Shown in pieces: positions 1 to 64,000 of a stretch of DNA of 64,000 nucleotides. A program made the position numbers and the translations under genes. The notes below the pieces were generated by a model. The model saw nothing but the letters and a program-made list of their open reading frames with translations, was not told where the DNA came from and made no database searches. Every line of letters starts with the position of its first letter. The stretch's first letter is position 1. The DNA comes from Gluconobacter kondonii (GTDB lineage: Bacteria > Pseudomonadota > Alphaproteobacteria > Acetobacterales > Acetobacteraceae). Where the stretch lies: positions 62,001 to 126,000 of the forward strand of contig NZ_BEWP01000006.1 of the NCBI RefSeq assembly GCF_002723995.1. The letters are read 5' to 3'.

Positions 1-248
1 TCGGCCAGGATCACCACCGGGGCCTGACTGCCATCGGTGGCTGCCGATGCGGACGGAATATACTTGCCGGAGGCCGTCACGAGCCCAAGGGCTGTTCCAC
101 GCGCCACAATGCCATTTCCGCCCGCAAGTGTGACGTTGTCGGTGACCCGAGGGTAGACGCCGGCGATCAGCTGATCGGGCTGATACGTGGCATCGAACAT
201 GGCTGGCGTCTGGGGATAGATGCCGTTTACGGAGTTGGTATCACTCAT
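1..248 (-). CDS. Head decoration protein, gpD family (partial)
   Basis: The first 82 codons are in the window and the gene runs off the left edge. The start is the ATG at 248, preceded by a GGAAGTAA ribosome binding site. The N-terminus (MSDTNSVNGIYPQTP) leads into a segment with a valine- and glycine-rich pattern of the type GNGIVARGTALG and SGKYIPSA, which fits the lambda gpD / head decoration family that stabilises the expanded capsid. Position supports this: it follows the protease and scaffold-like genes, as D follows C/Nu3 in lambda. The major capsid gene is expected just to the left, outside the window. Confidence 0.7.
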   Translation of the reverse strand, partial: MSDTNSVNGIYPQTPAMFDATYQPDQLIAGVYPRVTDNVTLAGGNGIVARGTALGLVTASGKYIPSASAATDGSQAPVVILA

Positions 249-253
249 GATGC

Positions 254-931
254 TTACTTCCTGAAGGCGCGAGCGCGTTCGACCATACGGGCCGCGACGG
301 ATCTCGGTGATGACGGATCAGGGCGCCCCTGCCGCTCTTCCTGCGCAGGGATTGGGGCGCGGCGAGAGCGCGACATGCGCTGATCGAGGGCGCTGATTGC
401 GGAAGATTGATTCTCTTCCTCAAATTCTGCCTCGACCGCAGACGCCTTTGCTGGCGCACGAACACCAGACGCCATCGATCCATTCAGAATGCTGATGGCC
501 TTGCTGCGCGGCAGATTTGTCGTGAAGGCCAGCTCCGCCGCGAGCGCAGGGTTTGCGGCAGCACCAGGCGCGGAGAAGATTGCCGCTCCACGGCCACGCT
601 CACGGGCGCGGGCAGAGGCCTTCTCCCCGTCGTCTTCATCCTCTTCGTCGGAAGCATCATCGCCCTCTTCTTCAGCGACCTCATCGTCCTGTCCGTCCGA
701 ATCCTCGTCGCCGTCATCATCGGCGCGACCCGCCTTCTTGGCCTTTTTGGCTTTCTTGGACTTGTCAGCGCGACGCGCCTTACGGTTCTTGGGCTTCTCG
801 TCTTCACCCTCGTCCTCACCGCCCTCGTTTTCAGACGAGTTGGCGTTGTGATCATCGGTGTTGTTCTCATCGTCTTCCGCAGCCCGTGCGGGCGCGCGGA
901 AAAGGTGGGCAAACCGGGAAGGCTTGGCCAT
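254..931 (-). CDS. Acidic low-complexity protein, probable head scaffold
   Basis: The protein has about 225 residues. Residues ~15-110 are a highly charged, low-complexity run (Asp/Glu blocks with a Lys/Ala-rich stretch); the C-terminal half is Ala/Arg-rich with an RSKAISILNG segment. No enzymatic motif is visible. It lies between the S49 protease and the gpD-like gene, where lambda-like phages carry the scaffold (Nu3), so a scaffold role is inferred from position and composition only. I chose the ATG at 931 because GGGAGA precedes it at good spacing; an upstream in-frame ATG at 949 has no such site and sits directly on a terminator-like hairpin. Confidence 0.55.
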   Translation of the reverse strand: MAKPSRFAHLFRAPARAAEDDENNTDDHNANSSENEGGEDEGEDEKPKNRKARRADKSKKAKKAKKAGRADDDGDEDSDGQDDEVAEEEGDDASDEEDEDDGEKASARARERGRGAAIFSAPGAAANPALAAELAFTTNLPRSKAISILNGSMASGVRAPAKASAVEAEFEEENQSSAISALDQRMSRSRRAPIPAQEERQGRPDPSSPRSVAARMVERARAFRK

Positions 932-950
932 AGACTGTCTCCCAGACATG

Positions 951-970
951 AAAAAGGCCCCAGAGGGGCC
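951..970 (-). terminator. Hairpin plus T-tract between protease and scaffold-like genes
   Basis: Read on the minus strand, a 6-bp GC stem (GGCCCC/GGGGCC, 3-nt loop, 956-970) is followed by TTTTTC, immediately before the next gene's ATG codons. It looks like an intrinsic terminator or attenuator inside an otherwise continuous head operon. Confidence 0.55.
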
Positions 971-982
971 GGTTTTTGAAGT

Positions 983-1780
983 TCAGAGCTTGAGAAAGGC
1001 GGCTATGGCCTCTTCCGGCGTGGCGATCTCGTCTGCCAGGCCGATCTCCACCCCATGCCGCCCCAAATAGGTACCGGCCTGGGTATTTCTCACCACGTCC
1101 GCTTCAATCCCGCGATTACGCGCGACTGTCTGCACAAAGAAATCGCCCATTTCATCGATTTCTGCCTGCGCCCGCTCACGAGCAGGATCCGTCATCGGCG
1201 TGGTTGGATAACCATCAGTCTTTCGGGCGCCGTACTGGAATGTCGTCACCTTGATGCCAGCCTTGTCCAGCGCATCCGTGATGTCGACATGCATGCCGAC
1301 GCAACCGATCGATCCGGTTCCACCCATCTGCGGAACCGTGATGAAATCAGCTGCTGAAGCGACGGCATAGGCCGCCGAGAAGGCTGCATCATTCAGGATC
1401 GCCCAGATCGGCTTTTCCCCCCGCGCCCGATAAATCATCTCGGCAGTATCAAAGCATTCACTTACGGTCCCGCCTGGAGAATTCACCATCAGTGCAATCC
1501 GGCTGACGGATGCGTCGTCAAGCGCCGCATTCAGGGCTTTTCGGATGTCCTGATAATATGTTGCCCCAGACCAGCTCCATCCGGTTCCCGGAAGAAGAAT
1601 TCCGGAGACCGGGATCAGAGCGACGCCCTGCACGACTTCATATGACTGGGCCTCAGTGTCACGCTCACCAAAGAAGGCCTCAGCCCCCGCTCCGGCCTCA
1701 AACGACCGCTTCAGCAATGCTGATCGAGCGTTCGACAGCATCAGTGGCCGATTCAGGAAAAGAGATGCGGCCTGTGTCAT
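983..1780 (-). CDS. S49-family head maturation protease (gpC-like)
   Basis: This is a 265-residue ClpP-fold serine protease of the S49/SppA type used by lambda-like phages to process scaffold and portal proteins during head assembly. Visible family features are VNSPGGTV (residues ~98-105), the AAFSAAYAVASAAD helix and the nucleophile motif TGSIGCVG, with the catalytic Ser in TGS. The ATG at 1780 is preceded by GGAGGACGC and overlaps the portal stop by 4 nt, indicating translational coupling; the longer frame reading upstream lacks a binding site. Lambda gpC carries the scaffold as a C-terminal overlap; here the scaffold-like protein is a separate downstream gene. Confidence 0.88.
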   Translation of the reverse strand: MTQAASLFLNRPLMLSNARSALLKRSFEAGAGAEAFFGERDTEAQSYEVVQGVALIPVSGILLPGTGWSWSGATYYQDIRKALNAALDDASVSRIALMVNSPGGTVSECFDTAEMIYRARGEKPIWAILNDAAFSAAYAVASAADFITVPQMGGTGSIGCVGMHVDITDALDKAGIKVTTFQYGARKTDGYPTTPMTDPARERAQAEIDEMGDFFVQTVARNRGIEADVVRNTQAGTYLGRHGVEIGLADEIATPEEAIAAFLKL

Positions 1781-3465
1781 TTCGCGTCCTCCTCCTTTGG
1801 TTGAGCGGCATCCTCTGCCGCAACACCGCTGAGCGCCCATTCCGGAGGTGTGAGCCCCAGTTCCCTGAAACGATTGACCTCGACAGCACGTTGATCGACC
1901 TTTTCTTCCCAGTCCGCCCCACTGTTCTCGGCGATCTCGTCCTCGAGCGTTGTCAGGCCGGCATCGATGCCCATGATCGAACCTTTCCGTTCGGCCACAG
2001 GATCGATCCAGCCACGTCCGGGTCCAAGCCAGTTACACCGTGAAAGCGGCGTTCGCAGGCGGGGGAAATACTTGGCCAGAAACCCGCGCGGCGCACCTGC
2101 CGGCAATGGCAGTTCGTCATAAAGAGCTACGCATTCTTCAAGCCATGCGGTTCGCATGGGAGAAGCGTAGCCCTGAGCGAAGTTCTTTCGCCGACGATCC
2201 ATCGTCTTCCATGCCTCGAGCATGGCCGCACGAGCAGAAGAATAGTTCACGTCTGACCAGTTATTACTGACCTGCATGGACGAGACCCCCGCGCCGGAGG
2301 CAACATTCCGCAAAACGGCGCTCTCGAACGCTGCAAAGTTGGAATTCGGCCGCGCTGCATCAACAGTGTTGATCTTCTCGCCCGGAGCCAACATTGGCAT
2401 GCGAACCCCACCCAGCATGACCCGGTTTTCATCATGGAACGCCGTCCGGACGTCCTGATAAGCCATGACACCGTCACCCCCACCCGCACCCAGAGCGTCT
2501 GCCACCATCTCCTGATCGTAAGGAGATTCGACGTACGCCCCGAAAATGGAATTGACGATCGCGGCGTCCAGTTCTGTTCCATCATACTTGATGAGCATCT
2601 TCAGCCGTTGAACGACTGGGGCGAGAATTCCCGCTCCGCCGCGATGCTGGCCTGCACGCTCAGTCTGGAAATGGTGCACCATACTTGCGCGGCCCCATTC
2701 GGTCTCACGCTCGATATAATCCCATTCCTGCGTTTCTGCCGCCGAGAACCAGTCTCCCTGATGAGCCCGCCGAATATGGTATCCGAGTGGTGCACCCCAT
2801 TCGTCGATCTGGACGCCGCCGCGGCAGTATTTCAGATCCCAGTTATTCTGGGGGACAGACAGTCTGTCCGGATCGATCAGGTTGAAACAGGTTGCATATT
2901 CGGCCCGCCCTTCCCCGATCCGCTCTGGAAGCCAGCAGACTTGGGCAAGGCTGTCGCCATCCACCAGGTCGTGCCGCAAGCCTGTCCAGCACATTTGCGT
3001 AAAGCTGAGCCTGCGGCCGACATCGCAATATCGATTTTCGTCTTCAGCGAACCCCCGCCAGTGGCTGTCGACAGCCCTCCCCCATTCGTCCGCCCATACC
3101 GCATCGAATGACAGGCCGGTCTTCACGCGCAATGCACGATAGTCTGGCTTGCTGATTGCGCGAAAGGAGCCGCCGATTGCGTTGTCCAGAACACGGGTGA
3201 TTGTGCCCGAAGCCCAGCCATCGTTTCGAACCAGGTCCCTGATGCGGGAGACGATTCGGTCGCGATAGACATTCAGCTCAACGTCCGGCGACCACAGCAG
3301 CGGATTCCAGGCCTCCATGTGAGGCCCGGTGATGTCCGCGGCATCATAAGGGGTCTGCCCCCAACCACCCGCCAGTCCCATCGCGCGACGACGACGTGGC
3401 AGCGCAGGCGTCCGGGGCATCCCTTTTCCATCAGGCCCGAGAATGACTGCGCTGCGATCTGTCAT
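1777..3465 (-). CDS. Phage portal protein, lambda family
   Basis: At 562 residues this has the normal length for lambda-family portals (gpB type). The dodecameric portal is the DNA entry channel of the head and docks the terminase. The N-terminal region (PLLWSPDVELNVYRDRIVSRIRDLVRNDG begins at about residue 54) matches the family pattern of a long helix following a Trp-rich segment, and the C-terminal third has the conserved WSDVNYSSARAAMLEAW motif. The gene overlaps both neighbours by 4 nt (gpW-like upstream, protease downstream), so it is translated as part of the head operon. Confidence 0.92.
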   Translation of the reverse strand: MTDRSAVILGPDGKGMPRTPALPRRRRAMGLAGGWGQTPYDAADITGPHMEAWNPLLWSPDVELNVYRDRIVSRIRDLVRNDGWASGTITRVLDNAIGGSFRAISKPDYRALRVKTGLSFDAVWADEWGRAVDSHWRGFAEDENRYCDVGRRLSFTQMCWTGLRHDLVDGDSLAQVCWLPERIGEGRAEYATCFNLIDPDRLSVPQNNWDLKYCRGGVQIDEWGAPLGYHIRRAHQGDWFSAAETQEWDYIERETEWGRASMVHHFQTERAGQHRGGAGILAPVVQRLKMLIKYDGTELDAAIVNSIFGAYVESPYDQEMVADALGAGGGDGVMAYQDVRTAFHDENRVMLGGVRMPMLAPGEKINTVDAARPNSNFAAFESAVLRNVASGAGVSSMQVSNNWSDVNYSSARAAMLEAWKTMDRRRKNFAQGYASPMRTAWLEECVALYDELPLPAGAPRGFLAKYFPRLRTPLSRCNWLGPGRGWIDPVAERKGSIMGIDAGLTTLEDEIAENSGADWEEKVDQRAVEVNRFRELGLTPPEWALSGVAAEDAAQPKEEDAK

Positions 3466-3749
3466 CGGAATACAAACCTTACTGGACGCCTGCGAGAGAT
3501 CCCCAGCTGCTTCTGAAGGAGCTGGATATACTGAAGAAGGTCCGTCTTATTGGCTGCGGTATAGGTGACGGATCGGGACCCGTTTACCTGCGAGTACGAG
3601 ACCGCAACCGGCTTTCCGCCGATCATCAGGTCGTTATAGGCCTGTTGTGCTGCAGCCAGATTGGCCTGAAGCTGCGCTGTCGTGACCCCAGACATGCTGG
3701 TTTGGGGAGGCCTGCGGACATACTGCCCGCGTCCGGTAAGGGATGTCAT
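3462..3749 (-). CDS. gpW-like head-tail joining protein
   Basis: A 95-residue protein whose core (LQANLAAAQQAYNDLMIGG, then a Val-rich hairpin, then KTDLLQYIQLLQKQLG and a basic C-terminus RRRPVRF) matches the gpW family pattern: an N-terminal helix ending in LM.G, a beta-hairpin, a second helix and a basic tail. gpW closes the packaged head and prepares it for tail attachment. Its place between the terminase side and the portal gene is as in lambda. The ATG at 3749 overlaps the upstream stop; a second ATG at codon 19 would give a 77-residue protein closer to the usual gpW length of 68, so the start is uncertain. Confidence 0.75.
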   Translation of the reverse strand: MTSLTGRGQYVRRPPQTSMSGVTTAQLQANLAAAQQAYNDLMIGGKPVAVSYSQVNGSRSVTYTAANKTDLLQYIQLLQKQLGISRRRPVRFVFR

Positions 3750-4498
3750 CGCAAACCTCTTCTGCGGAAAACTTTGATGATCTCTTCATTGACGACCCGG
3801 TCCTGACGGCGCGCGATTGTCTCATTCACGATCTGCTCTACTGGCAGACGCGCCTTGTAGTGAGGCTGTGACACGAACCGGAGAATTTCTCCGATCTTAC
3901 CCGGCCCAATCAGCTTGAAAATCCCACGCGGACGTCGGTTTCCGCGCTCGTAACCCACAAAGAATTCGCTGTGCGATCCGCGAGCATTTTTGAGCTGTTT
4001 TGCAATCCGTCGCGCCGTCCGGTCGCCCATGTTTGATGTCGGGTCAAGCATGAGGTTCAGACGACTCAGGATCTGGATGATGATGCCCCGCTTGATGTTT
4101 CCGTTTTCGTCCAGCGGACAGTCTTTTCCTGGAACAACATATTGACCGCCCGATACCGTTCGAAGCGCCTTTTCAAACCGTTTCATGTCGCGCTCGCCGC
4201 CATGGATCTGTGGCCCAAGATAAGTAATCGCAGGCGTCCCGCGCCGCGCAAAATCCCGGGTCGCCACCCAGGCTTCCAGATTTTTCCCGGTCGCAGGCCT
4301 CGTAAAGAACCCGTTCAGCGTGAAGGCATTGGGCCGGTCAAAAACCTCTTTCATCCGGTCAACGACCTTCATACGGGCTCCAGTAGCCAAGCGGTTCAGT
4401 GCAGAAGCTGCAGCCTTGGGAATTTCGTTTTCTGCCAAGGCGCTCAGATCTCTCTGGAGCGCCTTGGCATCGAGGCCGACTTTAAGATCCATCGGCAT
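3746..4498 (-). CDS. Phage protein between terminase and gpW, weakly gpZ-like
   Basis: A 250-residue basic protein. Residues ~20-60 (NEIPKAAASALNRLATGAR) resemble the opening of the prophage minor tail protein Z family, in which a helix with an ALNR motif is followed by a basic region; the rest I do not recognise. It contains no catalytic motif or membrane segment. A head-tail or tail completion role is inferred from position in the morphogenesis operon and from this weak resemblance only. It starts 10 nt downstream of the terminase stop and overlaps the gpW-like gene. Confidence 0.45.
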   Translation of the reverse strand: MPMDLKVGLDAKALQRDLSALAENEIPKAAASALNRLATGARMKVVDRMKEVFDRPNAFTLNGFFTRPATGKNLEAWVATRDFARRGTPAITYLGPQIHGGERDMKRFEKALRTVSGGQYVVPGKDCPLDENGNIKRGIIIQILSRLNLMLDPTSNMGDRTARRIAKQLKNARGSHSEFFVGYERGNRRPRGIFKLIGPGKIGEILRFVSQPHYKARLPVEQIVNETIARRQDRVVNEEIIKVFRRRGLR

Positions 4499-4508
4499 CT
4501 TGAATTTC

Positions 4509-6662
4509 CTATCCCGGTAGACGCTTAACCAGGCGGCGCAACCGCTCCTGTCGAGACTGGCGAGCTGTCTCGACGGGTTTCGGTGCTTCCGCCCTTTTCT
4601 CGTTGCTCCAGCCGCTTACGACCTGCGTAATTTTCGACAGGTTTTCCACGAGGATTTCTGTCGATGAGACCACATTACTGTTCTCGTCCCACGGAGCTGC
4701 CCAGACAGGCGGAGAGTTCCATGGCATCCGGGCAATTCCGAACAGGAAAGCCAGGACGTTCGTCATAACCATCAGATCCAGCGCCTCATTCCGGGCCGAT
4801 GGTGTGACTTTCGCCCACCGTCCGTCTGGACGCCTCTGTTCCGCCACTAGCTGCTCGAAAAAGGGATGCGGAGGTTCATTCGCCAGCAAGCCTGCCGGAA
4901 AATGAACGCGCCAGGCCCCGATGTCAGCGACCTGTAACTGGGTCGAAGCATCATCCTTGAAGCGGTTCGGGTTGAAGAACCCAACCGGGATCTCGCCTCG
5001 TGCCGCTGCCGAACGATCTTTTCTCTGAGTGTCCGGATAGGTGACCACCAGCGCCGGAGCGTTGATTGTACTCGCACCCTTGAGCGGGAGGATGGTCCAG
5101 CCATCCCGCCCGTCAAACCGCCCCATCCGTTTTGCGCTCCGCCGCCTGCGTGCCCTCCTCCATGCGCCATAGGCCTGTAGGGTCACGCCGTCCTGACCGC
5201 CGCTGTCATATCCGACCGCGAGGATCTTCATGGCGCGGCTTGAGCCATCAGCAAGGGGATATCTTGCCTCCTCGAGAGAGGTCAGTAGATCGTCCCAGTC
5301 CTTCTGGCTCGTCGCAGGATCTGCAGCGACCTTCTGGTAATCGATGATCCAGCTTTCTCCGTCGACCCCCCAACCACGCACCATGTACTCGAAGCGATTA
5401 GCCTGAACGTCCACGGCAGCCGTCAGGAACCGGACACCCTCAGGGATAAAGCCGAGACGAAGCCCCGGTTCTGCCCGGTTGGCAATTGCCTGTGAGTCCA
5501 ATGATCCAGCCGCCCTAGGCGGCTGGTATGGAAGTCCCCAGCGCTTGACCGTGACGGCCCGGAGATCCTTGTCATCACCTGTTGTCTCGAAGTCACGCTG
5601 CGCTTTGACCATGTCATAGGCGAGCGATCCCATGCCGCCGATAATGAAAGGCGACATAAGGCCTGTGATCCAGAAACCGGCCGTGGTGCTCGCCACCAGT
5701 TCGCCAGACACCTCACCATCATGACTGATGTCCTGACCTCTGCCGACCCAGACCCCGTCCCGGTTCATGGCGCGACGCCACTTGTCTTCGATCAGTGTTC
5801 CACAATGCGGGCACAGGAGCGCCGCGTTGTCGCGGATCTCATCGAGCGGCGCGTCTGCATTCCAGTGCAGTGTCATCGGCACAGATGACGTCGGGTTCGG
5901 ACTGGAGAAGCCGTTGCAATGCGGGCATGGCCACCACCAGATGCGGCGATCGCTGTCCCGATAGAGCTTCATGATCCCGTTTGTCCACCTGGACGGGTCG
6001 CTGCCGAGAGCAGCGTCAGGATGACTCTCGGCAAGCACCATGCTCTCTTGTCCGAAGGTCTCACGCCTGATGGACGCCAGAGCGTAAGCATCACCAAGAT
6101 TGGCCGGATAGGCATCGATTTCGGTCATGATGATCCGCGGTGCGGACTTATTGATCAGGTTGTTGTAGGCGGCCGCCAGAAACTCGATCCACATGGACCG
6201 GAAGCGCTTGAACTTGAGTGAATTGTCGACCGGACGCGTACCCAGCTTTTCCTTCATAGAAAGATGGGCATCGATCATGGGCGCGATTTCGCGCTTGACG
6301 TAACTTTCGATGACGTCGTCGGTCTGGGCATAGACCAAGAAGTCTGCAGGGTCGACGTCCACTGATTGAAGAAGCCAGTTCTGCCCAATCGTCGTCTTGC
6401 CCGACCGCGCAGGTCCGACCACGGCCGTCGTGAGGTATTGCTGCTCTGTCAGGGCTTCCATGGGCCCTACGAGGTAGGGGGCCTCATCATGGCTCCAACG
6501 ACCCACGAAGCCGCCGCCCCTGTTGTCCAGAATCCGATGCTTCGCAGCATAGTCGGCAACATTGATCTCTTCGGCAGGACGGTATGATTCGATCGCCTGG
6601 GCGATGATGGAGCGTGGATCAGCGAACAGGACTTCCTCAGGTGAGATGAAGCTGTCGCTCAT
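4509..6662 (-). CDS. Terminase large subunit, GpA family
   Basis: A 717-residue packaging motor and cos-cleaving nuclease of the lambda gpA family, of usual length. The Walker A region is GPARSGKT (~residues 83-90), a Walker B-like region ends in MTEID (~residue 187), and the CPHC...CPHC cysteine pairs at about residues 246-290 are typical of the family. The C-terminal nuclease domain begins near AVDVQANRFEY, whose first Asp is expected to bind metal. The start overlaps the small subunit gene by 26 nt, the usual arrangement. GpA-family enzymes cut cos sites, so this phage is expected to package unit genomes with cohesive ends. Confidence 0.95.
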   Translation of the reverse strand: MSDSFISPEEVLFADPRSIIAQAIESYRPAEEINVADYAAKHRILDNRGGGFVGRWSHDEAPYLVGPMEALTEQQYLTTAVVGPARSGKTTIGQNWLLQSVDVDPADFLVYAQTDDVIESYVKREIAPMIDAHLSMKEKLGTRPVDNSLKFKRFRSMWIEFLAAAYNNLINKSAPRIIMTEIDAYPANLGDAYALASIRRETFGQESMVLAESHPDAALGSDPSRWTNGIMKLYRDSDRRIWWWPCPHCNGFSSPNPTSSVPMTLHWNADAPLDEIRDNAALLCPHCGTLIEDKWRRAMNRDGVWVGRGQDISHDGEVSGELVASTTAGFWITGLMSPFIIGGMGSLAYDMVKAQRDFETTGDDKDLRAVTVKRWGLPYQPPRAAGSLDSQAIANRAEPGLRLGFIPEGVRFLTAAVDVQANRFEYMVRGWGVDGESWIIDYQKVAADPATSQKDWDDLLTSLEEARYPLADGSSRAMKILAVGYDSGGQDGVTLQAYGAWRRARRRRSAKRMGRFDGRDGWTILPLKGASTINAPALVVTYPDTQRKDRSAAARGEIPVGFFNPNRFKDDASTQLQVADIGAWRVHFPAGLLANEPPHPFFEQLVAEQRRPDGRWAKVTPSARNEALDLMVMTNVLAFLFGIARMPWNSPPVWAAPWDENSNVVSSTEILVENLSKITQVVSGWSNEKRAEAPKPVETARQSRQERLRRLVKRLPG

Positions 6663-7239
6663 GTTCGGTGTCTGTATCCTGTTTGAGCATGGTCAGAACG
6701 CTGTTGACTGACTTTAGCTGTACGTCCTTTAGGCGGCTCTCAGCCTGTCGCAGGACTGCGTCAGGCCAACTCTGATCCCGGGCCAGCTGACGCAGAAACG
6801 CTCCGGTGTCCCGAGCCAGCATTGCGAAGGCCGTGGCCATCATGTCCTGCATCTGATCTGCGATGACCAGCTTGCCGCATCGCTCGGCCTCTTTCCGCTT
6901 TAAATCGCGAAGGCGCCAGATATCGATCTGCTCTTTGGTGGAGACGAAGCCAGACCGTGCAGGCTGTTCCTCTTCCGCGAAGAGATCATCGAACTGCAAC
7001 TGCAGTTCCATGAGTTTTTCGTCGCGGCCGATGGTCGCCTTTTCTTCCTCTTCCCGCCTCGCGGCAAGAAAGTCGAAGACGGCGTGAGGATTGAAGCTCC
7101 AGCTCTTGCCGTTGGTGCCTCGATGATCGGCAGGGAAGTCTGGCCACCGGTCGATCCAATTGGTGAGGGTCGGCAGCGAGACCTTCAGTCGCTTGGCCAT
7201 CTGGGCTTTGTTCAGCGTGACTGCCTCATGCGCCTCCAT
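6637..7239 (-). CDS. Terminase small subunit, Nu1-like
   Basis: A 200-residue protein with an N-terminal winged-helix-type DNA-binding segment (LNKAQMAKRLKVSLPTLTNW, residues ~9-28), then a WPDFP region, an acidic/coiled-coil middle (~60-95) and a helical C-terminus. This is the Nu1 arrangement: the N-terminus binds cosB and the C-terminus contacts the large subunit, whose gene starts within its 3' end. The ATG at 7239 has GAGGAA upstream; the longer reading frame to 7278 is not supported by a ribosome binding site. Confidence 0.8.
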   Translation of the reverse strand: MEAHEAVTLNKAQMAKRLKVSLPTLTNWIDRWPDFPADHRGTNGKSWSFNPHAVFDFLAARREEEEKATIGRDEKLMELQLQFDDLFAEEEQPARSGFVSTKEQIDIWRLRDLKRKEAERCGKLVIADQMQDMMATAFAMLARDTGAFLRQLARDQSWPDAVLRQAESRLKDVQLKSVNSVLTMLKQDTDTEHERQLHLT

Positions 7240-7478
7240 TGCCGGTTCCTCATGAGACGACAACAACAACAACACCAACCCATTTTCAGATTTGCTCGAA
7301 AAGTGCCTCTTACCGGGGTGCGAATTACCCCCGGACGGCTACCCCTCCAGGAGGGACCCACGAATTCTGTGGCTTTCTGGCCACACGACCCCGCCCCGAC
7401 CGCCCGGTCGCGCATCAGAGCGACCCAACGAGAAAGGGGACGCAGCCCTTGCGAGCATACGTCCCCTCATCATGCCAA
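7240..7478. other. Non-coding gap upstream of terminase; expected cos region
   Basis: No gene is visible. In lambda-like phages cos lies directly upstream of the small terminase gene. Candidate symmetric elements are an imperfect repeat of CCGGGG/CCCCGG around 7317-7338, a 14-bp inverted repeat with arms CGACCG/CGGTCG at 7397-7410, and an 8-bp arm pair AGGGGACG/CGTCCCCT at 7435-7442 and 7460-7467. Which, if any, is the nicking site cannot be decided by eye. Confidence 0.4.
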
Positions 7479-7952
7479 CTACATATGTTCAAAATGGCGG
7501 ATGTGGCGAGAGAAAAATTCACTACGGCTGATTTTTTTTCCTACCGCCGCGCATGCCTCTGCATGCCAGTCTTTGGCAGTCTCATGGTTGATCCCCAGTT
7601 TCCCGCCGATTTTGCGCCACGTCCACCTGTGCTGACCTGAAATCGGATGAACGATCAATCGCATGTTGACCACGGCCTTTTGCCCGCGATCAGTCAGCAT
7701 CGGCACCCATGACAGCGCAAGATCCATGCGGCTCACTTCATCTGACGTCGGCGTGGGTGGTCGAATGTCGCTCTCCATTGGCCAGTCGAGATCATCACGG
7801 TCGGCGACAATGTCAGGCCAGTAGGATCGCATTCCGCCAGGCCAGCATCCGTTCGCCGGCATGGCCGCTAGCGTGAAGGCTGCATCAGTCAGCCAGTCCG
7901 CCACCTGTTCTGGCACGTCGCGCCCAAGATCGATCCGCTTGACGCCCTTCAT
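7479..7952 (-). CDS. DUF6362-like phage HTH protein
   Basis: A 157-residue protein with a conserved Trp-rich N-terminal half (ANGCWPGGMRSYWPDIVADR, residues ~33-52) and a C-terminal HTH-like segment (HRWTWRKIGGKLGINHETAK, ~108-127). The pattern resembles the DUF6362 family of alphaproteobacterial prophages, which is sigma-region-4-like. Position at the junction of the replication and packaging blocks suggests a late-gene activator, an inference. It overlaps the replication gene upstream by 4 nt. Confidence 0.55.
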   Translation of the reverse strand: MKGVKRIDLGRDVPEQVADWLTDAAFTLAAMPANGCWPGGMRSYWPDIVADRDDLDWPMESDIRPPTPTSDEVSRMDLALSWVPMLTDRGQKAVVNMRLIVHPISGQHRWTWRKIGGKLGINHETAKDWHAEACAAVGKKISRSEFFSRHIRHFEHM

Positions 7953-8893
7953 GCCGCAACCTGGACAAGGAAGTCAGCCAGTTCCGGACGACGCAGGCCG
8001 ATTTCACCGCTTGCGATGGCGCTGGAATAGTCCTGCATGGCCTGCTCCCATGCACGCTCTGCCTTGCGCTGTTCTGCAGTTTTCGGCGCTTCAGGGATAT
8101 CGCCTTGAGCAATCGCCTGCTCGACCGCCTTCGTGAAGTAGCCCAGATGCGAAACCGGAGCGCCGCGTTCCCGCTGCCTCTCTGCCACTGCTGTCACGAC
8201 GGATGTCACCAGCAGTTCAGTCTGATCGTCCGTCAGGCCTTTCGCGACCGCCGCAGCGCACCAGGTCCGAGTGATGCCGTAGTTCGGCATATCCTTCGCG
8301 TCATCGAAGCCAGCCGCCGTAAACGCCTTAGGTCCAATGCGTTTGAACATCGCGTCCAGCCTAAGCTTATCTTCGGAAGAAGATTTAGAAGCTAAGCTAA
8401 GCTTATCGCGCGCACCCGTGAGGTGGGTTTTCGCTGGGTTTTCGCGTGCCACGTCTTTGCCTCCGGAAATGGGTAGAACAATGTTGCCCTGGCGCTGATC
8501 CGCCACGACGCCTGTTTTCGGTGTTTTTCGCGGTCTTCCGCCCTTTGCGCCATTCGCACGGGACGCAATCTGCCGTGCTGTCATCCCGAGGCCAGCCGGG
8601 AGGCCAATGGTCTGCGCATCGCGGTTCCAGGTTATCAGCTGGGTTTTGGCGTAGGTTTCGAGGTAGGTTTCGATCAGGTTTGCGTCACAGAAAACCTTTG
8701 TCCGCGCCAACGCCGCCAGCGCGCCCGGAAACGACACGTCCAGCACGCCGTCTGCCGTGTTGAGGATCAGATATGTGACCAGACGTACCCAGGACAGCAC
8801 CTGAACGGCCTCTAGGGCATTGAGCGCCAGATTTTCGACCTGCATCAGGGCGATCCGGGACAGCTGGTCGCGATGTGTTGCACTGACCTTCAC
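7949..8893 (-). CDS. Probable phage replication initiator-like protein
   Basis: A 314-residue protein. The N-terminal ~90 residues form a helical, winged-helix-like region; a basic linker SRANGAKGGRPRK at residues ~111-123 is shared in form with the 400-residue protein at 24589-25791 of prophage 2 (NASKGGRPRK). After it comes a low-complexity linker and then a helical C-terminal domain. The linker lies over tandem short DNA repeats (8361-8445), the arrangement of lambda O, where the origin is inside the initiator gene. The helicase gene is in the same operon upstream. Initiator function is inferred from this layout; no family name is certain. Confidence 0.5.
   Translation of the reverse strand: MKVSATHRDQLSRIALMQVENLALNALEAVQVLSWVRLVTYLILNTADGVLDVSFPGALAALARTKVFCDANLIETYLETYAKTQLITWNRDAQTIGLPAGLGMTARQIASRANGAKGGRPRKTPKTGVVADQRQGNIVLPISGGKDVARENPAKTHLTGARDKLSLASKSSSEDKLRLDAMFKRIGPKAFTAAGFDDAKDMPNYGITRTWCAAAVAKGLTDDQTELLVTSVVTAVAERQRERGAPVSHLGYFTKAVEQAIAQGDIPEAPKTAEQRKAERAWEQAMQDYSSAIASGEIGLRRPELADFLVQVAA
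8361..8445. repeat. Short direct repeats inside the initiator-like gene; possible origin of prophage 1
   Basis: CTAAGCTTATC occurs at 8361-8371 and 8397-8407 around an A-rich stretch, and an 11-bp unit TGGGTTTTCGC is tandemly repeated at 8424-8434 and 8435-8445. Further AGGTTT-type repeats spaced about 10-11 bp lie at ~8653-8680. The grouping resembles iterons next to an unwinding region. Confidence 0.45.
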
Positions 8894-8944
8894 GTCAGAA
8901 ACTCCTGCACCCGCCAGCGTGGCGGGATTGAAAACCTAGAAAAC

Positions 8945-9226
8945 CTAATAGGATGCGAGCCGGTATCCGGATCCGACGGGCTCAAGCACGCCACACTGGA
9001 CGAGTGAGGGCAGAGCATCGCGAACCGCACCGGCATCCGCCGCCAGATAGCGGGCGATGTCGTCTGACGTGGCACCGGTGCGGCCAGGCGCGCGGATGCT
9101 CGGCACGACGTCGCCGACATCCGTCAGCCCCAGCCAGATTGCCCGCGCCGCGAGCGACAGGGGCTGCCAGCGTCGATCGGACATGACGGCCCGCGCGTGC
9201 TTTCCCGGACGCTCGCGGCGCGACAT
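8945..9226 (-). CDS. Small winged-helix-like protein in the replication operon
   Basis: A 93-residue basic protein. Residues ~49-90 (TGATSDDIARYLAADAGAVR then LVQCGVLEPVGSGYRLA) have the helix, recognition helix and wing pattern of a winged-helix DNA-binding domain. The ATG at 9226 overlaps the helicase stop in a TGATG junction, so it is translated directly after the helicase. A further in-frame ATG exists at codon 15. A DNA-binding role in replication is inferred. The 51 bp after its stop, up to the next gene, contain two copies of AAAACCTA. Confidence 0.5.
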   Translation of the reverse strand: MSRRERPGKHARAVMSDRRWQPLSLAARAIWLGLTDVGDVVPSIRAPGRTGATSDDIARYLAADAGAVRDALPSLVQCGVLEPVGSGYRLASY

Positions 9227-10776
9227 CAGGCGAACTCCAGACCTGCACCCCATGCCGGGCTGCGCATGTCCTCGCCCGCATCGCGGAACCATGTCGTTTC
9301 ATTGTCGAACAGCATCCGGCAGCGACCTTCAGGTCCGTGCCGGTTTTTCACGACGAACACGTCGCCCTTACCGCGCGCGGCATCAAGACGCTCCTGAAAC
9401 TCCTGACAGCGCACATTGAATGCGTCGTGGGTTTCCTTGTCCCGTTTGACCAGACCGCCCGAGGACGCCTCTTTCTGAATGTAGTAATGTTCGCGATGGA
9501 TCAGGGCTACCGCATCCGCATCCTTCTCAAGAGAGCCTGTATCTCCTAAATCCGACATCATTGGCCGCTTGTTCTCCCGCTTTTCCGATTCACGGTTGAG
9601 CTGAGCCAAAACGACAAGGGGTACCCCTAATTCCATGGCGAGCGATTTTAATTCTCTACTGACTTCCGATAGCTCCTCATGGCGCATGCGCCCTTGGACA
9701 CGCGACGAGCCCTTCATCAGTTGCACATAATCCAGCACAATCGCGTCCAGTCCGCGTTTGGATCTCTTCATGCGGCGCGCACGCGAGCGAAGTTGTCCGA
9801 CGGTTAGACCTCCACGGGAGTCGATCTCGAGCGGAAGCTTCTGGGCTTCGTCACAGGCTCCTTGAAGAGCATTCCATTGCCACGCTTCGAGTTCCGGCTG
9901 CTGACCGGTTTCTGCGTCCTCGGGTACATCCCAGCGACGGCCCGAAAAAACAGAGCGCAGATTCAGGCCAGCCCTTGCGGCCCCACCACGAGCACCGACC
10001 TGTTCGGCCGTCATTTCACCGGACCAGAACAACGTCCTCTTGCCACCCGATGCGATGCGCAACGCGATCCCGAGGCCAAGAGATGTCTTGCCCATCGCTG
10101 GCCGTGCCCCGATCACATACATATTCCCGCCGACCAGACCGTTCGTCAGCCGATCGAGCGACCGATAACCCCAGGACAGACCGGCCAGCGCGGAACCGCG
10201 TTCGACGGCTTCACGGGCCGAGATCAGGGCATTGCACAGAGCCTCGTGGAACGTGACGTTCGGCTGACTGTCAGACATGCCCATGGCAATGTGCAGCAGA
10301 GCTGATTCGTGCCCTTCGACAATATCTTCCGCACGCTGATCTTCCGGCCGACTGCACAGATCTGATGTCTGCTGACACAGCGTCATTAACTCACGACGCA
10401 TTGCAGCGTCGCGGATCTCACGGGCATAATCCAGCGCGACCAGCGGGCTGACATAGGCATTCATCAGCTTGGCGAGATATTCTCGGGGGTTCAGTTTGCC
10501 CCAGACCAGTTCGTCCGGATGCTCGAAATGCCTGATGATCGTCAGGATATCGACCTTGCGCGCCTCATTGTACATGAGGAGAGCCTTCTCATAGATCTGG
10601 GCGTTCACCGGATCCGAGAAATGTTCAGGCCGCAGGATCTCTTCCACGGCTTCCAGTGTCTTCTTTGAGTCGACCAGAACCGAACCCAGCAAACCATGCT
10701 CACACCCAAGGTTCTGCGGCACCGACCGCAAAGCGCCACCGAACAGGCCGGGATCAACGGGTTTATGAATACTCAT
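9226..10776 (-). CDS. DnaB-type replicative helicase
   Basis: A 516-residue hexameric helicase that unwinds the phage origin fork. The N-terminal helical domain begins near CEHGLLGSVL (residue ~25); the RecA-like domain has Walker A GARPAMGKTS (~residue 220), the Walker B region IVLDYVQLM (~residue 345) and the later GDTGSLEKDADAV motif. Length is slightly above the usual ~460. The start overlaps the upstream tandem-HTH gene by 4 nt. It carries its own helicase rather than a loader, which suggests the phage supplies its own fork motor. Confidence 0.93.
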   Translation of the reverse strand: MSIHKPVDPGLFGGALRSVPQNLGCEHGLLGSVLVDSKKTLEAVEEILRPEHFSDPVNAQIYEKALLMYNEARKVDILTIIRHFEHPDELVWGKLNPREYLAKLMNAYVSPLVALDYAREIRDAAMRRELMTLCQQTSDLCSRPEDQRAEDIVEGHESALLHIAMGMSDSQPNVTFHEALCNALISAREAVERGSALAGLSWGYRSLDRLTNGLVGGNMYVIGARPAMGKTSLGLGIALRIASGGKRTLFWSGEMTAEQVGARGGAARAGLNLRSVFSGRRWDVPEDAETGQQPELEAWQWNALQGACDEAQKLPLEIDSRGGLTVGQLRSRARRMKRSKRGLDAIVLDYVQLMKGSSRVQGRMRHEELSEVSRELKSLAMELGVPLVVLAQLNRESEKRENKRPMMSDLGDTGSLEKDADAVALIHREHYYIQKEASSGGLVKRDKETHDAFNVRCQEFQERLDAARGKGDVFVVKNRHGPEGRCRMLFDNETTWFRDAGEDMRSPAWGAGLEFA

Positions 10777-11222
10777 GCCGCGACGGCCTCCCCGGCCGGT
10801 TTCGTGGAGCGACGCCGGTAGCAGGTCAGCCGCACATAGCCCATGACGCGGAGCAGATCGTCCGTCGCCTTGGCTTCATCATTGAGGAATTTGGAGACGC
10901 TCGAAGCGTTGAGGCCGTTCACCCGACAAAAGCCGCGCAACGAGCCCACAGTGCGAATGCGTGTTTCCACTTTTGTAAAAAACTGGAAGTTATTGATCAG
11001 CGAAGCATCTTTCCCGCCGCCGACCGCGCGATAGCGTGGAAAGCAATCAAAACCAGCTGCATCCAAGAAAGCAGCCGACGGGAGCCGTCTGCCGTTCAGG
11101 ATCTGCGAAACCGTCGTATGCGACATGCCGATCTGCTCGGCATATCGAACCTGATTTCCAGCCGCGCTGACGTCTGTTTCCAGTTCCGCACAAAATCCAA
11201 TGAAATCCAGAATGTCAGCCAC
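10773..11222 (-). CDS. Protein with two tandem HTH units
   Basis: A 149-residue protein that appears to be an internal duplication. Residues ~6-58 contain FCAELETDVSAAGNQVRYAE followed by an HTH (IGMSHTTVSQILNGRR), and residues ~80-130 repeat the plan with FFTKVETRIRTVGSLRGFCR followed by NGLNASSVSKFLND. Both units look like single Cro/C1-type HTH domains, so one chain could bind a palindrome as a pseudo-dimer. It is the gene just upstream of the helicase and overlaps it by 4 nt. Role unknown: a regulator or origin-binding protein are both possible. Confidence 0.6.
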   Translation of the reverse strand: MADILDFIGFCAELETDVSAAGNQVRYAEQIGMSHTTVSQILNGRRLPSAAFLDAAGFDCFPRYRAVGGGKDASLINNFQFFTKVETRIRTVGSLRGFCRVNGLNASSVSKFLNDEAKATDDLLRVMGYVRLTCYRRRSTKPAGEAVAA

Positions 11223-11493
11223 GCCCTGAACCCCACTGCGCCGGCATCTTCATGCGCCCACCCTCGACGAGCGTCATGCCGGACGAGAAGCGCCGCACCT
11301 GATTGTGCAGATCGGGCCTGATGCGCGCACTCTCGCGGATCGCTTTGGCATCGAGAGGTTCGGGGAACCGAACGTAAGCTCCCTTCCCTCCGACCGGCCA
11401 TTTCTCATGGCGCGAACCCTCAACAGGCAGCGCGCACTCGCCCTGAACCAAGCTTTCTGCCACAGCCTCGGTCATGCCTACGCGATCAAGCAT
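11215..11493 (-). CDS. Hypothetical protein, early operon
   Basis: A 92-residue protein with no family I recognise. It contains VEGSRHEKWPVGGKGAYVRF and ends in a Gly/Arg-rich tail; no membrane segment or HTH is evident. The ATG at 11493 has GGAGGC upstream and overlaps the end of the preceding HTH gene by 8 nt; its own stop overlaps the start of the tandem-HTH gene. The tight overlaps on both sides support it as a real operon member. Confidence 0.55.
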   Translation of the reverse strand: MLDRVGMTEAVAESLVQGECALPVEGSRHEKWPVGGKGAYVRFPEPLDAKAIRESARIRPDLHNQVRRFSSGMTLVEGGRMKMPAQWGSGRG

Positions 11494-11725
11494 TGACGCC
11501 TCCCAGCACGAGACCCATTCCAACCGGCATCGGTCGACGAACTGGGCGCCGCCGCGTCGTGGTCGCGACGACCTGTCGCGTCAGCCCCAGACGGCCAATC
11601 AGGCCATGAGCGCTGCCAACGGAGATCCCCGCCTGGCGCGCGATGCGCTGCACACCATGGCCGTCCGCGTGAAGGCGACGCACCATAGGTTCGAGACGAG
11701 TGTAATCATGGGAGGGTCGGGCCAT
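11486..11725 (-). CDS. Small HTH protein (resolvase/Hin-type HTH)
   Basis: A 79-residue basic protein. Residues ~10-52 (LEPMVRRLHADGHGVQRIARQ then AGISVGSAHGLIGRLGL) match a simple three-helix HTH of the Hin/resolvase or MarR-unrelated 'HTH_23' kind. The C-terminus is Arg-rich (TTRRRPVRRP). The second of two adjacent ATG codons is used here because GAGGAA is 5 nt before it. A DNA-binding accessory role is inferred. Confidence 0.55.
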   Translation of the reverse strand: MARPSHDYTRLEPMVRRLHADGHGVQRIARQAGISVGSAHGLIGRLGLTRQVVATTTRRRPVRRPMPVGMGLVLGGVNA

Positions 11726-11732
11726 CATTTCC

Positions 11733-11924
11733 TCAGAGGGTCTGGATCCAGCCTTCGAGGAGACGCATCACTTTGCGGATGCGCCTGTCTCGACGCTGGA
11801 TTGATTGGATCTCCCGTCCGATCCACCACTGCACAATGAAAATGACGACGCCGCGCGCCCTGAAGCGCGCATAAATCAGCCAGTTTTCAGCAATGGGACC
11901 GAACAGAAAAACGAGAACTGTCAT
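11733..11924 (-). CDS. Small protein with one hydrophobic segment
   Basis: A 63-residue protein with two hydrophobic stretches (TVLVFLFGPIAENWLIY at residues 2-18 and GVVIFIVQWWIG at ~25-36) followed by a basic C-terminus (REIQSIQRRDRRIRK). It could be a small membrane protein. Its ATG overlaps the upstream stop by 4 nt, which supports translation. Function unknown. Confidence 0.45.
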   Translation of the reverse strand: MTVLVFLFGPIAENWLIYARFRARGVVIFIVQWWIGREIQSIQRRDRRIRKVMRLLEGWIQTL

Positions 11925-12193
11925 GCGGCGCCCCTGTCATTGAGGCTGTCCAGCTGCTGCTGGAGCCGGAGCTGCCGCGCCTGAAGTGTCTGAATGCGGG
12001 CCTCGCGAACGGCTTCCCATTCGCCAGCCGTGACCGAACGGATCTCATGGTGCCAGCAGGCGCGAACGCGGCGCTCCGTCAGGCCGAACAGGCGCGCAAC
12101 CTCACGGAATGCGCCCTTCAGCCCGAGGCCGCGCCGATCGCGGACCTCCTCATTCACCATGTCCTGGAAGCGTTCGGTCAGCGCATCAGACAT
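11921..12193 (-). CDS. HTH and coiled-coil protein, first gene of the leftward operon
   Basis: A 90-residue protein: an HTH-like region (GAFREVARLFGLTERRVRAC, residues ~26-45) followed by a helical, Gln/Leu-rich C-terminus (LQARQLRLQQQLDSL) with coiled-coil character. I start it at the ATG at 12193. The open frame continues to 12271 but the extra N-terminus is just the translation of DNA repeats (LGISPK twice), better explained as promoter operators. It is the first gene of the leftward replication/packaging block and may regulate it. Confidence 0.55.
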   Translation of the reverse strand: MSDALTERFQDMVNEEVRDRRGLGLKGAFREVARLFGLTERRVRACWHHEIRSVTAGEWEAVREARIQTLQARQLRLQQQLDSLNDRGAA

Positions 12194-12208
12194 GGCACTG
12201 AACCGGGC

Positions 12209-12261
12209 CTTGGGTGAAATACCCGCGCGCTTGGGTGAAATACCCAACATCTTGGGCGTCC
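12209..12261. promoter_or_regulatory. Three direct repeats at exact 21-bp spacing, probable operators of the leftward operon
   Basis: CTTGGGTGAAATACCC occurs at 12209-12224 and 12230-12245, and a degenerate third copy starts CTTGGGCGTCC at 12251. Each full copy is partly palindromic (GGGT-5-ACCC). The 21-bp period is two helical turns, so proteins would sit on one face of the DNA. The array directly precedes the first leftward gene. Confidence 0.6.
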
Positions 12262-12385
12262 TTCCTGTCATTGTTCTGGGTGTTGAGTGCCGGAACAGTT
12301 GACGGGAAGAAGGAGACCAAATGACGAAGAGCAGCCTTTACGTGGGATATTGTGAAGCCCGGTTCAGGATTGCGAATTTTCCAGT

Positions 12386-12415
12386 AATGGCCGGGGATTC
12401 GACACCCCGGCCATT
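12386..12415. repeat. Perfect inverted repeat, 11-bp GC-rich arms
   Basis: Arms AATGGCCGGGG and CCCCGGCCATT are separated by 8 nt. There is no T-tract on either side, so a simple intrinsic terminator is unlikely; an RNA hairpin or protein site is possible. It lies in the gap between the leftward operon promoter and the gene at 12460; I see no gene in 12272-12459. Confidence 0.5.
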
Positions 12416-12459
12416 TCGGATCACCATGGAAGGGACCAACCAAACCCATGGAGATTCTG

Positions 12460-12705
12460 ATGTCAGAAACCCAGTCGGCACTTCCCGTCATCATGAGCAT
12501 GAAACTGAAAGAAGGAGGAAACCTGAAGGTAAAAGTGTATCTGCCGCCTTCGGACCCGGCATACGTCGGCCATGAACTCACCCTCGCCATTCCCGTTCTT
12601 GGCAGCGGCATTGGGGAACCCAACCGACAAATGCTCGCAAATGCACTGGAGCGTCTGGGGCAAGACGTCGATACCGCAATCATGCGCCTTCGCGGCCTTC
12701 GTTAG
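12460..12705 (+). CDS. Small hypothetical phage protein
   Basis: An 81-residue protein. The N-terminal part (MKLKEGGNLKVKVYLPPSD) suggests a beta-rich start and the C-terminal part (NRQMLANALERLGQDVDTAI) a helix. A gene of similar size and plan (KLKEDGNLDI at the start, AAELGRDLLDAAE at the end) is present in prophage 2 at 23827-24078, so these are probably related small phage proteins. The ATG at 12460 has GGAG 6 nt upstream. Its 3' end overlaps the convergent gene by 26 nt. Function unknown. Confidence 0.5.
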   Translation: MSETQSALPVIMSMKLKEGGNLKVKVYLPPSDPAYVGHELTLAIPVLGSGIGEPNRQMLANALERLGQDVDTAIMRLRGLR

Positions 12706-13150
12706 AGACTGCGCGCAAATATGGCTGGTGGCGTCCAGCGACGTCCCAAACGCTTTCGTGAGAGTCCGGACGCTTTCGTGCAACCTCGGCAAAGCTCACC
12801 ATGAGGCGATTGATCTGGTCCCGAAACTCAGGAGCACTCATCGCCTCAACGGTCTCGGCATACGGCGCACAGGCATCGATCGCACGACGTGCATGATTCA
12901 GCGCGCGAAGAAGTTCTGCCCGTTCATCAGCCGCCCCGACTACACCAAGCGCCATGAACCGCTTCATTTCCTCACGGCGCTGAGTCATTGCTTCGAGCCA
13001 GTATTCGGAGCCGGTCTCTGGCGTGCTGTCGCGGGATTCCTCTTCGCCCTTAAAAAGATTGGAGAAATCGAATTGCAGATTCATGAGATTCTCATCTCGA
13101 TCATTCCGCCGTGAAAGTCGCTGCCGGATTTTCTGTATGATCGAACGCAT
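12680..13150 (-). CDS. Hypothetical helical protein
   Basis: A 156-residue charged, helix-rich protein. An N-terminal basic segment (IQKIRQRLSRRNDRDENLMN) resembles the opening of many phage accessory proteins, and LQFDFSNLFKGEEE recalls the LQFDDLF stretch of the Nu1-like protein at 6637-7239. No catalytic motif is visible. It is transcribed leftwards toward the replication block. The ATG at 13150 is preferred to a GTG one codon upstream. Confidence 0.5.
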   Translation of the reverse strand: MRSIIQKIRQRLSRRNDRDENLMNLQFDFSNLFKGEEESRDSTPETGSEYWLEAMTQRREEMKRFMALGVVGAADERAELLRALNHARRAIDACAPYAETVEAMSAPEFRDQINRLMVSFAEVARKRPDSHESVWDVAGRHQPYLRAVSNEGREGA

Positions 13151-13251
13151 CACGCTGCCTGCTCCCGGTTCTGTTCGGGGCCGAAAACATCAGGGCGGAA
13201 AAACGCCATGATGCTTTTCCCGATTGGCCCCATCATTAAAGAGAAGTTGAT

Positions 13252-13791
13252 ATGCAGTTTATTGTTGGCGTGATCGCCCTTGCGGGTCTTATCGCCTACT
13301 TCACTGGCATAAATTTTATCAAAGTCACCGAATACACTATCGGAACGATAGTTGTTCTGTGGATCACGTGGATTATTACCTCGGCGGTTATGGTATTCAC
13401 GCCGCTTGGCGACCGGTTGCCTACAGCCCAGAAACAGCGATTCAGAGGGAAGAATGCCCCCGGAACGCAGATCGAACCACCCAACACGCGTCGCCGGGAA
13501 GACGCTGCCCACACAGATTCGATCCGCATTGAACATGTCCGCGTTACGATCCAGTTCAGCGCTTGGGGTAGCGGGCGCGGAATTGTTACGTCGCGAACGA
13601 TTGTTCCCTACGAGATGCATTATTTCGTCGACCGCAAGGGTATCACTGTCCCGACCGCGATTGAGGCCTACTGTGAGCTTCGAAAGGAAATGCGAACATT
13701 TCGCTATCGTCGCATTATGAATGCGTATGATCCCATTACGGGCGAGATCATTGATAATTTGGGATTGTACCTGTGGGACCGGCAGCGATGA
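13252..13791 (+). CDS. Hypothetical membrane protein
   Basis: A 179-residue protein with two N-terminal membrane segments (residues ~3-20, MQFIVGVIALAGLIAYF, and ~29-50, IGTIVVLWITWIITSAVMVF) and a ~125-residue hydrophilic C-terminal domain with beta-rich character (IEHVRVTIQFSAWGSG, TIVPYEMHYFVDRKGITV). A weak GAGAAG site precedes the ATG. Location beside the immunity region and membrane topology are compatible with a lysogenically expressed superinfection-exclusion protein, but that is only inference. A 216-codon frame on the opposite strand is less protein-like and is taken as a shadow. Confidence 0.5.
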   Translation: MQFIVGVIALAGLIAYFTGINFIKVTEYTIGTIVVLWITWIITSAVMVFTPLGDRLPTAQKQRFRGKNAPGTQIEPPNTRRREDAAHTDSIRIEHVRVTIQFSAWGSGRGIVTSRTIVPYEMHYFVDRKGITVPTAIEAYCELRKEMRTFRYRRIMNAYDPITGEIIDNLGLYLWDRQR

Positions 13792-13796
13792 GTAAA

Positions 13797-14015
13797 TCAT
13801 GCGGCTTGCCCCGGCTCTTCAATAGAAATCTCGTGAATGAGATCACTCGCCGTAACTTGCCCGTCGGTGGCTCTGTGTATTGCTCCCAGCATTCGTGGCG
13901 AGGGAATGGTTTGCCGCGAAATCCACCGTGAAACAGTCGTATGCGACACACCCAAACGCCGCGCGAGCGACATTTGGTTTTCTCTGTTGGCCGTCATCCA
14001 TGCTTCGAGCTTCAT
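13797..14015 (-). CDS. Cro-like HTH regulator of prophage 1
   Basis: A 72-residue protein with a clear XRE/YdaS-type HTH (RENQMSLARRLGVSHTTVSR, residues ~11-30) and a short C-terminal region. It is divergent from the repressor gene at 14108, with two 17-bp operators between them. The ATG at 14015 matches the family start; a longer frame to 14057 runs through the operators. No ribosome binding site precedes the ATG, so the transcript may be leaderless. It probably controls the lytic/lysogenic switch opposite to the repressor. Confidence 0.7.
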   Translation of the reverse strand: MKLEAWMTANRENQMSLARRLGVSHTTVSRWISRQTIPSPRMLGAIHRATDGQVTASDLIHEISIEEPGQAA

Positions 14016-14023
14016 GTAATTTA

Positions 14024-14056
14024 TGTGCACCCCATGCACTGTGCATGTCAAGCACA
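14024..14056. promoter_or_regulatory. Two 17-bp operators between the Cro-like gene and the repressor
   Basis: The motif is TGTGCA-N5-TGCACA. Operator 1 at 14024-14040 (one mismatch in the right arm) and operator 2 at 14040-14056 (one mismatch) share one base. On the minus strand a TTGACA (-35-like) lies inside operator 2, so bound repressor would block the leftward Cro-like promoter. Confidence 0.7.
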
Positions 14057-14107
14057 TTGTGCGTGAGGCGGCGTGGCATCTCCCTGAAAGGGGCGTGAGA
14101 CTGCGAT

Positions 14108-14428
14108 ATGCCTAAGATGAACCTCTCCCTTCAGTCCCACCTACGCGCATGGCGCAAACAAGTAGGGTTGTCACAAGAACAATTAGGGAACAAAATGGAT
14201 GTCGCGCATACAACTGTAGGCCGATGGGAGCGTGGAGAAGTGCCACTTACGTCCGACCAATTCGAGCATTTGGCCCGGATTTTCGAGGTTTCTCCAGCTG
14301 AACTTCTTGTCGCGCCACCTGACGCAGCCTCCGTCCGAGTCCTGCATGAAACATATGAAATAGTCCGGAACATGAGCCCTGAGACGCTTAGGCACTGGCT
14401 CGAAATCGGCAAGAAGCTCAGTTCATAA
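14108..14428 (+). CDS. XRE-family repressor of prophage 1
   Basis: A 106-residue protein with an N-terminal Cro/C1-type HTH (VGLSQEQLGNKMDVAHTTVGRW begins near residue 18; then ERGEVPLT) and a helical C-terminus (YEIVRNMSPETLRHWLEIGK) probably used for dimerisation. It lacks the peptidase-type C-terminal domain of lambda CI, so induction would not go through LexA-like self-cleavage. It is flanked on both sides by operator pairs of the same motif, as expected for the lysogeny repressor. The gene lies alone between the two promoters. Confidence 0.75.
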   Translation: MPKMNLSLQSHLRAWRKQVGLSQEQLGNKMDVAHTTVGRWERGEVPLTSDQFEHLARIFEVSPAELLVAPPDAASVRVLHETYEIVRNMSPETLRHWLEIGKKLSS

Positions 14429-14435
14429 ATTTATA

Positions 14436-14489
14436 TGTGCATGGTGCGCACAATTTAGGTTGACAGACAATGTGCACGAAATGCACATT
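14436..14489 (+). promoter_or_regulatory. Rightward early promoter with two operators
   Basis: Operator 3 is at 14436-14452 (one mismatch) and operator 4 at 14471-14487 is a perfect TGTGCA-N5-TGCACA. TTGACA at 14460-14465 gives a -35 and CACATT at 14484-14489 is the best -10 placement, so operator 4 fills the spacer. This should drive the operon beginning at 14522. Confidence 0.65.
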
Positions 14490-14521
14490 CCTCCCATCGC
14501 CACCCGCGATGGAGAGGTTTC

Positions 14522-14812
14522 ATGTCGTTTCAGTCGACCCGCGGACATCACTTGCGGTCCGCCCTGGACACGGTCCAGTGCTTTTTCCCAAAGATATTCC
14601 GTAGCTATCACCGCAGTCGCAGTCTTGCCCGTATAGCCGCGCTTCCGACCGAGGCGTTCCTCGCCCAGGCAGACAGCTACGACAAACTCGCCCAGTTCTA
14701 TGGCACCGCCCCTGCTGGCAATCCCCTCGCCGTCCTGTTCCGCGATCTCGCCGACAGATGGCGCTGCCGCGCCCCGTCACGCCAGATCGCGCATGATCGA
14801 GGTGCGGCATGA
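14522..14812 (+). CDS. Hypothetical early protein
   Basis: A 96-residue basic protein starting with a strong GGAGAGG site, the first gene of the rightward early operon. It contains a helical stretch (LPTEAFLAQADSYDKLAQFY, residues ~41-60) and an Arg-rich C-terminus. I recognise no family. Its stop overlaps the next start by 4 nt. Confidence 0.55.
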   Translation: MSFQSTRGHHLRSALDTVQCFFPKIFRSYHRSRSLARIAALPTEAFLAQADSYDKLAQFYGTAPAGNPLAVLFRDLADRWRCRAPSRQIAHDRGAA

Positions 14813-15234
14813 TCCGCAAGCCTCATCCCGCCGTTGGTGGACACACGCAGGAAAGCTTCGACGACTTCCTGCGCGGATATCATCCGGACATCCGTGAGCA
14901 GGCCCGCGACCTTCGGACGCGCATGGACTGGTGCCATATGTTGGCCAATGACTACGGCTCCATTGAGCCGCGAACTGAACGGTTCACTGTCATGGCGAAA
15001 ACGTGGAGCGAGTCAGCCGACAGTCTGGAAGAGCAGCTCATACTGCTCCTTTATGCGAACCGGCTTCCGGATCCTGTCCCGGGCATTCCGCCCGTCCCCG
15101 CCCATGCCGTTCAGAGCACGCCTCCTGTGGCACGTCAGTCCTCTCACGAAAGAGCGCGCCTGCGGACGTGGTGCGACAAGGCTGTCCGCAATCTGAGAGT
15201 GCTCGCCTACGCTGCACCGCGGGAGGGCTTGTGA
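14809..15234 (+). CDS. Hypothetical early protein
   Basis: A 141-residue protein with a central helix (SESADSLEEQLILLLYANRL, residues ~67-86) followed by a Pro-rich linker (PDPVPGIPPVPAH). A protein in prophage 2 (22506-22970) shows the same plan: a helix ending in ELIALLHATRP followed by ADPVPFPEPP. The two are probably distant relatives carried in the same early-region position. Function unknown. Translationally coupled on both sides (ATGA and TGATG junctions). Confidence 0.55.
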   Translation: MIRKPHPAVGGHTQESFDDFLRGYHPDIREQARDLRTRMDWCHMLANDYGSIEPRTERFTVMAKTWSESADSLEEQLILLLYANRLPDPVPGIPPVPAHAVQSTPPVARQSSHERARLRTWCDKAVRNLRVLAYAAPREGL

Positions 15235-15467
15235 TGGCCGGCAAACGTCGCAGCAACAAGCCATTCTCGATCTGTGATGGTCGAGGACAGATTGCTGCCC
15301 GCTACAGCACCCTCTGGCATGCCCATATGGCTGCTTCCGCATGGTGTCGGCAGAAGCGCGTCTCCGTCCCTGTCCGCAAGGGATGCAAGATCGTCGCCAT
15401 TGCGCGCCCCATCGAGGGCGGTCGCGTCACGCTCGACTGGGGCGATGCCCAGGAGCTGGCGCTATGA
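15234..15467 (+). CDS. Small hypothetical early protein
   Basis: A 77-residue basic protein (MAGKRRSNKPFSICDGRG at the start). The second half (SVPVRKGCKIVAIARP) is beta-like. It starts in a TGATG junction with the previous gene and its stop overlaps the next ATG, which supports it despite its size. I do not recognise it. Confidence 0.5.
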   Translation: MAGKRRSNKPFSICDGRGQIAARYSTLWHAHMAASAWCRQKRVSVPVRKGCKIVAIARPIEGGRVTLDWGDAQELAL

Positions 15468-15934
15468 CCGTCACGATCGTCGACATCCTTCAGGCGCTTC
15501 GTCGCAGGAAGGAGCCTGTTGCTGTAGCGGCTTTCTTTGAAATCCCAGAAACAGCCGTCCACGAGGTGTGGGATAATCTGTTCGAGTGCGGGATTGCTGC
15601 CGCGACGGTGTATCCGGCCGAGGTTACCGAACCCGCCGTCGTCGAAACGAGCCCGCCAGAAGGCATCACTGAACTGCCGCCCGCCAAGCCACGGCGAAAA
15701 GGCGATCCGCCCCCTACTGGACGCCCAAAAGGCGGACGGCCGGTGCCCAGCCACAGTTCCGACCCTTCAAAGATGAGCCCTCTTCACCAGGAAATGCTCC
15801 GCCTCCTTAAAGAAGGGCGCGGTACCGCCGAAGTCTCCCGAATGCTGAACGTGACGACCGCCACGGTCTCGACGCGTCGCCGGAAATTCGAGGACGCCAG
15901 CCTTCTCCCGGTCTCAAAATTCAGGAAACCCTGA
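15464..15934 (+). CDS. Protein with C-terminal HTH
   Basis: A 156-residue protein. The N-terminal ~45 residues are helical (VDILQALRRRKEPVAVAAFF, which looks like a degenerate winged helix); a Pro-rich basic linker (~68-100) leads to a C-terminal HTH of the LuxR/sigma type (MLRLLKEGRGTAEVSRMLNV then TTATVSTRRRKF). A DNA-binding regulator is likely. It overlaps the preceding gene by 4 nt and ends 1 nt before the next ATG. Confidence 0.55.
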   Translation: MTVTIVDILQALRRRKEPVAVAAFFEIPETAVHEVWDNLFECGIAAATVYPAEVTEPAVVETSPPEGITELPPAKPRRKGDPPPTGRPKGGRPVPSHSSDPSKMSPLHQEMLRLLKEGRGTAEVSRMLNVTTATVSTRRRKFEDASLLPVSKFRKP

Positions 15935-15935
15935 C

Positions 15936-16616
15936 ATGTCTCGAATTCTCATTGAGGCTCGCGCACTGGCGTTTGCTTCATTTGCCGTTAACCCCGACAG
16001 CAATCGCTACCATCTGCGTGGAGTGCGGATTGAGCATCATGCCGGTCATGCCGTCTGTATTGCCACTGATGGCCTCATGCTGCTGTTTGCGCGGTCTTCC
16101 TTCCAGACGGATCCGTTCGAGCCATTCACCCTGAATTTTCGCAAGAGCGGGCGCCTGTTCGTCTGCGCGCGCAAGATGGGTCCCATGGTCTCAATCACTA
16201 TCGGTCCGGATGGAGAGGCGGTCTGGGCAATCGAGCGCATGAACGGCACCGTGATCGAACGCGGGTTCGTTGAATTGCTGGATGCTGAAGATCAGTTTCC
16301 CGAATGGCGGGCCCTTCTGCCTCGTAGTCCTGTTCCTGTCTCACCAATGCCGATCGATGTCTGGCACAAGCCGATACGCTGGCTCTGCCGCGCCGTCGAT
16401 AATTATCAAGGTGACGTTGCCTGCACACTCCGTCTGGCCTCCCCAGGTCCGGGACAACCGATTGTTGCCGTTCTGCCCGCCACGCCAGGAGTCGGCGGCC
16501 TGATCGTCCCCGTCTCATGCGAGCAAGGCATGGAGATCGTTTTCCCTGACTGGACGATGCTGGAGCCACAGAACGGAGAGGCAGCCAAAGACCCGGTCGT
16601 GGAGGATGCAGCATGA
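15936..16616 (+). CDS. Possible sliding-clamp-like (DnaN-type) phage protein
   Basis: A 226-residue protein. GHAVCIATDGLMLLFARSSF (residues ~37-56) matches the ATDG motif of the beta-clamp N-terminal domain, and the following beta-strand/helix pattern and FPEWRALLP (~residues 123-131) also occur in clamp-type folds. It is shorter than a bacterial DnaN (~370), so it would cover about two of the three domains. Related proteins may act as phage processivity factors or as decoys for host polymerase. The family assignment is from motif memory and is not certain. Confidence 0.45.
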   Translation: MSRILIEARALAFASFAVNPDSNRYHLRGVRIEHHAGHAVCIATDGLMLLFARSSFQTDPFEPFTLNFRKSGRLFVCARKMGPMVSITIGPDGEAVWAIERMNGTVIERGFVELLDAEDQFPEWRALLPRSPVPVSPMPIDVWHKPIRWLCRAVDNYQGDVACTLRLASPGPGQPIVAVLPATPGVGGLIVPVSCEQGMEIVFPDWTMLEPQNGEAAKDPVVEDAA

Positions 16617-16825
16617 GGACGTCTTCTGATTTCCGAAGCCTGCGCGCCCAAGCGGCCTGCATGGGCTGGAAGCCATCAAAGACCAATGGCGGCCACATCC
16701 GCTGGCGTCATGCGTGCGGTGCAATTGTATTCGCCCCGTCCACCCCAAGTGATTGCCGTTCACGCAAAAACACTCTGGCACAATTGAAGCGCTCCACTCC
16801 CGCGCTGAAAGCACAGGCATCATGA
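16613..16825 (+). CDS. HicA-like small protein
   Basis: A 70-residue protein with the double-stranded-RNA-binding-like HicA plan: a helix, then MGWKPSKTNGGHIRWRH in which the His after GG corresponds to the active-site His of HicA mRNA interferases, a strand (GAIVFAPSTPSD) and a C-terminal helix with KNTLAQLKR. No HicB gene is adjacent, so it may be an accessory RNA-binding protein rather than a toxin. It overlaps both neighbours by 4 nt. Confidence 0.5.
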   Translation: MRTSSDFRSLRAQAACMGWKPSKTNGGHIRWRHACGAIVFAPSTPSDCRSRKNTLAQLKRSTPALKAQAS

Positions 16826-17376
16826 GCAAGATCCTGATCACAAAGGCCGGTCAGGACGTTCTGGCCCGGAAAATGAAGCACGCCCTTGATACAGCATTGC
16901 TGGAGGGGCCTCGGACGACTGAAGAGATCATGATCTCTCTGGTGGTCCTGCTGATTGGCGGAAAATATGACTACAAGGTCATACTGGACCGCATCACGGG
17001 CCAGGATGGTGACGGCGGATTTCGTCGCATGGAGCAGGTCGACGTCGAGGACATAGCGATAGAGACGATCCAGCGTCTCACGCAGATCATTCCTCCGTAC
17101 AAGCGCACAAGCGCTGGCCGACCGGATGAATCCTGTCAGGTCGGCGAACTGATCGGTGCGATCGTCAACGCCGACACCTATCTGCCGAACATGGCGACTG
17201 AGGACGTCCTGACACACGTTCCCAGGCACACACTTCTGGAACTCATCCCCGCAGATTCTGGCCCAGAGAAGCATGTCAGGCGCGCGAAGCTTGGAGATCT
17301 CCGCGCCATGATCGTGGAGGCGAAAGCCGAATGGCACCCCACGTCCTTCAGCTCATTCACGGAGGATCTGTCATGA
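16822..17376 (+). CDS. Hypothetical early protein
   Basis: A 184-residue mixed alpha/beta protein with no motif I recognise. The N-terminus is helical (QDVLARKMKHALDTALLEG). The ATG at 16822 overlaps the upstream stop, and its own stop overlaps the next small gene; the frame's further upstream extension is not needed. Confidence 0.5.
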   Translation: MSKILITKAGQDVLARKMKHALDTALLEGPRTTEEIMISLVVLLIGGKYDYKVILDRITGQDGDGGFRRMEQVDVEDIAIETIQRLTQIIPPYKRTSAGRPDESCQVGELIGAIVNADTYLPNMATEDVLTHVPRHTLLELIPADSGPEKHVRRAKLGDLRAMIVEAKAEWHPTSFSSFTEDLS

Positions 17377-17486
17377 AGAGCTTCCTGAAGCAAATCTGGC
17401 GCGTCTTTAGCGCGAAGCTCGCGCTGCCTAAGCGGTGGGCTGAAGACGAATATCAGGGCAGCGACATTCATATGGATAACTGGTGA
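17373..17486 (+). CDS. 37-residue hypothetical peptide
   Basis: A small coupled gene whose ATG overlaps the previous stop in an ATGA junction. The peptide starts with a basic amphipathic segment (MKSFLKQIWRVFSAKLALPK) and ends in an acidic half. Support comes only from the coupling and from filling the gap before the excisionase-like gene. Confidence 0.35.
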   Translation: MKSFLKQIWRVFSAKLALPKRWAEDEYQGSDIHMDNW

Positions 17487-17497
17487 GTTCGTGACTG

Positions 17498-17893
17498 ATG
17501 AAGATTGATGAAATTCCTAAAGTCTACACCGTCAACGATCTTCTGGATCACCTGAAGGGTCGTATCGGTCGGGGAAAACTGATGCAGCACCTTTCTCAAG
17601 TCCCTGAGTTCGGCGATGGCCCCACGCACCGTCGCTGGTCCAACCGGATCGTTTTTTATCCCGAAGATATTACCCGTCTGCTGTCGAGCCTCGAATGTCC
17701 CTTAAAATCGTCAAACGCCACAACACGAACAACCTCTATATCCGCGGCACCATCCGGGGCACGAGCGTATGCGAAAGCACTGGAACTTCTGACCCCACGC
17801 GGGCGGAAGAATTCCGTGCCAAGCGCGAGGCCGAACTCTGGACCGAGAGCATCTATGGCAAGAAGGCAACCGTCACATTCGCCCATGCCGTAG
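17498..17893 (+). CDS. Excisionase-like DNA-binding protein overlapping the integrase
   Basis: A 131-residue protein. The first ~70 residues (VNDLLDHLKGRIGRGKLMQHL then PEDITRLLSSLECP) look like a winged-helix/AlpA-type DNA-binding domain, and position directly before the integrase suggests a recombination directionality factor. The last ~66 codons overlap the integrase start in another frame for 199 nt. The prophage 2 counterpart (21590-21964) aligns along the N-terminal domain (VPEFxxxPTHRR is shared) and also in part of the overlapping tail (AY..AL..LT), with the same frame relation. Excisionase function is inferred. Confidence 0.65.
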   Translation: MKIDEIPKVYTVNDLLDHLKGRIGRGKLMQHLSQVPEFGDGPTHRRWSNRIVFYPEDITRLLSSLECPLKSSNATTRTTSISAAPSGARAYAKALELLTPRGRKNSVPSARPNSGPRASMARRQPSHSPMP

Positions 17894-18804
17894 CGGCCTA
17901 TCTGGAGGCAGAGGAACGATCAGAGACGACCAAGTTCCACCTCCGCCGCCTTCTGAACTATTTCGGCACCACGCGACTGATCGAGATTGCACAGCCTCAG
18001 CTGGACGATGCCTATCGCAAGATTCTACGGGACGGTATTGCCGCCAGCTCCGCCACAAAAATGCGCGGCGTGCTGACACCATTGCGCGCTGTTCTAGAGT
18101 TCGCCGCGATTCGCCAATGGTGCGATCGACCGGCTTTCGACACGCCCCGCATTCAACGCGGTCGAACAACCTATCTGAAGCCGGCCGAGGTCAGGCGTCT
18201 GATTGACGCCGCCGCCCCTCACCTGAAGCCGCTGCTGACGTTCTTGGTCGGAACAGGCGTCAGGATGTCCGAAGCGTTGGATCTGGAATGGAAGGACGTT
18301 GATCTGCGCGGGAAACAGGCTGTCGTCTGGCAAAAGCAGGGGAATGAACGCAGACTGGAGCTTGTGCCAGTAGTGATGGAAGCGCTTAAAGCCCTGCCCC
18401 ACCGACACGGCCACGTTTTCCGTCCGGTCCAGATCCGTAGACGATTCAAGGGAGCCGATCCGGAGAGGATTATTGGCGAGCGCTACCATAACAACGGCCG
18501 CACTAGCGGTGGGCAGATTAAATCAGGTTGGGCGGCCGCATGTCGCAAAGCTAAGCTGCCAGGAAAATTCCGGGTCTGGATCCCCAAAGGCGAAACCACA
18601 GAGCGCCGCGTCTTCGTCCCTGACATCACTCCTCACGATCTCCGCCATACCTGGGCCACCTGGCATTACTGTCTACACAAAGATCTCCTCCGTCTGAAAG
18701 ACGAAGGAGGCTGGAGCACGATCAATATGGTGACGCGGTATGCGAAGCAGATGTCTATTGTCTATATTGCTGAAGTCAAAGAATTTATATCATCTTATAA
18801 GTGA
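17695..18804 (+). CDS. int: Tyrosine integrase of prophage 1
   Basis: A 369-residue phage integrase. Catalytic residues are visible: Arg in GTGVRMSEALDLEWKDV, HDLRHTWATWH, GGW and the nucleophile Tyr in MVTRYAK. It aligns with the prophage 2 integrase nearly end to end (both have FRAKREAELW, ERSETT, TRYAK.M), but the last 16 residues after the Tyr differ completely and are encoded by AT-rich DNA, so the 3' end from about 18754 seems to have been replaced. The start ATG lies inside the overlapping excisionase-like gene, within the codons for SLECP. Confidence 0.93.
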   Translation: MSLKIVKRHNTNNLYIRGTIRGTSVCESTGTSDPTRAEEFRAKREAELWTESIYGKKATVTFAHAVAAYLEAEERSETTKFHLRRLLNYFGTTRLIEIAQPQLDDAYRKILRDGIAASSATKMRGVLTPLRAVLEFAAIRQWCDRPAFDTPRIQRGRTTYLKPAEVRRLIDAAAPHLKPLLTFLVGTGVRMSEALDLEWKDVDLRGKQAVVWQKQGNERRLELVPVVMEALKALPHRHGHVFRPVQIRRRFKGADPERIIGERYHNNGRTSGGQIKSGWAAACRKAKLPGKFRVWIPKGETTERRVFVPDITPHDLRHTWATWHYCLHKDLLRLKDEGGWSTINMVTRYAKQMSIVYIAEVKEFISSYK

Positions 18805-18807
18805 CAG

Positions 18808-19338
18808 TTAATCATTCTTATACTCCTCACTAAAAAGTGCATGTGATCTTTTTGTTACCATAAGTAAATTAAGTAGGAAATGAGAATAAATAAATGCGGA
18901 TATGTCGGAATATAAAATTCTATTAGACATTTTTGTTTGAGTTAATATGGAATACACCAGAATAAAATAAACAAGAGATATTATACATATAAAAACAAGA
19001 TAAGATATATTACAATCCACTTCGTTTATAAGCTTATTTCTGATTTCAAACTTATACTCTACTATGATATTCTCATCTGAATTTTTTGACCACTTCCTAG
19101 TAAATATGCCAAAGATTGCAACTTGTATGTTCAATAGCAGTGCTATAAAAATCCCAAAGAATGTTATTGATGTATTATAAAAATCTTTGTCAAAGCGAAT
19201 ATGTAATAAATTTATAATTACCCCAAATATTATTGGCACCACAAAGAAAATAAAAACATCAAAATTGTTAATTTTTTTATTTTCATCTCGCAAGGTATTA
19301 AAGTGGTCTATAACAATATCTGTCATGGAGATTTTCAT
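18808..19338 (-). CDS. Four-segment membrane protein of an AT-rich two-gene cassette
   Basis: A 176-residue protein with four predicted membrane segments: residues ~27-47 (VFIFFVVPIIFGVIINLLHI), ~55-78 (SITFFGIFIALLLNIQVAIF), ~113-133 (LVFICIISLVYFILVYSIL) and ~148-163. The hydrophilic loop (~80-110) is charged. Its ATG overlaps the stop of the upstream 303-residue gene by 4 nt, so the two are made together. Base composition is much more AT-rich than the rest of the window. I recognise no family; a membrane effector paired with a cytoplasmic sensor, as in many defence systems, is a hypothesis. Confidence 0.75.
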   Translation of the reverse strand: MKISMTDIVIDHFNTLRDENKKINNFDVFIFFVVPIIFGVIINLLHIRFDKDFYNTSITFFGIFIALLLNIQVAIFGIFTRKWSKNSDENIIVEYKFEIRNKLINEVDCNISYLVFICIISLVYFILVYSILTQTKMSNRILYSDISAFIYSHFLLNLLMVTKRSHALFSEEYKND

Positions 19339-20246
19339 TCTTTTTTACCTATAAATCTATGAGAGATGCTCCTTTGTATCTCGGCAGATTGTTGAACTAG
19401 ACTCTGCAAGGTCGGATGGCCATTAGGCGAAAAATCAACATCTTCTGAAATATCTATCAGGCCAGCATCTTTATTGATTCCAAAAATAGAAACTTTACGT
19501 GTTTTTCCACCAATATTTATGCTTGCATCAGCCTCGTTAAAATCTATTCCGGAGCAAGTTATTAGAGATCCTTCAGAGTGCCTGAACTTTTCTACTACTT
19601 CTCCAAGAATGCCTATTTTCTGCTTTCGTCTAGCTGAGATGGTTAGTTCAATGTCTACTGACTCTGGCATTGTGTTTACAAGAAGATCAGCGATATCCGT
19701 GCTTGTGTTTCTTTTTATGAAAGTAACTTTTTTGACAGGAGAGTCCTTTAGAACACCATCTGTAAAATCCTGAGGAATTACTCTTTGGAACCATAGTTTG
19801 TATCCGGGATGAGTCCTTTCGAACCACTCTCGCAATACAGTCCAAGTCAATGACACGCACGATTTGCCCGAAAAAGTTTGTAGAGATAGAAATATGTTTC
19901 TATCATCAGGCATCCAAAAATCATAGAAAAGAGGTATTTCTTCGACGTCTGATGACTTTCTAGCATATTTTTTAGTCTTGGTTCTAAGGTCTTTTATAGT
20001 GCTCTCATATCCAAAGGTGCCATAATCTATATATCCATATATTCTATTTGGATCATTATTAAGTTTTTCAATTACCCAGCTTCTCTCAGTTTTGTGGTCT
20101 GCAACATGAGTATTTTGTCCCTGAATGAATTCACTAACAAAATTCACCAGCTCGTTGTTCTTTTTGTATTTTACTTTTTCTACTGGGTTACTGGATTCCT
20201 CGTAAACGCTTATAGCATAAATGCGTAGACCAATTGATGCGGGCAT
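19335..20246 (-). CDS. Unrecognised 303-residue protein of the AT-rich cassette
   Basis: A soluble alpha/beta protein starting MPASIGLRIYAISVYEES. Visible blocks are IYGYIDYGTFGYESTIKDL (residues ~68-86), EIPLFYDFWMPDDRNIFLSL (~102-121), VKKVTFIKRNTSTDIADLLV (~172-191) and a C-terminal part with SINIGGKTRKVSIFGI and DGHPTLQSL-type sequence (here NGHPTLQSLVQQ). From memory this resembles an unnamed family found in mobile regions of diverse bacteria, but I cannot name it. No nuclease, kinase or nucleotide-binding motif is evident. It is the first gene of the cassette, with GGA upstream of the ATG. Confidence 0.75.
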   Translation of the reverse strand: MPASIGLRIYAISVYEESSNPVEKVKYKKNNELVNFVSEFIQGQNTHVADHKTERSWVIEKLNNDPNRIYGYIDYGTFGYESTIKDLRTKTKKYARKSSDVEEIPLFYDFWMPDDRNIFLSLQTFSGKSCVSLTWTVLREWFERTHPGYKLWFQRVIPQDFTDGVLKDSPVKKVTFIKRNTSTDIADLLVNTMPESVDIELTISARRKQKIGILGEVVEKFRHSEGSLITCSGIDFNEADASINIGGKTRKVSIFGINKDAGLIDISEDVDFSPNGHPTLQSLVQQSAEIQRSISHRFIGKKE

Positions 20247-20548
20247 AGTCTATTTCCAAATCCCTCGAAGTGTTCGCCGAGGCTAACTCATGTTTCAAAC
20301 TAAGACTATATGAATCGCAAACCAAATTTTTCTCTGACTTCTTTGGTTTATGGCTAAATTCATTTCAGGAATATGAAATGAATTGGACGCGATAAGAATC
20401 GCCTTAGAGCGCACAAGTCTTCAGGGGTATCCGGATTTTCTCCAGATTCATCGCCGATTCAAACAGGCAGATTCAATCTGAAACGACATATAGATAAAGT
20501 CTGAACATCATCACTGATGATGAATTATATGTATTTTTAAGGAGTTAG
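20247..20548. other. AT-rich non-coding flank of the cassette
   Basis: No gene is visible. It contains a perfect 10-bp inverted repeat (AATTCATTTC/GAAATGAATT, 20357-20366 and 20375-20384, 8-nt gap) and a small palindrome ATCATC-ACT-GATGAT near 20506-20520. One or both may be control sites of the leftward cassette, whose promoter must lie here. Confidence 0.5.
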
Positions 20549-20598
20549 GATGGTGGGCGCGACAGGGATTGAACCTGTGACCCCTGCCGTGTGAAGGC
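20549..20598. repeat. attL: 50-bp copy of the tRNA-Val 3' end
   Basis: Identical to 56795-56844. It covers the tRNA 3' terminus through the anticodon loop/stem region and ends at GTGTGAAGGC, after which the two copies diverge. It marks the left junction of prophage 2. Confidence 0.95.
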
Positions 20599-20642
20599 GA
20601 AGGAGGCCTTCTGTAAGTATCTGATAAACAGATATTTTAGTT

Positions 20643-21770
20643 CTAATTTCCTTTGCGGGCACCGATTTGGCACGTCAGGACAATATCAGGCCAGTCCGTG
20701 TGTGCAAGCCAGCGGATCACGCCTTCCCGATGATAGTCAGGCATCTTCTTGGCATAGCGTGTCACGATCCCAATCGTCTGCCAGCCCCCCTCTTCCTTTA
20801 GTCGTAATAGATCTCGATGAATGCAGTAGTGCCACGTCGCCCATGTATGGCGCAGGCAATGCGGTGTGAGGTCGGGCACGAAAGTCCGTTTCTCTGTGAG
20901 AGATCCTTTGGGTATCCAGATTCTCTCTCGGCCGGGCAGACCAGATCTCTTGCAGGCGTAAGCCCAAGCATTCTTGATCTGACCGCCACCATTGCGTCCG
21001 GTGTCATGGTACGCGTCGCCCATCGCTTGGCCGCGATATGGCCTAAATACCCTTCCCTCTCTGTGTGGTAGTCCACTTAAAGCCAGCACGACAACGGGCG
21101 GCAAATCAATGTGACGTTCTGTATCCTGTTTTTGCCATACTACGACGCGTGCGGCTGGCAGATCCACGTCTCGCCAATCCAATTCCAACGCTTCAGACAT
21201 GCGAGCGCCAGTGCCGATCAGGAATACGAGCAGCGGCCGTACATGGGGCGCGGCCTCATTTACCAGGTCCGTTGCCTCGTTTGGTCTCAGGAACTGCATT
21301 TTCGTACGGGGGATCTTCGGGCTTGCGAAGGCTGGCTTGTCGCACCAGTCTCTCAGCGCTGCAAATTCTAGAATGGCCCGAAGGGGAGTTAAAACGCCCC
21401 GGAGCTTTGTGGCCGGAGCTGCTGCCGCTCCCTTCGAGAGAATGGCTTTATATGCCTGGTCGACGTCTTCTTGCTTGATGGCATTCAGCTTGCGCGTACC
21501 AAAATGCCGCAGTAGCCGTTCGATATGAAACAACGTCGTCTCGCTCCGCTGTTCAGCCTCCAGATAAGCTGAAACGGCGGATGCAAAAGTTACGACCGCG
21601 CGTTTGCCGTAGACTGATTCTTCCCAGAGTTCCGCTTCCCGTTTTGCTCTGAAAGCCTCTGCCTGCTGCGGGTCAGGTGTGCCAGCGCATTCGTATATGC
21701 TTTGTCCTCGGACGGTTCCGCGGATGTAAAGCGATTCGCGGCCTTTCCGCTTGACGACTGACAGGGGCAT
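20643..21770 (-). CDS. int: Tyrosine integrase of prophage 2
   Basis: A 375-residue integrase with Arg in GTGARMSEALELDWRDV, HCLRHTWATWH, GGW and Tyr in IVTRYAKKM. It is a clear homologue of the prophage 1 integrase but has a full C-terminal tail (~35 residues past the Tyr). It lies next to attL with its 3' end facing the core repeat, so it is the enzyme that inserts into tRNA-Val. The ATG at 21770 is inside the excisionase-like gene, overlapping it for 181 nt, in the same frame relation as in prophage 1. Confidence 0.95.
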   Translation of the reverse strand: MPLSVVKRKGRESLYIRGTVRGQSIYECAGTPDPQQAEAFRAKREAELWEESVYGKRAVVTFASAVSAYLEAEQRSETTLFHIERLLRHFGTRKLNAIKQEDVDQAYKAILSKGAAAAPATKLRGVLTPLRAILEFAALRDWCDKPAFASPKIPRTKMQFLRPNEATDLVNEAAPHVRPLLVFLIGTGARMSEALELDWRDVDLPAARVVVWQKQDTERHIDLPPVVVLALSGLPHREGRVFRPYRGQAMGDAYHDTGRNGGGQIKNAWAYACKRSGLPGRERIWIPKGSLTEKRTFVPDLTPHCLRHTWATWHYCIHRDLLRLKEEGGWQTIGIVTRYAKKMPDYHREGVIRWLAHTDWPDIVLTCQIGARKGN

Positions 21771-21964
21771 TCTAGGCTTTCGATAAGGGTTCGGATGTCT
21801 TCAGGACGAAACATGATTTTGATGCCGATACGGCGGTGGGTCGGTGCTCCGTTAAACTCGGGCACTTGTTTGAGGTGATGCAACAGTTTCGTGCGCCCGA
21901 TGACGCCCTGTAGGTCATCAGCGAGAACTGAAGCCATGCTTCGGAGAACTATGCGATCACTCAT
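21590..21964 (-). CDS. Excisionase-like protein of prophage 2, overlapping the integrase
   Basis: A 124-residue protein aligned with the prophage 1 counterpart: GVIGRTKLLHHLKQVPEFNG, PTHRR, FRPEDIRTLIESLECP. The N-terminal half is a DNA-binding-like domain and the C-terminal ~60 residues are read through the integrase start region in another frame. The ATG at 21964 overlaps the upstream stop by 4 nt, which is preferred to a longer frame to 22021. Recombination directionality factor is an inference from position. Confidence 0.65.
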   Translation of the reverse strand: MSDRIVLRSMASVLADDLQGVIGRTKLLHHLKQVPEFNGAPTHRRIGIKIMFRPEDIRTLIESLECPCQSSSGKAANRFTSAEPSEDKAYTNALAHLTRSRQRLSEQNGKRNSGKNQSTANARS

Positions 21965-22137
21965 GCCCGTTCCTCCGCGTCCATAGCTGCGTCGATGGCG
22001 GCGCGGAATGAAGCGCGCCAATTACCGCCTCGGACGTCCCACTCCACACCTTTGGTGGAATCATTCCATCTTGATCGGGCCCGCGCGCAGTTCTGATCAA
22101 ACCAATCGAGCAGTTCTGTGTCTGTGCGCTCGCTCAT
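21961..22137 (-). CDS. 58-residue hypothetical protein
   Basis: A small protein (MSERTDTELLDWFDQNCARA at the start, then a Trp-containing middle and an Ala-rich end). WFDQN..AR..W..STKGVEWDVRGG is a pattern I associate with small phage early proteins but cannot name. Coupled to both neighbours by 4-nt overlaps. Confidence 0.5.
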   Translation of the reverse strand: MSERTDTELLDWFDQNCARARSRWNDSTKGVEWDVRGGNWRASFRAAIDAAMDAEERA

Positions 22138-22382
22138 GCGTAACGGCTCCCGAAGTCCGTCAGGTCCACCGAGATCTTCCCGGCGAAAGACGGGGCGCTG
22201 ACGGTGGCGACCAGACGGCTGCCGAGATAGATGTCGTGAGCGCAGATCGTGCGGCGCGTGTCTTCTTTGGCGCGGCGTTCGGCGTCCCGGTATTCGGCAA
22301 AGCCCTGATCCCGCTGTGGGCTGGGCCGCATTCCCAGCAGAGTGACGCGAAAGAGGTCCGGCGATCGGGATGACGCTCTCAT
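22134..22382 (-). CDS. 82-residue hypothetical protein
   Basis: Starts at the ATG at 22382 after GGAGGCGCC. The N-terminal part is basic, the C-terminal part beta-rich (DIYLGSRLVATVSAPSFAGK). Unrecognised. Overlaps both neighbours by 4 nt in the leftward early operon. Confidence 0.5.
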   Translation of the reverse strand: MRASSRSPDLFRVTLLGMRPSPQRDQGFAEYRDAERRAKEDTRRTICAHDIYLGSRLVATVSAPSFAGKISVDLTDFGSRYA

Positions 22383-22516
22383 GGCGCCTCCTTCGGGCCG
22401 AGCCCCTGCATCCACGCGTCAGCCTTGGCGATGACAAGCCCGGTGATGATCCCTGCCCCATACAACCCGGCAACCAGCGCGCACGGGAGGAGCACGTCTA
22501 TGACTTCAGTGGACAT
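22379..22516 (-). CDS. 45-residue single-pass membrane protein
   Basis: A small gene whose product has one clear membrane segment (LPCALVAGLYGAGIITGLVI, residues ~9-28) and a short cytoplasmic tail. Its stop overlaps the next ATG by 4 nt and its start lies 11 nt inside the end of the previous gene, so the operon geometry supports it. Function unknown. Confidence 0.5.
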   Translation of the reverse strand: MSTEVIDVLLPCALVAGLYGAGIITGLVIAKADAWMQGLGPKEAP

Positions 22517-22970
22517 CGCGCCCTCCCGGAAGAAGATCCGTGCAGAAGCGCAGGAAGCTCGCGATGCGAAGACCGCGGACTTGCGGGGCGGAATGCTCCA
22601 GCAGCTCGTCCAGCGTCTGCGGGCCGATCACAACAGGCGGCTCGGGAAACGGCACCGGATCGGCCGGGCGCGTTGCGTGCAGTAGAGCGATCAGTTCGTT
22701 CTCTACTTCGTTCGCGGTCTGGGCATAGGCCTTGGCGATGCCTGCGTTGGGCGCATCTTTGGCCCGTTCCCGCGCATAGATCAGGCAGACACGTTTCTCA
22801 CGTGCCTTGCCCTGAACGGCGACAGACCGGTCGGACAGATATTCTGTGAACGTGCGATCCGTATGACCCCGCAGCAGAGGGTGAAGCGGGCGCAGTAAGG
22901 GAACGGAAGCGGCAGCCCTGAGGCTGATGGTTGCGTGAGACTGGCGCGTCTCACCTGCGGGCAATGACAT
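22506..22970 (-). CDS. Hypothetical early protein
   Basis: A 154-residue protein. The helix ANEVENELIALLHATRPADP (~residues 86-105) followed by a Pro-rich linker parallels the prophage 1 early protein at 14809-15234. The N-terminal part is basic. The ATG at 22970 has GGAG 6 nt upstream and is preferred to the ATG four codons earlier. First gene of the leftward early operon, facing the operators at 23004-23054. Confidence 0.5.
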   Translation of the reverse strand: MSLPAGETRQSHATISLRAAASVPLLRPLHPLLRGHTDRTFTEYLSDRSVAVQGKAREKRVCLIYARERAKDAPNAGIAKAYAQTANEVENELIALLHATRPADPVPFPEPPVVIGPQTLDELLEHSAPQVRGLRIASFLRFCTDLLPGGRDVH

Positions 22971-23003
22971 ATCGATCTCCATCGCGTTGGTGCGATGGAG
23001 ATA

Positions 23004-23054
23004 GTTTCACCAGAAGAAACTTATTGGTCAATAAAAAATTTCATCAGAAGAAAT
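23004..23054. promoter_or_regulatory. Two 17-bp operators on the leftward side of the repressor
   Basis: GTTTCACCAGAAGAAAC (23004-23020) and ATTTCATCAGAAGAAAT (23038-23054) share a 5-7-5 plan with GTTTC/GAAAC-type arms. They lie between the leftward early operon and the end of the repressor gene and should control the leftward promoter. Confidence 0.7.
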
Positions 23055-23057
23055 TTC

Positions 23058-23408
23058 TTACTTTCCTTTCATTGCTTTTCCAGCATTGATCCACGCATCA
23101 AATGCTCCGGCGTCCAAGCTGGCTGCCAATGCAGCAGCCTCTTTATATCGCTGTGACATATCAAGCTCAGAAGGATCGAAAAGAAGAGATTCTGGGGTAG
23201 TTTCAAGAATTTCTGCCACCCGCACGAATTGCGATAACGTCATATTAACCTTGCCATTCAGCCATTTAGAGACTGATGGTTCGGACATATCTAATGCTTC
23301 AGCCAATTTCCGTTGCGTATATCCCTTGAGCTTCATCCATGCCTTAACAAACCGCAGAGTATGTCGGTTTTTGGCGACTTCTTGAGGGGAGAGCTCTTTC
23401 TCGATCAT
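23058..23408 (-). CDS. XRE-family repressor of prophage 2
   Basis: A 116-residue protein with a Cro/C1 HTH (YTQRKLAEALDMSEPSVSKW, residues ~30-49, then LNGKVNMT) and a helical C-terminus (AALAASLDAGAFDAWINAGK) comparable to that of the prophage 1 repressor. It has no self-cleavage domain. The ATG at 23408 is chosen because the domain starts soon after; the open frame further upstream runs through operator sequence. Four operators of one motif flank the gene. Confidence 0.75.
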   Translation of the reverse strand: MIEKELSPQEVAKNRHTLRFVKAWMKLKGYTQRKLAEALDMSEPSVSKWLNGKVNMTLSQFVRVAEILETTPESLLFDPSELDMSQRYKEAAALAASLDAGAFDAWINAGKAMKGK

Positions 23409-23459
23409 GCTGCCATTTTGGCGGCTAAAGCGTAAAAGCGGGATGCCTCCACATGAAAA

Positions 23460-23493
23460 CTTTCTTGACCTGAAAGTTTCATCAGAATAAATT
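23460..23493 (+). promoter_or_regulatory. Rightward promoter with two operators, Cro-like gene
   Basis: Operators CTTTCTTGACCTGAAAG (23460-23476) and GTTTCATCAGAATAAAT (23476-23492) share one base. TTGACC at 23465-23470 and TAAATT at 23488-23493 are 17 bp apart, giving a promoter whose start would fall at about the ATG at 23500. Repressor bound here covers both promoter elements. Confidence 0.7.
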
Positions 23494-23499
23494 TTCTGC

Positions 23500-23739
23500 A
23501 TGTCGTTGAAAGCTATCCTCATCGAGCGCGGGATCACCCAGACTCAACTGGCTGCACAAGTGCAAATGAGCGAGCCGACCGTATCTCGGTGGGTGAAAGG
23601 GGCTTCGTGCATCCCTACGCACAAGCTGAGAGAAGTCGCGTCAGCGCTAAATGTGTCACTGGACGCTCTCGTGCCGCTTCGTTCGGCAAGATCCAATAAC
23701 GCCTCACAGCACGGTTCGATTAGTGAGACAGCAGTATGA
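23500..23739 (+). CDS. Cro-like HTH regulator of prophage 2
   Basis: A 79-residue protein that is almost entirely one XRE HTH domain (ITQTQLAAQVQMSEPTVSRW, residues ~12-31, then VKGASCIPTHKLREVASALN). It is divergent from the repressor. There is no ribosome binding site and the predicted transcription start coincides with the ATG, so translation is probably leaderless. It would turn down repressor synthesis in the lytic cycle. Confidence 0.75.
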   Translation: MSLKAILIERGITQTQLAAQVQMSEPTVSRWVKGASCIPTHKLREVASALNVSLDALVPLRSARSNNASQHGSISETAV

Positions 23740-23826
23740 GCATCCTTCATAAACCCGAAGGTAAGCAACGCTCATGCTGCCGTCAGCAAGATGATGTCTT
23801 GCAGCCTTGCCCGTTCTTAACGGGGC

Positions 23827-24078
23827 TTAGTGGATCTCGCCTTGCGGCTTCTGAAGAAGAATTTCCGCAGCATCGAGCAGATCACGCCCCAGTTCGGCGG
23901 CCGTCTGCGGAGACAGTGAGAACTGTTCGAGCTTATCGCCTTCCGGGAAGTGCTCTGGCGCGGTTGCGGCCTTCACCTGCAGCACGACAGCGCCGTCCTG
24001 AATCACCACCGTGCGGAAGCCTGTCAGGCTCGAAATATCGAGATTGCCGTCTTCCTTCAGTTTCCATTCATCAGCCAT
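23827..24078 (-). CDS. Small hypothetical phage protein
   Basis: An 83-residue acidic protein: a beta-rich first half (WKLKEDGNLDISSLTGFRTV) and a helical second half (LSPQTAAELGRDLLDAAEIL). The plan matches the small protein at 12460-12705 of prophage 1. A 136-codon frame on the opposite strand covers the same DNA but is Arg/Pro-rich and taken as a shadow. Function unknown. Confidence 0.5.
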   Translation of the reverse strand: MADEWKLKEDGNLDISSLTGFRTVVIQDGAVVLQVKAATAPEHFPEGDKLEQFSLSPQTAAELGRDLLDAAEILLQKPQGEIH

Positions 24079-24142
24079 GTGCCGTCACTCCGTTCGCTTT
24101 AGATGCGCGCAAGATGGCTGATCGTCGTGCGTGGGTGAAGCC

Positions 24143-24592
24143 ATGAATCACGTCCCTGCCCTCAAGACGGCCACGCAAATGGCTGTTCGGGCGATTGGCG
24201 GCATTGATGCCGCGGCAGCCGTTACCCGCGTCGGTCGGGCTCGGATTTCGGAATATCAAAACCGAAACTCCACAACGACAGCCCCGGTAGATATCGCCAT
24301 TGTGCTGGACGAGTTCGCCCAGGAGCCTTTCATTCTCCAGACCATGGCGCATGAGCTTGGCTACAACCTGACGCCGATCCAGTTGGGTCATGGCGATGTG
24401 GCCGAGATCATGGAAGACGTGGCGGACAAGGCCAACGACACCATGAAGATGACGATCCGCGTTCTGGCGGATGGCATTGTGACGGTCGAGGAAGCCCACA
24501 GCCTTGGCCATGAGCTGACCAAGCTACGCCGCGTTGTGGATCATGCCCTCAAGATCGTGCGCGGGATAGAAAAGACAGGAGCCTCGGCATGA
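24143..24592 (+). CDS. CII-like transcriptional regulator
   Basis: A 149-residue protein. Residues ~10-50 (MAVRAIGGIDAAAAVTRVGR then ISEYQNRNSTTTAPVDIAIV) match the phage regulatory CII-type pattern: an Ala-rich helix, an HTH-like turn, an asparagine-rich loop and a P(V/L)D segment. The rest is helical and acidic (AEIMEDVADKANDTMKM). Placement directly before the initiator gene, as CII precedes O in lambda, supports the call. The ATG at 24143 is preferred to one four codons upstream; it ends in a 4-nt overlap with the initiator gene. Confidence 0.55.
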   Translation: MNHVPALKTATQMAVRAIGGIDAAAAVTRVGRARISEYQNRNSTTTAPVDIAIVLDEFAQEPFILQTMAHELGYNLTPIQLGHGDVAEIMEDVADKANDTMKMTIRVLADGIVTVEEAHSLGHELTKLRRVVDHALKIVRGIEKTGASA

Positions 24593-25791
24593 TGCTCCAG
24601 ATCCCCACCACCTTCGATCGGGACGACGTTCCGTCTATGGCCTTTCTAAAGGTTCTGCCGGCCGAGCTGCGTGGCGTTTTCCATTCCCTGATGGACGCTC
24701 TGAAATCTGCCCGCGACGTGGTGTTCCGTGTCGGCGGCCGTGCGCTCGATGACGTCCAAGTGGCGCAGATGGCGTGTGAAAACGTCGAGGTGTTGCGCCG
24801 CGTCCTGCCGGAACTCGAGTTCACGCGGTTTATCCTTCGTGATGAAGACGGCGCGCTCTACAGCCCTCACCTCGTGGAACGGCAGATCCGCCGTGAGGAA
24901 CGCGCTCAGGCTCGTGCTGAGCGGCAGCGTCGTCTGGAAGAGTTTCAGGCCCGTCAGGAGGCCGGAGAGTTCGCACCAGAAGCCGGCGTGAAGGCTATGA
25001 CCTCTCGGGCGAATGCCTCCAAGGGCGGCCGCCCGCGCAAGGGGGAGAAAGCAGAAGACGCTTATGTGCGTCGGCAGCGCGAAGCCGTCGAGCAGCGTGA
25101 AATGCGCTTGCTGTCGTCTATCGACGGTGGGGCGATTTCGGAAACCGAAAACCAAAACCAGTTTTCAAAAGCGGTTTTGGTTTCCGGGGTTTCGGTTTCA
25201 AAACCGGTTTCTGGGTTTTCCGTAGATCTAGAATTAGAGAAAGATATATCCCCTTCTGATTCTAATTCTACGAAACCGGCAGAAACCGAAACCGACAAAC
25301 CGGCCTTGGAGATTTCGGAAGCCCTGATCTCCCAGACCGTCGCCCGCGTCCTCAAGGTTGGACGTCTGCCAGACGGTCAGGCCGGGTTCGCCAAGAGCAT
25401 CTGCGGTCGTTTCCTTCGGGACGGCGTTCCAGCCGATGTGTTGGTCGAGGCTGTGAAGCAGCATGCCGAGAAAATGGCTCTGAACGGCGACACAGCCTAC
25501 AAAATGGGCGCTTTCCGCAAGCCGATCGAGCGGTTCTGGGCAGATCATCAAGCCGGCGTCTCAACCGCACCGGCTCCAGAGCCAGTGGCTCGGGAAGACT
25601 GGGAAGAACGCGCGCTGGGAGTCTATGCCAAGGCACAAGAGGTCTGGAGCGAAGCCTTCCGCCTGAAGCGAGATTTCTCGGCTGTTAAGCGGGACTGGCC
25701 GGAGCTGGCGCAAGCCCATGACCTACCCACCTGCCCCGTCGAGCGCGCTGCGTATCTGGACTGGTATCGCCCGCAGGCTCAGGCCGCATGA
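24589..25791 (+). CDS. Probable phage replication initiator with internal origin
   Basis: A 400-residue protein. The N-terminal ~100 residues are helical/winged-helix-like; ~100-130 is a charged helix (REERAQARAERQRRLEEFQA); the linker has NASKGGRPRK (~residue 143), as in the prophage 1 counterpart; residues ~180-245 are a low-complexity Ser/Thr/Glu/Lys region encoded by DNA repeats; the C-terminal ~150 residues are a helical domain ending in YLDWYRPQAQ. An initiator gene with iterons in its middle is the lambda O plan. No helicase gene is present in this prophage, so it probably recruits the host DnaB. Confidence 0.6.
   Translation: MMLQIPTTFDRDDVPSMAFLKVLPAELRGVFHSLMDALKSARDVVFRVGGRALDDVQVAQMACENVEVLRRVLPELEFTRFILRDEDGALYSPHLVERQIRREERAQARAERQRRLEEFQARQEAGEFAPEAGVKAMTSRANASKGGRPRKGEKAEDAYVRRQREAVEQREMRLLSSIDGGAISETENQNQFSKAVLVSGVSVSKPVSGFSVDLELEKDISPSDSNSTKPAETETDKPALEISEALISQTVARVLKVGRLPDGQAGFAKSICGRFLRDGVPADVLVEAVKQHAEKMALNGDTAYKMGAFRKPIERFWADHQAGVSTAPAPEPVAREDWEERALGVYAKAQEVWSEAFRLKRDFSAVKRDWPELAQAHDLPTCPVERAAYLDWYRPQAQAA
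25141..25301. repeat. Probable replication origin: inward and outward iterons around an AT-rich core
   Basis: GGTTTC occurs at 25179, 25188, 25194 and 25206, and its complement GAAACC at 25141, 25272, 25282 and 25288; GGTTTT and CAAACC variants also occur. The left cluster is mostly GGTTTC and the right cluster GAAACC, symmetric about an AT-rich core (~25222-25270) that carries a perfect 10-bp inverted repeat TAGAATTAGA/TCTAATTCTA (25229-25238, 25261-25270). Confidence 0.65.
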
Positions 25792-26000
25792 AGGCGCTGC
25801 GCAGAGCCCTCGCCTCTTTCACCCATTCTGAATTCCTCACGGTTCGCTCCGAACGTGACCAGGCGCAGCATGCTGCTCTGGCACTGGAGCGGACTGTTGC
25901 GGATCAAGCCCTGGAGATTGTCACGCTCCAGGCCCGTCTGGCTCGGCTCACCTCGAACCGGGATGCCGACGGCCGATTTATGAAGCGCAACCCCACATGA
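25788..26000 (+). CDS. Small coiled-coil protein
   Basis: A 70-residue protein, mostly one long helix (ERTVADQALEIVTLQARLAR, residues ~34-53) with heptad-like Leu/Ile/Val spacing. Its ATG overlaps the initiator stop by 4 nt. Function unknown; it may be a partner of the initiator. Confidence 0.5.
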   Translation: MKALRRALASFTHSEFLTVRSERDQAQHAALALERTVADQALEIVTLQARLARLTSNRDADGRFMKRNPT

Positions 26001-26007
26001 ACGTGGA

Positions 26008-26514
26008 ATGCAAATGACTACTGCCGCTGAGGCAACTCGACCAATTGAAGAAGCCGTCCCCATGCAGGGGGCTTGGAAAAACCGCATCGCTCTGGCTGAA
26101 CTGGACCAGGGAAAAGACAGGCCACCAATCGAAGTCCTACGCCGTGGAGCTGGCCTCTACGGCTTGCTACGTTCCGGCACGATCACCCAACGTCACGTCG
26201 ACGCCGCCCAACGTTGGGCATGTGATTTCGAGACGGGAATTATGGGTGCTTCCAATCCCGAGATTCGGTCAACGGGGCAAGGAAGTCTGGAGGACTCTCT
26301 TCTAGCGAGGTCTTTTGCCGTCGCCCGATGTGAAGGCGTCCGGAGGACACTAGGCCGATATGCTGGCGACCTTCTCGTGCTGTTAGTTTTGGACGGTCTT
26401 TCGGTAGCAAGGATCTCTGAAATGTACGGTAAAAACCGTCAAGGGATGACTGGCGCAATCGAACTGCTTCTTGAGCAACTGACCGATTATTATGAAGGAA
26501 GCCAAATCCATTAA
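26008..26514 (+). CDS. Possible late regulator (DUF6456-like C-terminal HTH)
   Basis: A 168-residue protein. The C-terminal third (GDLLVLLVLDGLSVARISEM followed by YGKNRQGMTGAIELLLEQL) has an HTH pattern close to sigma region 4 / DUF6456. The N-terminal ~100 residues are less clear (an LRRGAGLYGLLRSGTITQRH segment). It is the last gene before a strong terminator at the end of the replication operon, where late regulators such as Q often lie. Function is inferred from this. The start could be 26008 or the ATG two codons later. Confidence 0.45.
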   Translation: MQMTTAAEATRPIEEAVPMQGAWKNRIALAELDQGKDRPPIEVLRRGAGLYGLLRSGTITQRHVDAAQRWACDFETGIMGASNPEIRSTGQGSLEDSLLARSFAVARCEGVRRTLGRYAGDLLVLLVLDGLSVARISEMYGKNRQGMTGAIELLLEQLTDYYEGSQIH

Positions 26515-26566
26515 AAACCTGTTGACCTGAAACAGATTTGGACAGTAATAGTATATGATTATCGAT

Positions 26567-26601
26567 GGGCGTGTGGCTGGAATAAGCCTGCGCCCTTTTT
26601 T
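26567..26601 (+). terminator. Intrinsic terminator after the replication operon
   Basis: A GGGC...GCCC stem with an inner GGCT/AGCC stem (26567-26594) is followed by TTTTTT. Confidence 0.85.
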
Positions 26602-26755
26602 GTTGATGTTCTGCCTTCTTTTAATGGGCAATATCGTAGCTCTCTCAAACAAAGCATGGCTATGGCGCTTACTCCCTAAATTTAGGTAAAATCACAAATT
26701 CATTGACGTAACGGGATATTTCAGAATTATTGTAAAATAATAATTACTGTCCGAG

Positions 26756-27913
26756 ATGGCAATGTACTCAACCCTTATTACGTCCAGCAAATCGCTCTTA
26801 CATGTATCCGAAGGCGTTCTCGGTCACGCTAGCCCGACCGAAGTCGTAGACCCTGTTTATGCTTGGCGCGCGGAAGCTAACAGTGATGTAATCTACCTAA
26901 TGGCTGCATCTGGAGAGCCATTCTGGATCATGGGTGATTTCGGGCAGAGGGCGATATTTTCGTTTAAAATTCGTCGCCAAGTTGGTGGTGGAATAGCAAT
27001 CGAACATCCCAGCAACGCAAAAATATTCAGGGCTTCGGATGATGGACGGATCTACATTGATGGAGAAAATGGCGGATTAGATAAAATATTTTTTGAAGAA
27101 TCCATTAATATTTCTCCGAATGAGATACGTATAAAATACCAGAAAATACTTTCAAATACCCTCGAAAATAATCTTATTTCTCTATCGAAAATGTCACCAT
27201 TCGTCGAGATGGCTGATATGGCCTATGCGATAACACGGCTTGAGAGTTTTTCATCCTATTCACATGTTATCGATCAAATCAAAGAGCTCCCAAGTTACGA
27301 GTTTATCTTCCCGTCGATTCAATTATTGATGAAATCTGAGTTTGCAGGCAGCGGACGAAATTTTCATGCTCATTACGCGTGGGGCGGCGGTGATTTCGTC
27401 GATGTAGGAAAATATTCCTACGGTTTTCCACGTATCCTTCCATACCCGCCAGCACGGCTGAAGGTTAGTGCGTTTTGCTCGATTGCTGAAGACGTCACAG
27501 TTGTGCTCGGAAACCATCTAACCAAAGCCGCAACCACGTTTCCGTTTCAGGACGAGGCTTTTCGGTGGCCTTCGCGGCACGCAGACATCGGAAAATTTGA
27601 AGATAGTATCTCCTCGGGGGTGGTGATCGGCAATGATGTTTGGATTGGTCGTGGGGTTACCATTCTTCCTGGTGCAGTTATAGGAGACGGCTGCATCGTT
27701 GGCGCTGAATCTGTGGTTCGAGGAAAAGTCGAGCCTTACTCAATATATCTGGGTAATCCGGGGTATGTTTTGAAACCACGATTTGATGCCCAAACCACCT
27801 CTCGCCTGTTGGCGCTCAAATGGTGGGAGTGGCCAGAATGGAAAATTGACCGATACTGCGGAATGATGATGACCGATTTGCAAGGTTTTTTGGATAAAGC
27901 CGAAAAGATCTGA
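26756..27913 (+). CDS. CatB/XAT-type O-acetyltransferase with an extra N-terminal domain
   Basis: A 385-residue protein. The C-terminal ~170 residues are a left-handed beta-helix acetyltransferase of the CatB (xenobiotic acetyltransferase) group: FCSIAEDVTVVLGNH, then SGVVIGNDVWIGRGVTILPG, GDGCIVGAESVV and YLGNPGYVLKPRF, with the family's hallmark KWWEWP near the end. The first ~200 residues form a domain I do not recognise, absent from CatB (~210 residues). The gene is AT-richer than its neighbours and stands alone after a terminator. A lysogenic-conversion role, for example acetylating a surface sugar, is an inference. Confidence 0.8.
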   Translation: MAMYSTLITSSKSLLHVSEGVLGHASPTEVVDPVYAWRAEANSDVIYLMAASGEPFWIMGDFGQRAIFSFKIRRQVGGGIAIEHPSNAKIFRASDDGRIYIDGENGGLDKIFFEESINISPNEIRIKYQKILSNTLENNLISLSKMSPFVEMADMAYAITRLESFSSYSHVIDQIKELPSYEFIFPSIQLLMKSEFAGSGRNFHAHYAWGGGDFVDVGKYSYGFPRILPYPPARLKVSAFCSIAEDVTVVLGNHLTKAATTFPFQDEAFRWPSRHADIGKFEDSISSGVVIGNDVWIGRGVTILPGAVIGDGCIVGAESVVRGKVEPYSIYLGNPGYVLKPRFDAQTTSRLLALKWWEWPEWKIDRYCGMMMTDLQGFLDKAEKI

Positions 27914-27989
27914 CGTTTGTCTGAATGAGGGTCTCCATACCCTTTAGAAATGACAATTAGAGTGCTTTAGCCCGACACGATAACTCGGA

Positions 27990-28076
27990 GTTATCTGACA
28001 AGCCCGAAAGGACAGACTGTCAGATAACCCACCGAAAGGGTTCGGAACCCGTCAGATAATTACAGTTATCTGACGG
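27990..28076. repeat. Four copies of GTCAGATAA/TTATCTGAC, including a dif-like 11-6-11 site
   Basis: TTATCTGAC-type units are at 27991-27999 and 28066-28074, and GTCAGATAA at 28019-28027 and 28051-28059. The right pair forms perfect 11-bp arms (CCGTCAGATAA and TTATCTGACGG) around a 6-bp spacer TTACAG at 28049-28076, the exact geometry of XerCD dif sites. The left pair has 11-bp arms with a 17-nt gap. A GGGTTC-G-GAACCC palindrome (28038-28050) and two CCGAAAGG units lie between. TTTTT follows the right hairpin, so it could also act as a terminator. Confidence 0.7.
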
Positions 28077-28108
28077 TTTTTCAGGGTCTCCGCAGGATCG
28101 GAAACCTT

Positions 28109-28114
28109 TATAAT
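28109..28114 (+). promoter_or_regulatory. -10 element TATAAT upstream of the second recombinase gene
   Basis: A perfect TATAAT lies 28 nt before the ATG at 28142 and only 3 nt before the ATG at 28118. This argues that translation starts at 28142 and that the gene has its own promoter just downstream of the dif-like repeats. No good -35 is seen. Confidence 0.5.
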
Positions 28115-28141
28115 TCAATGACTTGTCGGAGACCTGGGCCA

Positions 28142-28993
28142 ATGGCACCAGCAGCGGTCGCGAAAACGCCCCGTATCTCTGATGACGATCGCCTCGTGAA
28201 TATGTGGCTTCATAATCGCTCAGTGAACACCGCCCGCGCCTATCGTGCGGACGTGGACGCCTTCCGCCAGTGGGCTGGCAAGCCTCTGGCAGATGTCGTG
28301 CTGGACGACCTGCAAGGCTGGTTTGATAGCCTCACGGGATCGGATGCCACACGCCGCAGAAAGCTGGCCTCCGTCAAATCGGCTCTGGCCTTCGGGGTCC
28401 GCGTTGGTTTTCTGGATGTGGACGTTGGCGCAGCGCTGCGCCTCGAGCGCGGGCGAGATCGTCTCAGTGAGCGCATTCTCACGGAAGAGGATGTGCGGCG
28501 CATTATCGACCAGGAGCCGTGCCCACGAAAGCGGGTCGCGCTCCGGGTTCTGTACTTCATGGGGCTGCGCATTTCTGAAATGTGCGCCCTCACTTGGCGA
28601 GATATGACACGGCGTCAGCAGGGAGGCGTGGCCTCCGTGTTCGGCAAGGGAAACAAGACACGTCATGTGCTTGTGCCCGCAAAGCTGTGGAAAGAGATCG
28701 TGGCTGTGAGAGCTGACGACTGGCGTCCTGAAACGCCTGTTGTCCCCGGCCACGATGGGAGCCCGCTTCACTTGAGAGCTGCACATCGCCTCGTGAAGCG
28801 GGCGGCGAAGCGTGCCGGATTGCCAGATGCCTCGGCGCACTGGTTCCGGCACGCCCACGCCTCACACGCCCTGGACAATGGCGCGCCCGCGCATGTCGTC
28901 CAGCAGACTTTGGGACATTCCGACCTGAAGACCACGACACGATACGCCCACGTCCGCGAAGGCGACGGTGGCGGCAATTACCTGAAAGACTGA
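28142..28993 (+). CDS. XerC/D-like tyrosine recombinase, second in prophage 2
   Basis: A 283-residue recombinase with an N-terminal SAM-like domain (RSVNTARAYRADVDAFRQWA) and a catalytic domain with Arg in YFMGLRISEMCALTWRDM, HWFRHAHASH, LGHSDLKTTTRYAHV. This length and motif set are XerC/D-like rather than like the two phage integrases. It lies inside the prophage, far from the attachment sites and beside a dif-like 11-6-11 repeat, so it is unlikely to be the integrase. Resolving phage genome multimers, or an older integration module, are both possible. The frame also opens at 28118, but GGAGA and the TATAAT position favour 28142. Confidence 0.85.
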   Translation: MAPAAVAKTPRISDDDRLVNMWLHNRSVNTARAYRADVDAFRQWAGKPLADVVLDDLQGWFDSLTGSDATRRRKLASVKSALAFGVRVGFLDVDVGAALRLERGRDRLSERILTEEDVRRIIDQEPCPRKRVALRVLYFMGLRISEMCALTWRDMTRRQQGGVASVFGKGNKTRHVLVPAKLWKEIVAVRADDWRPETPVVPGHDGSPLHLRAAHRLVKRAAKRAGLPDASAHWFRHAHASHALDNGAPAHVVQQTLGHSDLKTTTRYAHVREGDGGGNYLKD

Positions 28994-29035
28994 CGCCTCA
29001 CGAAAAGGCGGCGTCGGCCATTAGTGGAGAGCGAA

Positions 29036-29233
29036 ATGAGCACTCGATACCGACGCCGACCTGAAACGCCTGAGCAGATCCGGGCCGAGCACATCGATTT
29101 CTGGACCCGGACTGCCGAGCGTTACGAACGCACGGCGCAACATGCGCGGATGCCGGGAATGAAGATCTGGGCCGCAGCTGAAGCACGCCGCGCCCGCGCA
29201 ATCGAAGCCGATCGCAAGCGAGAACAGGCATGA
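29036..29233 (+). CDS. Small basic hypothetical protein
   Basis: A 65-residue helical, Arg-rich protein (EHIDFWTRTAERYERTAQHA). GGAGAG precedes the ATG at 29036. Coupled to the DUF3164 gene by a 4-nt overlap. Function unknown. Confidence 0.55.
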   Translation: MSTRYRRRPETPEQIRAEHIDFWTRTAERYERTAQHARMPGMKIWAAAEARRARAIEADRKREQA

Positions 29234-29841
29234 GCCACAATCCCGACGATTACATGAAGGATTCCGCTGGCCGTCTGGTGCCACGGGCGAACGTGAAGCC
29301 GGAAGACCTGTTGCAGGACGAGCTGGTGCGCAAGCTGTTCGAGCGTGCGCGCTCCATTCGTGAGATCATGCGCCAGTTTCGTGAGGATGCAGACAGCGAC
29401 ATTCGCGCTTTTCTGGATCTTCTGGCGGAACAGTACGGAGCCAAGAAAGGTGGTGCCAAGGGCAATCTGACGCTGGCGACCTACGACGGCTGCGAGCGCG
29501 TGACTATCGCCATCAGCGACACCATCACCTTCGGCCCGGAACTTCAGATCGCCAAGGAACTGGTGGACAGCTGCCTGACGCGCTGGACGGAAGGCGGCAA
29601 CGCCAACATCCGCGCCGTCGTCACCGATGCCTTTGACGTCGGCAAGGAAGGCAAGCTGAACGTGTCCAAGATCCTCGGACTGCGCCGTCTTTCGATCGAC
29701 GATGATGAATGGAAACGCGCCATGCAGGCCATCACCGACGCGGTGAAGGTGAACGCATCGCGCAGCTACATCCGGTTTCACGAACGCGCATCACCGGACA
29801 GCGCGTTCGTTCAGGTACCCTTGGATATTGCCAAAGCATAA
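29230..29841 (+). CDS. DUF3164 family phage protein
   Basis: A 203-residue protein matching the DUF3164 pattern known from Mu-like and other prophages: an N-terminal DSAGRLVPRANVKPEDLLQD, a central GNLTLATYDGCERVTIAISD strand region, and KLNVSKILGLRRLSIDDDEW near the end. The biochemical role of the family is unknown; it is usually in the early or replication region. Here it is followed by a terminator that faces the convergent HicB-type gene. Confidence 0.8.
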   Translation: MSHNPDDYMKDSAGRLVPRANVKPEDLLQDELVRKLFERARSIREIMRQFREDADSDIRAFLDLLAEQYGAKKGGAKGNLTLATYDGCERVTIAISDTITFGPELQIAKELVDSCLTRWTEGGNANIRAVVTDAFDVGKEGKLNVSKILGLRRLSIDDDEWKRAMQAITDAVKVNASRSYIRFHERASPDSAFVQVPLDIAKA

Positions 29842-29842
29842 A

Positions 29843-29868
29843 AAAGGCCGGAACAATGTCCGACCTTT
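29843..29868 (-). terminator. Intrinsic terminator for the leftward HicB/BrnTA transcript
   Basis: A 10-bp stem with one mismatch (AAAGGCCGGA/TCCGACCTTT, 6-nt loop). Read on the minus strand it is followed by a T-tract. Confidence 0.6.
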
Positions 29869-29900
29869 CGCAGTTAACGGCGCTTGGTCACGTTTCAGAA

Positions 29901-30206
29901 TCAACAGGCATAGTCTCTGAGCTGACATACGGACTGAGTATCGCCTTCAGGCAGCCTTACTCTGACGATGAATGCCATACCCGATTCGTTATTCGGATCC
30001 TGCATAATAGTTTTGAAGGATGACGGAGCTGGCATGTCACATCCTTCCTCGATCATTCCTTCAATGTGAAAAGCCAAAGCCTCGTAGGCCATGACGTGTG
30101 CTTCAGCCAATGTATCACCAACTGTTATGCAGCCCGGAAAGTCTGGGAAACTGACACCGAAATCGCTATCGGGATCTTTGTGAACGAGACCAAGGTATTC
30201 AGTCAT
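29901..30206 (-). CDS. HicB-family antitoxin-like protein
   Basis: A 101-residue protein with the HicB partial RNase-H fold pattern: YLGLVHKDPDSDFGVSFPDF, PGCITVGDTLAEAHVMAYEA. HicB proteins neutralise HicA RNases and repress their own operon, usually through a C-terminal HTH or ribbon domain; here the C-terminus is short. No hicA gene is adjacent: the genes upstream are brnA and brnT. It is either an orphan antitoxin or part of a mixed module. Confidence 0.75.
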   Translation of the reverse strand: MTEYLGLVHKDPDSDFGVSFPDFPGCITVGDTLAEAHVMAYEALAFHIEGMIEEGCDMPAPSSFKTIMQDPNNESGMAFIVRVRLPEGDTQSVCQLRDYAC

Positions 30207-30215
30207 TACACCGTC

Positions 30216-30473
30216 TCAATGAGACAATGAGGCTTTAAGCGCCTCGTTAATTCTTGTCTGCCAACCAGCACCTTGCCGCTTGAAAGCGTCCAGGACGTCA
30301 GCATCCAGTCGCAACGTGACCTGCTGCTTTCGATGCGGATTAGTCGGACGTCCGCGACGCACGACCGTTTCACCGTTCCGAACGGTTGCGGCTTCAAAGA
30401 AAGCATCGGTGAGTTCCGGAGCATCGTCCGGATCAACCCATTCTGGCTTTCCACTCTTGTTCTTCGCGTTCAT
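30216..30473 (-). CDS. brnA: BrnA antitoxin
   Basis: An 85-residue protein with a C-terminal ribbon-helix-helix domain (KQQVTLRLDADVLDAFKRQG, then GWQTRINEALKASL), typical of BrnA, which binds BrnT and represses the operon. The GRPxNPxRK sequence before it is also typical. The start at 30473 has GAGG upstream. It follows brnT with an overlap of about 40 nt, the usual gene order. Confidence 0.88.
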   Translation of the reverse strand: MNAKNKSGKPEWVDPDDAPELTDAFFEAATVRNGETVVRRGRPTNPHRKQQVTLRLDADVLDAFKRQGAGWQTRINEALKASLSH

Positions 30474-30705
30474 GTGCATGCCTCATGGAGATAATGCGGC
30501 GAGCATCGCCACGTGGTGTCCAGACCATCACGACAAGGCGTTCATTCAACATCCCGGCCGTAATGAAACGCTCTTCGCCATAGTCTTTTCGTAAGTCCGG
30601 CGCGGTTGCTGTCATCCCTTCGAAAACGGCAGCAGCGTCGGCGAAGTCGAGACCGCGTTCAGACAAGGTTTTATCGCGCTTGGCGTTATCGAACTCGACT
30701 TTCAT
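30433..30705 (-). CDS. brnT: BrnT ribonuclease toxin
   Basis: A 90-residue protein with the BrnT pattern: VEFDNAKRDKTLSERGLDFA, the YGEERFITAGML strand region and a C-terminal RRIISMRHAHERE. BrnT has a RelE-like fold and cleaves RNA; the Arg and His residues in these motifs are the likely active-site residues. It is the first gene of the leftward toxin-antitoxin operon and lies between the early region and the packaging genes. It probably helps retain the prophage or contributes to defence (inference). Confidence 0.88.
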   Translation of the reverse strand: MKVEFDNAKRDKTLSERGLDFADAAAVFEGMTATAPDLRKDYGEERFITAGMLNERLVVMVWTPRGDARRIISMRHAHEREEQEWKARMG

Positions 30706-30714
30706 GAACTTGAT

Positions 30715-30764
30715 GTAGCTACGAATAATCCATAAAGCAAGGATATAATGTAGTTACAAATAAT
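30715..30764. promoter_or_regulatory. Direct repeats upstream of brnT, with a rightward -10
   Basis: ATGTAGCTACGAATAAT-type units start at about 30713 and 30748 (two mismatches, 35-bp spacing), the kind of repeat a ribbon-helix-helix repressor would bind. TATAAT at 30744-30749 may serve the rightward HNH/packaging transcript. Confidence 0.55.
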
Positions 30765-30777
30765 AGCGAGAAGCATC

Positions 30778-31092
30778 ATGGCACTGCTGCGTTGCATCAA
30801 CAGCGGGCTGACAGTGCTGGACACCAGCATCGCCCGCGAACCCCCCAAGCGCGCGGACGCGTTCTACGTCTCGAAGGAATGGCGCGCCCTGATGGGCACC
30901 ATCCTGAAGCAGCGTGGACGCGTCTGCGAGCGTTGCGGCCGCTCAGGCTGCCGGATCTTCGGTGACCACATCGTCGAACTGAAAGACGGTGGCGCGAAGC
31001 TGGACCCCAAGAACGTCCAGCTGCTCTGCGGCTCGTGCCACACGGCCAAGACGGCACGGGCAAAAGCACAGCGCGCTGCGAAAAACTGGTGA
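30778..31092 (+). CDS. HNH endonuclease (packaging-associated)
   Basis: A 104-residue HNH nuclease with zinc-binding cysteines (CERCGRSGC and LLCGSC) and the active-site stretch FGDHIVELKDGGAKLDPKNVQ followed by CH. In HK97-type cos phages such a gene lies next to the terminase genes, and its product assists the terminase in cutting cos. The position here, just before the cos-like region, fits. Length is typical. Confidence 0.92.
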   Translation: MALLRCINSGLTVLDTSIAREPPKRADAFYVSKEWRALMGTILKQRGRVCERCGRSGCRIFGDHIVELKDGGAKLDPKNVQLLCGSCHTAKTARAKAQRAAKNW

Positions 31093-31280
31093 AAAACAGC
31101 GGAAAACAGCCATTTTCTCACGTTTTCGACCCAAAAGCTGACCAAAACGGTCCGGATTGAGGGGGGCGGGTCAAATCTTCGGCCCGACCGCGGGGGCGTA
31201 ACCGCGCCAGTTCCACGCGTGAAAAATTTTCCTGCAATTACGAAATGAGGTGCGCACCATCCTGCGCAGGACGGTCCAGA
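31093..31280. other. Non-coding region with probable cos site
   Basis: The gap between the HNH and small terminase genes contains a G-rich run and the segment GGGGGGCGGGTCAAATC (~31161-31177), followed by a GC-rich stretch and an A/T-rich GAAAAATTTTCC at ~31220-31231. The order (G-rich nick region, then an AAAATTTTCC bend) resembles cos regions of HNH-carrying phages and lambda. The exact cut cannot be read by eye. Confidence 0.5.
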
Positions 31281-31880
31281 ATGTCGAAAAAACCGCCCGC
31301 AAACTGGGAGGATATTGCCAGCGCCTACTGCGCAGAAAGCCTGTCAAACCGCCAGATTGCTAAGAAATTCGGGATTGCGGAAAGCACCCTGCGCAAGCGT
31401 ATCGCGTCTGAAGGATGGGAGAAAGCAGGTGCGCAAAAGGTGCGCACTCGCACTCCAAAAGTGCGCACCGCTGCGCACTCAGAGCAGCCTGCGCAAAAAC
31501 GTCCCTCCCCGATCGTCGCCGAAGCCATCCCGGACGACATCGAGGGCCGCCTGCTCTGCCTGGCAGAACGCATGACCGACGAACTGGAGCAGATCACGGC
31601 GCACCATGGCGAGATTACGGAAGCCATCGAAATTGAGACGATGGACGACGAAAACCCGCGACGCCGTGAGGCAATGCAGAAAGCCATCAGCCATCCAGTC
31701 CGAGCCAATTCGCTCAAGACGCTTGCGCAGTCCGTCGCGCTGCTGGGCGGAAAAGCTGCGGGCAAAAAAGGTAAGAAAGAGCAGCTCAAGGATGCTGCTG
31801 ACACGGCATCCTCTGGGAAATTTGCGCCCATGACTCAACCGAAACTGGTAGTGAACAATGGCAAGCGACGGGACAGTTAA
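31281..31880 (+). CDS. Terminase small subunit
   Basis: A 199-residue protein with an N-terminal HTH (SLSNRQIAKKFGIAESTLRK, residues ~20-39), a basic repeat-containing linker (KVRTRTPKVRT), and a helical middle. It binds the cos DNA and hands it to the large subunit. The ATG at 31281 is preferred to the open frame from 31245, which has no binding site. It overlaps the large subunit gene by 23 nt. Confidence 0.75.
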   Translation: MSKKPPANWEDIASAYCAESLSNRQIAKKFGIAESTLRKRIASEGWEKAGAQKVRTRTPKVRTAAHSEQPAQKRPSPIVAEAIPDDIEGRLLCLAERMTDELEQITAHHGEITEAIEIETMDDENPRRREAMQKAISHPVRANSLKTLAQSVALLGGKAAGKKGKKEQLKDAADTASSGKFAPMTQPKLVVNNGKRRDS

Positions 31881-33639
31881 AGTTAGCTCTCGGGGGCGGA
31901 AAACTGCATCCAGCCGGACTGGAATGCGCAAGGCTCTCAAGCAAGCTCCCGTCCCTCCTGCGCTCACATGGTCAACGGCGTGCCACACCTGGGAAAAACG
32001 GATTGTTGCCCGCGAAAGCATCATCCCCTGCCCGCCGCTTTTCCCGGCAGCAGCCAAGCAGGGCATGGATGTCTTCAATGCTCTGAAGCTCGTCGATGTG
32101 ATGGGCGAACCGACGATCGGTGAGTCCTGCCGATCCTGGCTGAAGGACTTCGCGGAATCCTTCTTCGGGTCCTACGATCCGGATACCGGTGTCCGGCACA
32201 TCAGCGAGTTCTTCCTGCTGGTCAGCAAGAAGAACACCAAGTCGACCATCGCGGCTGGCGTCATGCTGACCCAGCTGGTTCTGAACTGGCGCCGTTCTGC
32301 TGAATTCCTGATCCTGGCACCGACCAAGGAAGCGGCCGACAACGCCTTCAAACCCGCCCGGGACATGGTCCTGAACGACCCGGACCTGGATGCGATCTTT
32401 CACGTCCAGAAGTACAACCGCGTCATCGAGCATCGCCAGACCGGGGCCACGCTCAAGGTCGTGGCTGCTGACGGCCAGTCGGTGGTCGGCAAGAAGGCGA
32501 CCGGCATTCTGGTCGACGAACTCTGGGAGTTTGGCAAAAAGCCGACAGGCGAGAACATGCTCATGGAAGCCATGGGCGGCATTTCGTCCCGTCCTGAAGG
32601 CTTCGTCATCTATCTTTCCACCCAGTCGGATGAAGAGCCAGCCGGCGTCTTCAAGTCGAAGCTGGAATATGCCCGCTCCATTCGGGACGGGAAGATCCAG
32701 AATAAGAAGTTCTTTCCTGTCATCTACGAGTTTCCGGCCGCGCTGATCGAGGCTGAGAAACACAAGGATCCGGACTACTGGTACGTCCCCAACCCAAACC
32801 TCGGCCTGTCGGTCGGGACCGAGTTCCTGACCAGCCAGTATGACCAGCAGAAGGAAGCCGGCGAAGGCCCGTTGCGGGTCTGGATGGCCAAGCACCTCAA
32901 TGTGCAGGTCGGGCTCTCCCTGGGAGAGAAAGCCTGGGCGGGTGCGAAATATTGGGAGCAGCGAGGGGATCCCAACCTCACCCTGGACGATGTGGTCAGA
33001 CGCTCCAGTGTCCTGGTCGTGGGAATCGACGGTGGCGGCCTGGACGACTTTCTGTCCATGGCCGTTCTGGGCTGCGATGCCGAGACCGATGAGTGGCTGC
33101 ACTGGCAGCGCAGCTGGGTCTATTGCGATGTGCTGAAGACCCGAAAGGAAGAAGCGCCTCGGTATCTCGATTTCGAGAAACAGCAGGACCTCGTGCTCGT
33201 CACGACCATGGCGGACGATATCATCGAGCTGGGCGAAATCGCCGCGGATCTCAACCGATCGGGCAAGTTGGCGCTAATTGGGCTCGACCCAGCCGGCGTG
33301 GCGGAGATCGTCTTCGAGCTGCGTCGGCAGGGGATCGAGGAAAGCCAGATCGTCGGTGTCAGTCAGGGCTGGAAGCTCACCGGCCCGATCAAAACGCTTG
33401 AACGCAAACTGGCAGATGGGTCTTTCCACCATGGCGGCCGGCCGATCATGGCCTGGGCCGTTGGCAATGCGAAAGCCCAGGCCAAAGGCAACAACATCGA
33501 AATTACCAAGCAGCTGGCGGGCGGAAAGAAGATCGATCCCCTGATGGCGCTGTTCGATGCCGTGGCCTGCATGTCCAAAAACCCGGAGCCACCCGGACCG
33601 AAAAGCATTTTTGACCGTGAGGACCTATGGGATTCCTGA
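31858..33639 (+). CDS. Terminase large subunit, HK97 type
   Basis: A 593-residue packaging ATPase and nuclease. The N-terminal ATPase region includes FFLLVSKKNTKSTIAAG (a Walker A-like segment in the HK97/YmfN group, ~residues 119-135), FLILAPTKEAADNAF and a Walker B ending GILVDELWEFG (~residues 218-228). The nuclease domain begins with VVGIDGGGLDDF (~residue 384), whose Asp residues are expected to bind metal, and continues with IGLDPAG. Length is typical. It overlaps both neighbours. Confidence 0.94.
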   Translation: MASDGTVKVSSRGRKTASSRTGMRKALKQAPVPPALTWSTACHTWEKRIVARESIIPCPPLFPAAAKQGMDVFNALKLVDVMGEPTIGESCRSWLKDFAESFFGSYDPDTGVRHISEFFLLVSKKNTKSTIAAGVMLTQLVLNWRRSAEFLILAPTKEAADNAFKPARDMVLNDPDLDAIFHVQKYNRVIEHRQTGATLKVVAADGQSVVGKKATGILVDELWEFGKKPTGENMLMEAMGGISSRPEGFVIYLSTQSDEEPAGVFKSKLEYARSIRDGKIQNKKFFPVIYEFPAALIEAEKHKDPDYWYVPNPNLGLSVGTEFLTSQYDQQKEAGEGPLRVWMAKHLNVQVGLSLGEKAWAGAKYWEQRGDPNLTLDDVVRRSSVLVVGIDGGGLDDFLSMAVLGCDAETDEWLHWQRSWVYCDVLKTRKEEAPRYLDFEKQQDLVLVTTMADDIIELGEIAADLNRSGKLALIGLDPAGVAEIVFELRRQGIEESQIVGVSQGWKLTGPIKTLERKLADGSFHHGGRPIMAWAVGNAKAQAKGNNIEITKQLAGGKKIDPLMALFDAVACMSKNPEPPGPKSIFDREDLWDS

Positions 33640-34952
33640 AGAGTATTTTCGGCGGCTCTCAGCGTCCTCCTTCGGAGCGCAGAGAGCCTGTTCTGGCGCA
33701 GAGCCTCGAAAACCCCAGCACGCCTCTGTCTGAGATTGGCAACTGGAGCGAGTTTCTAGGACTACCGGGGAGCAGTGATGACTGGATACCACCCACCAGT
33801 GAGCGCACAGCCATGGCCTGCTCGGCCGTCTATCGCTGCGTCACGCTGGAAGCCGGCGTTATCGCCGGACTGCCTCTGAAGATTTATCGTCTCTCGGCCG
33901 ATGGGCAGCGCGAAGAACTGCCGAACCATCGACTGATACCGCTCCTTCAGACAGCGCCGTTTCCAGGACGTTCTCTGACGGCCTTCTCATGGCGGGAACT
34001 CTGGGGGGTGAATGTCCTGCTCTGGGGCAACCACTACAGCGCCATCCGATATGACGGCGCAGGTCGTGTGATTGGCTTTGAAGCCTTTATGCCGTGGCAG
34101 GTTCGTGTGGTGCGTCTTCCAAGTAAGCCAGGCGTGAACTTCTATGTCCTGACGCATGAGGATGGCAGCGTTGAAACCCTTCATCAGGAAGACATGCTGC
34201 ACATTCCTGGTCCGGGTTTTGACGGGATCAAGGGGCTCTCCCGGATCCAGTCTTTCGCACGCGGCTCTGTCGGGCTGGCGCGCTCTATGGAAGAGCGCAC
34301 GGGTCGGGTCCATCAGAACGCCTCGATGCCGAGCGGCATCATGCAGGTGCAGGGCAAAATGTCAGATGACGGCTTTCGTCGTCTAAGACGCCAACTTCAG
34401 GAAGCCCATTCCGGCGTTGCCAACTGGGGAAAGACTGTCATCGCGGATGAAGGGTCGAAATACACGCCCTTTCAGCTGTCTCCACAGGATCTCCAGACGA
34501 TCGAAGCCAGACGCTACCAAGTCGCCGATATCTCGCGTTTCTTCGGTGTGCCCCTGCATCTTCTGAACGAAACGGACAAGACATCGTCCTGGGGGACCGG
34601 TCTGTCCGAGAACACGCTGGCTTACCTGATCTTCTCGCTCGATGCAGACCTGCGCCGGATCGAAAGTGAGCTGAATTACAAGCTGTTCTCCAACAGTCCT
34701 CTTTTCGTGGAATTTGACCGTGATGGCTTGCTGTCTATGGATCCGGAAAAGACCGCAACGGTCATGCAGAGCGAGATCTCCAGCGGTGTCAGCACGATCA
34801 ACGAGGCACGCCGGAAGAAAAATCGTCCTCCCGTACCGGGCGGCGATACCCCGCTGATCAACAGCACCAACGTGCCGTTGACGACACAGGCGGCGAAAGG
34901 GCCAGACCAGCCCGCGCCTGTTCCTCCACCTTCACCAGGGCAACAGGAATGA
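33627..34952 (+). CDS. Portal protein, HK97 family
   Basis: A 441-residue portal of the HK97 family. Recognisable parts are TAMACSAVYRCVTLEAGVIA near residue 52, a HRLIPLLQTAPFPG segment, LLWGNHYSAIRYDGAGRVIG and the C-terminal RYQVADISRFFGVPLHLLNE followed by SSWGTGLSENTLAYL, which is a strong signature. It overlaps the terminase gene by 13 nt and the protease gene by 4 nt. Confidence 0.95.
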   Translation: MGFLKSIFGGSQRPPSERREPVLAQSLENPSTPLSEIGNWSEFLGLPGSSDDWIPPTSERTAMACSAVYRCVTLEAGVIAGLPLKIYRLSADGQREELPNHRLIPLLQTAPFPGRSLTAFSWRELWGVNVLLWGNHYSAIRYDGAGRVIGFEAFMPWQVRVVRLPSKPGVNFYVLTHEDGSVETLHQEDMLHIPGPGFDGIKGLSRIQSFARGSVGLARSMEERTGRVHQNASMPSGIMQVQGKMSDDGFRRLRRQLQEAHSGVANWGKTVIADEGSKYTPFQLSPQDLQTIEARRYQVADISRFFGVPLHLLNETDKTSSWGTGLSENTLAYLIFSLDADLRRIESELNYKLFSNSPLFVEFDRDGLLSMDPEKTATVMQSEISSGVSTINEARRKKNRPPVPGGDTPLINSTNVPLTTQAAKGPDQPAPVPPPSPGQQE

Positions 34953-35683
34953 AACGCTATGATGCCCAGGCGGGCCGGTTTTCGAACCGAGCCCTTCTGG
35001 CCTTCACGCAGGCAGGGCTCCCGCAGACCCTGAGCAGCCGGCCACGGGCTGACGGCAAGCCGGCCGAGATCCTGCTCTATGACGAAATCGGCTTCTGGGG
35101 CGTGACGGCCAAGGACTTTGCCGGCCAGCTGGCGCAGGTCGGTCCCGGGCCAATTAATCTACGGATCAACAGTCCAGGCGGGGATGTCTTTGACGGCCTC
35201 GCCATCTATTCGTCGCTCAAGCAGCATGATGGCGCAGTCAACGTCATCATCGACGGCCTGGCGGCCTCGGCGGCCTCCTATATCGCTCTTGCCGGCGATA
35301 CGGTCTCGATTGCGCCCAATGCGTTTATGATGATCCACAACGCCTGGGGGCTTGTGATCGGCAACAAGGCCGACATGACGGCAACGGCAGGTGTCATGTC
35401 CAAGATCGACGGCCAGATGGCGGCGCTCTATTCGGGCAAGACAGGCCAGAGCGTCGACGCCATTTCGGCCCAGATGGATGCCGAGACCTGGTTCACGGCC
35501 CAAGAAGCCCTGGATGCAGGTCTGGCGGATGTCATTGTCGATGATGACCGCTCCGGAGGCAGTGCTCCTTCCGCCAAGGCGACGCAGTCTCCGCCTGAGG
35601 ATCTGCTCGCTCAGGCTGGGGAAATCGCCCTTGCGTCGCGCCGGCGTATGGCCCGTCTGGCTGAAGCCGAAAACACTCTCTGA
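34949..35683 (+). CDS. ClpP-like head maturation protease
   Basis: A 244-residue S14/ClpP-fold serine protease that trims the capsid protein's N-terminal scaffold. NSPGGDVFDGLAIYSSL, the nucleophile region GLAASAASYIALAGD and the His in AFMMIHNAWG are visible, giving a Ser-His(-Asp) set. It lies between portal and capsid genes, the HK97 order. This prophage therefore uses an S14-type enzyme where prophage 1 uses S49. Confidence 0.95.
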   Translation: MKRYDAQAGRFSNRALLAFTQAGLPQTLSSRPRADGKPAEILLYDEIGFWGVTAKDFAGQLAQVGPGPINLRINSPGGDVFDGLAIYSSLKQHDGAVNVIIDGLAASAASYIALAGDTVSIAPNAFMMIHNAWGLVIGNKADMTATAGVMSKIDGQMAALYSGKTGQSVDAISAQMDAETWFTAQEALDAGLADVIVDDDRSGGSAPSAKATQSPPEDLLAQAGEIALASRRRMARLAEAENTL

Positions 35684-35787
35684 CCATGCCCTGACCTCCC
35701 TGCGAGGCAAGATCAGGTCATGACCCTTTTGGGATGCCGCCGATAGAGCGTGGCAGCCCCCCTTTCATTGCAAAAACAGGAATATCC

Positions 35788-37032
35788 ATGCGTTCCAAGG
35801 AACTGCGCGCCAAGCGTGCAAAGCTGATTTCTGACGCCAGCGCCCTGATCAACGGCGAGACCGTCACTGCCGAACAGACTGCCCAGTTCGATGCCATGAT
35901 GGCCGAAGCGGACGAGCTCAAGGCGCGAATTGACCGCATTGAGAGCGCAGAAGCGGCTGAAGCGGAACTGGCTGGCCAGATCGCGGCTCGTGGCGAAAAC
36001 GACGGTCGTGGCGCTGATGAACAGCGCGATCGTGAGACGCAGGAAGTCCGCGTTTTCGGTGCGTGGCTTCGTGGCGGCATGGATAGCCTCTCTGGTGAGG
36101 ATCGGGCTTTTGCTGCTCTGCAAGCGCAGCGTGGTAGCGAATTCCGCGCCGCTCAGAGCACACAAACGGGTCCTGCTGGTGGCTATCTCGTTCCGCCCCT
36201 TTTCGCAGACCAGATCCTGACAGCTCTGAAGGCTTACTTCACGGCTTTGGATCTGTTTGACGAAATCCCGACCGCAACAGGCGCTCCCCTGCCCTGGCCT
36301 ACCAATGATGACACGGCCGCCCGCGCCAAGATCATCGGCGAGAACACGACGATCGGCACAAGCGACCTGAAATTCGGGCTGTCCAACGTCTTGGCCTATC
36401 TGTACGCCACAGACGCCGTTCTGGTGCCCTGGACGTTGATGCAGGATTCCTTCCTGGATCTGGACACCTTCCTCACCTCTGCTCTGTCCACCCGTTTTGG
36501 ACGTACGTTGGCTGACGATTTGACGAATGGCACGGGCACGAACATGCCACAGGGTGTCTGCACTGCGGCTGGCGTTGGTTTTACGACAGCGGCCGTGGAT
36601 ATCGGCTATGACGATATCATCGAACTGATCCATAGCGTGGACCCGGCTTATCGCCAGGGTGCGACGTTTATGTTCAACGACACGACCCTCAAAGTCCTGC
36701 GCAAGATGAAGGATAATGAAGGTCGCCCGCTTTGGTCGCCCGCGGTCGCAGTCGGCGCGCCTGATACGTTTGCCGGCTATGCCATGAATATCAATCAGAG
36801 CATGCCAAGCGTTGCAGCTGGCAATAAAGCCATGCTGTTCGGCAGCTTCAAGAACTACAAGTTCCGCAACGTAAAAGGCATGTCCGTGGTGCGCCTCAAT
36901 GAGCGTTACGCGGACGCTTTGCAGACGGCTTTCTTCGGATATGGCCGTTATGGCGGCGGCATGCCGACGCCTGGTGCTGCCATCCAGGCTCTCGTCACTG
37001 GTGCCGCTGCCAGTGGCGGCTCAGGCGGCTAA
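35788..37032 (+). CDS. Major capsid protein, HK97 family
   Basis: A 414-residue capsid precursor. The first ~100 residues are charged helices (RSKELRAKRAKLISDASALI...AEADELKARIDRIESAEA), the delta domain that acts as internal scaffold and is removed by the protease; the HK97-fold core begins near TQTGPAGGYLVPPLFADQIL (~residue 130) and includes RFGRTLADDLTNGTGTNMPQ. The ATG at 35788 is chosen for AGGA 6 nt upstream; the longer frame from 35734 runs through the intergenic region. Confidence 0.93.
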   Translation: MRSKELRAKRAKLISDASALINGETVTAEQTAQFDAMMAEADELKARIDRIESAEAAEAELAGQIAARGENDGRGADEQRDRETQEVRVFGAWLRGGMDSLSGEDRAFAALQAQRGSEFRAAQSTQTGPAGGYLVPPLFADQILTALKAYFTALDLFDEIPTATGAPLPWPTNDDTAARAKIIGENTTIGTSDLKFGLSNVLAYLYATDAVLVPWTLMQDSFLDLDTFLTSALSTRFGRTLADDLTNGTGTNMPQGVCTAAGVGFTTAAVDIGYDDIIELIHSVDPAYRQGATFMFNDTTLKVLRKMKDNEGRPLWSPAVAVGAPDTFAGYAMNINQSMPSVAAGNKAMLFGSFKNYKFRNVKGMSVVRLNERYADALQTAFFGYGRYGGGMPTPGAAIQALVTGAAASGGSGG

Positions 37033-37053
37033 TGACACGCAGGAGGCTGATCA

Positions 37054-37704
37054 GTGAGAAGCATTCCTATCGGATCAGCTCCTGTAACGGTTCCCCTGGC
37101 ATCCGTGCAGGATCTGATGACGGATCTGGGCATCACGGATGCCCAGGCCTCAGATACGCTTGAGCAGCATCTTCTGGATGCAACCGAGGCCGTTCTGGCG
37201 TTCATCGGCCGGCCGATCCTGTCCCAGACCTGGCAGGATCAGGTCTTTGTCCGACACTTCCCCCGGACCTTGTCCCTTCTGGTTGCGGCCTACCCCGTCC
37301 AGAAGGTTCTGGGGATCGTCCGCAACGGGACAGCGTTGTCTCAGGATGAAATTGACGGTCTCGTCATCGCGGATGAAACCGGCGAGATCTTCCGTCCGGA
37401 TGCAGAGCGTCCGTTCTGGCATCCAGGACGCTATGAAATCACCTATCAGGCCGGATATCAGCTTCCGGCCACGCAGGACGATGGCACGGCGCTTCCTGGG
37501 AACATTCCTCGGCCGATCCAGCTCGCTGTCCGCAGGGTTGCGGCAGCGGCCTACTATGCAGAAGGTCGTGACCCCTCCCTGAAGTCCGAAAGTGCCCAGG
37601 GCATTGGCTCGACCAGCTGGGTCACACCTGACCCAGCCCTGGGTGGCCTGACACCTGAAGCGGCTGGCCTCGTCCAGCGCTACCAGTCTCCGGGGACGGC
37701 GTGA
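37054..37704 (+). CDS. Head-tail connector (gp6-like adaptor)
   Basis: A 216-residue protein of the gp6/gp15-type adaptor kind: an N-terminal helical bundle (SVQDLMTDLGITDAQASDTL, QHLLDATEAVLAFIGRPI) followed by a beta region with FWHPGRYEITYQAGY, a pattern common to these connectors. It starts with GTG after AGGAGG. It joins the portal to the next connector during head completion. Confidence 0.75.
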   Translation: MRSIPIGSAPVTVPLASVQDLMTDLGITDAQASDTLEQHLLDATEAVLAFIGRPILSQTWQDQVFVRHFPRTLSLLVAAYPVQKVLGIVRNGTALSQDEIDGLVIADETGEIFRPDAERPFWHPGRYEITYQAGYQLPATQDDGTALPGNIPRPIQLAVRRVAAAAYYAEGRDPSLKSESAQGIGSTSWVTPDPALGGLTPEAAGLVQRYQSPGTA

Positions 37705-38030
37705 TGGGATATCAGGCAGACTGCCGTCGTCGGCAGATCCGCAAGAAAGGCCGGCTGATGACACTGTCACGGCCGAGCGAGAGCAGCCCGGTCACGCTGA
37801 TGGCCTATGCCGCACCGCCCGCGACAGCCGCACTGGAATCAGGCGTGTCCGTCATGCCGTTTGTGGCCGAGACCCTGAATGACGAGCTGGCGGCAGCGGG
37901 TTACGGCCAGCCCCGGAATGCTGACATCCTAACGGATGGCGGTCGTCAATACGCGCTGACAGACGCCACGCCCGTTTATGACGGTAGTGAAATCTGCGGC
38001 TGGAAACTCATTGCAGCAGGTGGAACATGA
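37704..38030 (+). CDS. Probable head closure / stopper protein
   Basis: A 108-residue protein in the slot between the gp6-like adaptor and the tail terminator. The sequence is beta-rich in its second half (YALTDATPVYDGSEICGWKL) and I recognise no strong motif; the call rests on gene order. ATG at 37704 overlaps the previous stop in a TGATG junction. It ends in a 4-nt overlap. Confidence 0.5.
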   Translation: MGYQADCRRRQIRKKGRLMTLSRPSESSPVTLMAYAAPPATAALESGVSVMPFVAETLNDELAAAGYGQPRNADILTDGGRQYALTDATPVYDGSEICGWKLIAAGGT

Positions 38031-38449
38031 CCTCTCCCATCGTCTGGCAGGATGCCTTTGACCGTGCCACGGCCGCTGCTGCTCCGCTGGGGCTGGCGGT
38101 CAAGGACATTCTTGCTCAGAACCTCGATCAGAACACGGCCCCATGGGTCTATTTCGAGACAGCCAGTGCCTCTGCCGGCCGCCTGGGCATGGGTGAGATC
38201 GTCGACGAAGAAACCGGCCAGATCTGGCTGCACCTAATGGTGCGGCGCGGAACGGGCGCGATCGACGCCATCACGAAACGCAAGGCTCTGTCCGTCGCGT
38301 TTCGGGTGCCGGTCGCGCCGCTCCCTGCCGGTCTGTTCTACGATGATCAGGGCTTTGATCCGCCCGACGACGACCAGACCGGCAACTGGGTCCGCTTCTC
38401 CCTGATGGTGGACTATCGCTACCAGGACATCGTCCTGCCGGCATCCTGA
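38027..38449 (+). CDS. Tail terminator-like protein
   Basis: A 140-residue protein with the alpha/beta pattern of tail terminators (gpU/HK97 gp10 to gp11 neighbourhood): QDAFDRATAAAAPLGLAVKD at the start and a final strand VRFSLMVDYRYQDIVLP. The order connector, closure, terminator, tube supports this. It is the last gene before a strong terminator. Confidence 0.6.
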   Translation: MTSPIVWQDAFDRATAAAAPLGLAVKDILAQNLDQNTAPWVYFETASASAGRLGMGEIVDEETGQIWLHLMVRRGTGAIDAITKRKALSVAFRVPVAPLPAGLFYDDQGFDPPDDDQTGNWVRFSLMVDYRYQDIVLPAS

Positions 38450-38461
38450 AATTCCTGACAC

Positions 38462-38485
38462 AGCCACCTCCGGGTGGCTTTTTTT
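38462..38485 (+). terminator. Intrinsic terminator before the tail tube gene
   Basis: AGCCACC/GGTGGCT stem, 4-nt loop, then T7; the next ATG is 13 nt after it, with a GAGGTGAG site between. Confidence 0.85.
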
Positions 38486-38497
38486 ATGAGGTGAGAC

Positions 38498-39466
38498 ATG
38501 GCCTTTACCGGTGCCACGGCAGGCTATCAGGCCGCCGCGCAGGCGAACGATACCGCCATTTCCTATGCCATGGAGCCGAACTACGGCGTCCCGGCCACGG
38601 GAAACTACCAGCGCACCCGCTTTACGGGTGAAAACTTCAAACCGACGGACACGACCCAGCGCCCGGACGAGATCAACGCTGACATCGAAGCGGCGCAGGC
38701 TGTCCTGACGCAGACCTCTGTGGCCGGCACACTGTCGGGCGCGCTGTCTTATGGCACCTATGACGACATGCTGGCGGCCGTGCTGGGTGCAGACTGGGCT
38801 GACAACGTCGTGCAGAACGGTGCGGTCGTGAAGACCTGGACGCTCATCGAAAAGATGAACGCCAAATGGCTGGTGCGTCCAGGCAGCTACTGCACACAGG
38901 CACAGCTGACTTTTGCCCAGGGCAGCTTTGCCTCTACGTCTTTCGACTTCTCCTGCAAGCAGCAGACGCTCGCGGATGCCGATCCGGCCACGACCTACAC
39001 GGACGCGCCCACAGGGCGTGTGTTCAACACGGTCGACAACTTCGTCGGCATGACCGTGAACGGCGTGGCTCCGGATGGCTGCGTCAAGCAGGTCCAGATT
39101 ACGCTGGCCCGCGACGGCTCGGGGTCGGACTATGGCATGGGCCATGCCGATGCCTGCGGGATCCGCCCCGGCCAGATCCTCGCCTCCGGATCGACGCAGA
39201 TCTTTTTCAAGACCTGGGATCTGTATCAGGTCTGGGCCAATGGAACGCAGGGACCGATCGCCGTTACGGTCAAGGATGCGGACGGCAACAGCTATGTCCT
39301 GACCTTCCTGAATGCGGCGCTGCGCAATCCGGTGATCGATGTCGGCAGCAAAAACACCTCGATCATCGCCACCTTCGACATCGAGGGCAATCCGCAGGCC
39401 GGCGGTGGCACCTTCAAGATCCAGCGCATCCCGGCCGCACCGCCAGCCGCGCCTTCTGGCGGCTGA
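38498..39466 (+). CDS. Major tail tube protein
   Basis: A 322-residue beta-rich protein in the tube position. Residues ~25-60 (NYGVPATGNYQRTRFTGENF) and the two-domain layout fit the long tail tube proteins; the C-terminal ~100 residues (ITLARDGSGSDYGMGHADAC...GPIAVTVKDADGNSYVLTFL) look like an added Ig-like or beta domain. High expression is expected, consistent with its own start after the terminator. Confidence 0.7.
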   Translation: MAFTGATAGYQAAAQANDTAISYAMEPNYGVPATGNYQRTRFTGENFKPTDTTQRPDEINADIEAAQAVLTQTSVAGTLSGALSYGTYDDMLAAVLGADWADNVVQNGAVVKTWTLIEKMNAKWLVRPGSYCTQAQLTFAQGSFASTSFDFSCKQQTLADADPATTYTDAPTGRVFNTVDNFVGMTVNGVAPDGCVKQVQITLARDGSGSDYGMGHADACGIRPGQILASGSTQIFFKTWDLYQVWANGTQGPIAVTVKDADGNSYVLTFLNAALRNPVIDVGSKNTSIIATFDIEGNPQAGGGTFKIQRIPAAPPAAPSGG

Positions 39467-39517
39467 TCCCCGGAGCTCCGAACTTTTTATCCCTCATTTC
39501 AGACTGGAAAAATTAAC

Positions 39518-39955
39518 ATGGCCAAGCTCTCTGCCTTTTCGCGCGACCTCAGCAAGGTGTCTTCCGGCGAGGAGATCGAAGTCGGTCCGGAAGGGAATAC
39601 CTTCTTCATCACCACGCGCGGCTTCACGCCGGCGTACCGCGACACGCTCTATGCGCTGCGTCTGGAAGCAGCCCGTGAGCTGAACCGCTCCCAGCGTGCC
39701 GGTGCTGGTTTCTACGCTCCGGATGCCCTGCCCCCGACCACGGATGATGTCTGTCAGGGCAAGGCGATTGCCCGTGAATGCGTCCAGGGTGTGCGTGGTC
39801 TGGAGGGTACGGATGATCAGCCCGTCTCTGTCGATGACTTCCGCGGCATGCTGGAAAGCGGCAACTACCCGGCTCTGACTACGCTCGCCATCATGGCAGC
39901 CGGCCGTGTCGGCAGCGACCGCGCCGAACAAGCCAAGGCCGCAGCGGGAAACTGA
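39518..39955 (+). CDS. Tail assembly chaperone (G-like, unshifted product)
   Basis: A 145-residue tail assembly chaperone with a small alpha/beta N-terminal half (FSRDLSKVSSGEEIEVGPEG) and a helical C-terminal half ending ...QAKAAAGN. Chaperones of this kind coat the tape measure protein during tail assembly, as gpG does in lambda. The last codons before its stop contain the slippery heptamer GGGAAAC. Confidence 0.8.
   Translation: MAKLSAFSRDLSKVSSGEEIEVGPEGNTFFITTRGFTPAYRDTLYALRLEAARELNRSQRAGAGFYAPDALPPTTDDVCQGKAIARECVQGVRGLEGTDDQPVSVDDFRGMLESGNYPALTTLAIMAAGRVGSDRAEQAKAAAGN
39946..39952 (+). other. Programmed -1 frameshift site GGGAAAC
   Basis: G GGA AAC lies in the zero frame of the chaperone gene, directly before its TGA stop (39953-39955). 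A -1 slip gives GGG AAA CTG and enters an open frame that runs to 40332. Lambda G/GT uses GGGAAAG in the same place. Confidence 0.85.
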
Positions 39956-40332
39956 TTGCAGCACTCCAGTGGGAACTGGAATGGGGTGCCTTTACCGGGG
40001 AGAATGAAATCCCCGAAATCCGGGAAACGGCCCTGCAATACCGGGTTCTTCCCGATCCTTGGAACGAAGTCCCCTGGCGGGCGTGGCATGAACTCCAGCA
40101 TGACCGCGTCTGGACCACTGATGGGGTCGGCGCATCCATGGGCATGATCCGCGTTGCCTCAAGGCCTGGGCCGATTTCCTGGCTCGCCATCGATCGCTGG
40201 TGTGAAGCCAACCGGGTGACGGATGATGAGCGGGTTTATGTCTTCGACCTGATCCGCGCCCTCGATGTCGTCTTCCTGAAACATCGCAACAACGCAATCA
40301 CTCAGGACATCCAGACCCTCATGAGGAAATGA
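39952..40332 (+). CDS. Frameshift extension of the chaperone (T part of GT)
   Basis: This frame has no start codon near its beginning and is reached only by the -1 slip at 39946-39952. It adds about 126 residues starting LIAALQWELEWGAFTGENEI and ending RNNAITQDIQTLMRK, giving a fusion of about 270 residues (39518-40332). The G-T type fusion bridges the tape measure and the tail tube during assembly. The T-like part has a Trp-rich middle (WNEVPWRAWHELQHDRVW). Internal ATG codons at 40138 would give only the last third. Confidence 0.82.
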   Translation: MIAALQWELEWGAFTGENEIPEIRETALQYRVLPDPWNEVPWRAWHELQHDRVWTTDGVGASMGMIRVASRPGPISWLAIDRWCEANRVTDDERVYVFDLIRALDVVFLKHRNNAITQDIQTLMRK

Positions 40333-40333
40333 C

Positions 40334-40978
40334 ATGGCCTCTGCGCGTAGTGTGGCCCGCAATATTCGTCTGTTTCGGGACCAGGCGCTATCTCCGGCCG
40401 CGCAGTCCGCAAGGCTTGCAGCTGTCGCCATCAAGGCGCGGGATCAGGCGGTCAGCAGCGGAGACGCGCCGCCGCACTGGGTGACGATCGTGGATGGTCG
40501 GCAGGGCGTGCCAGAGACGGACGTGAGGCCGGACGGTTTCATTCTCTACAAGTTCAACGTCATGGGGCTGGCGGCCAAGGCTGCGCTTCAGCTGTGCAAG
40601 GATCGCTCTCCGGTACGATCGGGCCGCTATCGCGACAGCTGGATGGTTGTCGTCGACGGCAAGCCCTGGACGCAGGACGTGGCGGACATTCCGGAAGGCA
40701 CATCCGTCATGATCGTCAACCCGCAGCCCTATGCACGCAAGATCGATACGGGCGCGATGAAGAACATGTCTGTGCCTCCGGGCATCGTCGATGCCGTGCG
40801 CAAGCTGGTGCAGCGCAAATTCCCGACCGTGAACGCAGCCCGCGCCTTTGTGAGCATTCCCTCCGGCCTGATGGAAAATGCTCCCTACATCCTGCGGCGC
40901 AGCAAGGGCCGCAGCAAAAGCCGAGCCGCCGGAACGGCCCTGACCTATCCGGCAATGATCCTGACAAAACGCCTCTGA
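40334..40978 (+). CDS. Phage tail-region protein of unknown function
   Basis: A 214-residue basic protein starting 1 nt after the chaperone extension. SPVRSGRYRDSWMVVVDGKP recalls the HK97-gp10-like minor structural proteins, but it is longer and placed after the chaperone. No other motif. It is probably a minor tail or assembly protein, an inference from its place before the tape measure. Confidence 0.5.
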   Translation: MASARSVARNIRLFRDQALSPAAQSARLAAVAIKARDQAVSSGDAPPHWVTIVDGRQGVPETDVRPDGFILYKFNVMGLAAKAALQLCKDRSPVRSGRYRDSWMVVVDGKPWTQDVADIPEGTSVMIVNPQPYARKIDTGAMKNMSVPPGIVDAVRKLVQRKFPTVNAARAFVSIPSGLMENAPYILRRSKGRSKSRAAGTALTYPAMILTKRL

Positions 40979-40990
40979 AGGAACGCGACC

Positions 40991-43900
40991 ATGGCAACGG
41001 TTGAAGAGATTGAAGTTTCGTACCGTAGCCAGATCGCATCGCCAGCTCAGGCGGATGCAGCAGCGCTCGATGCGGTCGCGGATGGCCTGGATAAGGTTGC
41101 CGATAGCGTCGAGGTCACAGACGCAAAGATTCAGCGCAGCACCAAAAGCGGTGTCGGATTTCGCAACAGCCTTGATGCGGTCACGAAGTCGACCAATGCC
41201 CTACAGAGCGCCCAGAACAAGCTGACCGAGGTCGCGCAAGCCGTGTCTGACAGTGTGCGCCGTGGTGAGATTACACAGGCAGAGGCAGCACGCACGATCG
41301 ATGCGCAGGCCGCCAAGGTCCAGAAGCTGACGCAGGCCCATGAAGCGGCTGTGCAGGCGTCAAAAGGCGTCACAGTCGCTGTGGCCGAGACGACAGAGAC
41401 CGCACGTCTTTCCAGCCAGCAGATGGGTATTCTGGCGGATGAAGCGCACAAGTTCTTTGACCAGGTCATGGCGGGCGGATCTGCGTTTCAGGCCGCCTTT
41501 TATCAGGTGCCGAACATGGTCCAGATCATGGGCGGTTTTGGCAGTGCTCTTGAAACCGTCGCAGGCTGGATGGTCGGGCCTGCCGGTGTGGCGCTCGCAG
41601 CTGGGGCGGCAGCGGTCTCCGTTTACAAACTTGGGTCTGCTGCCGAAGCCGAACAGGAACAGCTTGCCACACTGTCGCAGCATCTACGGGCCACTCGTGA
41701 TGACTACACGTCCATGGCCAGCGCGGCTGAAGGTGCGGCGCGTCAGCTTTCCGCCGGCAGCGGCCTGTCGCTCGATGACAGCCGCAGCGTCACCACGACC
41801 TTTGCAGCCATACCGACGATCGACAGTTCCAGCCTGACGTCCCTGACGCAGGAAGCACGGGATCTGGCCGAAGTCATGGGCGAGACCGTGCCGGAAGCTG
41901 CCAAGGACATGGCGAGCGCTTATGCCGACCCCGCCAAGGCCGCACAGGACTTCGCCGACAAGGGTCTTCTGGGCGTGCATCAGGGACTGGTCAGCCAGGT
42001 CAAGGATCTTCAGGACAGCGGCAACCGGATGCAGGCCTGGCAGCTGCTTATGGGCCAGCTGGAATCCGCCACGCGCGGCGCTGTCGATCAGGGTCTGACG
42101 CCGTTTCAGCAGTCGGTCCGCAATCTCAAGGATGCCTGGGCCGGCCCGATGGAAGGCGTCGAGAACTTTGGCAACAAGATCGGGGACTTCCTGGTCGCGC
42201 AGACCGCCAAAACGATCGACGGCCTGACGAACCTGATCAACAAGGTCAAAGAACTCAAGGGCTGGATGGACAGTTTCCAGCCAGAGCATGTCGCCTATGA
42301 AACCCGGCAGCGGCAGGCCCAGCAGGGCAGCAGCTCTGGCATGTCGGGGCTGATTGATACGGTCGGGCAGCAAATCGGCGCGAATTCCGAAGTCATTTCC
42401 CTGGCACACCGGATCCAGCCGGTCGAAAGCTCGACAGGGCAGTATGACCGCAATGGCGCGGTCGTGACGTCCTCGGCCGGTGCGATTGGCGGCATGCAGG
42501 TCATGCCGGCAAACGCTGCCGGCAACGATCTGACGGATCCGACCGGAAACGTCACTGCGGCAGAGCGCCTGCTGGTGCGGCTATATTCCAAATACAGCGG
42601 CAATGAGCAGCTGGTCGCCATGGCCTATAACTGGGGCGAAGGGAACGTCGACAAATACCTTCAGGGGAACACCACGGTCCCGCAGTCCGTGCAGGACTAT
42701 GCCCAGAAAGTTACAGGCGGCCAGATGTATGGTGCGACAACGCTCGCCACCATGCAGGGCAAGGTCGATGACGCTCTGAAGACTTCGGATGGTTCGACGG
42801 CGTCTCAGGTGACGGATCAGACCAATGCCATTAAGCAGCTGACCTCGGCTCAGGAGGCGCTGGATACGCTGCATAAGGCCGGTGCTGTGTCGGATGCCGA
42901 TTATGCGGCCCGAACACAGGATCTGACGCAGCGTCTGATGACGCATAAGGGCGCGCTGAACGATCTGCGAGATCCGATGCAGGAACTGGCGCATCAGCAG
43001 CAGCAGTTAACGGATGCGGCCTGGGCGGGCACGGCTGCGCAGAAGGCCATGGTGCAGGTCGACCAGCAGGTCGAGGAAGCAGCCCGCAAGATGGGTCAGT
43101 CCCATGCAACGGCAGCCCAACTCCTGAAGGCGGAATCAAACGAGCAGCAGGTCCTGACGGGCCAGTTCAACAGCGCGATCGATGCGATGGACCGCAAGAC
43201 ATCAGCCCAGAATACGCTGCTGTCGTCCTATGATGCCTCCAAGGGCAGCCTGGACGATTATCTGCGCTCCGTGGAAGCCTCAGACACGGTTCAGGCCACC
43301 TCGATCGCGGGTACGCAGGAACAGGCCCGACAGACGGCAGTTCTCACGGACGCGCTCAAGCGGCAGGCCGAGGCGCAGGTGGACATTACGACCGCCCGCA
43401 AGGCGTATGGCCAGAGCCTTGATCTGGAGACGATCAAAGCCGAAGCCACTGCGATCGGACAGGATTCCGATGCTGTCTCGGTCCAGATGGCCGTCCTGAA
43501 AGAGCGCAATGCGCTTCTGGAGAACGGTGCAGATCTGACGTCCAAGGCCTCGCAGACCGATCTGGAGAACGTCGCGGCGATCCAGACGGCCACGAACGCC
43601 TATCAGAAGCAACAGGACACGCTGAACGAACTGACCAACGATATCTCCTCGGCGGCCGACACGTTGTCGAGCAGCTTCACGCAGGCTTTGGTCAACGCCT
43701 CGAATGGCGGGGTGACGTTCAAGTCCGCCATGCAGGGTGTGGAAAGCCAGCTGATCTCCGTGATTGCCAAGTTGGCGCTGATCAATCCGCTCCTGAGTGC
43801 GATCGATGGCAGAAGCCGGACAACGCTGGGGGATGTCTCGTCCATTCTGTCGGGAGCCTCATCGCCTTCGATCAGTGATGGCGCGGCTGCGATCAGTCAG

Positions 43901-45661
43901 GATTCCGGTGGTTGGGGATGGAATCCTCTGACAGCAACGGGCGGATCTGGTGGCTCCACGTCCTGGCTGTCTTCTGGTCTCAAGACCAACCTGTTCGGCA
44001 CGGCCACGGTGGGCAACCTCCTGGGCGGGATCGGCGGGGGTTTCGGGATCGGGTCGGCCCTGTCCGGAATCGGCGGTGGGACAAAGACCAATGGCATGAT
44101 CGGCAGCGGCGTTGGAGCGGCCGCTGGCGCTGCGGCCGGATCGTTCATCCCGGTGGTTGGCACCATGCTGGGCGGTCTGATTGGCGGCGGTCTGGGCGGG
44201 CTTCTGGGGGGCCTCTTCGGACACAAGAAAAACCCGTACACGATCGACCAGGTCATGACGACGGGAGGCTCGCTCTCGCTTGGCAAGACATGGAATCAGG
44301 CCCAGACCGATCAGATCACGGAGCAGCTCAAATCCGACATCGCGTCGTTCAACAAGGTTCTGTCCACGGATGGGGTCACGATCGGCGGCGGCGATGGCGG
44401 ACTGCTGGGAACGGTCCGCGATGACAAGAACAACAAGGACAAGTCGCTTCAGTCCGTCTCGCTCACGGATCTTCTGAAACAGGCGACCTACAGCACGTCG
44501 GACGCCACGTTCCAGCAGGCTCTGCAACAGGGGCTGCCAAGCGATGCAACATCCGTCTCGGATTATGCAACGGCGATCGCCAACCTGAAAACCATGGCCG
44601 ACACGGTCGACCAGCTGGGCGTGGCCGTCTCGAAGTTCAATTCGGACGGCACGGTCACGGTCGGCAGCTTCACGAAAGCCACCGGCGATCTGAAAACCGC
44701 TCTGGATACGGCGCTCGATGGCAAGTCGCTGTCGACCTCTGATCTTCAGACCCAGATCTCCACCATCACGACCTTCGTCGACACGACGATGCCAGGGCTG
44801 CTCAAGGCCACGGTCTCTGGGCAGCAGTCCTGGGTGGGTCAGATGGCCGCACTGAAACAGACCTATGAGGCAGCAGCCTCGCAGGCCAATCAGTACGGAC
44901 TGGACGGCACCCAGCTGAATGCGAAGTACCAGTCGCTTTATGACCAGGGCTTTGCCTCACAGCTGGACACGCTGCGGCAGAGCGATCTGTCGGTTCAGGC
45001 GCGGTACCAGACGGCGACGGGCAATGATGAAGGGGCGGCGCTGACGAACTTCGACCTCAGCGCGGATCAGCAGAGGCAGCAGCTGGCGGACAACTGGAAG
45101 AACTTCCTCGGGGACGCCTACACGTCCCAGCAGGAATATATCAGCCAGTCGGCCGACCTCGAAAAGACGCTGTCGGCGGAGCGTCTGAAGATCCAGCAGC
45201 AGTACAATGATCAGGCGCTACAAAGCGCTGAAAGCGTTATGTCGAGCCTGGAAACCTATGGTGCGGGTCTGGCCACGTCGGATGCCTCTCCGCTGTCGGC
45301 CGCCGATCAGTACAAGGTCGCGAATGACAACTTCACGACCGATCTGACGGCTGCCCAGGGCGGCAGCTTCACGGCGCTTCAGGCGATGCAGGGCGACATG
45401 CAGACCCTGCTGGCCCAGAGCAAGACCTTCAACGGGTCGGGCACGGCCTACGCCCAGGACTATGCCCGTGTCATGCAGGCGCTCCAGAGTCTGGGCAGCA
45501 TCGGCACGGATGATCTGACGGCCTCCGTCATGAAAGAGGCGCTGAAGACGTCCACCGACACGCTCAACACGACGCTGGCGCAGCTGGTCGAGCTGGCCAC
45601 GAAGCAACTGAGTGAGACCCGCATGCAGAGCATGAAATCCACCACTGGAAAGGCAGCATGA
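40991..45661 (+). CDS. Tape measure protein with lytic transglycosylase domain
   Basis: At 1556 residues it is the largest gene in the window. Coiled coils and Ala/Gln-rich helices dominate (N-terminal ~200 residues and from ~600 on). A lytic transglycosylase (SLT-type) domain at ~470-560 has IQPVESSTGQYDRNGAV with the catalytic Glu in VES, then GGMQVMPANAAG and MAYNWGEGNVDKYL. Residues ~1010-1080 are a Gly-rich hydrophobic segment with membrane character (GGFGIGSALSGIGGG, PVVGTMLGGLIGGGLGG). It sets tail length and may open the cell wall during DNA entry. Confidence 0.95.
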   Translation: MATVEEIEVSYRSQIASPAQADAAALDAVADGLDKVADSVEVTDAKIQRSTKSGVGFRNSLDAVTKSTNALQSAQNKLTEVAQAVSDSVRRGEITQAEAARTIDAQAAKVQKLTQAHEAAVQASKGVTVAVAETTETARLSSQQMGILADEAHKFFDQVMAGGSAFQAAFYQVPNMVQIMGGFGSALETVAGWMVGPAGVALAAGAAAVSVYKLGSAAEAEQEQLATLSQHLRATRDDYTSMASAAEGAARQLSAGSGLSLDDSRSVTTTFAAIPTIDSSSLTSLTQEARDLAEVMGETVPEAAKDMASAYADPAKAAQDFADKGLLGVHQGLVSQVKDLQDSGNRMQAWQLLMGQLESATRGAVDQGLTPFQQSVRNLKDAWAGPMEGVENFGNKIGDFLVAQTAKTIDGLTNLINKVKELKGWMDSFQPEHVAYETRQRQAQQGSSSGMSGLIDTVGQQIGANSEVISLAHRIQPVESSTGQYDRNGAVVTSSAGAIGGMQVMPANAAGNDLTDPTGNVTAAERLLVRLYSKYSGNEQLVAMAYNWGEGNVDKYLQGNTTVPQSVQDYAQKVTGGQMYGATTLATMQGKVDDALKTSDGSTASQVTDQTNAIKQLTSAQEALDTLHKAGAVSDADYAARTQDLTQRLMTHKGALNDLRDPMQELAHQQQQLTDAAWAGTAAQKAMVQVDQQVEEAARKMGQSHATAAQLLKAESNEQQVLTGQFNSAIDAMDRKTSAQNTLLSSYDASKGSLDDYLRSVEASDTVQATSIAGTQEQARQTAVLTDALKRQAEAQVDITTARKAYGQSLDLETIKAEATAIGQDSDAVSVQMAVLKERNALLENGADLTSKASQTDLENVAAIQTATNAYQKQQDTLNELTNDISSAADTLSSSFTQALVNASNGGVTFKSAMQGVESQLISVIAKLALINPLLSAIDGRSRTTLGDVSSILSGASSPSISDGAAAISQDSGGWGWNPLTATGGSGGSTSWLSSGLKTNLFGTATVGNLLGGIGGGFGIGSALSGIGGGTKTNGMIGSGVGAAAGAAAGSFIPVVGTMLGGLIGGGLGGLLGGLFGHKKNPYTIDQVMTTGGSLSLGKTWNQAQTDQITEQLKSDIASFNKVLSTDGVTIGGGDGGLLGTVRDDKNNKDKSLQSVSLTDLLKQATYSTSDATFQQALQQGLPSDATSVSDYATAIANLKTMADTVDQLGVAVSKFNSDGTVTVGSFTKATGDLKTALDTALDGKSLSTSDLQTQISTITTFVDTTMPGLLKATVSGQQSWVGQMAALKQTYEAAASQANQYGLDGTQLNAKYQSLYDQGFASQLDTLRQSDLSVQARYQTATGNDEGAALTNFDLSADQQRQQLADNWKNFLGDAYTSQQEYISQSADLEKTLSAERLKIQQQYNDQALQSAESVMSSLETYGAGLATSDASPLSAADQYKVANDNFTTDLTAAQGGSFTALQAMQGDMQTLLAQSKTFNGSGTAYAQDYARVMQALQSLGSIGTDDLTASVMKEALKTSTDTLNTTLAQLVELATKQLSETRMQSMKSTTGKAA

Positions 45662-45662
45662 C

Positions 45663-47339
45663 ATGACAGTGATCCGGGCAGTCGAGATCGACCTGGTCGA
45701 TACCCTGGCTGTCCAGGTCGATGACCTTCCAGCCCATGGCAGTCGGCCACGCGGAACGCTGCGGCGGAACGCGGGGTCGCTGGAGACGGTCGAGACCCTG
45801 CGCTTCTCCGACATGGGTTACGTTGATGAAAACCACGTCCCCTATGTCCCGATCGTCACCCAGGCGTTTGATCTGGACCGCGGCATTTCCCTGACTTCGG
45901 ACGCGCTAGGGGGCACGTCGTCATTCGGATCGGTCACGCTGATCAATGACGGCTCTCTTGATGCGCTCGTCGCCAGCCGCACGAACGACCATCTGCCGGT
46001 GCGGATCCTGAGCGGGCGCAAGACGCTCGATCGGGACCGGGGGATCTGGCGGGATCCAAAGCGTGCGGATCTTCAACCGGTCTTTGCGGGTCTGGGAACG
46101 CTCTGGCAGGCGGGGCGACGGACCCTGACCGTTCCCCTGCTCGGAGCACTGTCCTGGCTCGATGTGACCATGACGGGCCGGATCTATGGTGGAACAGGTC
46201 GTCTGGACGGGGATGCCAACGTCTCCGGCCGCGTCATGCCGACTCTGCGGGGCACGGCCTGCAACATCACGCCCGTCCTGATCGATGCCGTGAATTATGT
46301 CTATCAGGTCAGTGACGCGCCGGCCGAGATCTCCGCGCTCTATGAGGGCGGCTTTGCGGGGGGCATCGCCTTCAGTGGCCTGGTCGCGGATCTCTATGCC
46401 CAGTCCCCTGCCCCTGGCACCTATCAGATCCAGAGGGGCGGTAACGGAACATGGATCCGGCTGGGCACACGGCCCGTCTACGGCATTACCGTGGACGCGG
46501 TCGGATCGTTCCCTTCCGGAGCCGCGCCGCAGAACGTCCTAGACATCCTGCGCATGATGCTTCTGGAGGATTTTATTCTCCCGGAAACCTACATCGACGC
46601 GCAATGGCCCGCGCAAAGCCCCCTGGCTCCTTGGCGAGCGGGGTGGTTCTGGGATGGAACAGAAACAGTCACAGGGCAGGACGTGGTCCGCACACTGCTT
46701 TCCGGGCTGGCAATCTCGATCGTTCCGACACGGTCGGGCACCTTACGGCCTATCCTTCTGGAATCAGTGGATGACCTGGCCGCATCGACCCTAACGCTTG
46801 ATACGAACGTCATCACCGAAATCGAGCCTGTCTCCCTCGATGCTTCGCTCAGTCCTCCGACATGGCGCTGGCGCATGGGCTGGCAGCATAATTTCACAGT
46901 CCAGACGGCGGGCTCGGGTCTGCATCCGCAAGCCCCGGCTGACCGGCAAGCCTTCATCGCCATGGCCGATCGCAATGCCGTCTGGTCGGATGCAAGCCTT
47001 CGGATGCGCTGGCGAGTACCGAATGATCCCACGCCGATCGTCACAGCCTTGGCGTCATCAGAAGATGCTCAGAGTGTTGCGAATTCACATGGGCAGCTCT
47101 GGGGGGCTTATCGGACCCTCTGGGCCATCACGATTCCTGTGGACCTGAGCTGGCAGGTCGACCTTGGCGATACCGTCTGGATTCAGGCGCCCGTTCCTGG
47201 GCTGTCCAATGGCTGCCTGGGCGTGATTGTCGCGGAGCATGTCCGCGGCGGCGACGCGACGGCAACCCTTCAGATCCTGACCCTGTGGACCGTCCCGCAA
47301 GACATGGACGACGGTGATTTCGGGCCGGATATTATGTGA
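45663..47339 (+). CDS. Tail tip protein (hub/baseplate-like)
   Basis: A 558-residue beta-rich protein directly after the tape measure, 1 nt downstream of its stop. Sequence blocks (ISLTSDALGGTSSFGSVTLI, LLGALSWLDVTMTGRIYGGT, SWQVDLGDTVWIQAPVPGLS) suggest several beta domains like the hub and distal tail proteins of siphoviruses. The exact homologue (Dit or Tal) cannot be told by eye. Confidence 0.65.
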   Translation: MTVIRAVEIDLVDTLAVQVDDLPAHGSRPRGTLRRNAGSLETVETLRFSDMGYVDENHVPYVPIVTQAFDLDRGISLTSDALGGTSSFGSVTLINDGSLDALVASRTNDHLPVRILSGRKTLDRDRGIWRDPKRADLQPVFAGLGTLWQAGRRTLTVPLLGALSWLDVTMTGRIYGGTGRLDGDANVSGRVMPTLRGTACNITPVLIDAVNYVYQVSDAPAEISALYEGGFAGGIAFSGLVADLYAQSPAPGTYQIQRGGNGTWIRLGTRPVYGITVDAVGSFPSGAAPQNVLDILRMMLLEDFILPETYIDAQWPAQSPLAPWRAGWFWDGTETVTGQDVVRTLLSGLAISIVPTRSGTLRPILLESVDDLAASTLTLDTNVITEIEPVSLDASLSPPTWRWRMGWQHNFTVQTAGSGLHPQAPADRQAFIAMADRNAVWSDASLRMRWRVPNDPTPIVTALASSEDAQSVANSHGQLWGAYRTLWAITIPVDLSWQVDLGDTVWIQAPVPGLSNGCLGVIVAEHVRGGDATATLQILTLWTVPQDMDDGDFGPDIM

Positions 47340-47345
47340 GACTTC

Positions 47346-48101
47346 ATGGAAAACTGTGGACTTGGCTATCAGAACGCCGTGCTCTCCGCCGTCCTGTCGG
47401 CCGACAGCGCCGCAGCCGCGCTGCCTGTCACAAACCTGACCTCCCCGCAGGGTAATCCGGCCTATGCCTGGCGAGCTGATGTCACGACAGCCAGCCTGAC
47501 AGTGGCGCTGTCGCAGCGCGGGGGCGTTCGGGTTATCTCGGTGCATCGCACCAACCTGACGGCGCAGGCCAACTGGCGGATCGTCGTCAGCAATGTAGGC
47601 AACGTCCTGCACGATACGACCCAGCCCATGACGGCCGTGGCGGGTCAGGCTGTCTTCGTCCTGCCTGCCGAGCTGCAATGTGACGTCGTAGCGATCACGA
47701 TCGCGGATCCAGACAATCCAGATGGGTATCTCTCGATCCCCCTGGCCTATGTCGGGCCGCTCTGGCAGCCAGTCCGCAATTTCTCCACCGACAGCAGCTC
47801 AGGCTTCAATTTCGGGGTCGATGAAGTGACGGCGCTGTCTGGCGCAGAGTTTCCGCAGATGCGCTGGATCCAGAGAAAGGCCTCGATCGCGCATCAGTCT
47901 TATGGCGCGGCGGAGACCGCGATCCTGCGGCAGATCCAGCGGGTCGCGGCATCTGGGGAGAATATTCTCTTCCTTCCGGACCCAGGGGCTGCGGCGCAGG
48001 AAGAAACCCTCTTCGGTCGCCTGAGTGGCGGCGACATTGGCAACCCTTACGGCTCTGCCGATCGGCGGAGCTGGACCTTTACCCTGACGGAGCGATTGTG
48101 A
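47346..48101 (+). CDS. Tail protein
   Basis: A 251-residue beta-rich protein (TASLTVALSQRGGVRVISVH, FVLPAELQCDVVAITIADPD) with a GNPYGSADRRSWTFTLTERL ending. Probably part of the tail tip complex, inferred from position. It overlaps the next gene by 4 nt. Confidence 0.55.
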   Translation: MENCGLGYQNAVLSAVLSADSAAAALPVTNLTSPQGNPAYAWRADVTTASLTVALSQRGGVRVISVHRTNLTAQANWRIVVSNVGNVLHDTTQPMTAVAGQAVFVLPAELQCDVVAITIADPDNPDGYLSIPLAYVGPLWQPVRNFSTDSSSGFNFGVDEVTALSGAEFPQMRWIQRKASIAHQSYGAAETAILRQIQRVAASGENILFLPDPGAAAQEETLFGRLSGGDIGNPYGSADRRSWTFTLTERL

Positions 48102-49180
48102 TGACCATGCTGGCCAATTTTGTTCTGGAGACTGCCAGCAGTCCGGGCGTCAGCAGTTTCGTGCTGAACGGCGCGGTCGCAGATCGGAGGGCATTTTCCC
48201 AGGCGTTTCCGGATGGCGGCCGGATCTTCTATTTCGCGGATGACGGAACGCAGGCGGAATGGGGCGTGGGAACGCTGACGATCGGCAATCCCTGCACGCT
48301 GGCCCGCAGCCGGGTGATCGGCAACACGCAGAATGGCACGGACCTGATGCGCTTCTCCGGAGGTGTGCAGGTCTATAACGAGATCCCGGCCGAGTTCCTG
48401 GTTCAGCTGGATGAAAACGGAGCTGTGAGCCTCAAATCGCTGACCGTGCTCTCCGAGCTTCTGGTCCCGCAGGTCTCGGACTGGAACAGCAATCAGGCTG
48501 TCAGGGCGGCAGATGCGAAGGGCTGGTTCGTCAAACAGGGCTGGAGTTTCAGTAATTTCGGCGGCAATGCAATCTACGTAGGCTGGCGCAATGACGGATC
48601 CGGTCTTGGCCTGGGTGTGGATCAGACAGATATCGGAACCTTTGCGCTCAAAGGTTGGGTTTCTGATAATTATGCGACCACGGTTCAGGTGAATACGGCG
48701 CTGTCGGCAGCAAATTCTGCCCAGGGCACAGGGAACGCTGCGTTGGCAGCTGCGAACACTGCGAACAGCACCAAGCTCGATGCCAATAACGGGCAAGCCA
48801 CGGTTCTGAGTGTCTCATACGGGCCGAACAAGGCCTCCTTTCAGGGGGACGGAAATTTCGTTCTCTATGCCGGCATCAATGCTTTTTTCGCTGTCAGCAC
48901 GTCTTCCATTAATTGGAACGGCCACGACTTTGTCTTCACGGAAGACCTGCCCACGGATCCGGGACAGAAAATCGTCATGGACGTCGCGACAGGCGTTTCT
49001 TCAGGCGGCCGTGTGACCTTTGCTGTGCCGTTTTCGGATACGCCGAGGGTCATGGCCCAGAATTTCGGGAATGGTGACGTGAACTGCCACGCCTATGCAC
49101 CAGACAAGAATGGCTTCTCGCTCCACATCAACAATGGCGGGACGACGGATATCACCTACATCGCCAAGGGTCCGAAATAA
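48098..49180 (+). CDS. Tail fibre protein
   Basis: A 360-residue fibre-like protein. The N-terminal ~100 residues contain a virion-attachment-like region (GGRIFYFADDGTQAEWGVGT, SRVIGNTQNGTDLM); the middle has a helical Ala/Asn-rich stretch (ALSAANSAQGTGNAALAAAN) typical of fibre shafts; the C-terminal ~90 residues (RVTFAVPFSDTPRVMAQNFG, HINNGGTTDITYIAKGP) resemble an H-type lectin-like receptor-binding domain. A terminator follows. It likely recognises a surface glycan (inference). Confidence 0.7.
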   Translation: MMTMLANFVLETASSPGVSSFVLNGAVADRRAFSQAFPDGGRIFYFADDGTQAEWGVGTLTIGNPCTLARSRVIGNTQNGTDLMRFSGGVQVYNEIPAEFLVQLDENGAVSLKSLTVLSELLVPQVSDWNSNQAVRAADAKGWFVKQGWSFSNFGGNAIYVGWRNDGSGLGLGVDQTDIGTFALKGWVSDNYATTVQVNTALSAANSAQGTGNAALAAANTANSTKLDANNGQATVLSVSYGPNKASFQGDGNFVLYAGINAFFAVSTSSINWNGHDFVFTEDLPTDPGQKIVMDVATGVSSGGRVTFAVPFSDTPRVMAQNFGNGDVNCHAYAPDKNGFSLHINNGGTTDITYIAKGPK

Positions 49181-49212
49181 GCGTCCCCCTGCTCTTCTGA
49201 ATTCTTCTGTCT

Positions 49213-49237
49213 GCCGCCTTCAGGGTGGCTTTTTTTA
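49213..49237 (+). terminator. Intrinsic terminator after the fibre gene
   Basis: GCCGCC/GGTGGC stem with a 4-5 nt loop, followed by T7 and a start region. Confidence 0.8.
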
Positions 49238-49247
49238 TGGAAAAACG

Positions 49248-49577
49248 ATGCCTGTTTCCCAAGCCACCGAAGACACTCTGTCCAGCCTGCGGGCCGAAAT
49301 CCGCACCCTTCAGGATCGGACCCTCAAGCTCGAAACCTACGCGGACGGCCTGAACGACAAGCACGACACTCTGCGAAGTGAAGTCCGCACGGAAATCGCC
49401 TCTCTCCGCAACCAGATCGCCAGTCTGGAAACGAAGATGGAAACGGCGAACAAGCAGATCAACACGAAGCTGGACCGCCTGTTCGGTGCCCGCTCTGTCG
49501 TCACGGCTGCCATCACCCTGCTGACTTCAATTCTTGGATCCGGGGTCGTGCATCTAGTGGTCTCGATTGGGAAGTAA
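49248..49577 (+). CDS. Coiled-coil membrane protein, XhlA/holin-like
   Basis: A 109-residue protein: a long coiled coil (LSSLRAEIRTLQDRTLKLET, then LRNQIASLETKMETANKQIN) and a C-terminal membrane segment (VTAAITLLTSILGSGVVHLV, residues ~85-104). This is the plan of XhlA-type haemolysin/holin-associated proteins found in phage lysis cassettes. GGAAAAACG precedes the ATG. The endolysin gene lies 2.4 kb downstream, beyond a reversed two-gene insertion. Confidence 0.7.
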   Translation: MPVSQATEDTLSSLRAEIRTLQDRTLKLETYADGLNDKHDTLRSEVRTEIASLRNQIASLETKMETANKQINTKLDRLFGARSVVTAAITLLTSILGSGVVHLVVSIGK

Positions 49578-49893
49578 GGTCAGGAATGGGGGGTAAGCCG
49601 AATGTCGGTTATAAGAGTAAGATGTTGAGAAAGCGGACAAGGCGCTTGCATATGCGCACATTAATGACTATCATACACCTAAGCTGATTAAAGACAGCTA
49701 CAGTTTTTGCGTTATCCTAATTCGGGCCTTAGCCGTACACGCGGTGGAACGCTCAGTGGCTTGTAAGTCATATTATCGATGGTCATTTGATCTGTGGAAA
49801 CCGGGTAACTAAAACTTTGAGTTTTGGGACTTTGGTGATCTTAAAGTTGGTACCACCAACTTATCGATGGAAAACGAAGGTAACGCAGCATAT
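49578..49893. other. Non-coding stretch between lysis-type gene and reversed cassette
   Basis: No convincing gene. A 33-codon frame (49586-49687) opens with ATG but has a poorly spaced binding site and a highly basic composition. An inverted repeat AAGTTGGT-ACC-ACCAACTT lies near 49850-49868. Base composition is AT-richer than the late genes, suggesting that the insertion with its flanks is foreign. Confidence 0.45.
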
Positions 49894-49932
49894 GTAAAGG
49901 GCGGCCAGTAAAGGCCGCCCTTTACTTTTTTA
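49894..49932 (+). terminator. Strong intrinsic terminator
   Basis: A perfect 13-bp stem (GTAAAGGGCGGCC/GGCCGCCCTTTAC, 6-nt loop) at 49894-49925 followed by a T-rich tract; it ends rightward transcription just before the 3' end of the reversed cassette. Confidence 0.9.
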
Positions 49933-50985
49933 TTTTACAATATTTCCTGTTACGACATCGCTGGGGAAGATATTAGTATGGTCACCACTAATGTTGATAT
50001 TGCCTTTTGTTCTGCATGAAAACACTTGACGGTCAAACAGCCTTCCATCCTCGAATTGTGCATCATGCTGAAAACCCGCCGGTGTTAGGGGGGTGCCAAA
50101 CCTATAGCGACTCTCTAGCGTGTGGTTAAGCAACATGGAGCGGACCTCTAGCGTCTCGTCCGGCTCAGCGCAGGCTTTGATAGTTGCTTCGTATTCAATC
50201 TCGTGAACGCCGCCGTCCTGACCAACGTTACTTTTGGCAAACACAATACCACGTGCATCAATCGCGAAGCTTTTCCCACGCCCTCCCACACGCTTGTAAA
50301 ACGCTTTCAAACGTTCGTAACAAAATTTTTCAATGATGATACCTTCTTCGATCTGAGCAATCCCAAGTTGATTTTCCATGAATGCGCGAAAGCGTCCGAT
50401 CAACTGTTCTTGCCCATCCAAGTGAAAGTTTCGGCCAGGGAGCAGCAAAACGTCATCCGTCCGCCGAGCTTCAAGTCGTAGGCGCAGATCCCGGGCAGGC
50501 TCAGCATCCGCTGTGTCGATCGCATGCCGCAACAGCTGGGTTACTGTTTCGATGTTGTGACGCCAATGCATACCTTTCGGCCAAGACCAGTCAGGATGCT
50601 CAAGGCGGAGCGGCCACACTGCATGACCGAATACATGCCACAAGCGCTCGGATTGAGGGGCCGGGACATAGGCAACCACGATCCGGCTCGGAGTTGGAAC
50701 TTTGTCGGCGCCTGGCCGGGCCTTCATAGCAAAACTGCAAACCTGTATTCCGAGGTCGAGAATGGCACGGTCTTTTGCGTAAATACGATCGTTTCCATTC
50801 GAGAAAGGAACTGCAATCGCTCGCCACTTAATAGTATCGTCGTTGTCAATCGTCGCTGCAGCAGCTTGGGCTGTGGTCTCAGGAAGGCCCGCAATTACAA
50901 GCAAAGGAGACGGACCAGGCGAGCCACGATTCTGGGATCGACCTGGCTGAGTCGATTTATTTCTCTTTCCCATATTCTTAGGCAT
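49930..50985 (-). CDS. Unrecognised protein of a reversed two-gene cassette (351 residues)
   Basis: A soluble protein with no family I can name. Blocks visible are IKWRAIAVPFSNGNDRIYAK (~residues 52-71), the Trp-rich LWHVFGHAVWPLRLEHPDW, MHWRHNIETVTQLLRHAIDT, a charged middle (IEEGIIIEKFCYERLKAFYK) and the C-terminus NINISGDHTNIFPSDVVTGN. It lies on the strand opposite to the late genes, so it is probably expressed in the lysogen. The start at 50985 overlaps the upstream stop; ATG codons at 51006 and 50973 are alternatives. Defence or superinfection exclusion is a hypothesis. Confidence 0.65.
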   Translation of the reverse strand: MPKNMGKRNKSTQPGRSQNRGSPGPSPLLVIAGLPETTAQAAAATIDNDDTIKWRAIAVPFSNGNDRIYAKDRAILDLGIQVCSFAMKARPGADKVPTPSRIVVAYVPAPQSERLWHVFGHAVWPLRLEHPDWSWPKGMHWRHNIETVTQLLRHAIDTADAEPARDLRLRLEARRTDDVLLLPGRNFHLDGQEQLIGRFRAFMENQLGIAQIEEGIIIEKFCYERLKAFYKRVGGRGKSFAIDARGIVFAKSNVGQDGGVHEIEYEATIKACAEPDETLEVRSMLLNHTLESRYRFGTPLTPAGFQHDAQFEDGRLFDRQVFSCRTKGNINISGDHTNIFPSDVVTGNIVK

Positions 50986-51652
50986 GCTTGAGCAAAATCT
51001 GAGCAATGTCGGCAGGAATAATTAATCCCGACATGATATCAGGGGATTGAGCGGCGATTAGCCGGGCAAGCGCGTTACTGGTTTCGCCATTGCGAAACGT
51101 TTCTATATCAATGCCAATCTCTTGCGTCCAAGTGAGAAATAATCCCCAAAGTATGGCACGCTCCTGAACTGAAGCATTACGGAGCGGGAGGCCGGGTCGG
51201 CGCAACGAGTTAGGGATAATGCGCTGGGTTGGGCGAATAAGATCTGGCACTGTGACTTTAGAGTAGCGGAATGGTCGGACTATATCGAGTGCAACATGCT
51301 CGGCGGCTTCGGTTCGTATACAGAATGCGAGTTTCACTGAGCTAGGCAAACCATCGAAAAAGTTTGCAGCCTGATGTTGGCTGGCGCTCTCTTGTTTGAT
51401 TTCTAGTCCGACGCTGCCTGCAATTCCCGTCGGCGCTATGGTTTCGCGACCAATTGTTGTATCAACAAAACGAAGATTTTCTTCTCCTGCGGCCCGAACA
51501 GCGGCAGCCAAGGAACCGTAATCTGACTTCAATTGAGCGAGCAATTCTTTGTTGCTCTGCCCAAATCTGGACAGCAGCAACGGCTTTGGGTCCTGCTCCT
51601 CATAGTGCTCCTTAACTGCCTTAACGAGCGCTTCCAAAGTCTTTGACAACAA
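50978..51652 (-). CDS. Unrecognised protein of the reversed cassette (224 residues)
   Basis: The first gene of the reversed pair. Residues ~20-65 (PKPLLLSRFGQSNKELLAQL then KSDYGSLAAAVRAAG) look like a small HTH of the LOTUS/OST-HTH type, a domain that binds RNA; this is a weak call from pattern. The remaining ~150 residues (VKLAFCIRTEAAEHVALDIV, WGLFLTWTQEIGIDIETF) form an unrecognised alpha/beta domain. It is coupled to the 351-residue gene by an 8-nt overlap. Flanking terminators and opposite orientation mark the pair as an accessory insertion. Confidence 0.65.
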   Translation of the reverse strand: MLSKTLEALVKAVKEHYEEQDPKPLLLSRFGQSNKELLAQLKSDYGSLAAAVRAAGEENLRFVDTTIGRETIAPTGIAGSVGLEIKQESASQHQAANFFDGLPSSVKLAFCIRTEAAEHVALDIVRPFRYSKVTVPDLIRPTQRIIPNSLRRPGLPLRNASVQERAILWGLFLTWTQEIGIDIETFRNGETSNALARLIAAQSPDIMSGLIIPADIAQILLKHA

Positions 51653-51894
51653 TGTATTTTCTCCTGCCTCGGAGTCTAAGAGACTACATAAATAGCTACG
51701 ATGAGACTAATTTTTTCCATAGCATGAAACTCAAATAATAGACGAAAATGCCTCACCGCTGCTAATTATCTGATAACCCGATTCAACCACATGTCTTTAA
51801 GTCAGATTATGTCCGCTATGCGGAAATCAATATCACGGCCAGAGCGACCGGGATGAGGCGAAAGCCGCCATCCTGTCTGAAGCTCCCCCTGCCA
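51653..51894. promoter_or_regulatory. Promoter region of the reversed cassette
   Basis: AT-rich in its first ~150 bp and without a gene; the promoter of the leftward cassette must be here. The second half returns to late-gene composition. Confidence 0.4.
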
Positions 51895-51921
51895 AAGCCG
51901 CCCCAACCGGGCGGCTTTTTT
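51895..51921 (+). terminator. Intrinsic terminator before the endolysin gene
   Basis: AAGCCGCCC/GGGCGGCTT stem, 5-nt loop, then T-tract; the endolysin ATG is 14 nt further. Confidence 0.88.
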
Positions 51922-51934
51922 ATGGAAAATCCCC

Positions 51935-52438
51935 ATGAATAACACTGCCATCGTGTTGGCCACAGCGCTGCTGCGGCTGCCCGGGTTCGAAGGATTCCGG
52001 TCGAAGCCCTATGTCTGCCCCGCAGGATACTGGACAATCGGGTATGGCAGCCGTTGGCTGGCCAATGGACAGCCCGTCACGGACCGGACCGTCCCCATCG
52101 ATCAGGCAGACGCAGGCAGCCTTCTACTCCAGACCGTAACGGCGCTCGATGTGGCACTGTCCCGCCTGGTCCGGGTGGCGCTGTCAGACGTCCAGCGCGT
52201 AGCCCTGCTGTCCTGGCAATACAATGTCGGAACCGCCGCCGTCGAAAGCTCAACCCTGCTGCGCAAGCTGAATGCCGGTGACTATGCTGGCGCGGCCGAC
52301 GAGCTGCTGCGCTGGGACAGGACCACCGTGCACGGACATCTGGTCGAACTGCCCGGCCTGAAGAGCCGCCGCGCCCGTGAGCGCGCGCTCTTTCTGGGCC
52401 TCATTCCTCCCCCAACACCGAAGGACAGGACCGTCTGA
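51935..52438 (+). CDS. Endolysin, glycoside hydrolase family 24-type lysozyme
   Basis: A 167-residue lysozyme that cuts peptidoglycan at lysis. The active site reads FEGFRSKPYVCPAGYWTIGY: the catalytic Glu is followed after 8 residues by Cys where T4 lysozyme has Asp, and after 5 more by Thr, giving the E-C-T form seen in a subgroup of phage endolysins. The rest (QRVALLSWQYNVGTAAVESS, TLLRKLNAGDY) is typical. No signal peptide or SAR segment is obvious, so a holin is expected. The gene is preceded by a terminator. Confidence 0.92.
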   Translation: MNNTAIVLATALLRLPGFEGFRSKPYVCPAGYWTIGYGSRWLANGQPVTDRTVPIDQADAGSLLLQTVTALDVALSRLVRVALSDVQRVALLSWQYNVGTAAVESSTLLRKLNAGDYAGAADELLRWDRTTVHGHLVELPGLKSRRARERALFLGLIPPPTPKDRTV

Positions 52439-54147
52439 TGGCCCGGAATTTTACACCGACCCAAAAGTCCGCCATCGATAGACGGCAGCCCTTCCCTCAG
52501 CTCGGCATGGCCGGAGTCATGAAAATGCGACTATTACATCTGACGCTTGCTCTGGCGTTTCTGACTGCTCCGTCGGCTTTTGGTCAAAGCATGCCGTCCT
52601 GGAAATCTGCCACCCAGACGGGAAACGTCAGGGATCTTGTACAGTCGGCGGGAAACGACAATTCAGTTGCAGCGTGGCTAGGAAAGAAAGTTGACGTTAG
52701 TTCAATCAATCGGCCTAACGGGGTAGCAGGCTTGGATCATGATAAAAACCTGATCGCCAACACCTTCTCAAATTTTGCTGCTGTCTCTGGAAAGTCGTAT
52801 CAATCCCTCGAAAACCAGATGCGATTACCGACCAATACGGTCACTTGTCCTGGAATAACAGGGCCTAATGGGCGAAGTGGCGCATGTACAACGTTACTAA
52901 ACGATGGATCAATCTTTAATACAACAAGTGGACCTGTCGGAAGTAATATAAACGTAGTTCAGCTGGATAACGCAGTAGGTGCTTCAGTTGGTCAGTTCAT
53001 TGGAACCATAAATTACAGCACTACACAGCCGCTCTGGGCATTTAACATCGTGATGAATCAAGCTCAGAATGCAGCGTTTGAATCTGGTATTGAATTGGAT
53101 ATGAACCGATCGATAACTGGTTGCTCAGTTCCGTTAGATGTCGATGTGGGAGCTGCAAACGGTTGTTCATCAATGACCGGCTTTTGGGCAACAGGTATCA
53201 ATGCTTCTGGCACTACAGGCGGTGCTGCATACTATGCCACCATGAGTGGTACTGGCACGCATGCTCCTCTATGGGCGGATGGCTTTGCTGCTGAAGCGAA
53301 CTCCATTCGGGATACCGTATTCCTTGACAACACAGCGGCTCCTACGACCTTGAAGGCATTAAATGGTCATTATGCAGGTATTGACTTCTCTAACGCTAAA
53401 TTCTGGAATTCAGCCATAATGCTGGCAGATATCGGGTCATCCACACCCAATTTACCAACTACACAGGGCATGTTCTGGACTACAACACCAACCGCGACCA
53501 TTACCGGAGACCCAAAATTTACCGCATCCATATCTGGAGGCGGTGGTGCCGGCGCTCTGTTTTTCGATAGCAATAATAGCTTCTACTTTAATGTTGATAA
53601 AACCACTACGACAGACTTTGAAATTGGCTCACAAAAAACAATGAAAGATCTCGTTATTGACGAGCATACTTCTGGCATTTCCAACGATTACGATGAGCGT
53701 TTGTACTTCTCTGGTGGCTTAGGTGCAGGTAGCATTACTGCAATTGCCCCAGCGCACATCACCGCAGCGACGAGTGTGTTTCAGGTTTACAATACTTCTA
53801 CAAGTTCCGCAGACACGACTGACGTAGAAATAGGCTCCACAACTACAGCGCAGAGCAGCGCACTAAACTTTCATACTAGCGGATCTTCCAATACATATGA
53901 TGCACAGATCGCTTCGAGCGGTGGAGATGGTCGATCAGGAAATAACGGCCAAGGGAATCTGGCTCTCACAGCTTCGAGAATCAGTATTAACGGAGTTCTG
54001 AATATCCAAAGACTCACTAAAACTCAAATTCTCGGTATTTCTTCACCAGTTGAAGGCACTATCGTAAACGACAGTGACGATCACGTGCCGGTCGTTTACG
54101 AAAATGGGCACTGGTATCCGATGACACTCGGACCCGCCCTTCAGTAA
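52438..54147 (+). CDS. Ser/Thr/Asn-rich fibre-like protein with a signal-peptide-like segment
   Basis: A 569-residue protein, AT-richer than neighbouring late genes, mostly beta-rich and rich in Ser, Thr, Asn and Gly. Residues ~27-50 (MKMRLLHLTLALAFLTAPSA then FGQS) look like a Sec signal peptide, so translation may begin at 52516 instead of 52438, the latter being coupled to the endolysin stop by TGATG. The end (GTIVNDSDDHVPVVYENGHW) is like the C-termini of phage tail fibres. It is either a tail spike/fibre or an exported lysogenic-conversion protein; the signal peptide favours the second. Confidence 0.6.
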   Translation: MARNFTPTQKSAIDRRQPFPQLGMAGVMKMRLLHLTLALAFLTAPSAFGQSMPSWKSATQTGNVRDLVQSAGNDNSVAAWLGKKVDVSSINRPNGVAGLDHDKNLIANTFSNFAAVSGKSYQSLENQMRLPTNTVTCPGITGPNGRSGACTTLLNDGSIFNTTSGPVGSNINVVQLDNAVGASVGQFIGTINYSTTQPLWAFNIVMNQAQNAAFESGIELDMNRSITGCSVPLDVDVGAANGCSSMTGFWATGINASGTTGGAAYYATMSGTGTHAPLWADGFAAEANSIRDTVFLDNTAAPTTLKALNGHYAGIDFSNAKFWNSAIMLADIGSSTPNLPTTQGMFWTTTPTATITGDPKFTASISGGGGAGALFFDSNNSFYFNVDKTTTTDFEIGSQKTMKDLVIDEHTSGISNDYDERLYFSGGLGAGSITAIAPAHITAATSVFQVYNTSTSSADTTDVEIGSTTTAQSSALNFHTSGSSNTYDAQIASSGGDGRSGNNGQGNLALTASRISINGVLNIQRLTKTQILGISSPVEGTIVNDSDDHVPVVYENGHWYPMTLGPALQ

Positions 54148-54171
54148 ACGGAAGAACATCCCCCTTAAATT

Positions 54172-54193
54172 AACCGCCTCCGGGCGGTTTTTT
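54172..54193 (+). terminator. Intrinsic terminator
   Basis: AACCGCC/GGCGGTT stem, 4-nt loop, T6. Confidence 0.85.
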
Positions 54194-54211
54194 CATATCT
54201 GGAGAACGCCC

Positions 54212-54547
54212 ATGGACTGGACCACCCTGTGCCAGACGGTCCTGCCGTACCTGCCTGCGCGGTATGCGAGCGACATCGTCTCGATCCTGACCTTCCTGAT
54301 CGCGGCGGCCGCTCTGGCCATGCGCTTCTGGAAGCCGCCCGCCTCGGGTAGCAGGCTGGCGCTGCTCTACAAGGTCGTTTCCAGCCTGGCACAGTCGAAG
54401 GGCTGGAACACCAACGCCTATCAGCCCGATGCCAAGGCGCTGATGATCCCGGCCGAGGCCAGCCGCACGATCGAGGCGGCAAAGCTGGGGCTCGATCCGG
54501 CTTCCACCCATCCCAAGGCGGGCGCGCCTCCCAAACCGACCGCCTGA
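54212..54547 (+). CDS. Small membrane protein of the lysis/accessory region
   Basis: A 111-residue protein with one clear membrane segment (DIVSILTFLIAAAALAMRFW, residues ~21-40) preceded by a Cys/Pro-containing N-terminus, and a ~70-residue hydrophilic C-terminus. It could be a holin or spanin-type component; I cannot distinguish these. It stands between two terminators, so it may be expressed as a single gene. Confidence 0.5.
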   Translation: MDWTTLCQTVLPYLPARYASDIVSILTFLIAAAALAMRFWKPPASGSRLALLYKVVSSLAQSKGWNTNAYQPDAKALMIPAEASRTIEAAKLGLDPASTHPKAGAPPKPTA

Positions 54548-54593
54548 CCCGAAGGAGGCAGGCCCCCCGCCTGTCAGACCGCTCTTTCTTCCG

Positions 54594-54616
54594 CCGCCCT
54601 CTGAGGCGGTTTTTTT
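54594..54616 (+). terminator. Intrinsic terminator
   Basis: CCGCC/GGCGG stem, 6-nt loop, T7, directly before the lipoprotein gene. Confidence 0.8.
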
Positions 54617-54631
54617 ATGTCTGGAGACATC

Positions 54632-55132
54632 ATGCGCAATCGCTTCCTCGCTCTCAGCCTCGGTGCCCTTCTTCTCGGCTCCACGGCGGCCTGCACCACG
54701 ACCGCCAACATGGCCAGCTTCAACACAACCGCACTCAATAATGACGCTACGGCCATCGCTTATGCGGTCCAGGCGATCGAGGGCATTCCCGAACTGGAAA
54801 GCCATCTCTCCGCCTCCGACAAGGCCAAGTTCGACAACCTGATCGCGCAGATCCGCAGCGTGACAGCGCAGGTGGCGGCCAACTCCAATGGCTCGATTGC
54901 GGTCGCGACCGGCAAAGACTGGGCCAAGTCACTCGGCACGGATCTCGAAACTCTGCTGGCGATCGCAACGCCGATCGTGAAGGTCTATTCGCCCTCGGCT
55001 GCGACCTACATGCAGACCGTCCAGGCGATGATTCCGCTGGTCGAGGCGCTGGCTGGTGTCACGGCCGCGCCCTATGCCGCACCTCTCCAGTCGCCGGAGC
55101 TGATCCGCGCCCGGATCTATCAGGGCGTCTGA
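54632..55132 (+). CDS. Prophage lipoprotein
   Basis: A 166-residue protein with a lipoprotein signal (MRNRFLALSLGALLLGSTAA followed by Cys, lipobox at residues ~18-21). The mature part is Ala/Thr-rich and helical (KFDNLIAQIRSVTAQVAANS, VQAMIPLVEALAGV). An in-frame ATG at 54617 would add five residues. Outer-membrane or periplasmic location is predicted. No family recognised. Confidence 0.75.
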   Translation: MRNRFLALSLGALLLGSTAACTTTANMASFNTTALNNDATAIAYAVQAIEGIPELESHLSASDKAKFDNLIAQIRSVTAQVAANSNGSIAVATGKDWAKSLGTDLETLLAIATPIVKVYSPSAATYMQTVQAMIPLVEALAGVTAAPYAAPLQSPELIRARIYQGV

Positions 55133-55156
55133 TCTTTCGATCCTGACCAGCATCAG

Positions 55157-55190
55157 GGGGAGCGGCTTTTGGCCGCTCCCCTCTTTTTTT
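55157..55190 (+). terminator. Intrinsic terminator
   Basis: A 10-bp stem GGGGAGCGGC/GCCGCTCCCC, 5-nt loop, T-rich tract. Confidence 0.85.
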
Positions 55191-55205
55191 GTTTCCGGAG
55201 ATCTT

Positions 55206-55955
55206 ATGCAGGACAGAAGACTGGGCAAGCGCGCCCCGAAACACGATCCGCGCACCTATCGCCTCGGCCGGGTGCTGGCCGTGCGCCTGCCGGCCGTGCC
55301 TGACGCGCGCGACTGGTCGCAGAACGTGCCTTATCAGATGTGGGGCAATGACCGCTTCGGCTGCTGCGCTTTCGCCGCTCACGCCGCGCTGGTGGCGACC
55401 TGGACCAAAGCTGCGCAGTCTCTGGTCATGCTCTCGACCGAAACCGTGCTGGCCAACTATGCGGCGCTGACGGGCTTTAATGCCGAAACCGGGTACGATC
55501 CGGGCACCATCCTGCTGGACGAACTCAACGCCTGGCGCCGTAACGGACTGCTGCGACCGGGACAGACCCGCGATTACCTGACCGCCTATGGATCGATTGC
55601 GCCGACTGACGTCGTGGGCATCCGTCGTGCCATTGCCTATCTCGGCGGCGTGCTGGCGGGTGTGCAGGTGTCGCAAGGCTTCCTCGATCTGGGTCTGGGC
55701 GAGACCTGGGACTGGGAGGCGATCAGTGACCATACGCCCCGTGGAGGCCATGCCATCGCGCTTGTCGGCTACAATCCAGAAGGCGTGTTCTTCAACACCT
55801 GGGGCACGCGGACTTTCATGCCGTGGGGCACGTTCGTGCGGATCGCGGATGAGGCTTACGGCCTGCTGTCACGGGAGAACTGGCTGGGCATTCCCGGCAC
55901 GGCGCCGACCGGGGAGGATTTCGAGGCGCTGCTGGCAGAAGTGAGGGCGGCATGA
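55206..55955 (+). CDS. Papain-like (C1) cysteine peptidase
   Basis: A 249-residue protein with a C1-type triad: the nucleophile region NDRFGCCAFAAHA (Cys near residue 53), His in RGGHAIALVGYN (~residue 183) and Asn in FFNTWGTR (~residue 198). No signal peptide is visible, so the enzyme is cytoplasmic or virion-bound. Such peptidases occur in prophages of acetic acid and related bacteria without an established role. It lies between two lipoprotein genes and overlaps the second by 4 nt. Confidence 0.8.
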   Translation: MQDRRLGKRAPKHDPRTYRLGRVLAVRLPAVPDARDWSQNVPYQMWGNDRFGCCAFAAHAALVATWTKAAQSLVMLSTETVLANYAALTGFNAETGYDPGTILLDELNAWRRNGLLRPGQTRDYLTAYGSIAPTDVVGIRRAIAYLGGVLAGVQVSQGFLDLGLGETWDWEAISDHTPRGGHAIALVGYNPEGVFFNTWGTRTFMPWGTFVRIADEAYGLLSRENWLGIPGTAPTGEDFEALLAEVRAA

Positions 55956-56557
55956 GGATCCTCGCACTCTGCGCGCTTCTGGCCCTCGCGGCCTGCTCGG
56001 CCGGATCGGTCGCGCCCGTCACCATCAGTCAGGCCATTGCTGGTGTTCAGGCAGATCTGACGAAAGCTGGTGTCGTCAGTGTCTCGGGCGTGCAGCACTG
56101 GACAGCAGATCAGGCTGCCCGGTTCGATGCCAACGTCCGAGCACTCCAATGCGCGCAGCACACGTCAGATCCGGTTGTAGCGATGATTGCCGGGCCGGTC
56201 ACAATGGATCTGTCCGGGACATTCAGCCAGTCAGGGTCGTTCTCCGTCTCGGCGTCATCCGCCCTGCCCGTCTTCGGGCTTCAAGCCGATGCCAGCCGAA
56301 CGAAAGCACAGACGATGAGTGTTCCTGTCCAGTTCGTGCCGCTCTCTGCATTGGCTGATGCCGAGGCTGGACGGGAAGTCGGTTATGCCGGAGCGCTCTT
56401 GGTGCAGAATGATCAGGTGCGACAGGCTGTGGCAGCACGGATCGAGGCCGATCGGATGGCGCTGGCAGCGCATATTGGATCTCTGATCAGAAAATATGCC
56501 GCTTCCTGCCCGACCGGATTAGGTCATTCTTTCGTTGGGATACGCCGTGCTACGTAA
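55952..56557 (+). CDS. Prophage lipoprotein, last gene before attR
   Basis: A 201-residue protein with a lipobox (MRILALCALLALAAC, Cys at residue 15). The mature part is Ala/Val-rich, with SVSASSALPVFGLQAD and a helical end (AARIEADRMALAAHIGSLIR). No family recognised. The last ~15 residues (GHSFVGIRRAT) may be an extension into attachment-region DNA. Confidence 0.75.
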   Translation: MRILALCALLALAACSAGSVAPVTISQAIAGVQADLTKAGVVSVSGVQHWTADQAARFDANVRALQCAQHTSDPVVAMIAGPVTMDLSGTFSQSGSFSVSASSALPVFGLQADASRTKAQTMSVPVQFVPLSALADAEAGREVGYAGALLVQNDQVRQAVAARIEADRMALAAHIGSLIRKYAASCPTGLGHSFVGIRRAT

Positions 56558-56794
56558 ACTCGGGGCCTGCGGGGTCAGGTGCAGGCGTGTTTACTCAAAT
56601 GAGATCAAACTTTTGACGGTTTCCCAAGAGTTCAGAAGATCGGAACTCACTCTTCGTCGACTCGGAATTTCATGGCACGGATTTGGCACGGATTGGGGTG
56701 CCGCGACTCGAATATCCGAATTTTAGTTCGTACTAAAACGAGCTTAATCTTATTGATTTTGTGATGGATGAAATGGCTGAAATCCGCCATTTAA
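56558..56794. promoter_or_regulatory. Attachment-region DNA with integrase arm-type repeats
   Basis: No gene is visible. GGCACGGATT is directly repeated at 56674-56683 and 56685-56694 (11-bp period), with GGGGTGCC nearby. Their place about 100 bp inside the right junction fits arm-type integrase binding sites (inference). Confidence 0.5.
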
Positions 56795-56844
56795 GATGGT
56801 GGGCGCGACAGGGATTGAACCTGTGACCCCTGCCGTGTGAAGGC
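56795..56844. repeat. attR: 50-bp direct repeat within tRNA-Val
   Basis: Identical to 20549-20598. It supplies the 3' part of the tRNA gene, so integration leaves the tRNA intact. Confidence 0.95.
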
Positions 56845-56871
56845 AGTGCTCTACCGCTGAGCTACGCGCCC
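56797..56871 (-). tRNA. tRNA-Val (anticodon CAC)
   Basis: A 75-nt cloverleaf: acceptor GGGCGCG/CGCGCCC, D arm GCTC/GAGC, anticodon stem CTGCC/GGCAG with loop TTCACAC (anticodon CAC), T arm ACAGG-TTCAATC-CCTGT and an encoded CCA end. The 3' half is the target of prophage 2. Confidence 0.97.
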
Positions 56872-56967
56872 ATCCGTTGGACGGGCTTCTAGCAAGATGT
56901 TGTTTTTCTGACAAGATCTTTTTCTCAGGAAGCCGGTTTGTCCGCTCCGGCTTCCCTTTTCGGGCGC

Positions 56968-58854
56968 TCAGAAACCGAACATATGGTCGAGGGAGAAAGC
57001 TCCCTCCCCGTTTTCCAGTCCGTGATAGCCGAAAAGACGGCATGTCAGATCACGGATGAGGACGTAGCCTCCCTCCCCTGCGTGATCGAGATGCGACGCT
57101 TCAAACAACTCCTGTGGCCGCACTATGAAAGAGCCATTGGGAGCGATCCTGATTGTCGTCTGGGCCAGCAACGCACCATTTGCTGCGTGAAGCAGCAGGA
57201 CTGTTTCGGAGGTATCAGTTCCTTCAACGGAAGCCGGATGGATCAGGCAACAGAAGCTGCGGAGTGTGTCCCGAGCAGTTTTCTGACCCAGTTTCAGGAA
57301 CAGCCGTGTTGTCAGGCCCGGCGGCGGCCCAGAATAGGATTGTGGCTCCGAACGCCATGTCATGAGCGTATTGAAGATATGGGCCCCGAAGCTGGTTTCG
57401 GCGGCATGGTCGCTCTCACGGTGGCGGTATCGCATCATGGCGTGCAGCCATCCATCCGCCTCGCCACCATCGCGGAAATCATAGACCAGATCCGCATGGC
57501 CGGGGCGGTCCGTCAGGTCGTGCAGAGCAACGGCCGTGTCATGATTGCGAGGAAGGTTTCCCAGAAAATGCGAGCCGGTTTTTTCGCCGGATTCATCAAA
57601 CAGATCCAGTCTGACAGGCAGCGTTTCCAGTGCTTCGGACATCGGATTGGGTTGAAGAAAAGTCTCGAAACGCTGTGGATCGAGAATCGGAAACGGCAGC
57701 AGGAAGCCACGGCCCAGCGACGGTGGGAACTGACGGATGGCGGGATCTGGGCGCAGGTTGTCCCGCTCCACGTTCAGATGCGCAATGCGGGTTCGACCAC
57801 GTTGGGTGATTTCATAGCGCGGACGGACCAGATGTCGGCCGGAACGTAGTTCAAGCTGTGCGGGCCAGTGCAGGTCAGGAAAAAGTGCGCCGACATTTAC
57901 AGCGACCGTTTCAAACGGCTTTACGGAGCGATCGAGCGCGCGTGGGGCGTCTTCTCCCATACGGTTGAAGGTAATCGCGCCAGCCGGGATTGTCGTCGCG
58001 TGACTGTTCTGGACCCACACGATCAGCGTCTCGTCAGGTTCCGGTGCCGGAAGGGTCGCATAACGGACCGAAGGCCACGAATTGGCGTCGTGCGTGACGG
58101 ACAGGCTCGGATCGCCGTTCTTGCCCCAGCTATCGAGCGCATATTTCACGACGTCATGACCGCGTGCGCCCAGAACGTGAATGAAAAGCTGTCCCGTAAA
58201 CTCAAGCAGATCAAACCGCCTCCGCACTTCAGCGCTATCGACCGTAATTCCCGCACCTGCTTCCGTCACCGGCTGTTCCCACTGCGCCAGAATCTTGCCG
58301 GTTTCGTCATAAAGCCGCATCCAGTAACGCAGGTTTTCGGCGGCATAGCTGGACCAGTAGTTGGCCGTCACGATCCGGCAGGAAAAGCGCTCCGTTTCGC
58401 GAAAAAAGGCAAAATTGGTCGCGAAGTTCAGCTTGTCCAGATAGGGACGCCCCTTGACGAGCATATCATCCGGCAAACGGGCTGGTGCGAGGGTCTGGAG
58501 TTCACGTCCGTTCAGAAGTCTCTTCAGGCGCGTTCGCATTTTCGCATCTTCAAATGACAGCGCGAAAATGACATCCGCTTCCGTCGTGGGAAGATCTACC
58601 AGTGCCCGTAGGGTACCGCCAAACCCGTCCGGTTTTCCGACCTGTTCGGTATCATGAACATAGACATGCGCCGGTTTCAGACCCGGATAGAGAGCAGCCA
58701 GTGTGCGGGCGGCATCATCCGGATCATAGAATGCCAGTGTCCGGCCCGAGAATTCGGCTTCCATGCGAACGAGAGCTTCAGCGGCCAGCGGATGTGCCAG
58801 TGCCTTGTACAGAATATTGCCACCCTGCGAACCAAAGGTGCGGATATCGAGCAT
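56968..58854 (-). CDS. Conserved hypothetical protein beside surface-polysaccharide genes
   Basis: A 628-residue soluble protein that I do not recognise. It begins MLDIRTFGSQGGNILYKALA and has an alpha/beta N-terminal ~130 residues (FSGRTLAFYDPDDAARTLAA; HVYVHDTEQVGKPDG) followed by a long beta-rich region (ETERFSCRIVTANYWSSYAA, RLYDETGKILAQWEQPVTEA, GFLLPFPILDPQRFETFLQP). No signal peptide. It is in line with the ELM1-like and glycosyltransferase genes, so a role near cell-surface glycan metabolism is possible but unproven. Confidence 0.65.
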   Translation of the reverse strand: MLDIRTFGSQGGNILYKALAHPLAAEALVRMEAEFSGRTLAFYDPDDAARTLAALYPGLKPAHVYVHDTEQVGKPDGFGGTLRALVDLPTTEADVIFALSFEDAKMRTRLKRLLNGRELQTLAPARLPDDMLVKGRPYLDKLNFATNFAFFRETERFSCRIVTANYWSSYAAENLRYWMRLYDETGKILAQWEQPVTEAGAGITVDSAEVRRRFDLLEFTGQLFIHVLGARGHDVVKYALDSWGKNGDPSLSVTHDANSWPSVRYATLPAPEPDETLIVWVQNSHATTIPAGAITFNRMGEDAPRALDRSVKPFETVAVNVGALFPDLHWPAQLELRSGRHLVRPRYEITQRGRTRIAHLNVERDNLRPDPAIRQFPPSLGRGFLLPFPILDPQRFETFLQPNPMSEALETLPVRLDLFDESGEKTGSHFLGNLPRNHDTAVALHDLTDRPGHADLVYDFRDGGEADGWLHAMMRYRHRESDHAAETSFGAHIFNTLMTWRSEPQSYSGPPPGLTTRLFLKLGQKTARDTLRSFCCLIHPASVEGTDTSETVLLLHAANGALLAQTTIRIAPNGSFIVRPQELFEASHLDHAGEGGYVLIRDLTCRLFGYHGLENGEGAFSLDHMFGF

Positions 58855-58867
58855 ACAGGGGGCCCTT

Positions 58868-59800
58868 TCAGAGCTTCAGATGTCGGCGCATTTCTCTCGC
58901 CACGAGGGGGGTATCGTCAAGCGGGGTCACGTCCCACGGGGTTTGTTCCGGATCGAACATTTTCACGCGCCCGGCGTCTTCGAGGGTTTTCACAAAACGT
59001 GAAATCCGTTTTGAACGCCCGGGCAACGGAAAAACCAGAACGGGCGCTGATGTCGCCACAGCTTCGGACATCATGGAAACGCTGTCGGTTGTCACGGCAA
59101 TGACGTCAGCACAGGCCAGCATCCCCATATAGGGATTGTCGCCGCCGCTCCCCGTTAGAACCGCGATGTCGTGCGGCTCCAGCCGTTTGCGAAAAATATC
59201 CACGGCTGCCGGATCAGTTCGGCGCGATGGGGTAAGGACGGCCTGCATGGTGTTGCGCATGGTAAAAGCGATGATCCCTTCCGCTATCCGCTCCGCTTCG
59301 GCCGCACCCAGTGTGAAACGGCCGTTGGCGCCCCCTATCAGAACAGACAGAAGCGGACGGTCATCCCGTTTCAGCCGCTCTTCCCACTGGGCACGCGCCA
59401 GATCGAGCTTCTGCTGCGTTACGGGATGAAGCGCATTGCGCGAGATCAAGACGTTCGGCCCAGTGATGCCATCATGCGTATTGGCAATCACCAGATCGAA
59501 CTTCCGGACCGGCATGCGTGGGTTCTGGATCTGTACGACGGGCAGCCCTTCGCGCCTTGCAACGGCTCTTCCGACAACGCCTCCGGTCCCTCCGATGCAG
59601 ATGATGAGGCGTGTGTCTTCGGGAATCCTGATCGGATCGACCCGTTTTAAGGGAAACGGCCAGTACCGTGCAGGAAAGCGCGACCAGAACGGCTGGATGC
59701 GGACCGGTCGGAAATCCCATTCCAGACCAGCCTTTTCGGCCAGTCCCGCACCCTGCGCGCGCATGCCAGCGAAGTCCTCCGCGATGATGATGGCTTTCAT
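58868..59800 (-). CDS. ELM1/DUF1022-family protein
   Basis: A 310-residue protein of the ELM1 (mitochondrial fission ELM1-like) family. Visible: LIICIGGTGGVVGRAVARRE, VQIQNPRMPVRKFDLVIANT, VLIGGANGRFTLG, and YMGMLACADVIAVTTDSVSM with the glycosyltransferase-B-like SVSMMSEA motif. In alphaproteobacteria these are often near lipid A or envelope genes and may act as nucleotide-sugar transferases. The ATG at 59800 fits the family; the frame extends upstream but that part lies over the divergent helicase start region. Confidence 0.85.
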   Translation of the reverse strand: MKAIIIAEDFAGMRAQGAGLAEKAGLEWDFRPVRIQPFWSRFPARYWPFPLKRVDPIRIPEDTRLIICIGGTGGVVGRAVARREGLPVVQIQNPRMPVRKFDLVIANTHDGITGPNVLISRNALHPVTQQKLDLARAQWEERLKRDDRPLLSVLIGGANGRFTLGAAEAERIAEGIIAFTMRNTMQAVLTPSRRTDPAAVDIFRKRLEPHDIAVLTGSGGDNPYMGMLACADVIAVTTDSVSMMSEAVATSAPVLVFPLPGRSKRISRFVKTLEDAGRVKMFDPEQTPWDVTPLDDTPLVAREMRRHLKL

Positions 59801-59862
59801 GACGGAACTCCGCAAAAAAGAAGGTGTTTCCCGAACGGCGAGAAATTTGGCAAGAAGCGCAT

Positions 59863-61044
59863 ATGACAACGTCCCAGACGCCCCCTGCCTCCTCGAATAC
59901 AACCCCAGCCGCTCCTGCTCCCGGATTTGAGGAGCTTGGGCTGATTGCGCCCCTGCTGGCAACTCTCGCTCAGGCCGGACACAAACGCCCAAGCCTGATT
60001 CAGGCACAGGCCATTCCTCCCCTGCTTGAAGGCAAGGACGTTCTGGTCGGTTCCCAGACCGGCAGTGGCAAGACGGCGGCTTTCGTGCTGCCCATGCTCC
60101 AGAAGCTTGAAGAAGCGGGCCCGGCGCCCGGCCCTCGCGCGCTTATTCTTGAGCCGACACGCGAACTCGCCGCCCAGACCGCCGCCGTATGTCGGCAGCT
60201 TGGGCGCAGGCTTTCCCTGAAAACACGCGTTGTATGCGGTGGAACTTCCCGTGAGCAGCAGGTCCAGTCTGTCAGCGATGGCGTGGATATCATCGTTGCC
60301 ACGCATGGCCGTCTTCTGGATCTGGTTATGCAGGCCGATCTTGTTCTGGAACATCTGACCTATCTCGTTCTGGACGAAGCTGACCGCCTGCTGGACGAAG
60401 ATTTTTCGGCTAGCATGACGGCTCTCACGCCTTATTTCCCGGACCACCCTCCTCAGACCGTTTTCTGCTCGGCGACATTGCCTGAGCCTGTGATGGATCT
60501 GGCCAAGCGGGTGACGCGCGATCCTGTTCGTGTGGAAATCGCGGCGGAGTCTTTCACGCCTAAAAATATCCGCCAGCGGGCGATCTTCGTGGAAAAAGAC
60601 GACAAGCCCGAAACCGTGGCTCGTCTGCTGAAGCATTTCGAAGGCCGGAGCATCGTCTTTGCGCGGACGAAGAACACAGTGGACGCGCTCGCAAAAATCC
60701 TGCGTCGACACAATTTGCGGATCGAGACCCTGCATGGCGATCGCACGCAGGGTGCTCGCAACAAGGCGCTTGACCTGTTCCGTCAGGGGCGCGTTCCCAT
60801 TCTGGTGACGACCGACATCGCCTCGCGCGGTCTCGATATCCCGGACGTGGATCTCGTCATCAACATGGATATGCCTGAAACGCCGGAGGCTTATGTCCAT
60901 CGTATCGGCCGGACAGCCCGTGCCGGACGCAAAGGCGTGGCGTTTTCGCTGATCAATATTGATGAACGGACTTTTCTGCGCGATGTCGAGAAACATATCG
61001 GCTACCGCGTCCGGATCGCGACGGAAGACTCGCTGGACCGTTAA
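59863..61044 (+). CDS. DEAD-box RNA helicase (RhlE/DbpA-like)
   Basis: A 393-residue ATP-dependent RNA helicase with all core motifs: VGSQTGSGKTAAFVLPM (motif I), EPTRELAAQT (Ia), VLDEADRLLDEDF (II, DEAD), FCSATLP (III), IVFARTKNTVDAL (IV), VTTDIASRGLDIP (V) and HRIGRTARAGRKG (VI). A Pro/Ala-rich N-terminus precedes the Q motif region (GFEELGL...KRPSLIQAQAIP). The C-terminus is short, without the basic tail of RhlE. It probably assists ribosome assembly or RNA turnover. Confidence 0.96.
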   Translation: MTTSQTPPASSNTTPAAPAPGFEELGLIAPLLATLAQAGHKRPSLIQAQAIPPLLEGKDVLVGSQTGSGKTAAFVLPMLQKLEEAGPAPGPRALILEPTRELAAQTAAVCRQLGRRLSLKTRVVCGGTSREQQVQSVSDGVDIIVATHGRLLDLVMQADLVLEHLTYLVLDEADRLLDEDFSASMTALTPYFPDHPPQTVFCSATLPEPVMDLAKRVTRDPVRVEIAAESFTPKNIRQRAIFVEKDDKPETVARLLKHFEGRSIVFARTKNTVDALAKILRRHNLRIETLHGDRTQGARNKALDLFRQGRVPILVTTDIASRGLDIPDVDLVINMDMPETPEAYVHRIGRTARAGRKGVAFSLINIDERTFLRDVEKHIGYRVRIATEDSLDR

Positions 61045-62129
61045 GCGTTGCGGTTGGCGAGAATGTCCCTCGCCAGATTTTCCCATTCCTGTGCATTATC
61101 AACGCGGGGTCGTATGGGCGGAGGTGCTTTAAGGAGTGTCTCCAGCGCCCGTGCGATCGCTGCGGGGTCCGGATCGCACAGTACAGCCTGCGGATCGTCG
61201 GCAAACTGCTCGACAAGACCACCCACACGCGTTGCAACCACGTAGCGTCCGCTGGCAATCGCCATGGCTCCTACGCCACTCTGGGACGCCTCACGATAGG
61301 GCAGAACCACGATATCGGCCCATTCGACAAGCGCGGGCAGAGCGTCTTCCTCAACCCAGCGGTTCTCGACGCTGACATTTTCGAGCGTCGCAAGCCTGTG
61401 GAGTTCGGGGCTTTGCGGGCCATGTCCGACAACTCGGCATTCAAAGGCATGACAGACGTGGGGCAGAGCCTCCGCTAGAAGATCCAGCCCCTTGTAAGGC
61501 AGAAGGCGTCCGAACATGAGAATGCGGGGCGCACCTCCATGGGCAAATGGCACAGTGCCAGTCCCGCCGATAAAGGGTGGATGTGCAAGCGCCGTTACGG
61601 GACACAGCACGGCATGTGGCCCTGACGTCAGCCCGTCGGCAACATGACGGCTGAACGTGACGATCTGATCGGCGTGCCGGATCAACCGGCGCTGCAACAG
61701 GGCCTGCAACGGATATCCATCTCCCGGATGCGGCTGTGCATCATGCACGATAACAACGGTCCAGACGCCTGCTCTGTGGAGTACCTGCGTCATCAGCATG
61801 TCCAGTGGCCCCGGCATGGCACAGATGGCGACATCCGGGCGGAAATCCCGCACGACCCGTGCAAGCTGCCTGCGAAGCCAGGGAGCCGTCAGAAGTCGTT
61901 TTAGCAATCCGCGCACCGAGCTGTATGTCGCGACCTTGACCACGGCTTCCGGGGCATTTTTGCTTCGTAGGATTTCGGCCCGTTCTGACAGGCAGAGCAG
62001 AACCTCCGTCTCTGGCAGTCTTTTAAGGCCATCCGCCAGATCCACTGCAATGCGTGGCCCTGCGCCCCGCCGTCCCCACTGCCAGACGAGAATGCGTCTG
62101 GCCGAACTGCCTTCGGAACGTCTGCTCAC
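61041..62129 (-). CDS. Glycosyltransferase, GT4-like
   Basis: A 362-residue GT-B glycosyltransferase. The N-terminal domain starts with RILVWQWGRRGAGPRIAVDL, and the C-terminal domain has RILMFGRLLPYKGLDLLAEA, WADIVVLPYREASQSGVGAM and the following AIASGRYVVATRVGGLVEQF pattern that binds the nucleotide sugar. It ends convergent with the helicase gene (4-nt overlap) and is coupled to the next glycosyltransferase by 4 nt. A role in surface polysaccharide synthesis is inferred from this pair. Confidence 0.9.
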   Translation of the reverse strand: MSRRSEGSSARRILVWQWGRRGAGPRIAVDLADGLKRLPETEVLLCLSERAEILRSKNAPEAVVKVATYSSVRGLLKRLLTAPWLRRQLARVVRDFRPDVAICAMPGPLDMLMTQVLHRAGVWTVVIVHDAQPHPGDGYPLQALLQRRLIRHADQIVTFSRHVADGLTSGPHAVLCPVTALAHPPFIGGTGTVPFAHGGAPRILMFGRLLPYKGLDLLAEALPHVCHAFECRVVGHGPQSPELHRLATLENVSVENRWVEEDALPALVEWADIVVLPYREASQSGVGAMAIASGRYVVATRVGGLVEQFADDPQAVLCDPDPAAIARALETLLKAPPPIRPRVDNAQEWENLARDILANRNA

Positions 62130-63319
62130 GGTCGCGCTCCAACGGCCTGCGCGGCTTCGCGCAATGTCGCACCATTCAGGCGTGTCGCAATTCTGTGTCT
62201 AGCATGCGCGCCCAGACGGGCTCGCAAATCCGGATCATCAGCCGCTGTCCGAAGGGCCTGCACGGCAGCTTCCATGTCAGGCAGTGCCCACTGCGTATCG
62301 GGCATGTCCCAGATCCCGCGAGGATCACGGGCAGGAACGAGCGTATAGGAAACCGGCAGACCACAGGTTTCGTCCATAAACTCGGCTGTTGCGGACCAGT
62401 CCGTTGCAATTACGCACCGCCCGAGCGCCATGGCTTCCGCCACGACAAGTCCGAAGCCTTCGCTGCGATGCAGAGACAGCACGATATCCGCACATTCCGT
62501 CAGAGCGAGCCTGTCGGCACCATCAAGCTGTCCGGTTTCGATCCGGATATTGGGAGCTCCTCCGATGGCCGCCTGGATCGTCGCCAGATCTTCGGGGTAA
62601 TGCGCGGTATGACCAATTTTCAGGAGCAGAAGCCGGTCCGTGCGGTCTCCAAAGGCTTTCCTGAAGGCGTGGATTGTCTCGATCGGGCTTTTGCGGACCA
62701 TACTGGACGACAAGCTGAACGAAACAAGAACAATGACGCAATTCTCCGGTAGCCCGAAAGACGTCCGATCCCGTCCGGAAGATTTTTCTTCTGCAAGTCC
62801 GACTGGATGTTCCACAATCCGCACCGGACGTCCAAGAGAGCGCAGGGCACCAGCGGTAAACTGTGAGGGCGCCCAGATTTCATGCACATGCCGCCGGGCG
62901 ATGCGCCATATTTCCGGGACGACCGGGAGTTCCCACGCCCAGTATCCGACAATCCGGCGTCCTGTCCGCAGTGCGCGTGGCATGAAGAACTGGGCATAAG
63001 GCAGCATTGGAGCATTCACATGCATCACCAGCGGCGCTCCCGGTCCCGTCCTGTCTCCTTCGAGGACGCGACGGTCAATATCCCATGTTGCGCAGGGAAT
63101 CCCCATCTCCCGCAGCGCCCGGACCATCAGCCGCGCGCCTTCGCCCAGCCCGGAGCTGCGACTGAATTCGCCAGCAACGATCATCCCGTGTGCCGCAACA
63201 GGTTTCCGCGGTCTGACTGGAGGCACGGCCAGAGCGGTAGCCCAGACGAAAAAGCGTCGTCGGGCGTCCGCAGGGAAGCGCTGCCATACTTTGTGAAAAA
63301 TGGAGAGAGACTGTTTCAT
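62126..63319 (-). CDS. Glycosyltransferase, GT4-like
   Basis: A 397-residue GT-B enzyme. It has GMIVAGEFSRSSGLGEGARL near the N-terminus (a sugar-acceptor-domain motif), HVHEIWAPSQFTAGALRSLG, and the C-terminal nucleotide-sugar site ADIVLSLHRSEGFGLVVAEA then MALGRCVIATDWSATAEFMD, with the EGFG..VAEAMA signature. The ATG at 63319 is preferred; the frame runs much further upstream but is Arg/Pro-rich there and overlaps no binding site. Together with the next gene it forms a two-gene glycosyltransferase operon. Confidence 0.9.
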   Translation of the reverse strand: MKQSLSIFHKVWQRFPADARRRFFVWATALAVPPVRPRKPVAAHGMIVAGEFSRSSGLGEGARLMVRALREMGIPCATWDIDRRVLEGDRTGPGAPLVMHVNAPMLPYAQFFMPRALRTGRRIVGYWAWELPVVPEIWRIARRHVHEIWAPSQFTAGALRSLGRPVRIVEHPVGLAEEKSSGRDRTSFGLPENCVIVLVSFSLSSSMVRKSPIETIHAFRKAFGDRTDRLLLLKIGHTAHYPEDLATIQAAIGGAPNIRIETGQLDGADRLALTECADIVLSLHRSEGFGLVVAEAMALGRCVIATDWSATAEFMDETCGLPVSYTLVPARDPRGIWDMPDTQWALPDMEAAVQALRTAADDPDLRARLGAHARHRIATRLNGATLREAAQAVGARP

Positions 63320-63619
63320 CGTCCGTTCATGGGGCGTCTGTCCTTGGTCGCAAGCATGGGCAAGGAGCCGAAATCTCTGGAAAGCCGGGCGGAAAACAGG
63401 AAACGATACTATCAGACCGGCCTCGGAAAAATGTGATTTCTTTCTGCTATGGAAGGAAAGAAAGGCGATGTTCCCTCTCTGGCGACCTGCGCCCAACGTG
63501 CTTACACTACAATCCATGACCGATCCATGTCCTACGCTCTGTGGTGCAGGTATGGCTTCGCCGGGCTGCCGGACGGAGGGTGCCCGTTGTCGCGTCAGTC
63601 CGCGACGGAGGGGGATGGC
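63320..63619. other. Intergenic region between divergent host genes
   Basis: 300 bp without a convincing gene. It must hold the promoters for the leftward glycosyltransferases and the rightward deacylase-like gene; no element stands out by eye. Confidence 0.4.
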
Positions 63620-64000
63620 ATGAGTTGCAAGGCGGGACAGCGGCATCACCCTGTGCGGATCCGTCAGCCCCGTCTGTCGGAAACGCTGCCCGGTTTCGGA
63701 CAGCCCCCGCCCGTCTTTAGAGTGACCCTTCCCCCGCCCGATCTTGCCATGTGGCGTCTGCCGCCTTCAGGCGTGCCCGGCGTATGGATATTCGATTCGG
63801 GGCGCTCCGGCCCTGAAATCGTTATCACCGCCATGGTCCATGGCAACGAATATGCCGGGGGGTGGGCGCTTGAGAATTTTCGCCAACGGGGCGTGTCCCT
63901 GACATCGGGGCGTCTGACCTTCATTGTGGCCAATCTGGAAGCCTTCGACAGGTTTGATATCAGAAATCCCGTCATGGCCCGCCATGTCGACGAAGATCTG
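63620..64000 (+). CDS. Succinylglutamate desuccinylase / aspartoacylase-like zinc hydrolase (partial)
   Basis: The first 127 codons are present; the gene continues past the window. After a Pro-rich N-terminus, GPEIVITAMVHGNEYAGGWA contains the zinc-binding HGNE motif of the AstE/AspA (M14-related) family, and GRLTFIVANLEAFDRFDIRN continues the typical core. The ATG at 63620 is preceded by GGAGGGGG. The exact substrate cannot be told from this part. Confidence 0.8.
   Translation, partial: MSCKAGQRHHPVRIRQPRLSETLPGFGQPPPVFRVTLPPPDLAMWRLPPSGVPGVWIFDSGRSGPEIVITAMVHGNEYAGGWALENFRQRGVSLTSGRLTFIVANLEAFDRFDIRNPVMARHVDEDL

Follow-up and report, generated by a model that had tools for sequence, protein, structure and literature searches.

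A soluble, sensor-like protein paired with a small membrane protein is the plan of the Rex systems, for which phage defence is reported by others (PMC12894663, PMC6426596). The RexA protein of phage lambda is reported to have a two-domain fold like that of RdgC and to bias lambda's switch (PMC11077077), and what the lambda Rex sensor detects is described as still unknown (PMC12894663). A 2026 paper on Pseudomonas putida counts only five RexAB-like systems described and reports on RexABpp (PP_5643/PP_5644) of prophage P1, in which a gene for a soluble protein is followed by one for a protein with four predicted helices, the pair lying downstream of a CI-like repressor. Both genes are reported to be required for defence; RexApp is said to bind DNA and to resemble 8TWQ, RexBpp is reported to damage membranes in part of the cells under RexApp overexpression, and two-hybrid tests did not reveal binding between RexApp and RexBpp (PMC12894663). 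Actinophages carry Rex-like systems with reported defence activity, namely Sbash gp30/31, CarolAnn gp44/43 and Butters gp30/31, each a soluble protein with a four-pass membrane protein; the papers on the Sbash and Butters systems also treat the DUF4747 motif (PMC6426596, PMC7542560). A 'DUF4747/CarolAnn prophage system' is also reported behind capK-capS in 17 of 443 cases (PMC13373217).

The locus that we compare with these systems lies in a 64,000-nucleotide stretch of Gluconobacter kondonii DNA (contig NZ_BEWP01000006.1), hereafter the window. It consists of gene A, at 19335-20246 on the reverse strand, for a soluble protein of 303 amino acids and a proposed RexA-like sensor, and gene B, at 18808-19338 on the same strand, for a membrane protein of 176 amino acids and a proposed effector. 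Both open reading frames are where the earlier note had described them, with the start codon of B overlapping the stop codon of A in a shared 4-base ATGA. They occupy an AT-rich cargo block at 18754-20548, in which GC in 500-base windows is 0.27-0.38, versus 0.51-0.65 in most surrounding windows; the GC of the pair itself is 0.331, against 0.565 in 20 kb of flanking DNA, so that the AT-richness first remarked upon is real. A promoter scan of the cassette returned three promoter-like sites where shuffled sequences gave an expectation of 8.5, and was uninformative.

A hydrophobicity scan found no hydrophobic segment in the window's A, and three above the cut-off in its B (residues 29-47, 60-78 and 114-132); residues of about 143-160 in B are hydrophobic by eye but fall below the cut-off and were hence not scored as a fourth. 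Across the family, 54 of the 58 distinct B proteins had four segments and the other four, the window's B among them, had three, while 57 of 59 distinct A proteins had none and two had one. The four membrane segments originally given for B therefore describe the family correctly and probably hold for the window copy too.

The cassette block starts at the final codons of int1 (17695-18804, forward strand), the tyrosine integrase of an upstream prophage (Pfam Phage_integrase, E 1.1e-18), and stops short of a copy of the attachment site at 20553-20595 (forward strand). This copy, part of a tRNA-Val gene and the right end of the upstream prophage, is an exact 43-base repeat of 56799-56841, with zero such repeats expected by chance; the latter copy lies in the tRNA-Val(CAC) gene called by ARAGORN at 56797-56871 on the reverse strand, the site of integration. 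A third copy is found beyond the window (G000:C6:37320-37377), 45 kb upstream of the middle copy, and successive copies are thus spaced by about 45 and 36 kb. Three copies of the attachment site point to two tandem prophages in a single tRNA-Val site. The downstream prophage begins with its own integrase, int2 (20643-21770, reverse strand), which lies outside the cassette and is 61% identical to int1 over 353 amino acids. When seven open reading frames of the upstream prophage were scanned, four matched a head-maturation protease, a portal protein, a large terminase and a DnaB-type helicase; of the other three, one had a RusA-like match and two had none. The cassette does stand between an integrase and an attachment site, as was first supposed, and its position at a prophage edge holds good, but rather than lying between two prophages it appears to belong to the upstream member of the tandem, within its right edge.

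The slot between integrase and attachment site varies among sibling prophages. A search of the genus with int1 covered 26 genomes, our own included, and we examined the 1.5 kb that follow the integrase in ten fetched loci, those of our own genome and nine siblings; further strong int1 matches exist beyond these ten. The slot is filled by the A/B cassette in our own genome. In four of the nine siblings (L105, L107, L108 and L109), the attachment core, with at most four substitutions, lies 164-207 bases behind the integrase, from which we conclude that the slot is empty there. One sibling (L104) carries a DUF488 protein and a 263-amino-acid protein with no Pfam match in the slot, with a GC of 0.41-0.43 and the attachment site at 1460. 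In L103, whose integrase is 94% identical, the integrase is followed by AT-rich DNA that has no open reading frame of 80 amino acids and, over 1.5 kb, lacks the core. The remaining three (L106, L110 and L111) have an inverted core 101-104 bases behind the integrase, for which we offer no explanation. The integrase tails diverge after VTRYAKQM/VTRYAKxM, and by eye that of our own integrase is closest to the tail of L103. Among the 100 genomes searched, A was missing from all 25 others of the same genus.

A and B form a real, conserved and mobile two-gene family with Rex-like architecture. We gathered 64 distinct A proteins, and B followed immediately on the same strand in all 62 that had room for a neighbour; the remaining two stand so close to the end of a contig that only 67 and 233 bases remain. 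The earlier note had held that finding the two genes apart in most genomes would count against its proposal, and they are together in every locus with room. The 4-base overlap recurs in 36 of the 62 pairs; one 388-base gap is due to a split A gene (L025), and larger overlaps reflect longer start calls. No B without A was seen among these loci, which were collected by way of A, so that a lone B was beyond the reach of the survey. Relatives of A at 30-42% identity likewise have B behind A, which excludes chance as the origin of the window's two reading frames.

Relatives of A are sparse and widely spread. They occur in three of 100 related genomes, in three of 385 genomes of the class and in eight of 398 of the phylum, our own being included in each count. 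GTDB contigs hold 19 loci and viral contigs 26 (9 and 17, one of the nine being the window's own contig). Four Acinetobacter plasmids carry the pair (two in one search, the same two plus two more in another), as do two filamentous Pf phages of Pseudomonas, which were reached only with an Acinetobacter protein as query. In overlapping genome samples around G495 and G1095, which are probably Pseudomonadaceae to judge from similarity to the Pf-phage protein, A was present in 1 of 25, 7 of 398 and 8 of 398 genomes. Alignments of alpha- and gamma-type A match each other with 99.9% probability over 302 columns, and we therefore treat them as one family. Some searches gave nothing: tblastn with the window's A in phages and with its B in plasmids, viral contigs queried with the Pf protein alone, and phages queried with the L028 protein. 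The neighbours of nine GTDB-contig loci include five tyrosine integrases and two resolvases among 74 proteins, a subset of the 157 neighbours of all 19 such loci. The association with mobile elements, whose absence had been named as evidence against the idea of defence, is thus seen for many loci, in phages, plasmids and integrases alike.

The pair is lower in GC than its flanks in all 44 rows whose flanks exceed 6 kb, by a mean of 0.159, although these rows are not all independent, since our own locus enters three times (as the window, L002 and L029) and L021/L031 and L038/L039 are identical pairs. AT-richness is therefore a trait of the family and not a peculiarity of the window copy. Conserved stretches of A include YGT-x-GFES, EEIPLY-x-FW, QSFQGRSC and GHP, and those of B are KI...H..TL, IF-ALLL and MV-KR.

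Apart from PHROG 15676, to which no function is assigned in PHROGs, the family libraries held no informative match for the window's A and B. That family matched 17 of the 20 A members scanned (best E 8.6e-16) and the window's A only at E 0.0034. The Pfam families RexA (PF15969), RexB (PF15968) and DUF4747 matched neither protein of the window, and neither RexA nor DUF4747 (PF15931) matched the 20 A members at E up to 10; PF15931 was not found in the window's genome either, and no DUF4747 was found in the viral contigs. PADLOC-DB 2.0.0 gave no match for the window's A and B and two single weak matches among the 20 A members (E 0.007 and 0.024), and a sequence search of the PDB with the A and B profiles gave none up to E 1. 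Weak Pfam matches of the window's B to ABC2_membrane_4 (E 0.00047, 20.6 bits against a cut-off of 27), MASE5 and BPD_transp_2 were discounted as the kind of similarity that membrane helices share in general. With no family match and with strict A/B pairing, we rejected a metabolic, transporter or integrase-accessory role, and the known metabolic family that the earlier note had allowed for did not appear. In a literature search that took in neither preprints nor most subscription papers, we recognised no paper describing the A/B family or naming phrog 15676.

A CI-like open reading frame lies upstream of the pair on the same strand, 31-1217 bases away, in eight of the 64 distinct loci, which is the lambda order cI-rexA-rexB and also that reported for RexABpp (PMC12894663). 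One of the CI-like reading frames (L117) is a Pfam Phage_CI_repr, and Pf phage PfAC16 carries the pair as ORF1-ORF2, adjoining the repressor. Two more loci have a CI-like reading frame downstream on the opposite strand. Many loci have short flanks, so that eight is a lower bound.

Direct comparison of the protein families gave a weak and uneven signal. Profile comparisons returned probabilities of 0.3% for 26 A against four RexA, 0.3% for eight gamma-type A against RexA and 0.2% for 25 B against three RexB. With 59 A against 13 RexA, hhalign gave a score of 28.0 (P 0.0037, probability 8.9%) from thin alignments, a score no higher than the 29.5 of A against its own reversed profile. The alignment was co-linear (A columns 156-231, RexA 130-212), and none of 200 column shuffles scored as high (top 24.3); alpha-type A alone reached only 16.9 against RexA. 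The positive control, RexA against DUF4747, which are reported to be related (PMC6426596), scored only 15.7 and thus failed, and the method has little power with alignments as thin as these. Single sequences were judged against 47 unrelated neighbour proteins, of which the highest scored 18.5 on the A profile. Three RexA relatives scored above all 47 (20.4, over 18 columns only, 20.0 and 19.3), a fourth scored 18.4 over 14 columns, which one of the 47 reached, and lambda RexA itself scored 11.4, below 31 of the 47. The profile search of both proteins that had been proposed at the outset thus placed A in PHROG 15676 and linked B in no way to RexB, and it makes kinship between A and RexA no more than plausible.

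We think it reasonably probable, from the architecture and genomic setting of the pair, that A/B is a prophage-borne, Rex-like abortive-infection system carried as cargo at the prophage edge. A would serve as a soluble sensor, probably a RexA-like dimer that binds DNA, and would be inert in the lysogen. Upon infection by another phage, it would recognise a phage product, either DNA in replication or recombination or an early protein, and would then switch on B, a putative four-helix oligomer of the inner membrane. The membrane would become leaky, growth would stop and the infecting phage would fail to multiply, which would protect both neighbouring lysogens and the resident prophage. The defence hypothesis of the earlier note is in this way strengthened and made specific.

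Several other explanations have to be weighed against this one. The pair could act at the membrane by a route of its own, with an unrelated sensor or signalling protein A gating B and the resemblance to Rex being a convergence of layout. The lack of any family match for A or B, the lack of relationship between B and RexB by profile, and a score of A with RexA no higher than that with its own reversed profile would all fit; we still hold this to be unlikely, because the weak similarity to RexA is co-linear, because RexA and Butters gp30 each beat 200 of 200 shuffles, and because the order CI-A-B occurs in eight loci. Butters gp30 also raises the possibility of an inverted arrangement, in which the soluble A would be a toxic antiphage effector that B keeps inactive until infection. 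Its score on the A profile, 27.4, was the highest of the comparison proteins tested singly, with none of 200 shuffles and none of the 47 real proteins as high, and gp30/gp31 share the gene order of A/B, with four hydrophobic segments in gp31. The hhalign probability of that match was 7.9%, which is not significant, and only one such system is described (PMC12894663); we regard an inverted arrangement as quite improbable.

Adjacency to CI in eight of 64 loci, together with the reported influence of RexA on lambda's switch (PMC11077077), would suit a pair that tunes its own prophage's switch or keeps the same phage from superinfecting, with no abortive infection involved. Such control of lysogeny seems very improbable to us, as the window's pair stands at the int-att edge, apparently distant from regulatory genes, the pair is also found on plasmids, and the membrane partner would be left unexplained. 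It is more doubtful still that A/B is a toxin-antitoxin-like module in which toxin B and antitoxin A would serve to maintain prophages and plasmids. The genes do overlap, and the Acinetobacter plasmid copies lie near a BrnT/BrnA pair, but A exceeds the usual size of an antitoxin, none of the known toxin-antitoxin families was matched, and single deletions of either gene are reported for the similarly built P. putida pair (PMC12894663).

The family can also be set beside the described systems. DUF4747 (PF15931) genes resemble A in being followed by a membrane reading frame in all four fetched loci (3, 4, 3 and 4 hydrophobic segments) and differ in that the 20 A members scanned had no PF15931 match. 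A against the DUF4747 profile scored 18.5, which 10 of 200 shuffles reached; singly against the A profile, one DUF4747 protein scored 24.0, above all 47 unrelated proteins, whereas the other three were reached by 4, 5 and 19 of them. The actinophage systems share the soluble and four-pass partners, and Butters, the one compared by sequence, shows no significant kinship to A. RexABpp was compared by residues only: of the seven residues named for RexBpp (W25, F35, L55, T103, S145, G153 and Y181; PMC12894663), the B proteins checked had at most three, and W25 alone was correctly placed in 6 of 58 B.

Like A/B, the lambda pair is prophage-borne and runs from sensor to four-helix protein, with proteins of 279 and 144 amino acids against 303 and 176; in the same hydrophobicity scan lambda RexA had no segment and lambda RexB four. 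The differences are that rexA-rexB lies behind cI and the window's pair beside int and att, and that A and B have no Pfam match to RexA and RexB. The family was previously unnamed, yet if it works as proposed it works like a known kind, and to call it new would need that qualification. Rex-type exclusion would then be far commoner than thought, with 64 distinct A so far as against five systems described, and a version from an easily handled bacterium or phage could help to find what a Rex sensor detects. It is quite possible, though we would stop short of calling it probable, that A/B is a large unnamed Rex-type branch whose effectors form a family of their own, with no relationship to RexB, and which extends across tailed prophages of alpha- and gammaproteobacteria, Pf phages and plasmids, with more AT than the neighbouring DNA wherever this was measured. 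Lambda Rex would then be a single outlier within a common strategy in which a DNA-clamp sensor is joined to interchangeable membrane effectors.

A single tRNA-Val gene appears to hold two tandem prophages, given the three copies of one attachment site, which lie at 37320-37377 of the window's own contig (G000:C6) and at 20541-20598 and 56791-56844 of the window. The middle copy (20541-20598) separates the integrase genes int1 (17695-18804, +) and int2 (20643-21770, -), which face each other across it and are 61% identical. The slot between int1 and this site is occupied by the A/B pair, genes for a soluble and a membrane protein. AT-rich DNA also contains the final 16 codons of int1, past VTRYAKQM (18754-18804), and this tail differs from the integrase tails of sibling prophages. 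The end of the int1 gene may have been exchanged.

Two sibling prophages of the same genus show other contents in this slot. In L104 (183-1464, -), it is filled by overlapping genes for a DUF488 protein and a 263-aa protein without a Pfam match, another candidate cargo pair. In L103, whose integrase is 94% identical to int1, the DNA behind the integrase is AT-rich for 1.5 kb or more, and that 1.5 kb has no ORF of 80 aa.

In every one of 44 rows measured, the window copy (18808-20246) among them, the A/B pair was lower in GC than its flanks; the mean difference was 0.16. The rows are partly redundant: the window's own locus is counted three times, L021 and L031 hold the same pair, and so, it appears, do L038 and L039. 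This AT-richness relative to flanks is present across hosts of very different GC. L038 (412-1883) and L039 (2524-3995) are Pseudomonas filamentous phage records in which the pair appears as unnamed ORFs adjoining the repressor; their identical HMM scores suggest that the pair is the same. In a Sphingosinicella MAG (L025), gene A (3923-4845) is present as two overlapping ORFs in different frames, because either the gene is broken or the assembly is wrong there, and gene B is intact.

In all four loci fetched for DUF4747, a family compared with gene A, a hydrophobicity scan found an ORF with three to four hydrophobic segments behind the DUF4747 gene (L098 282-1672, -; L099 807-2382, -; L100 1441-3004, +; L101 659-2169, -). 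The two in L098 lie behind a CI/S24 repressor gene, and the resulting order of repressor, DUF4747 gene and ORF with hydrophobic segments is the same as that of lambda cI-rexA-rexB.
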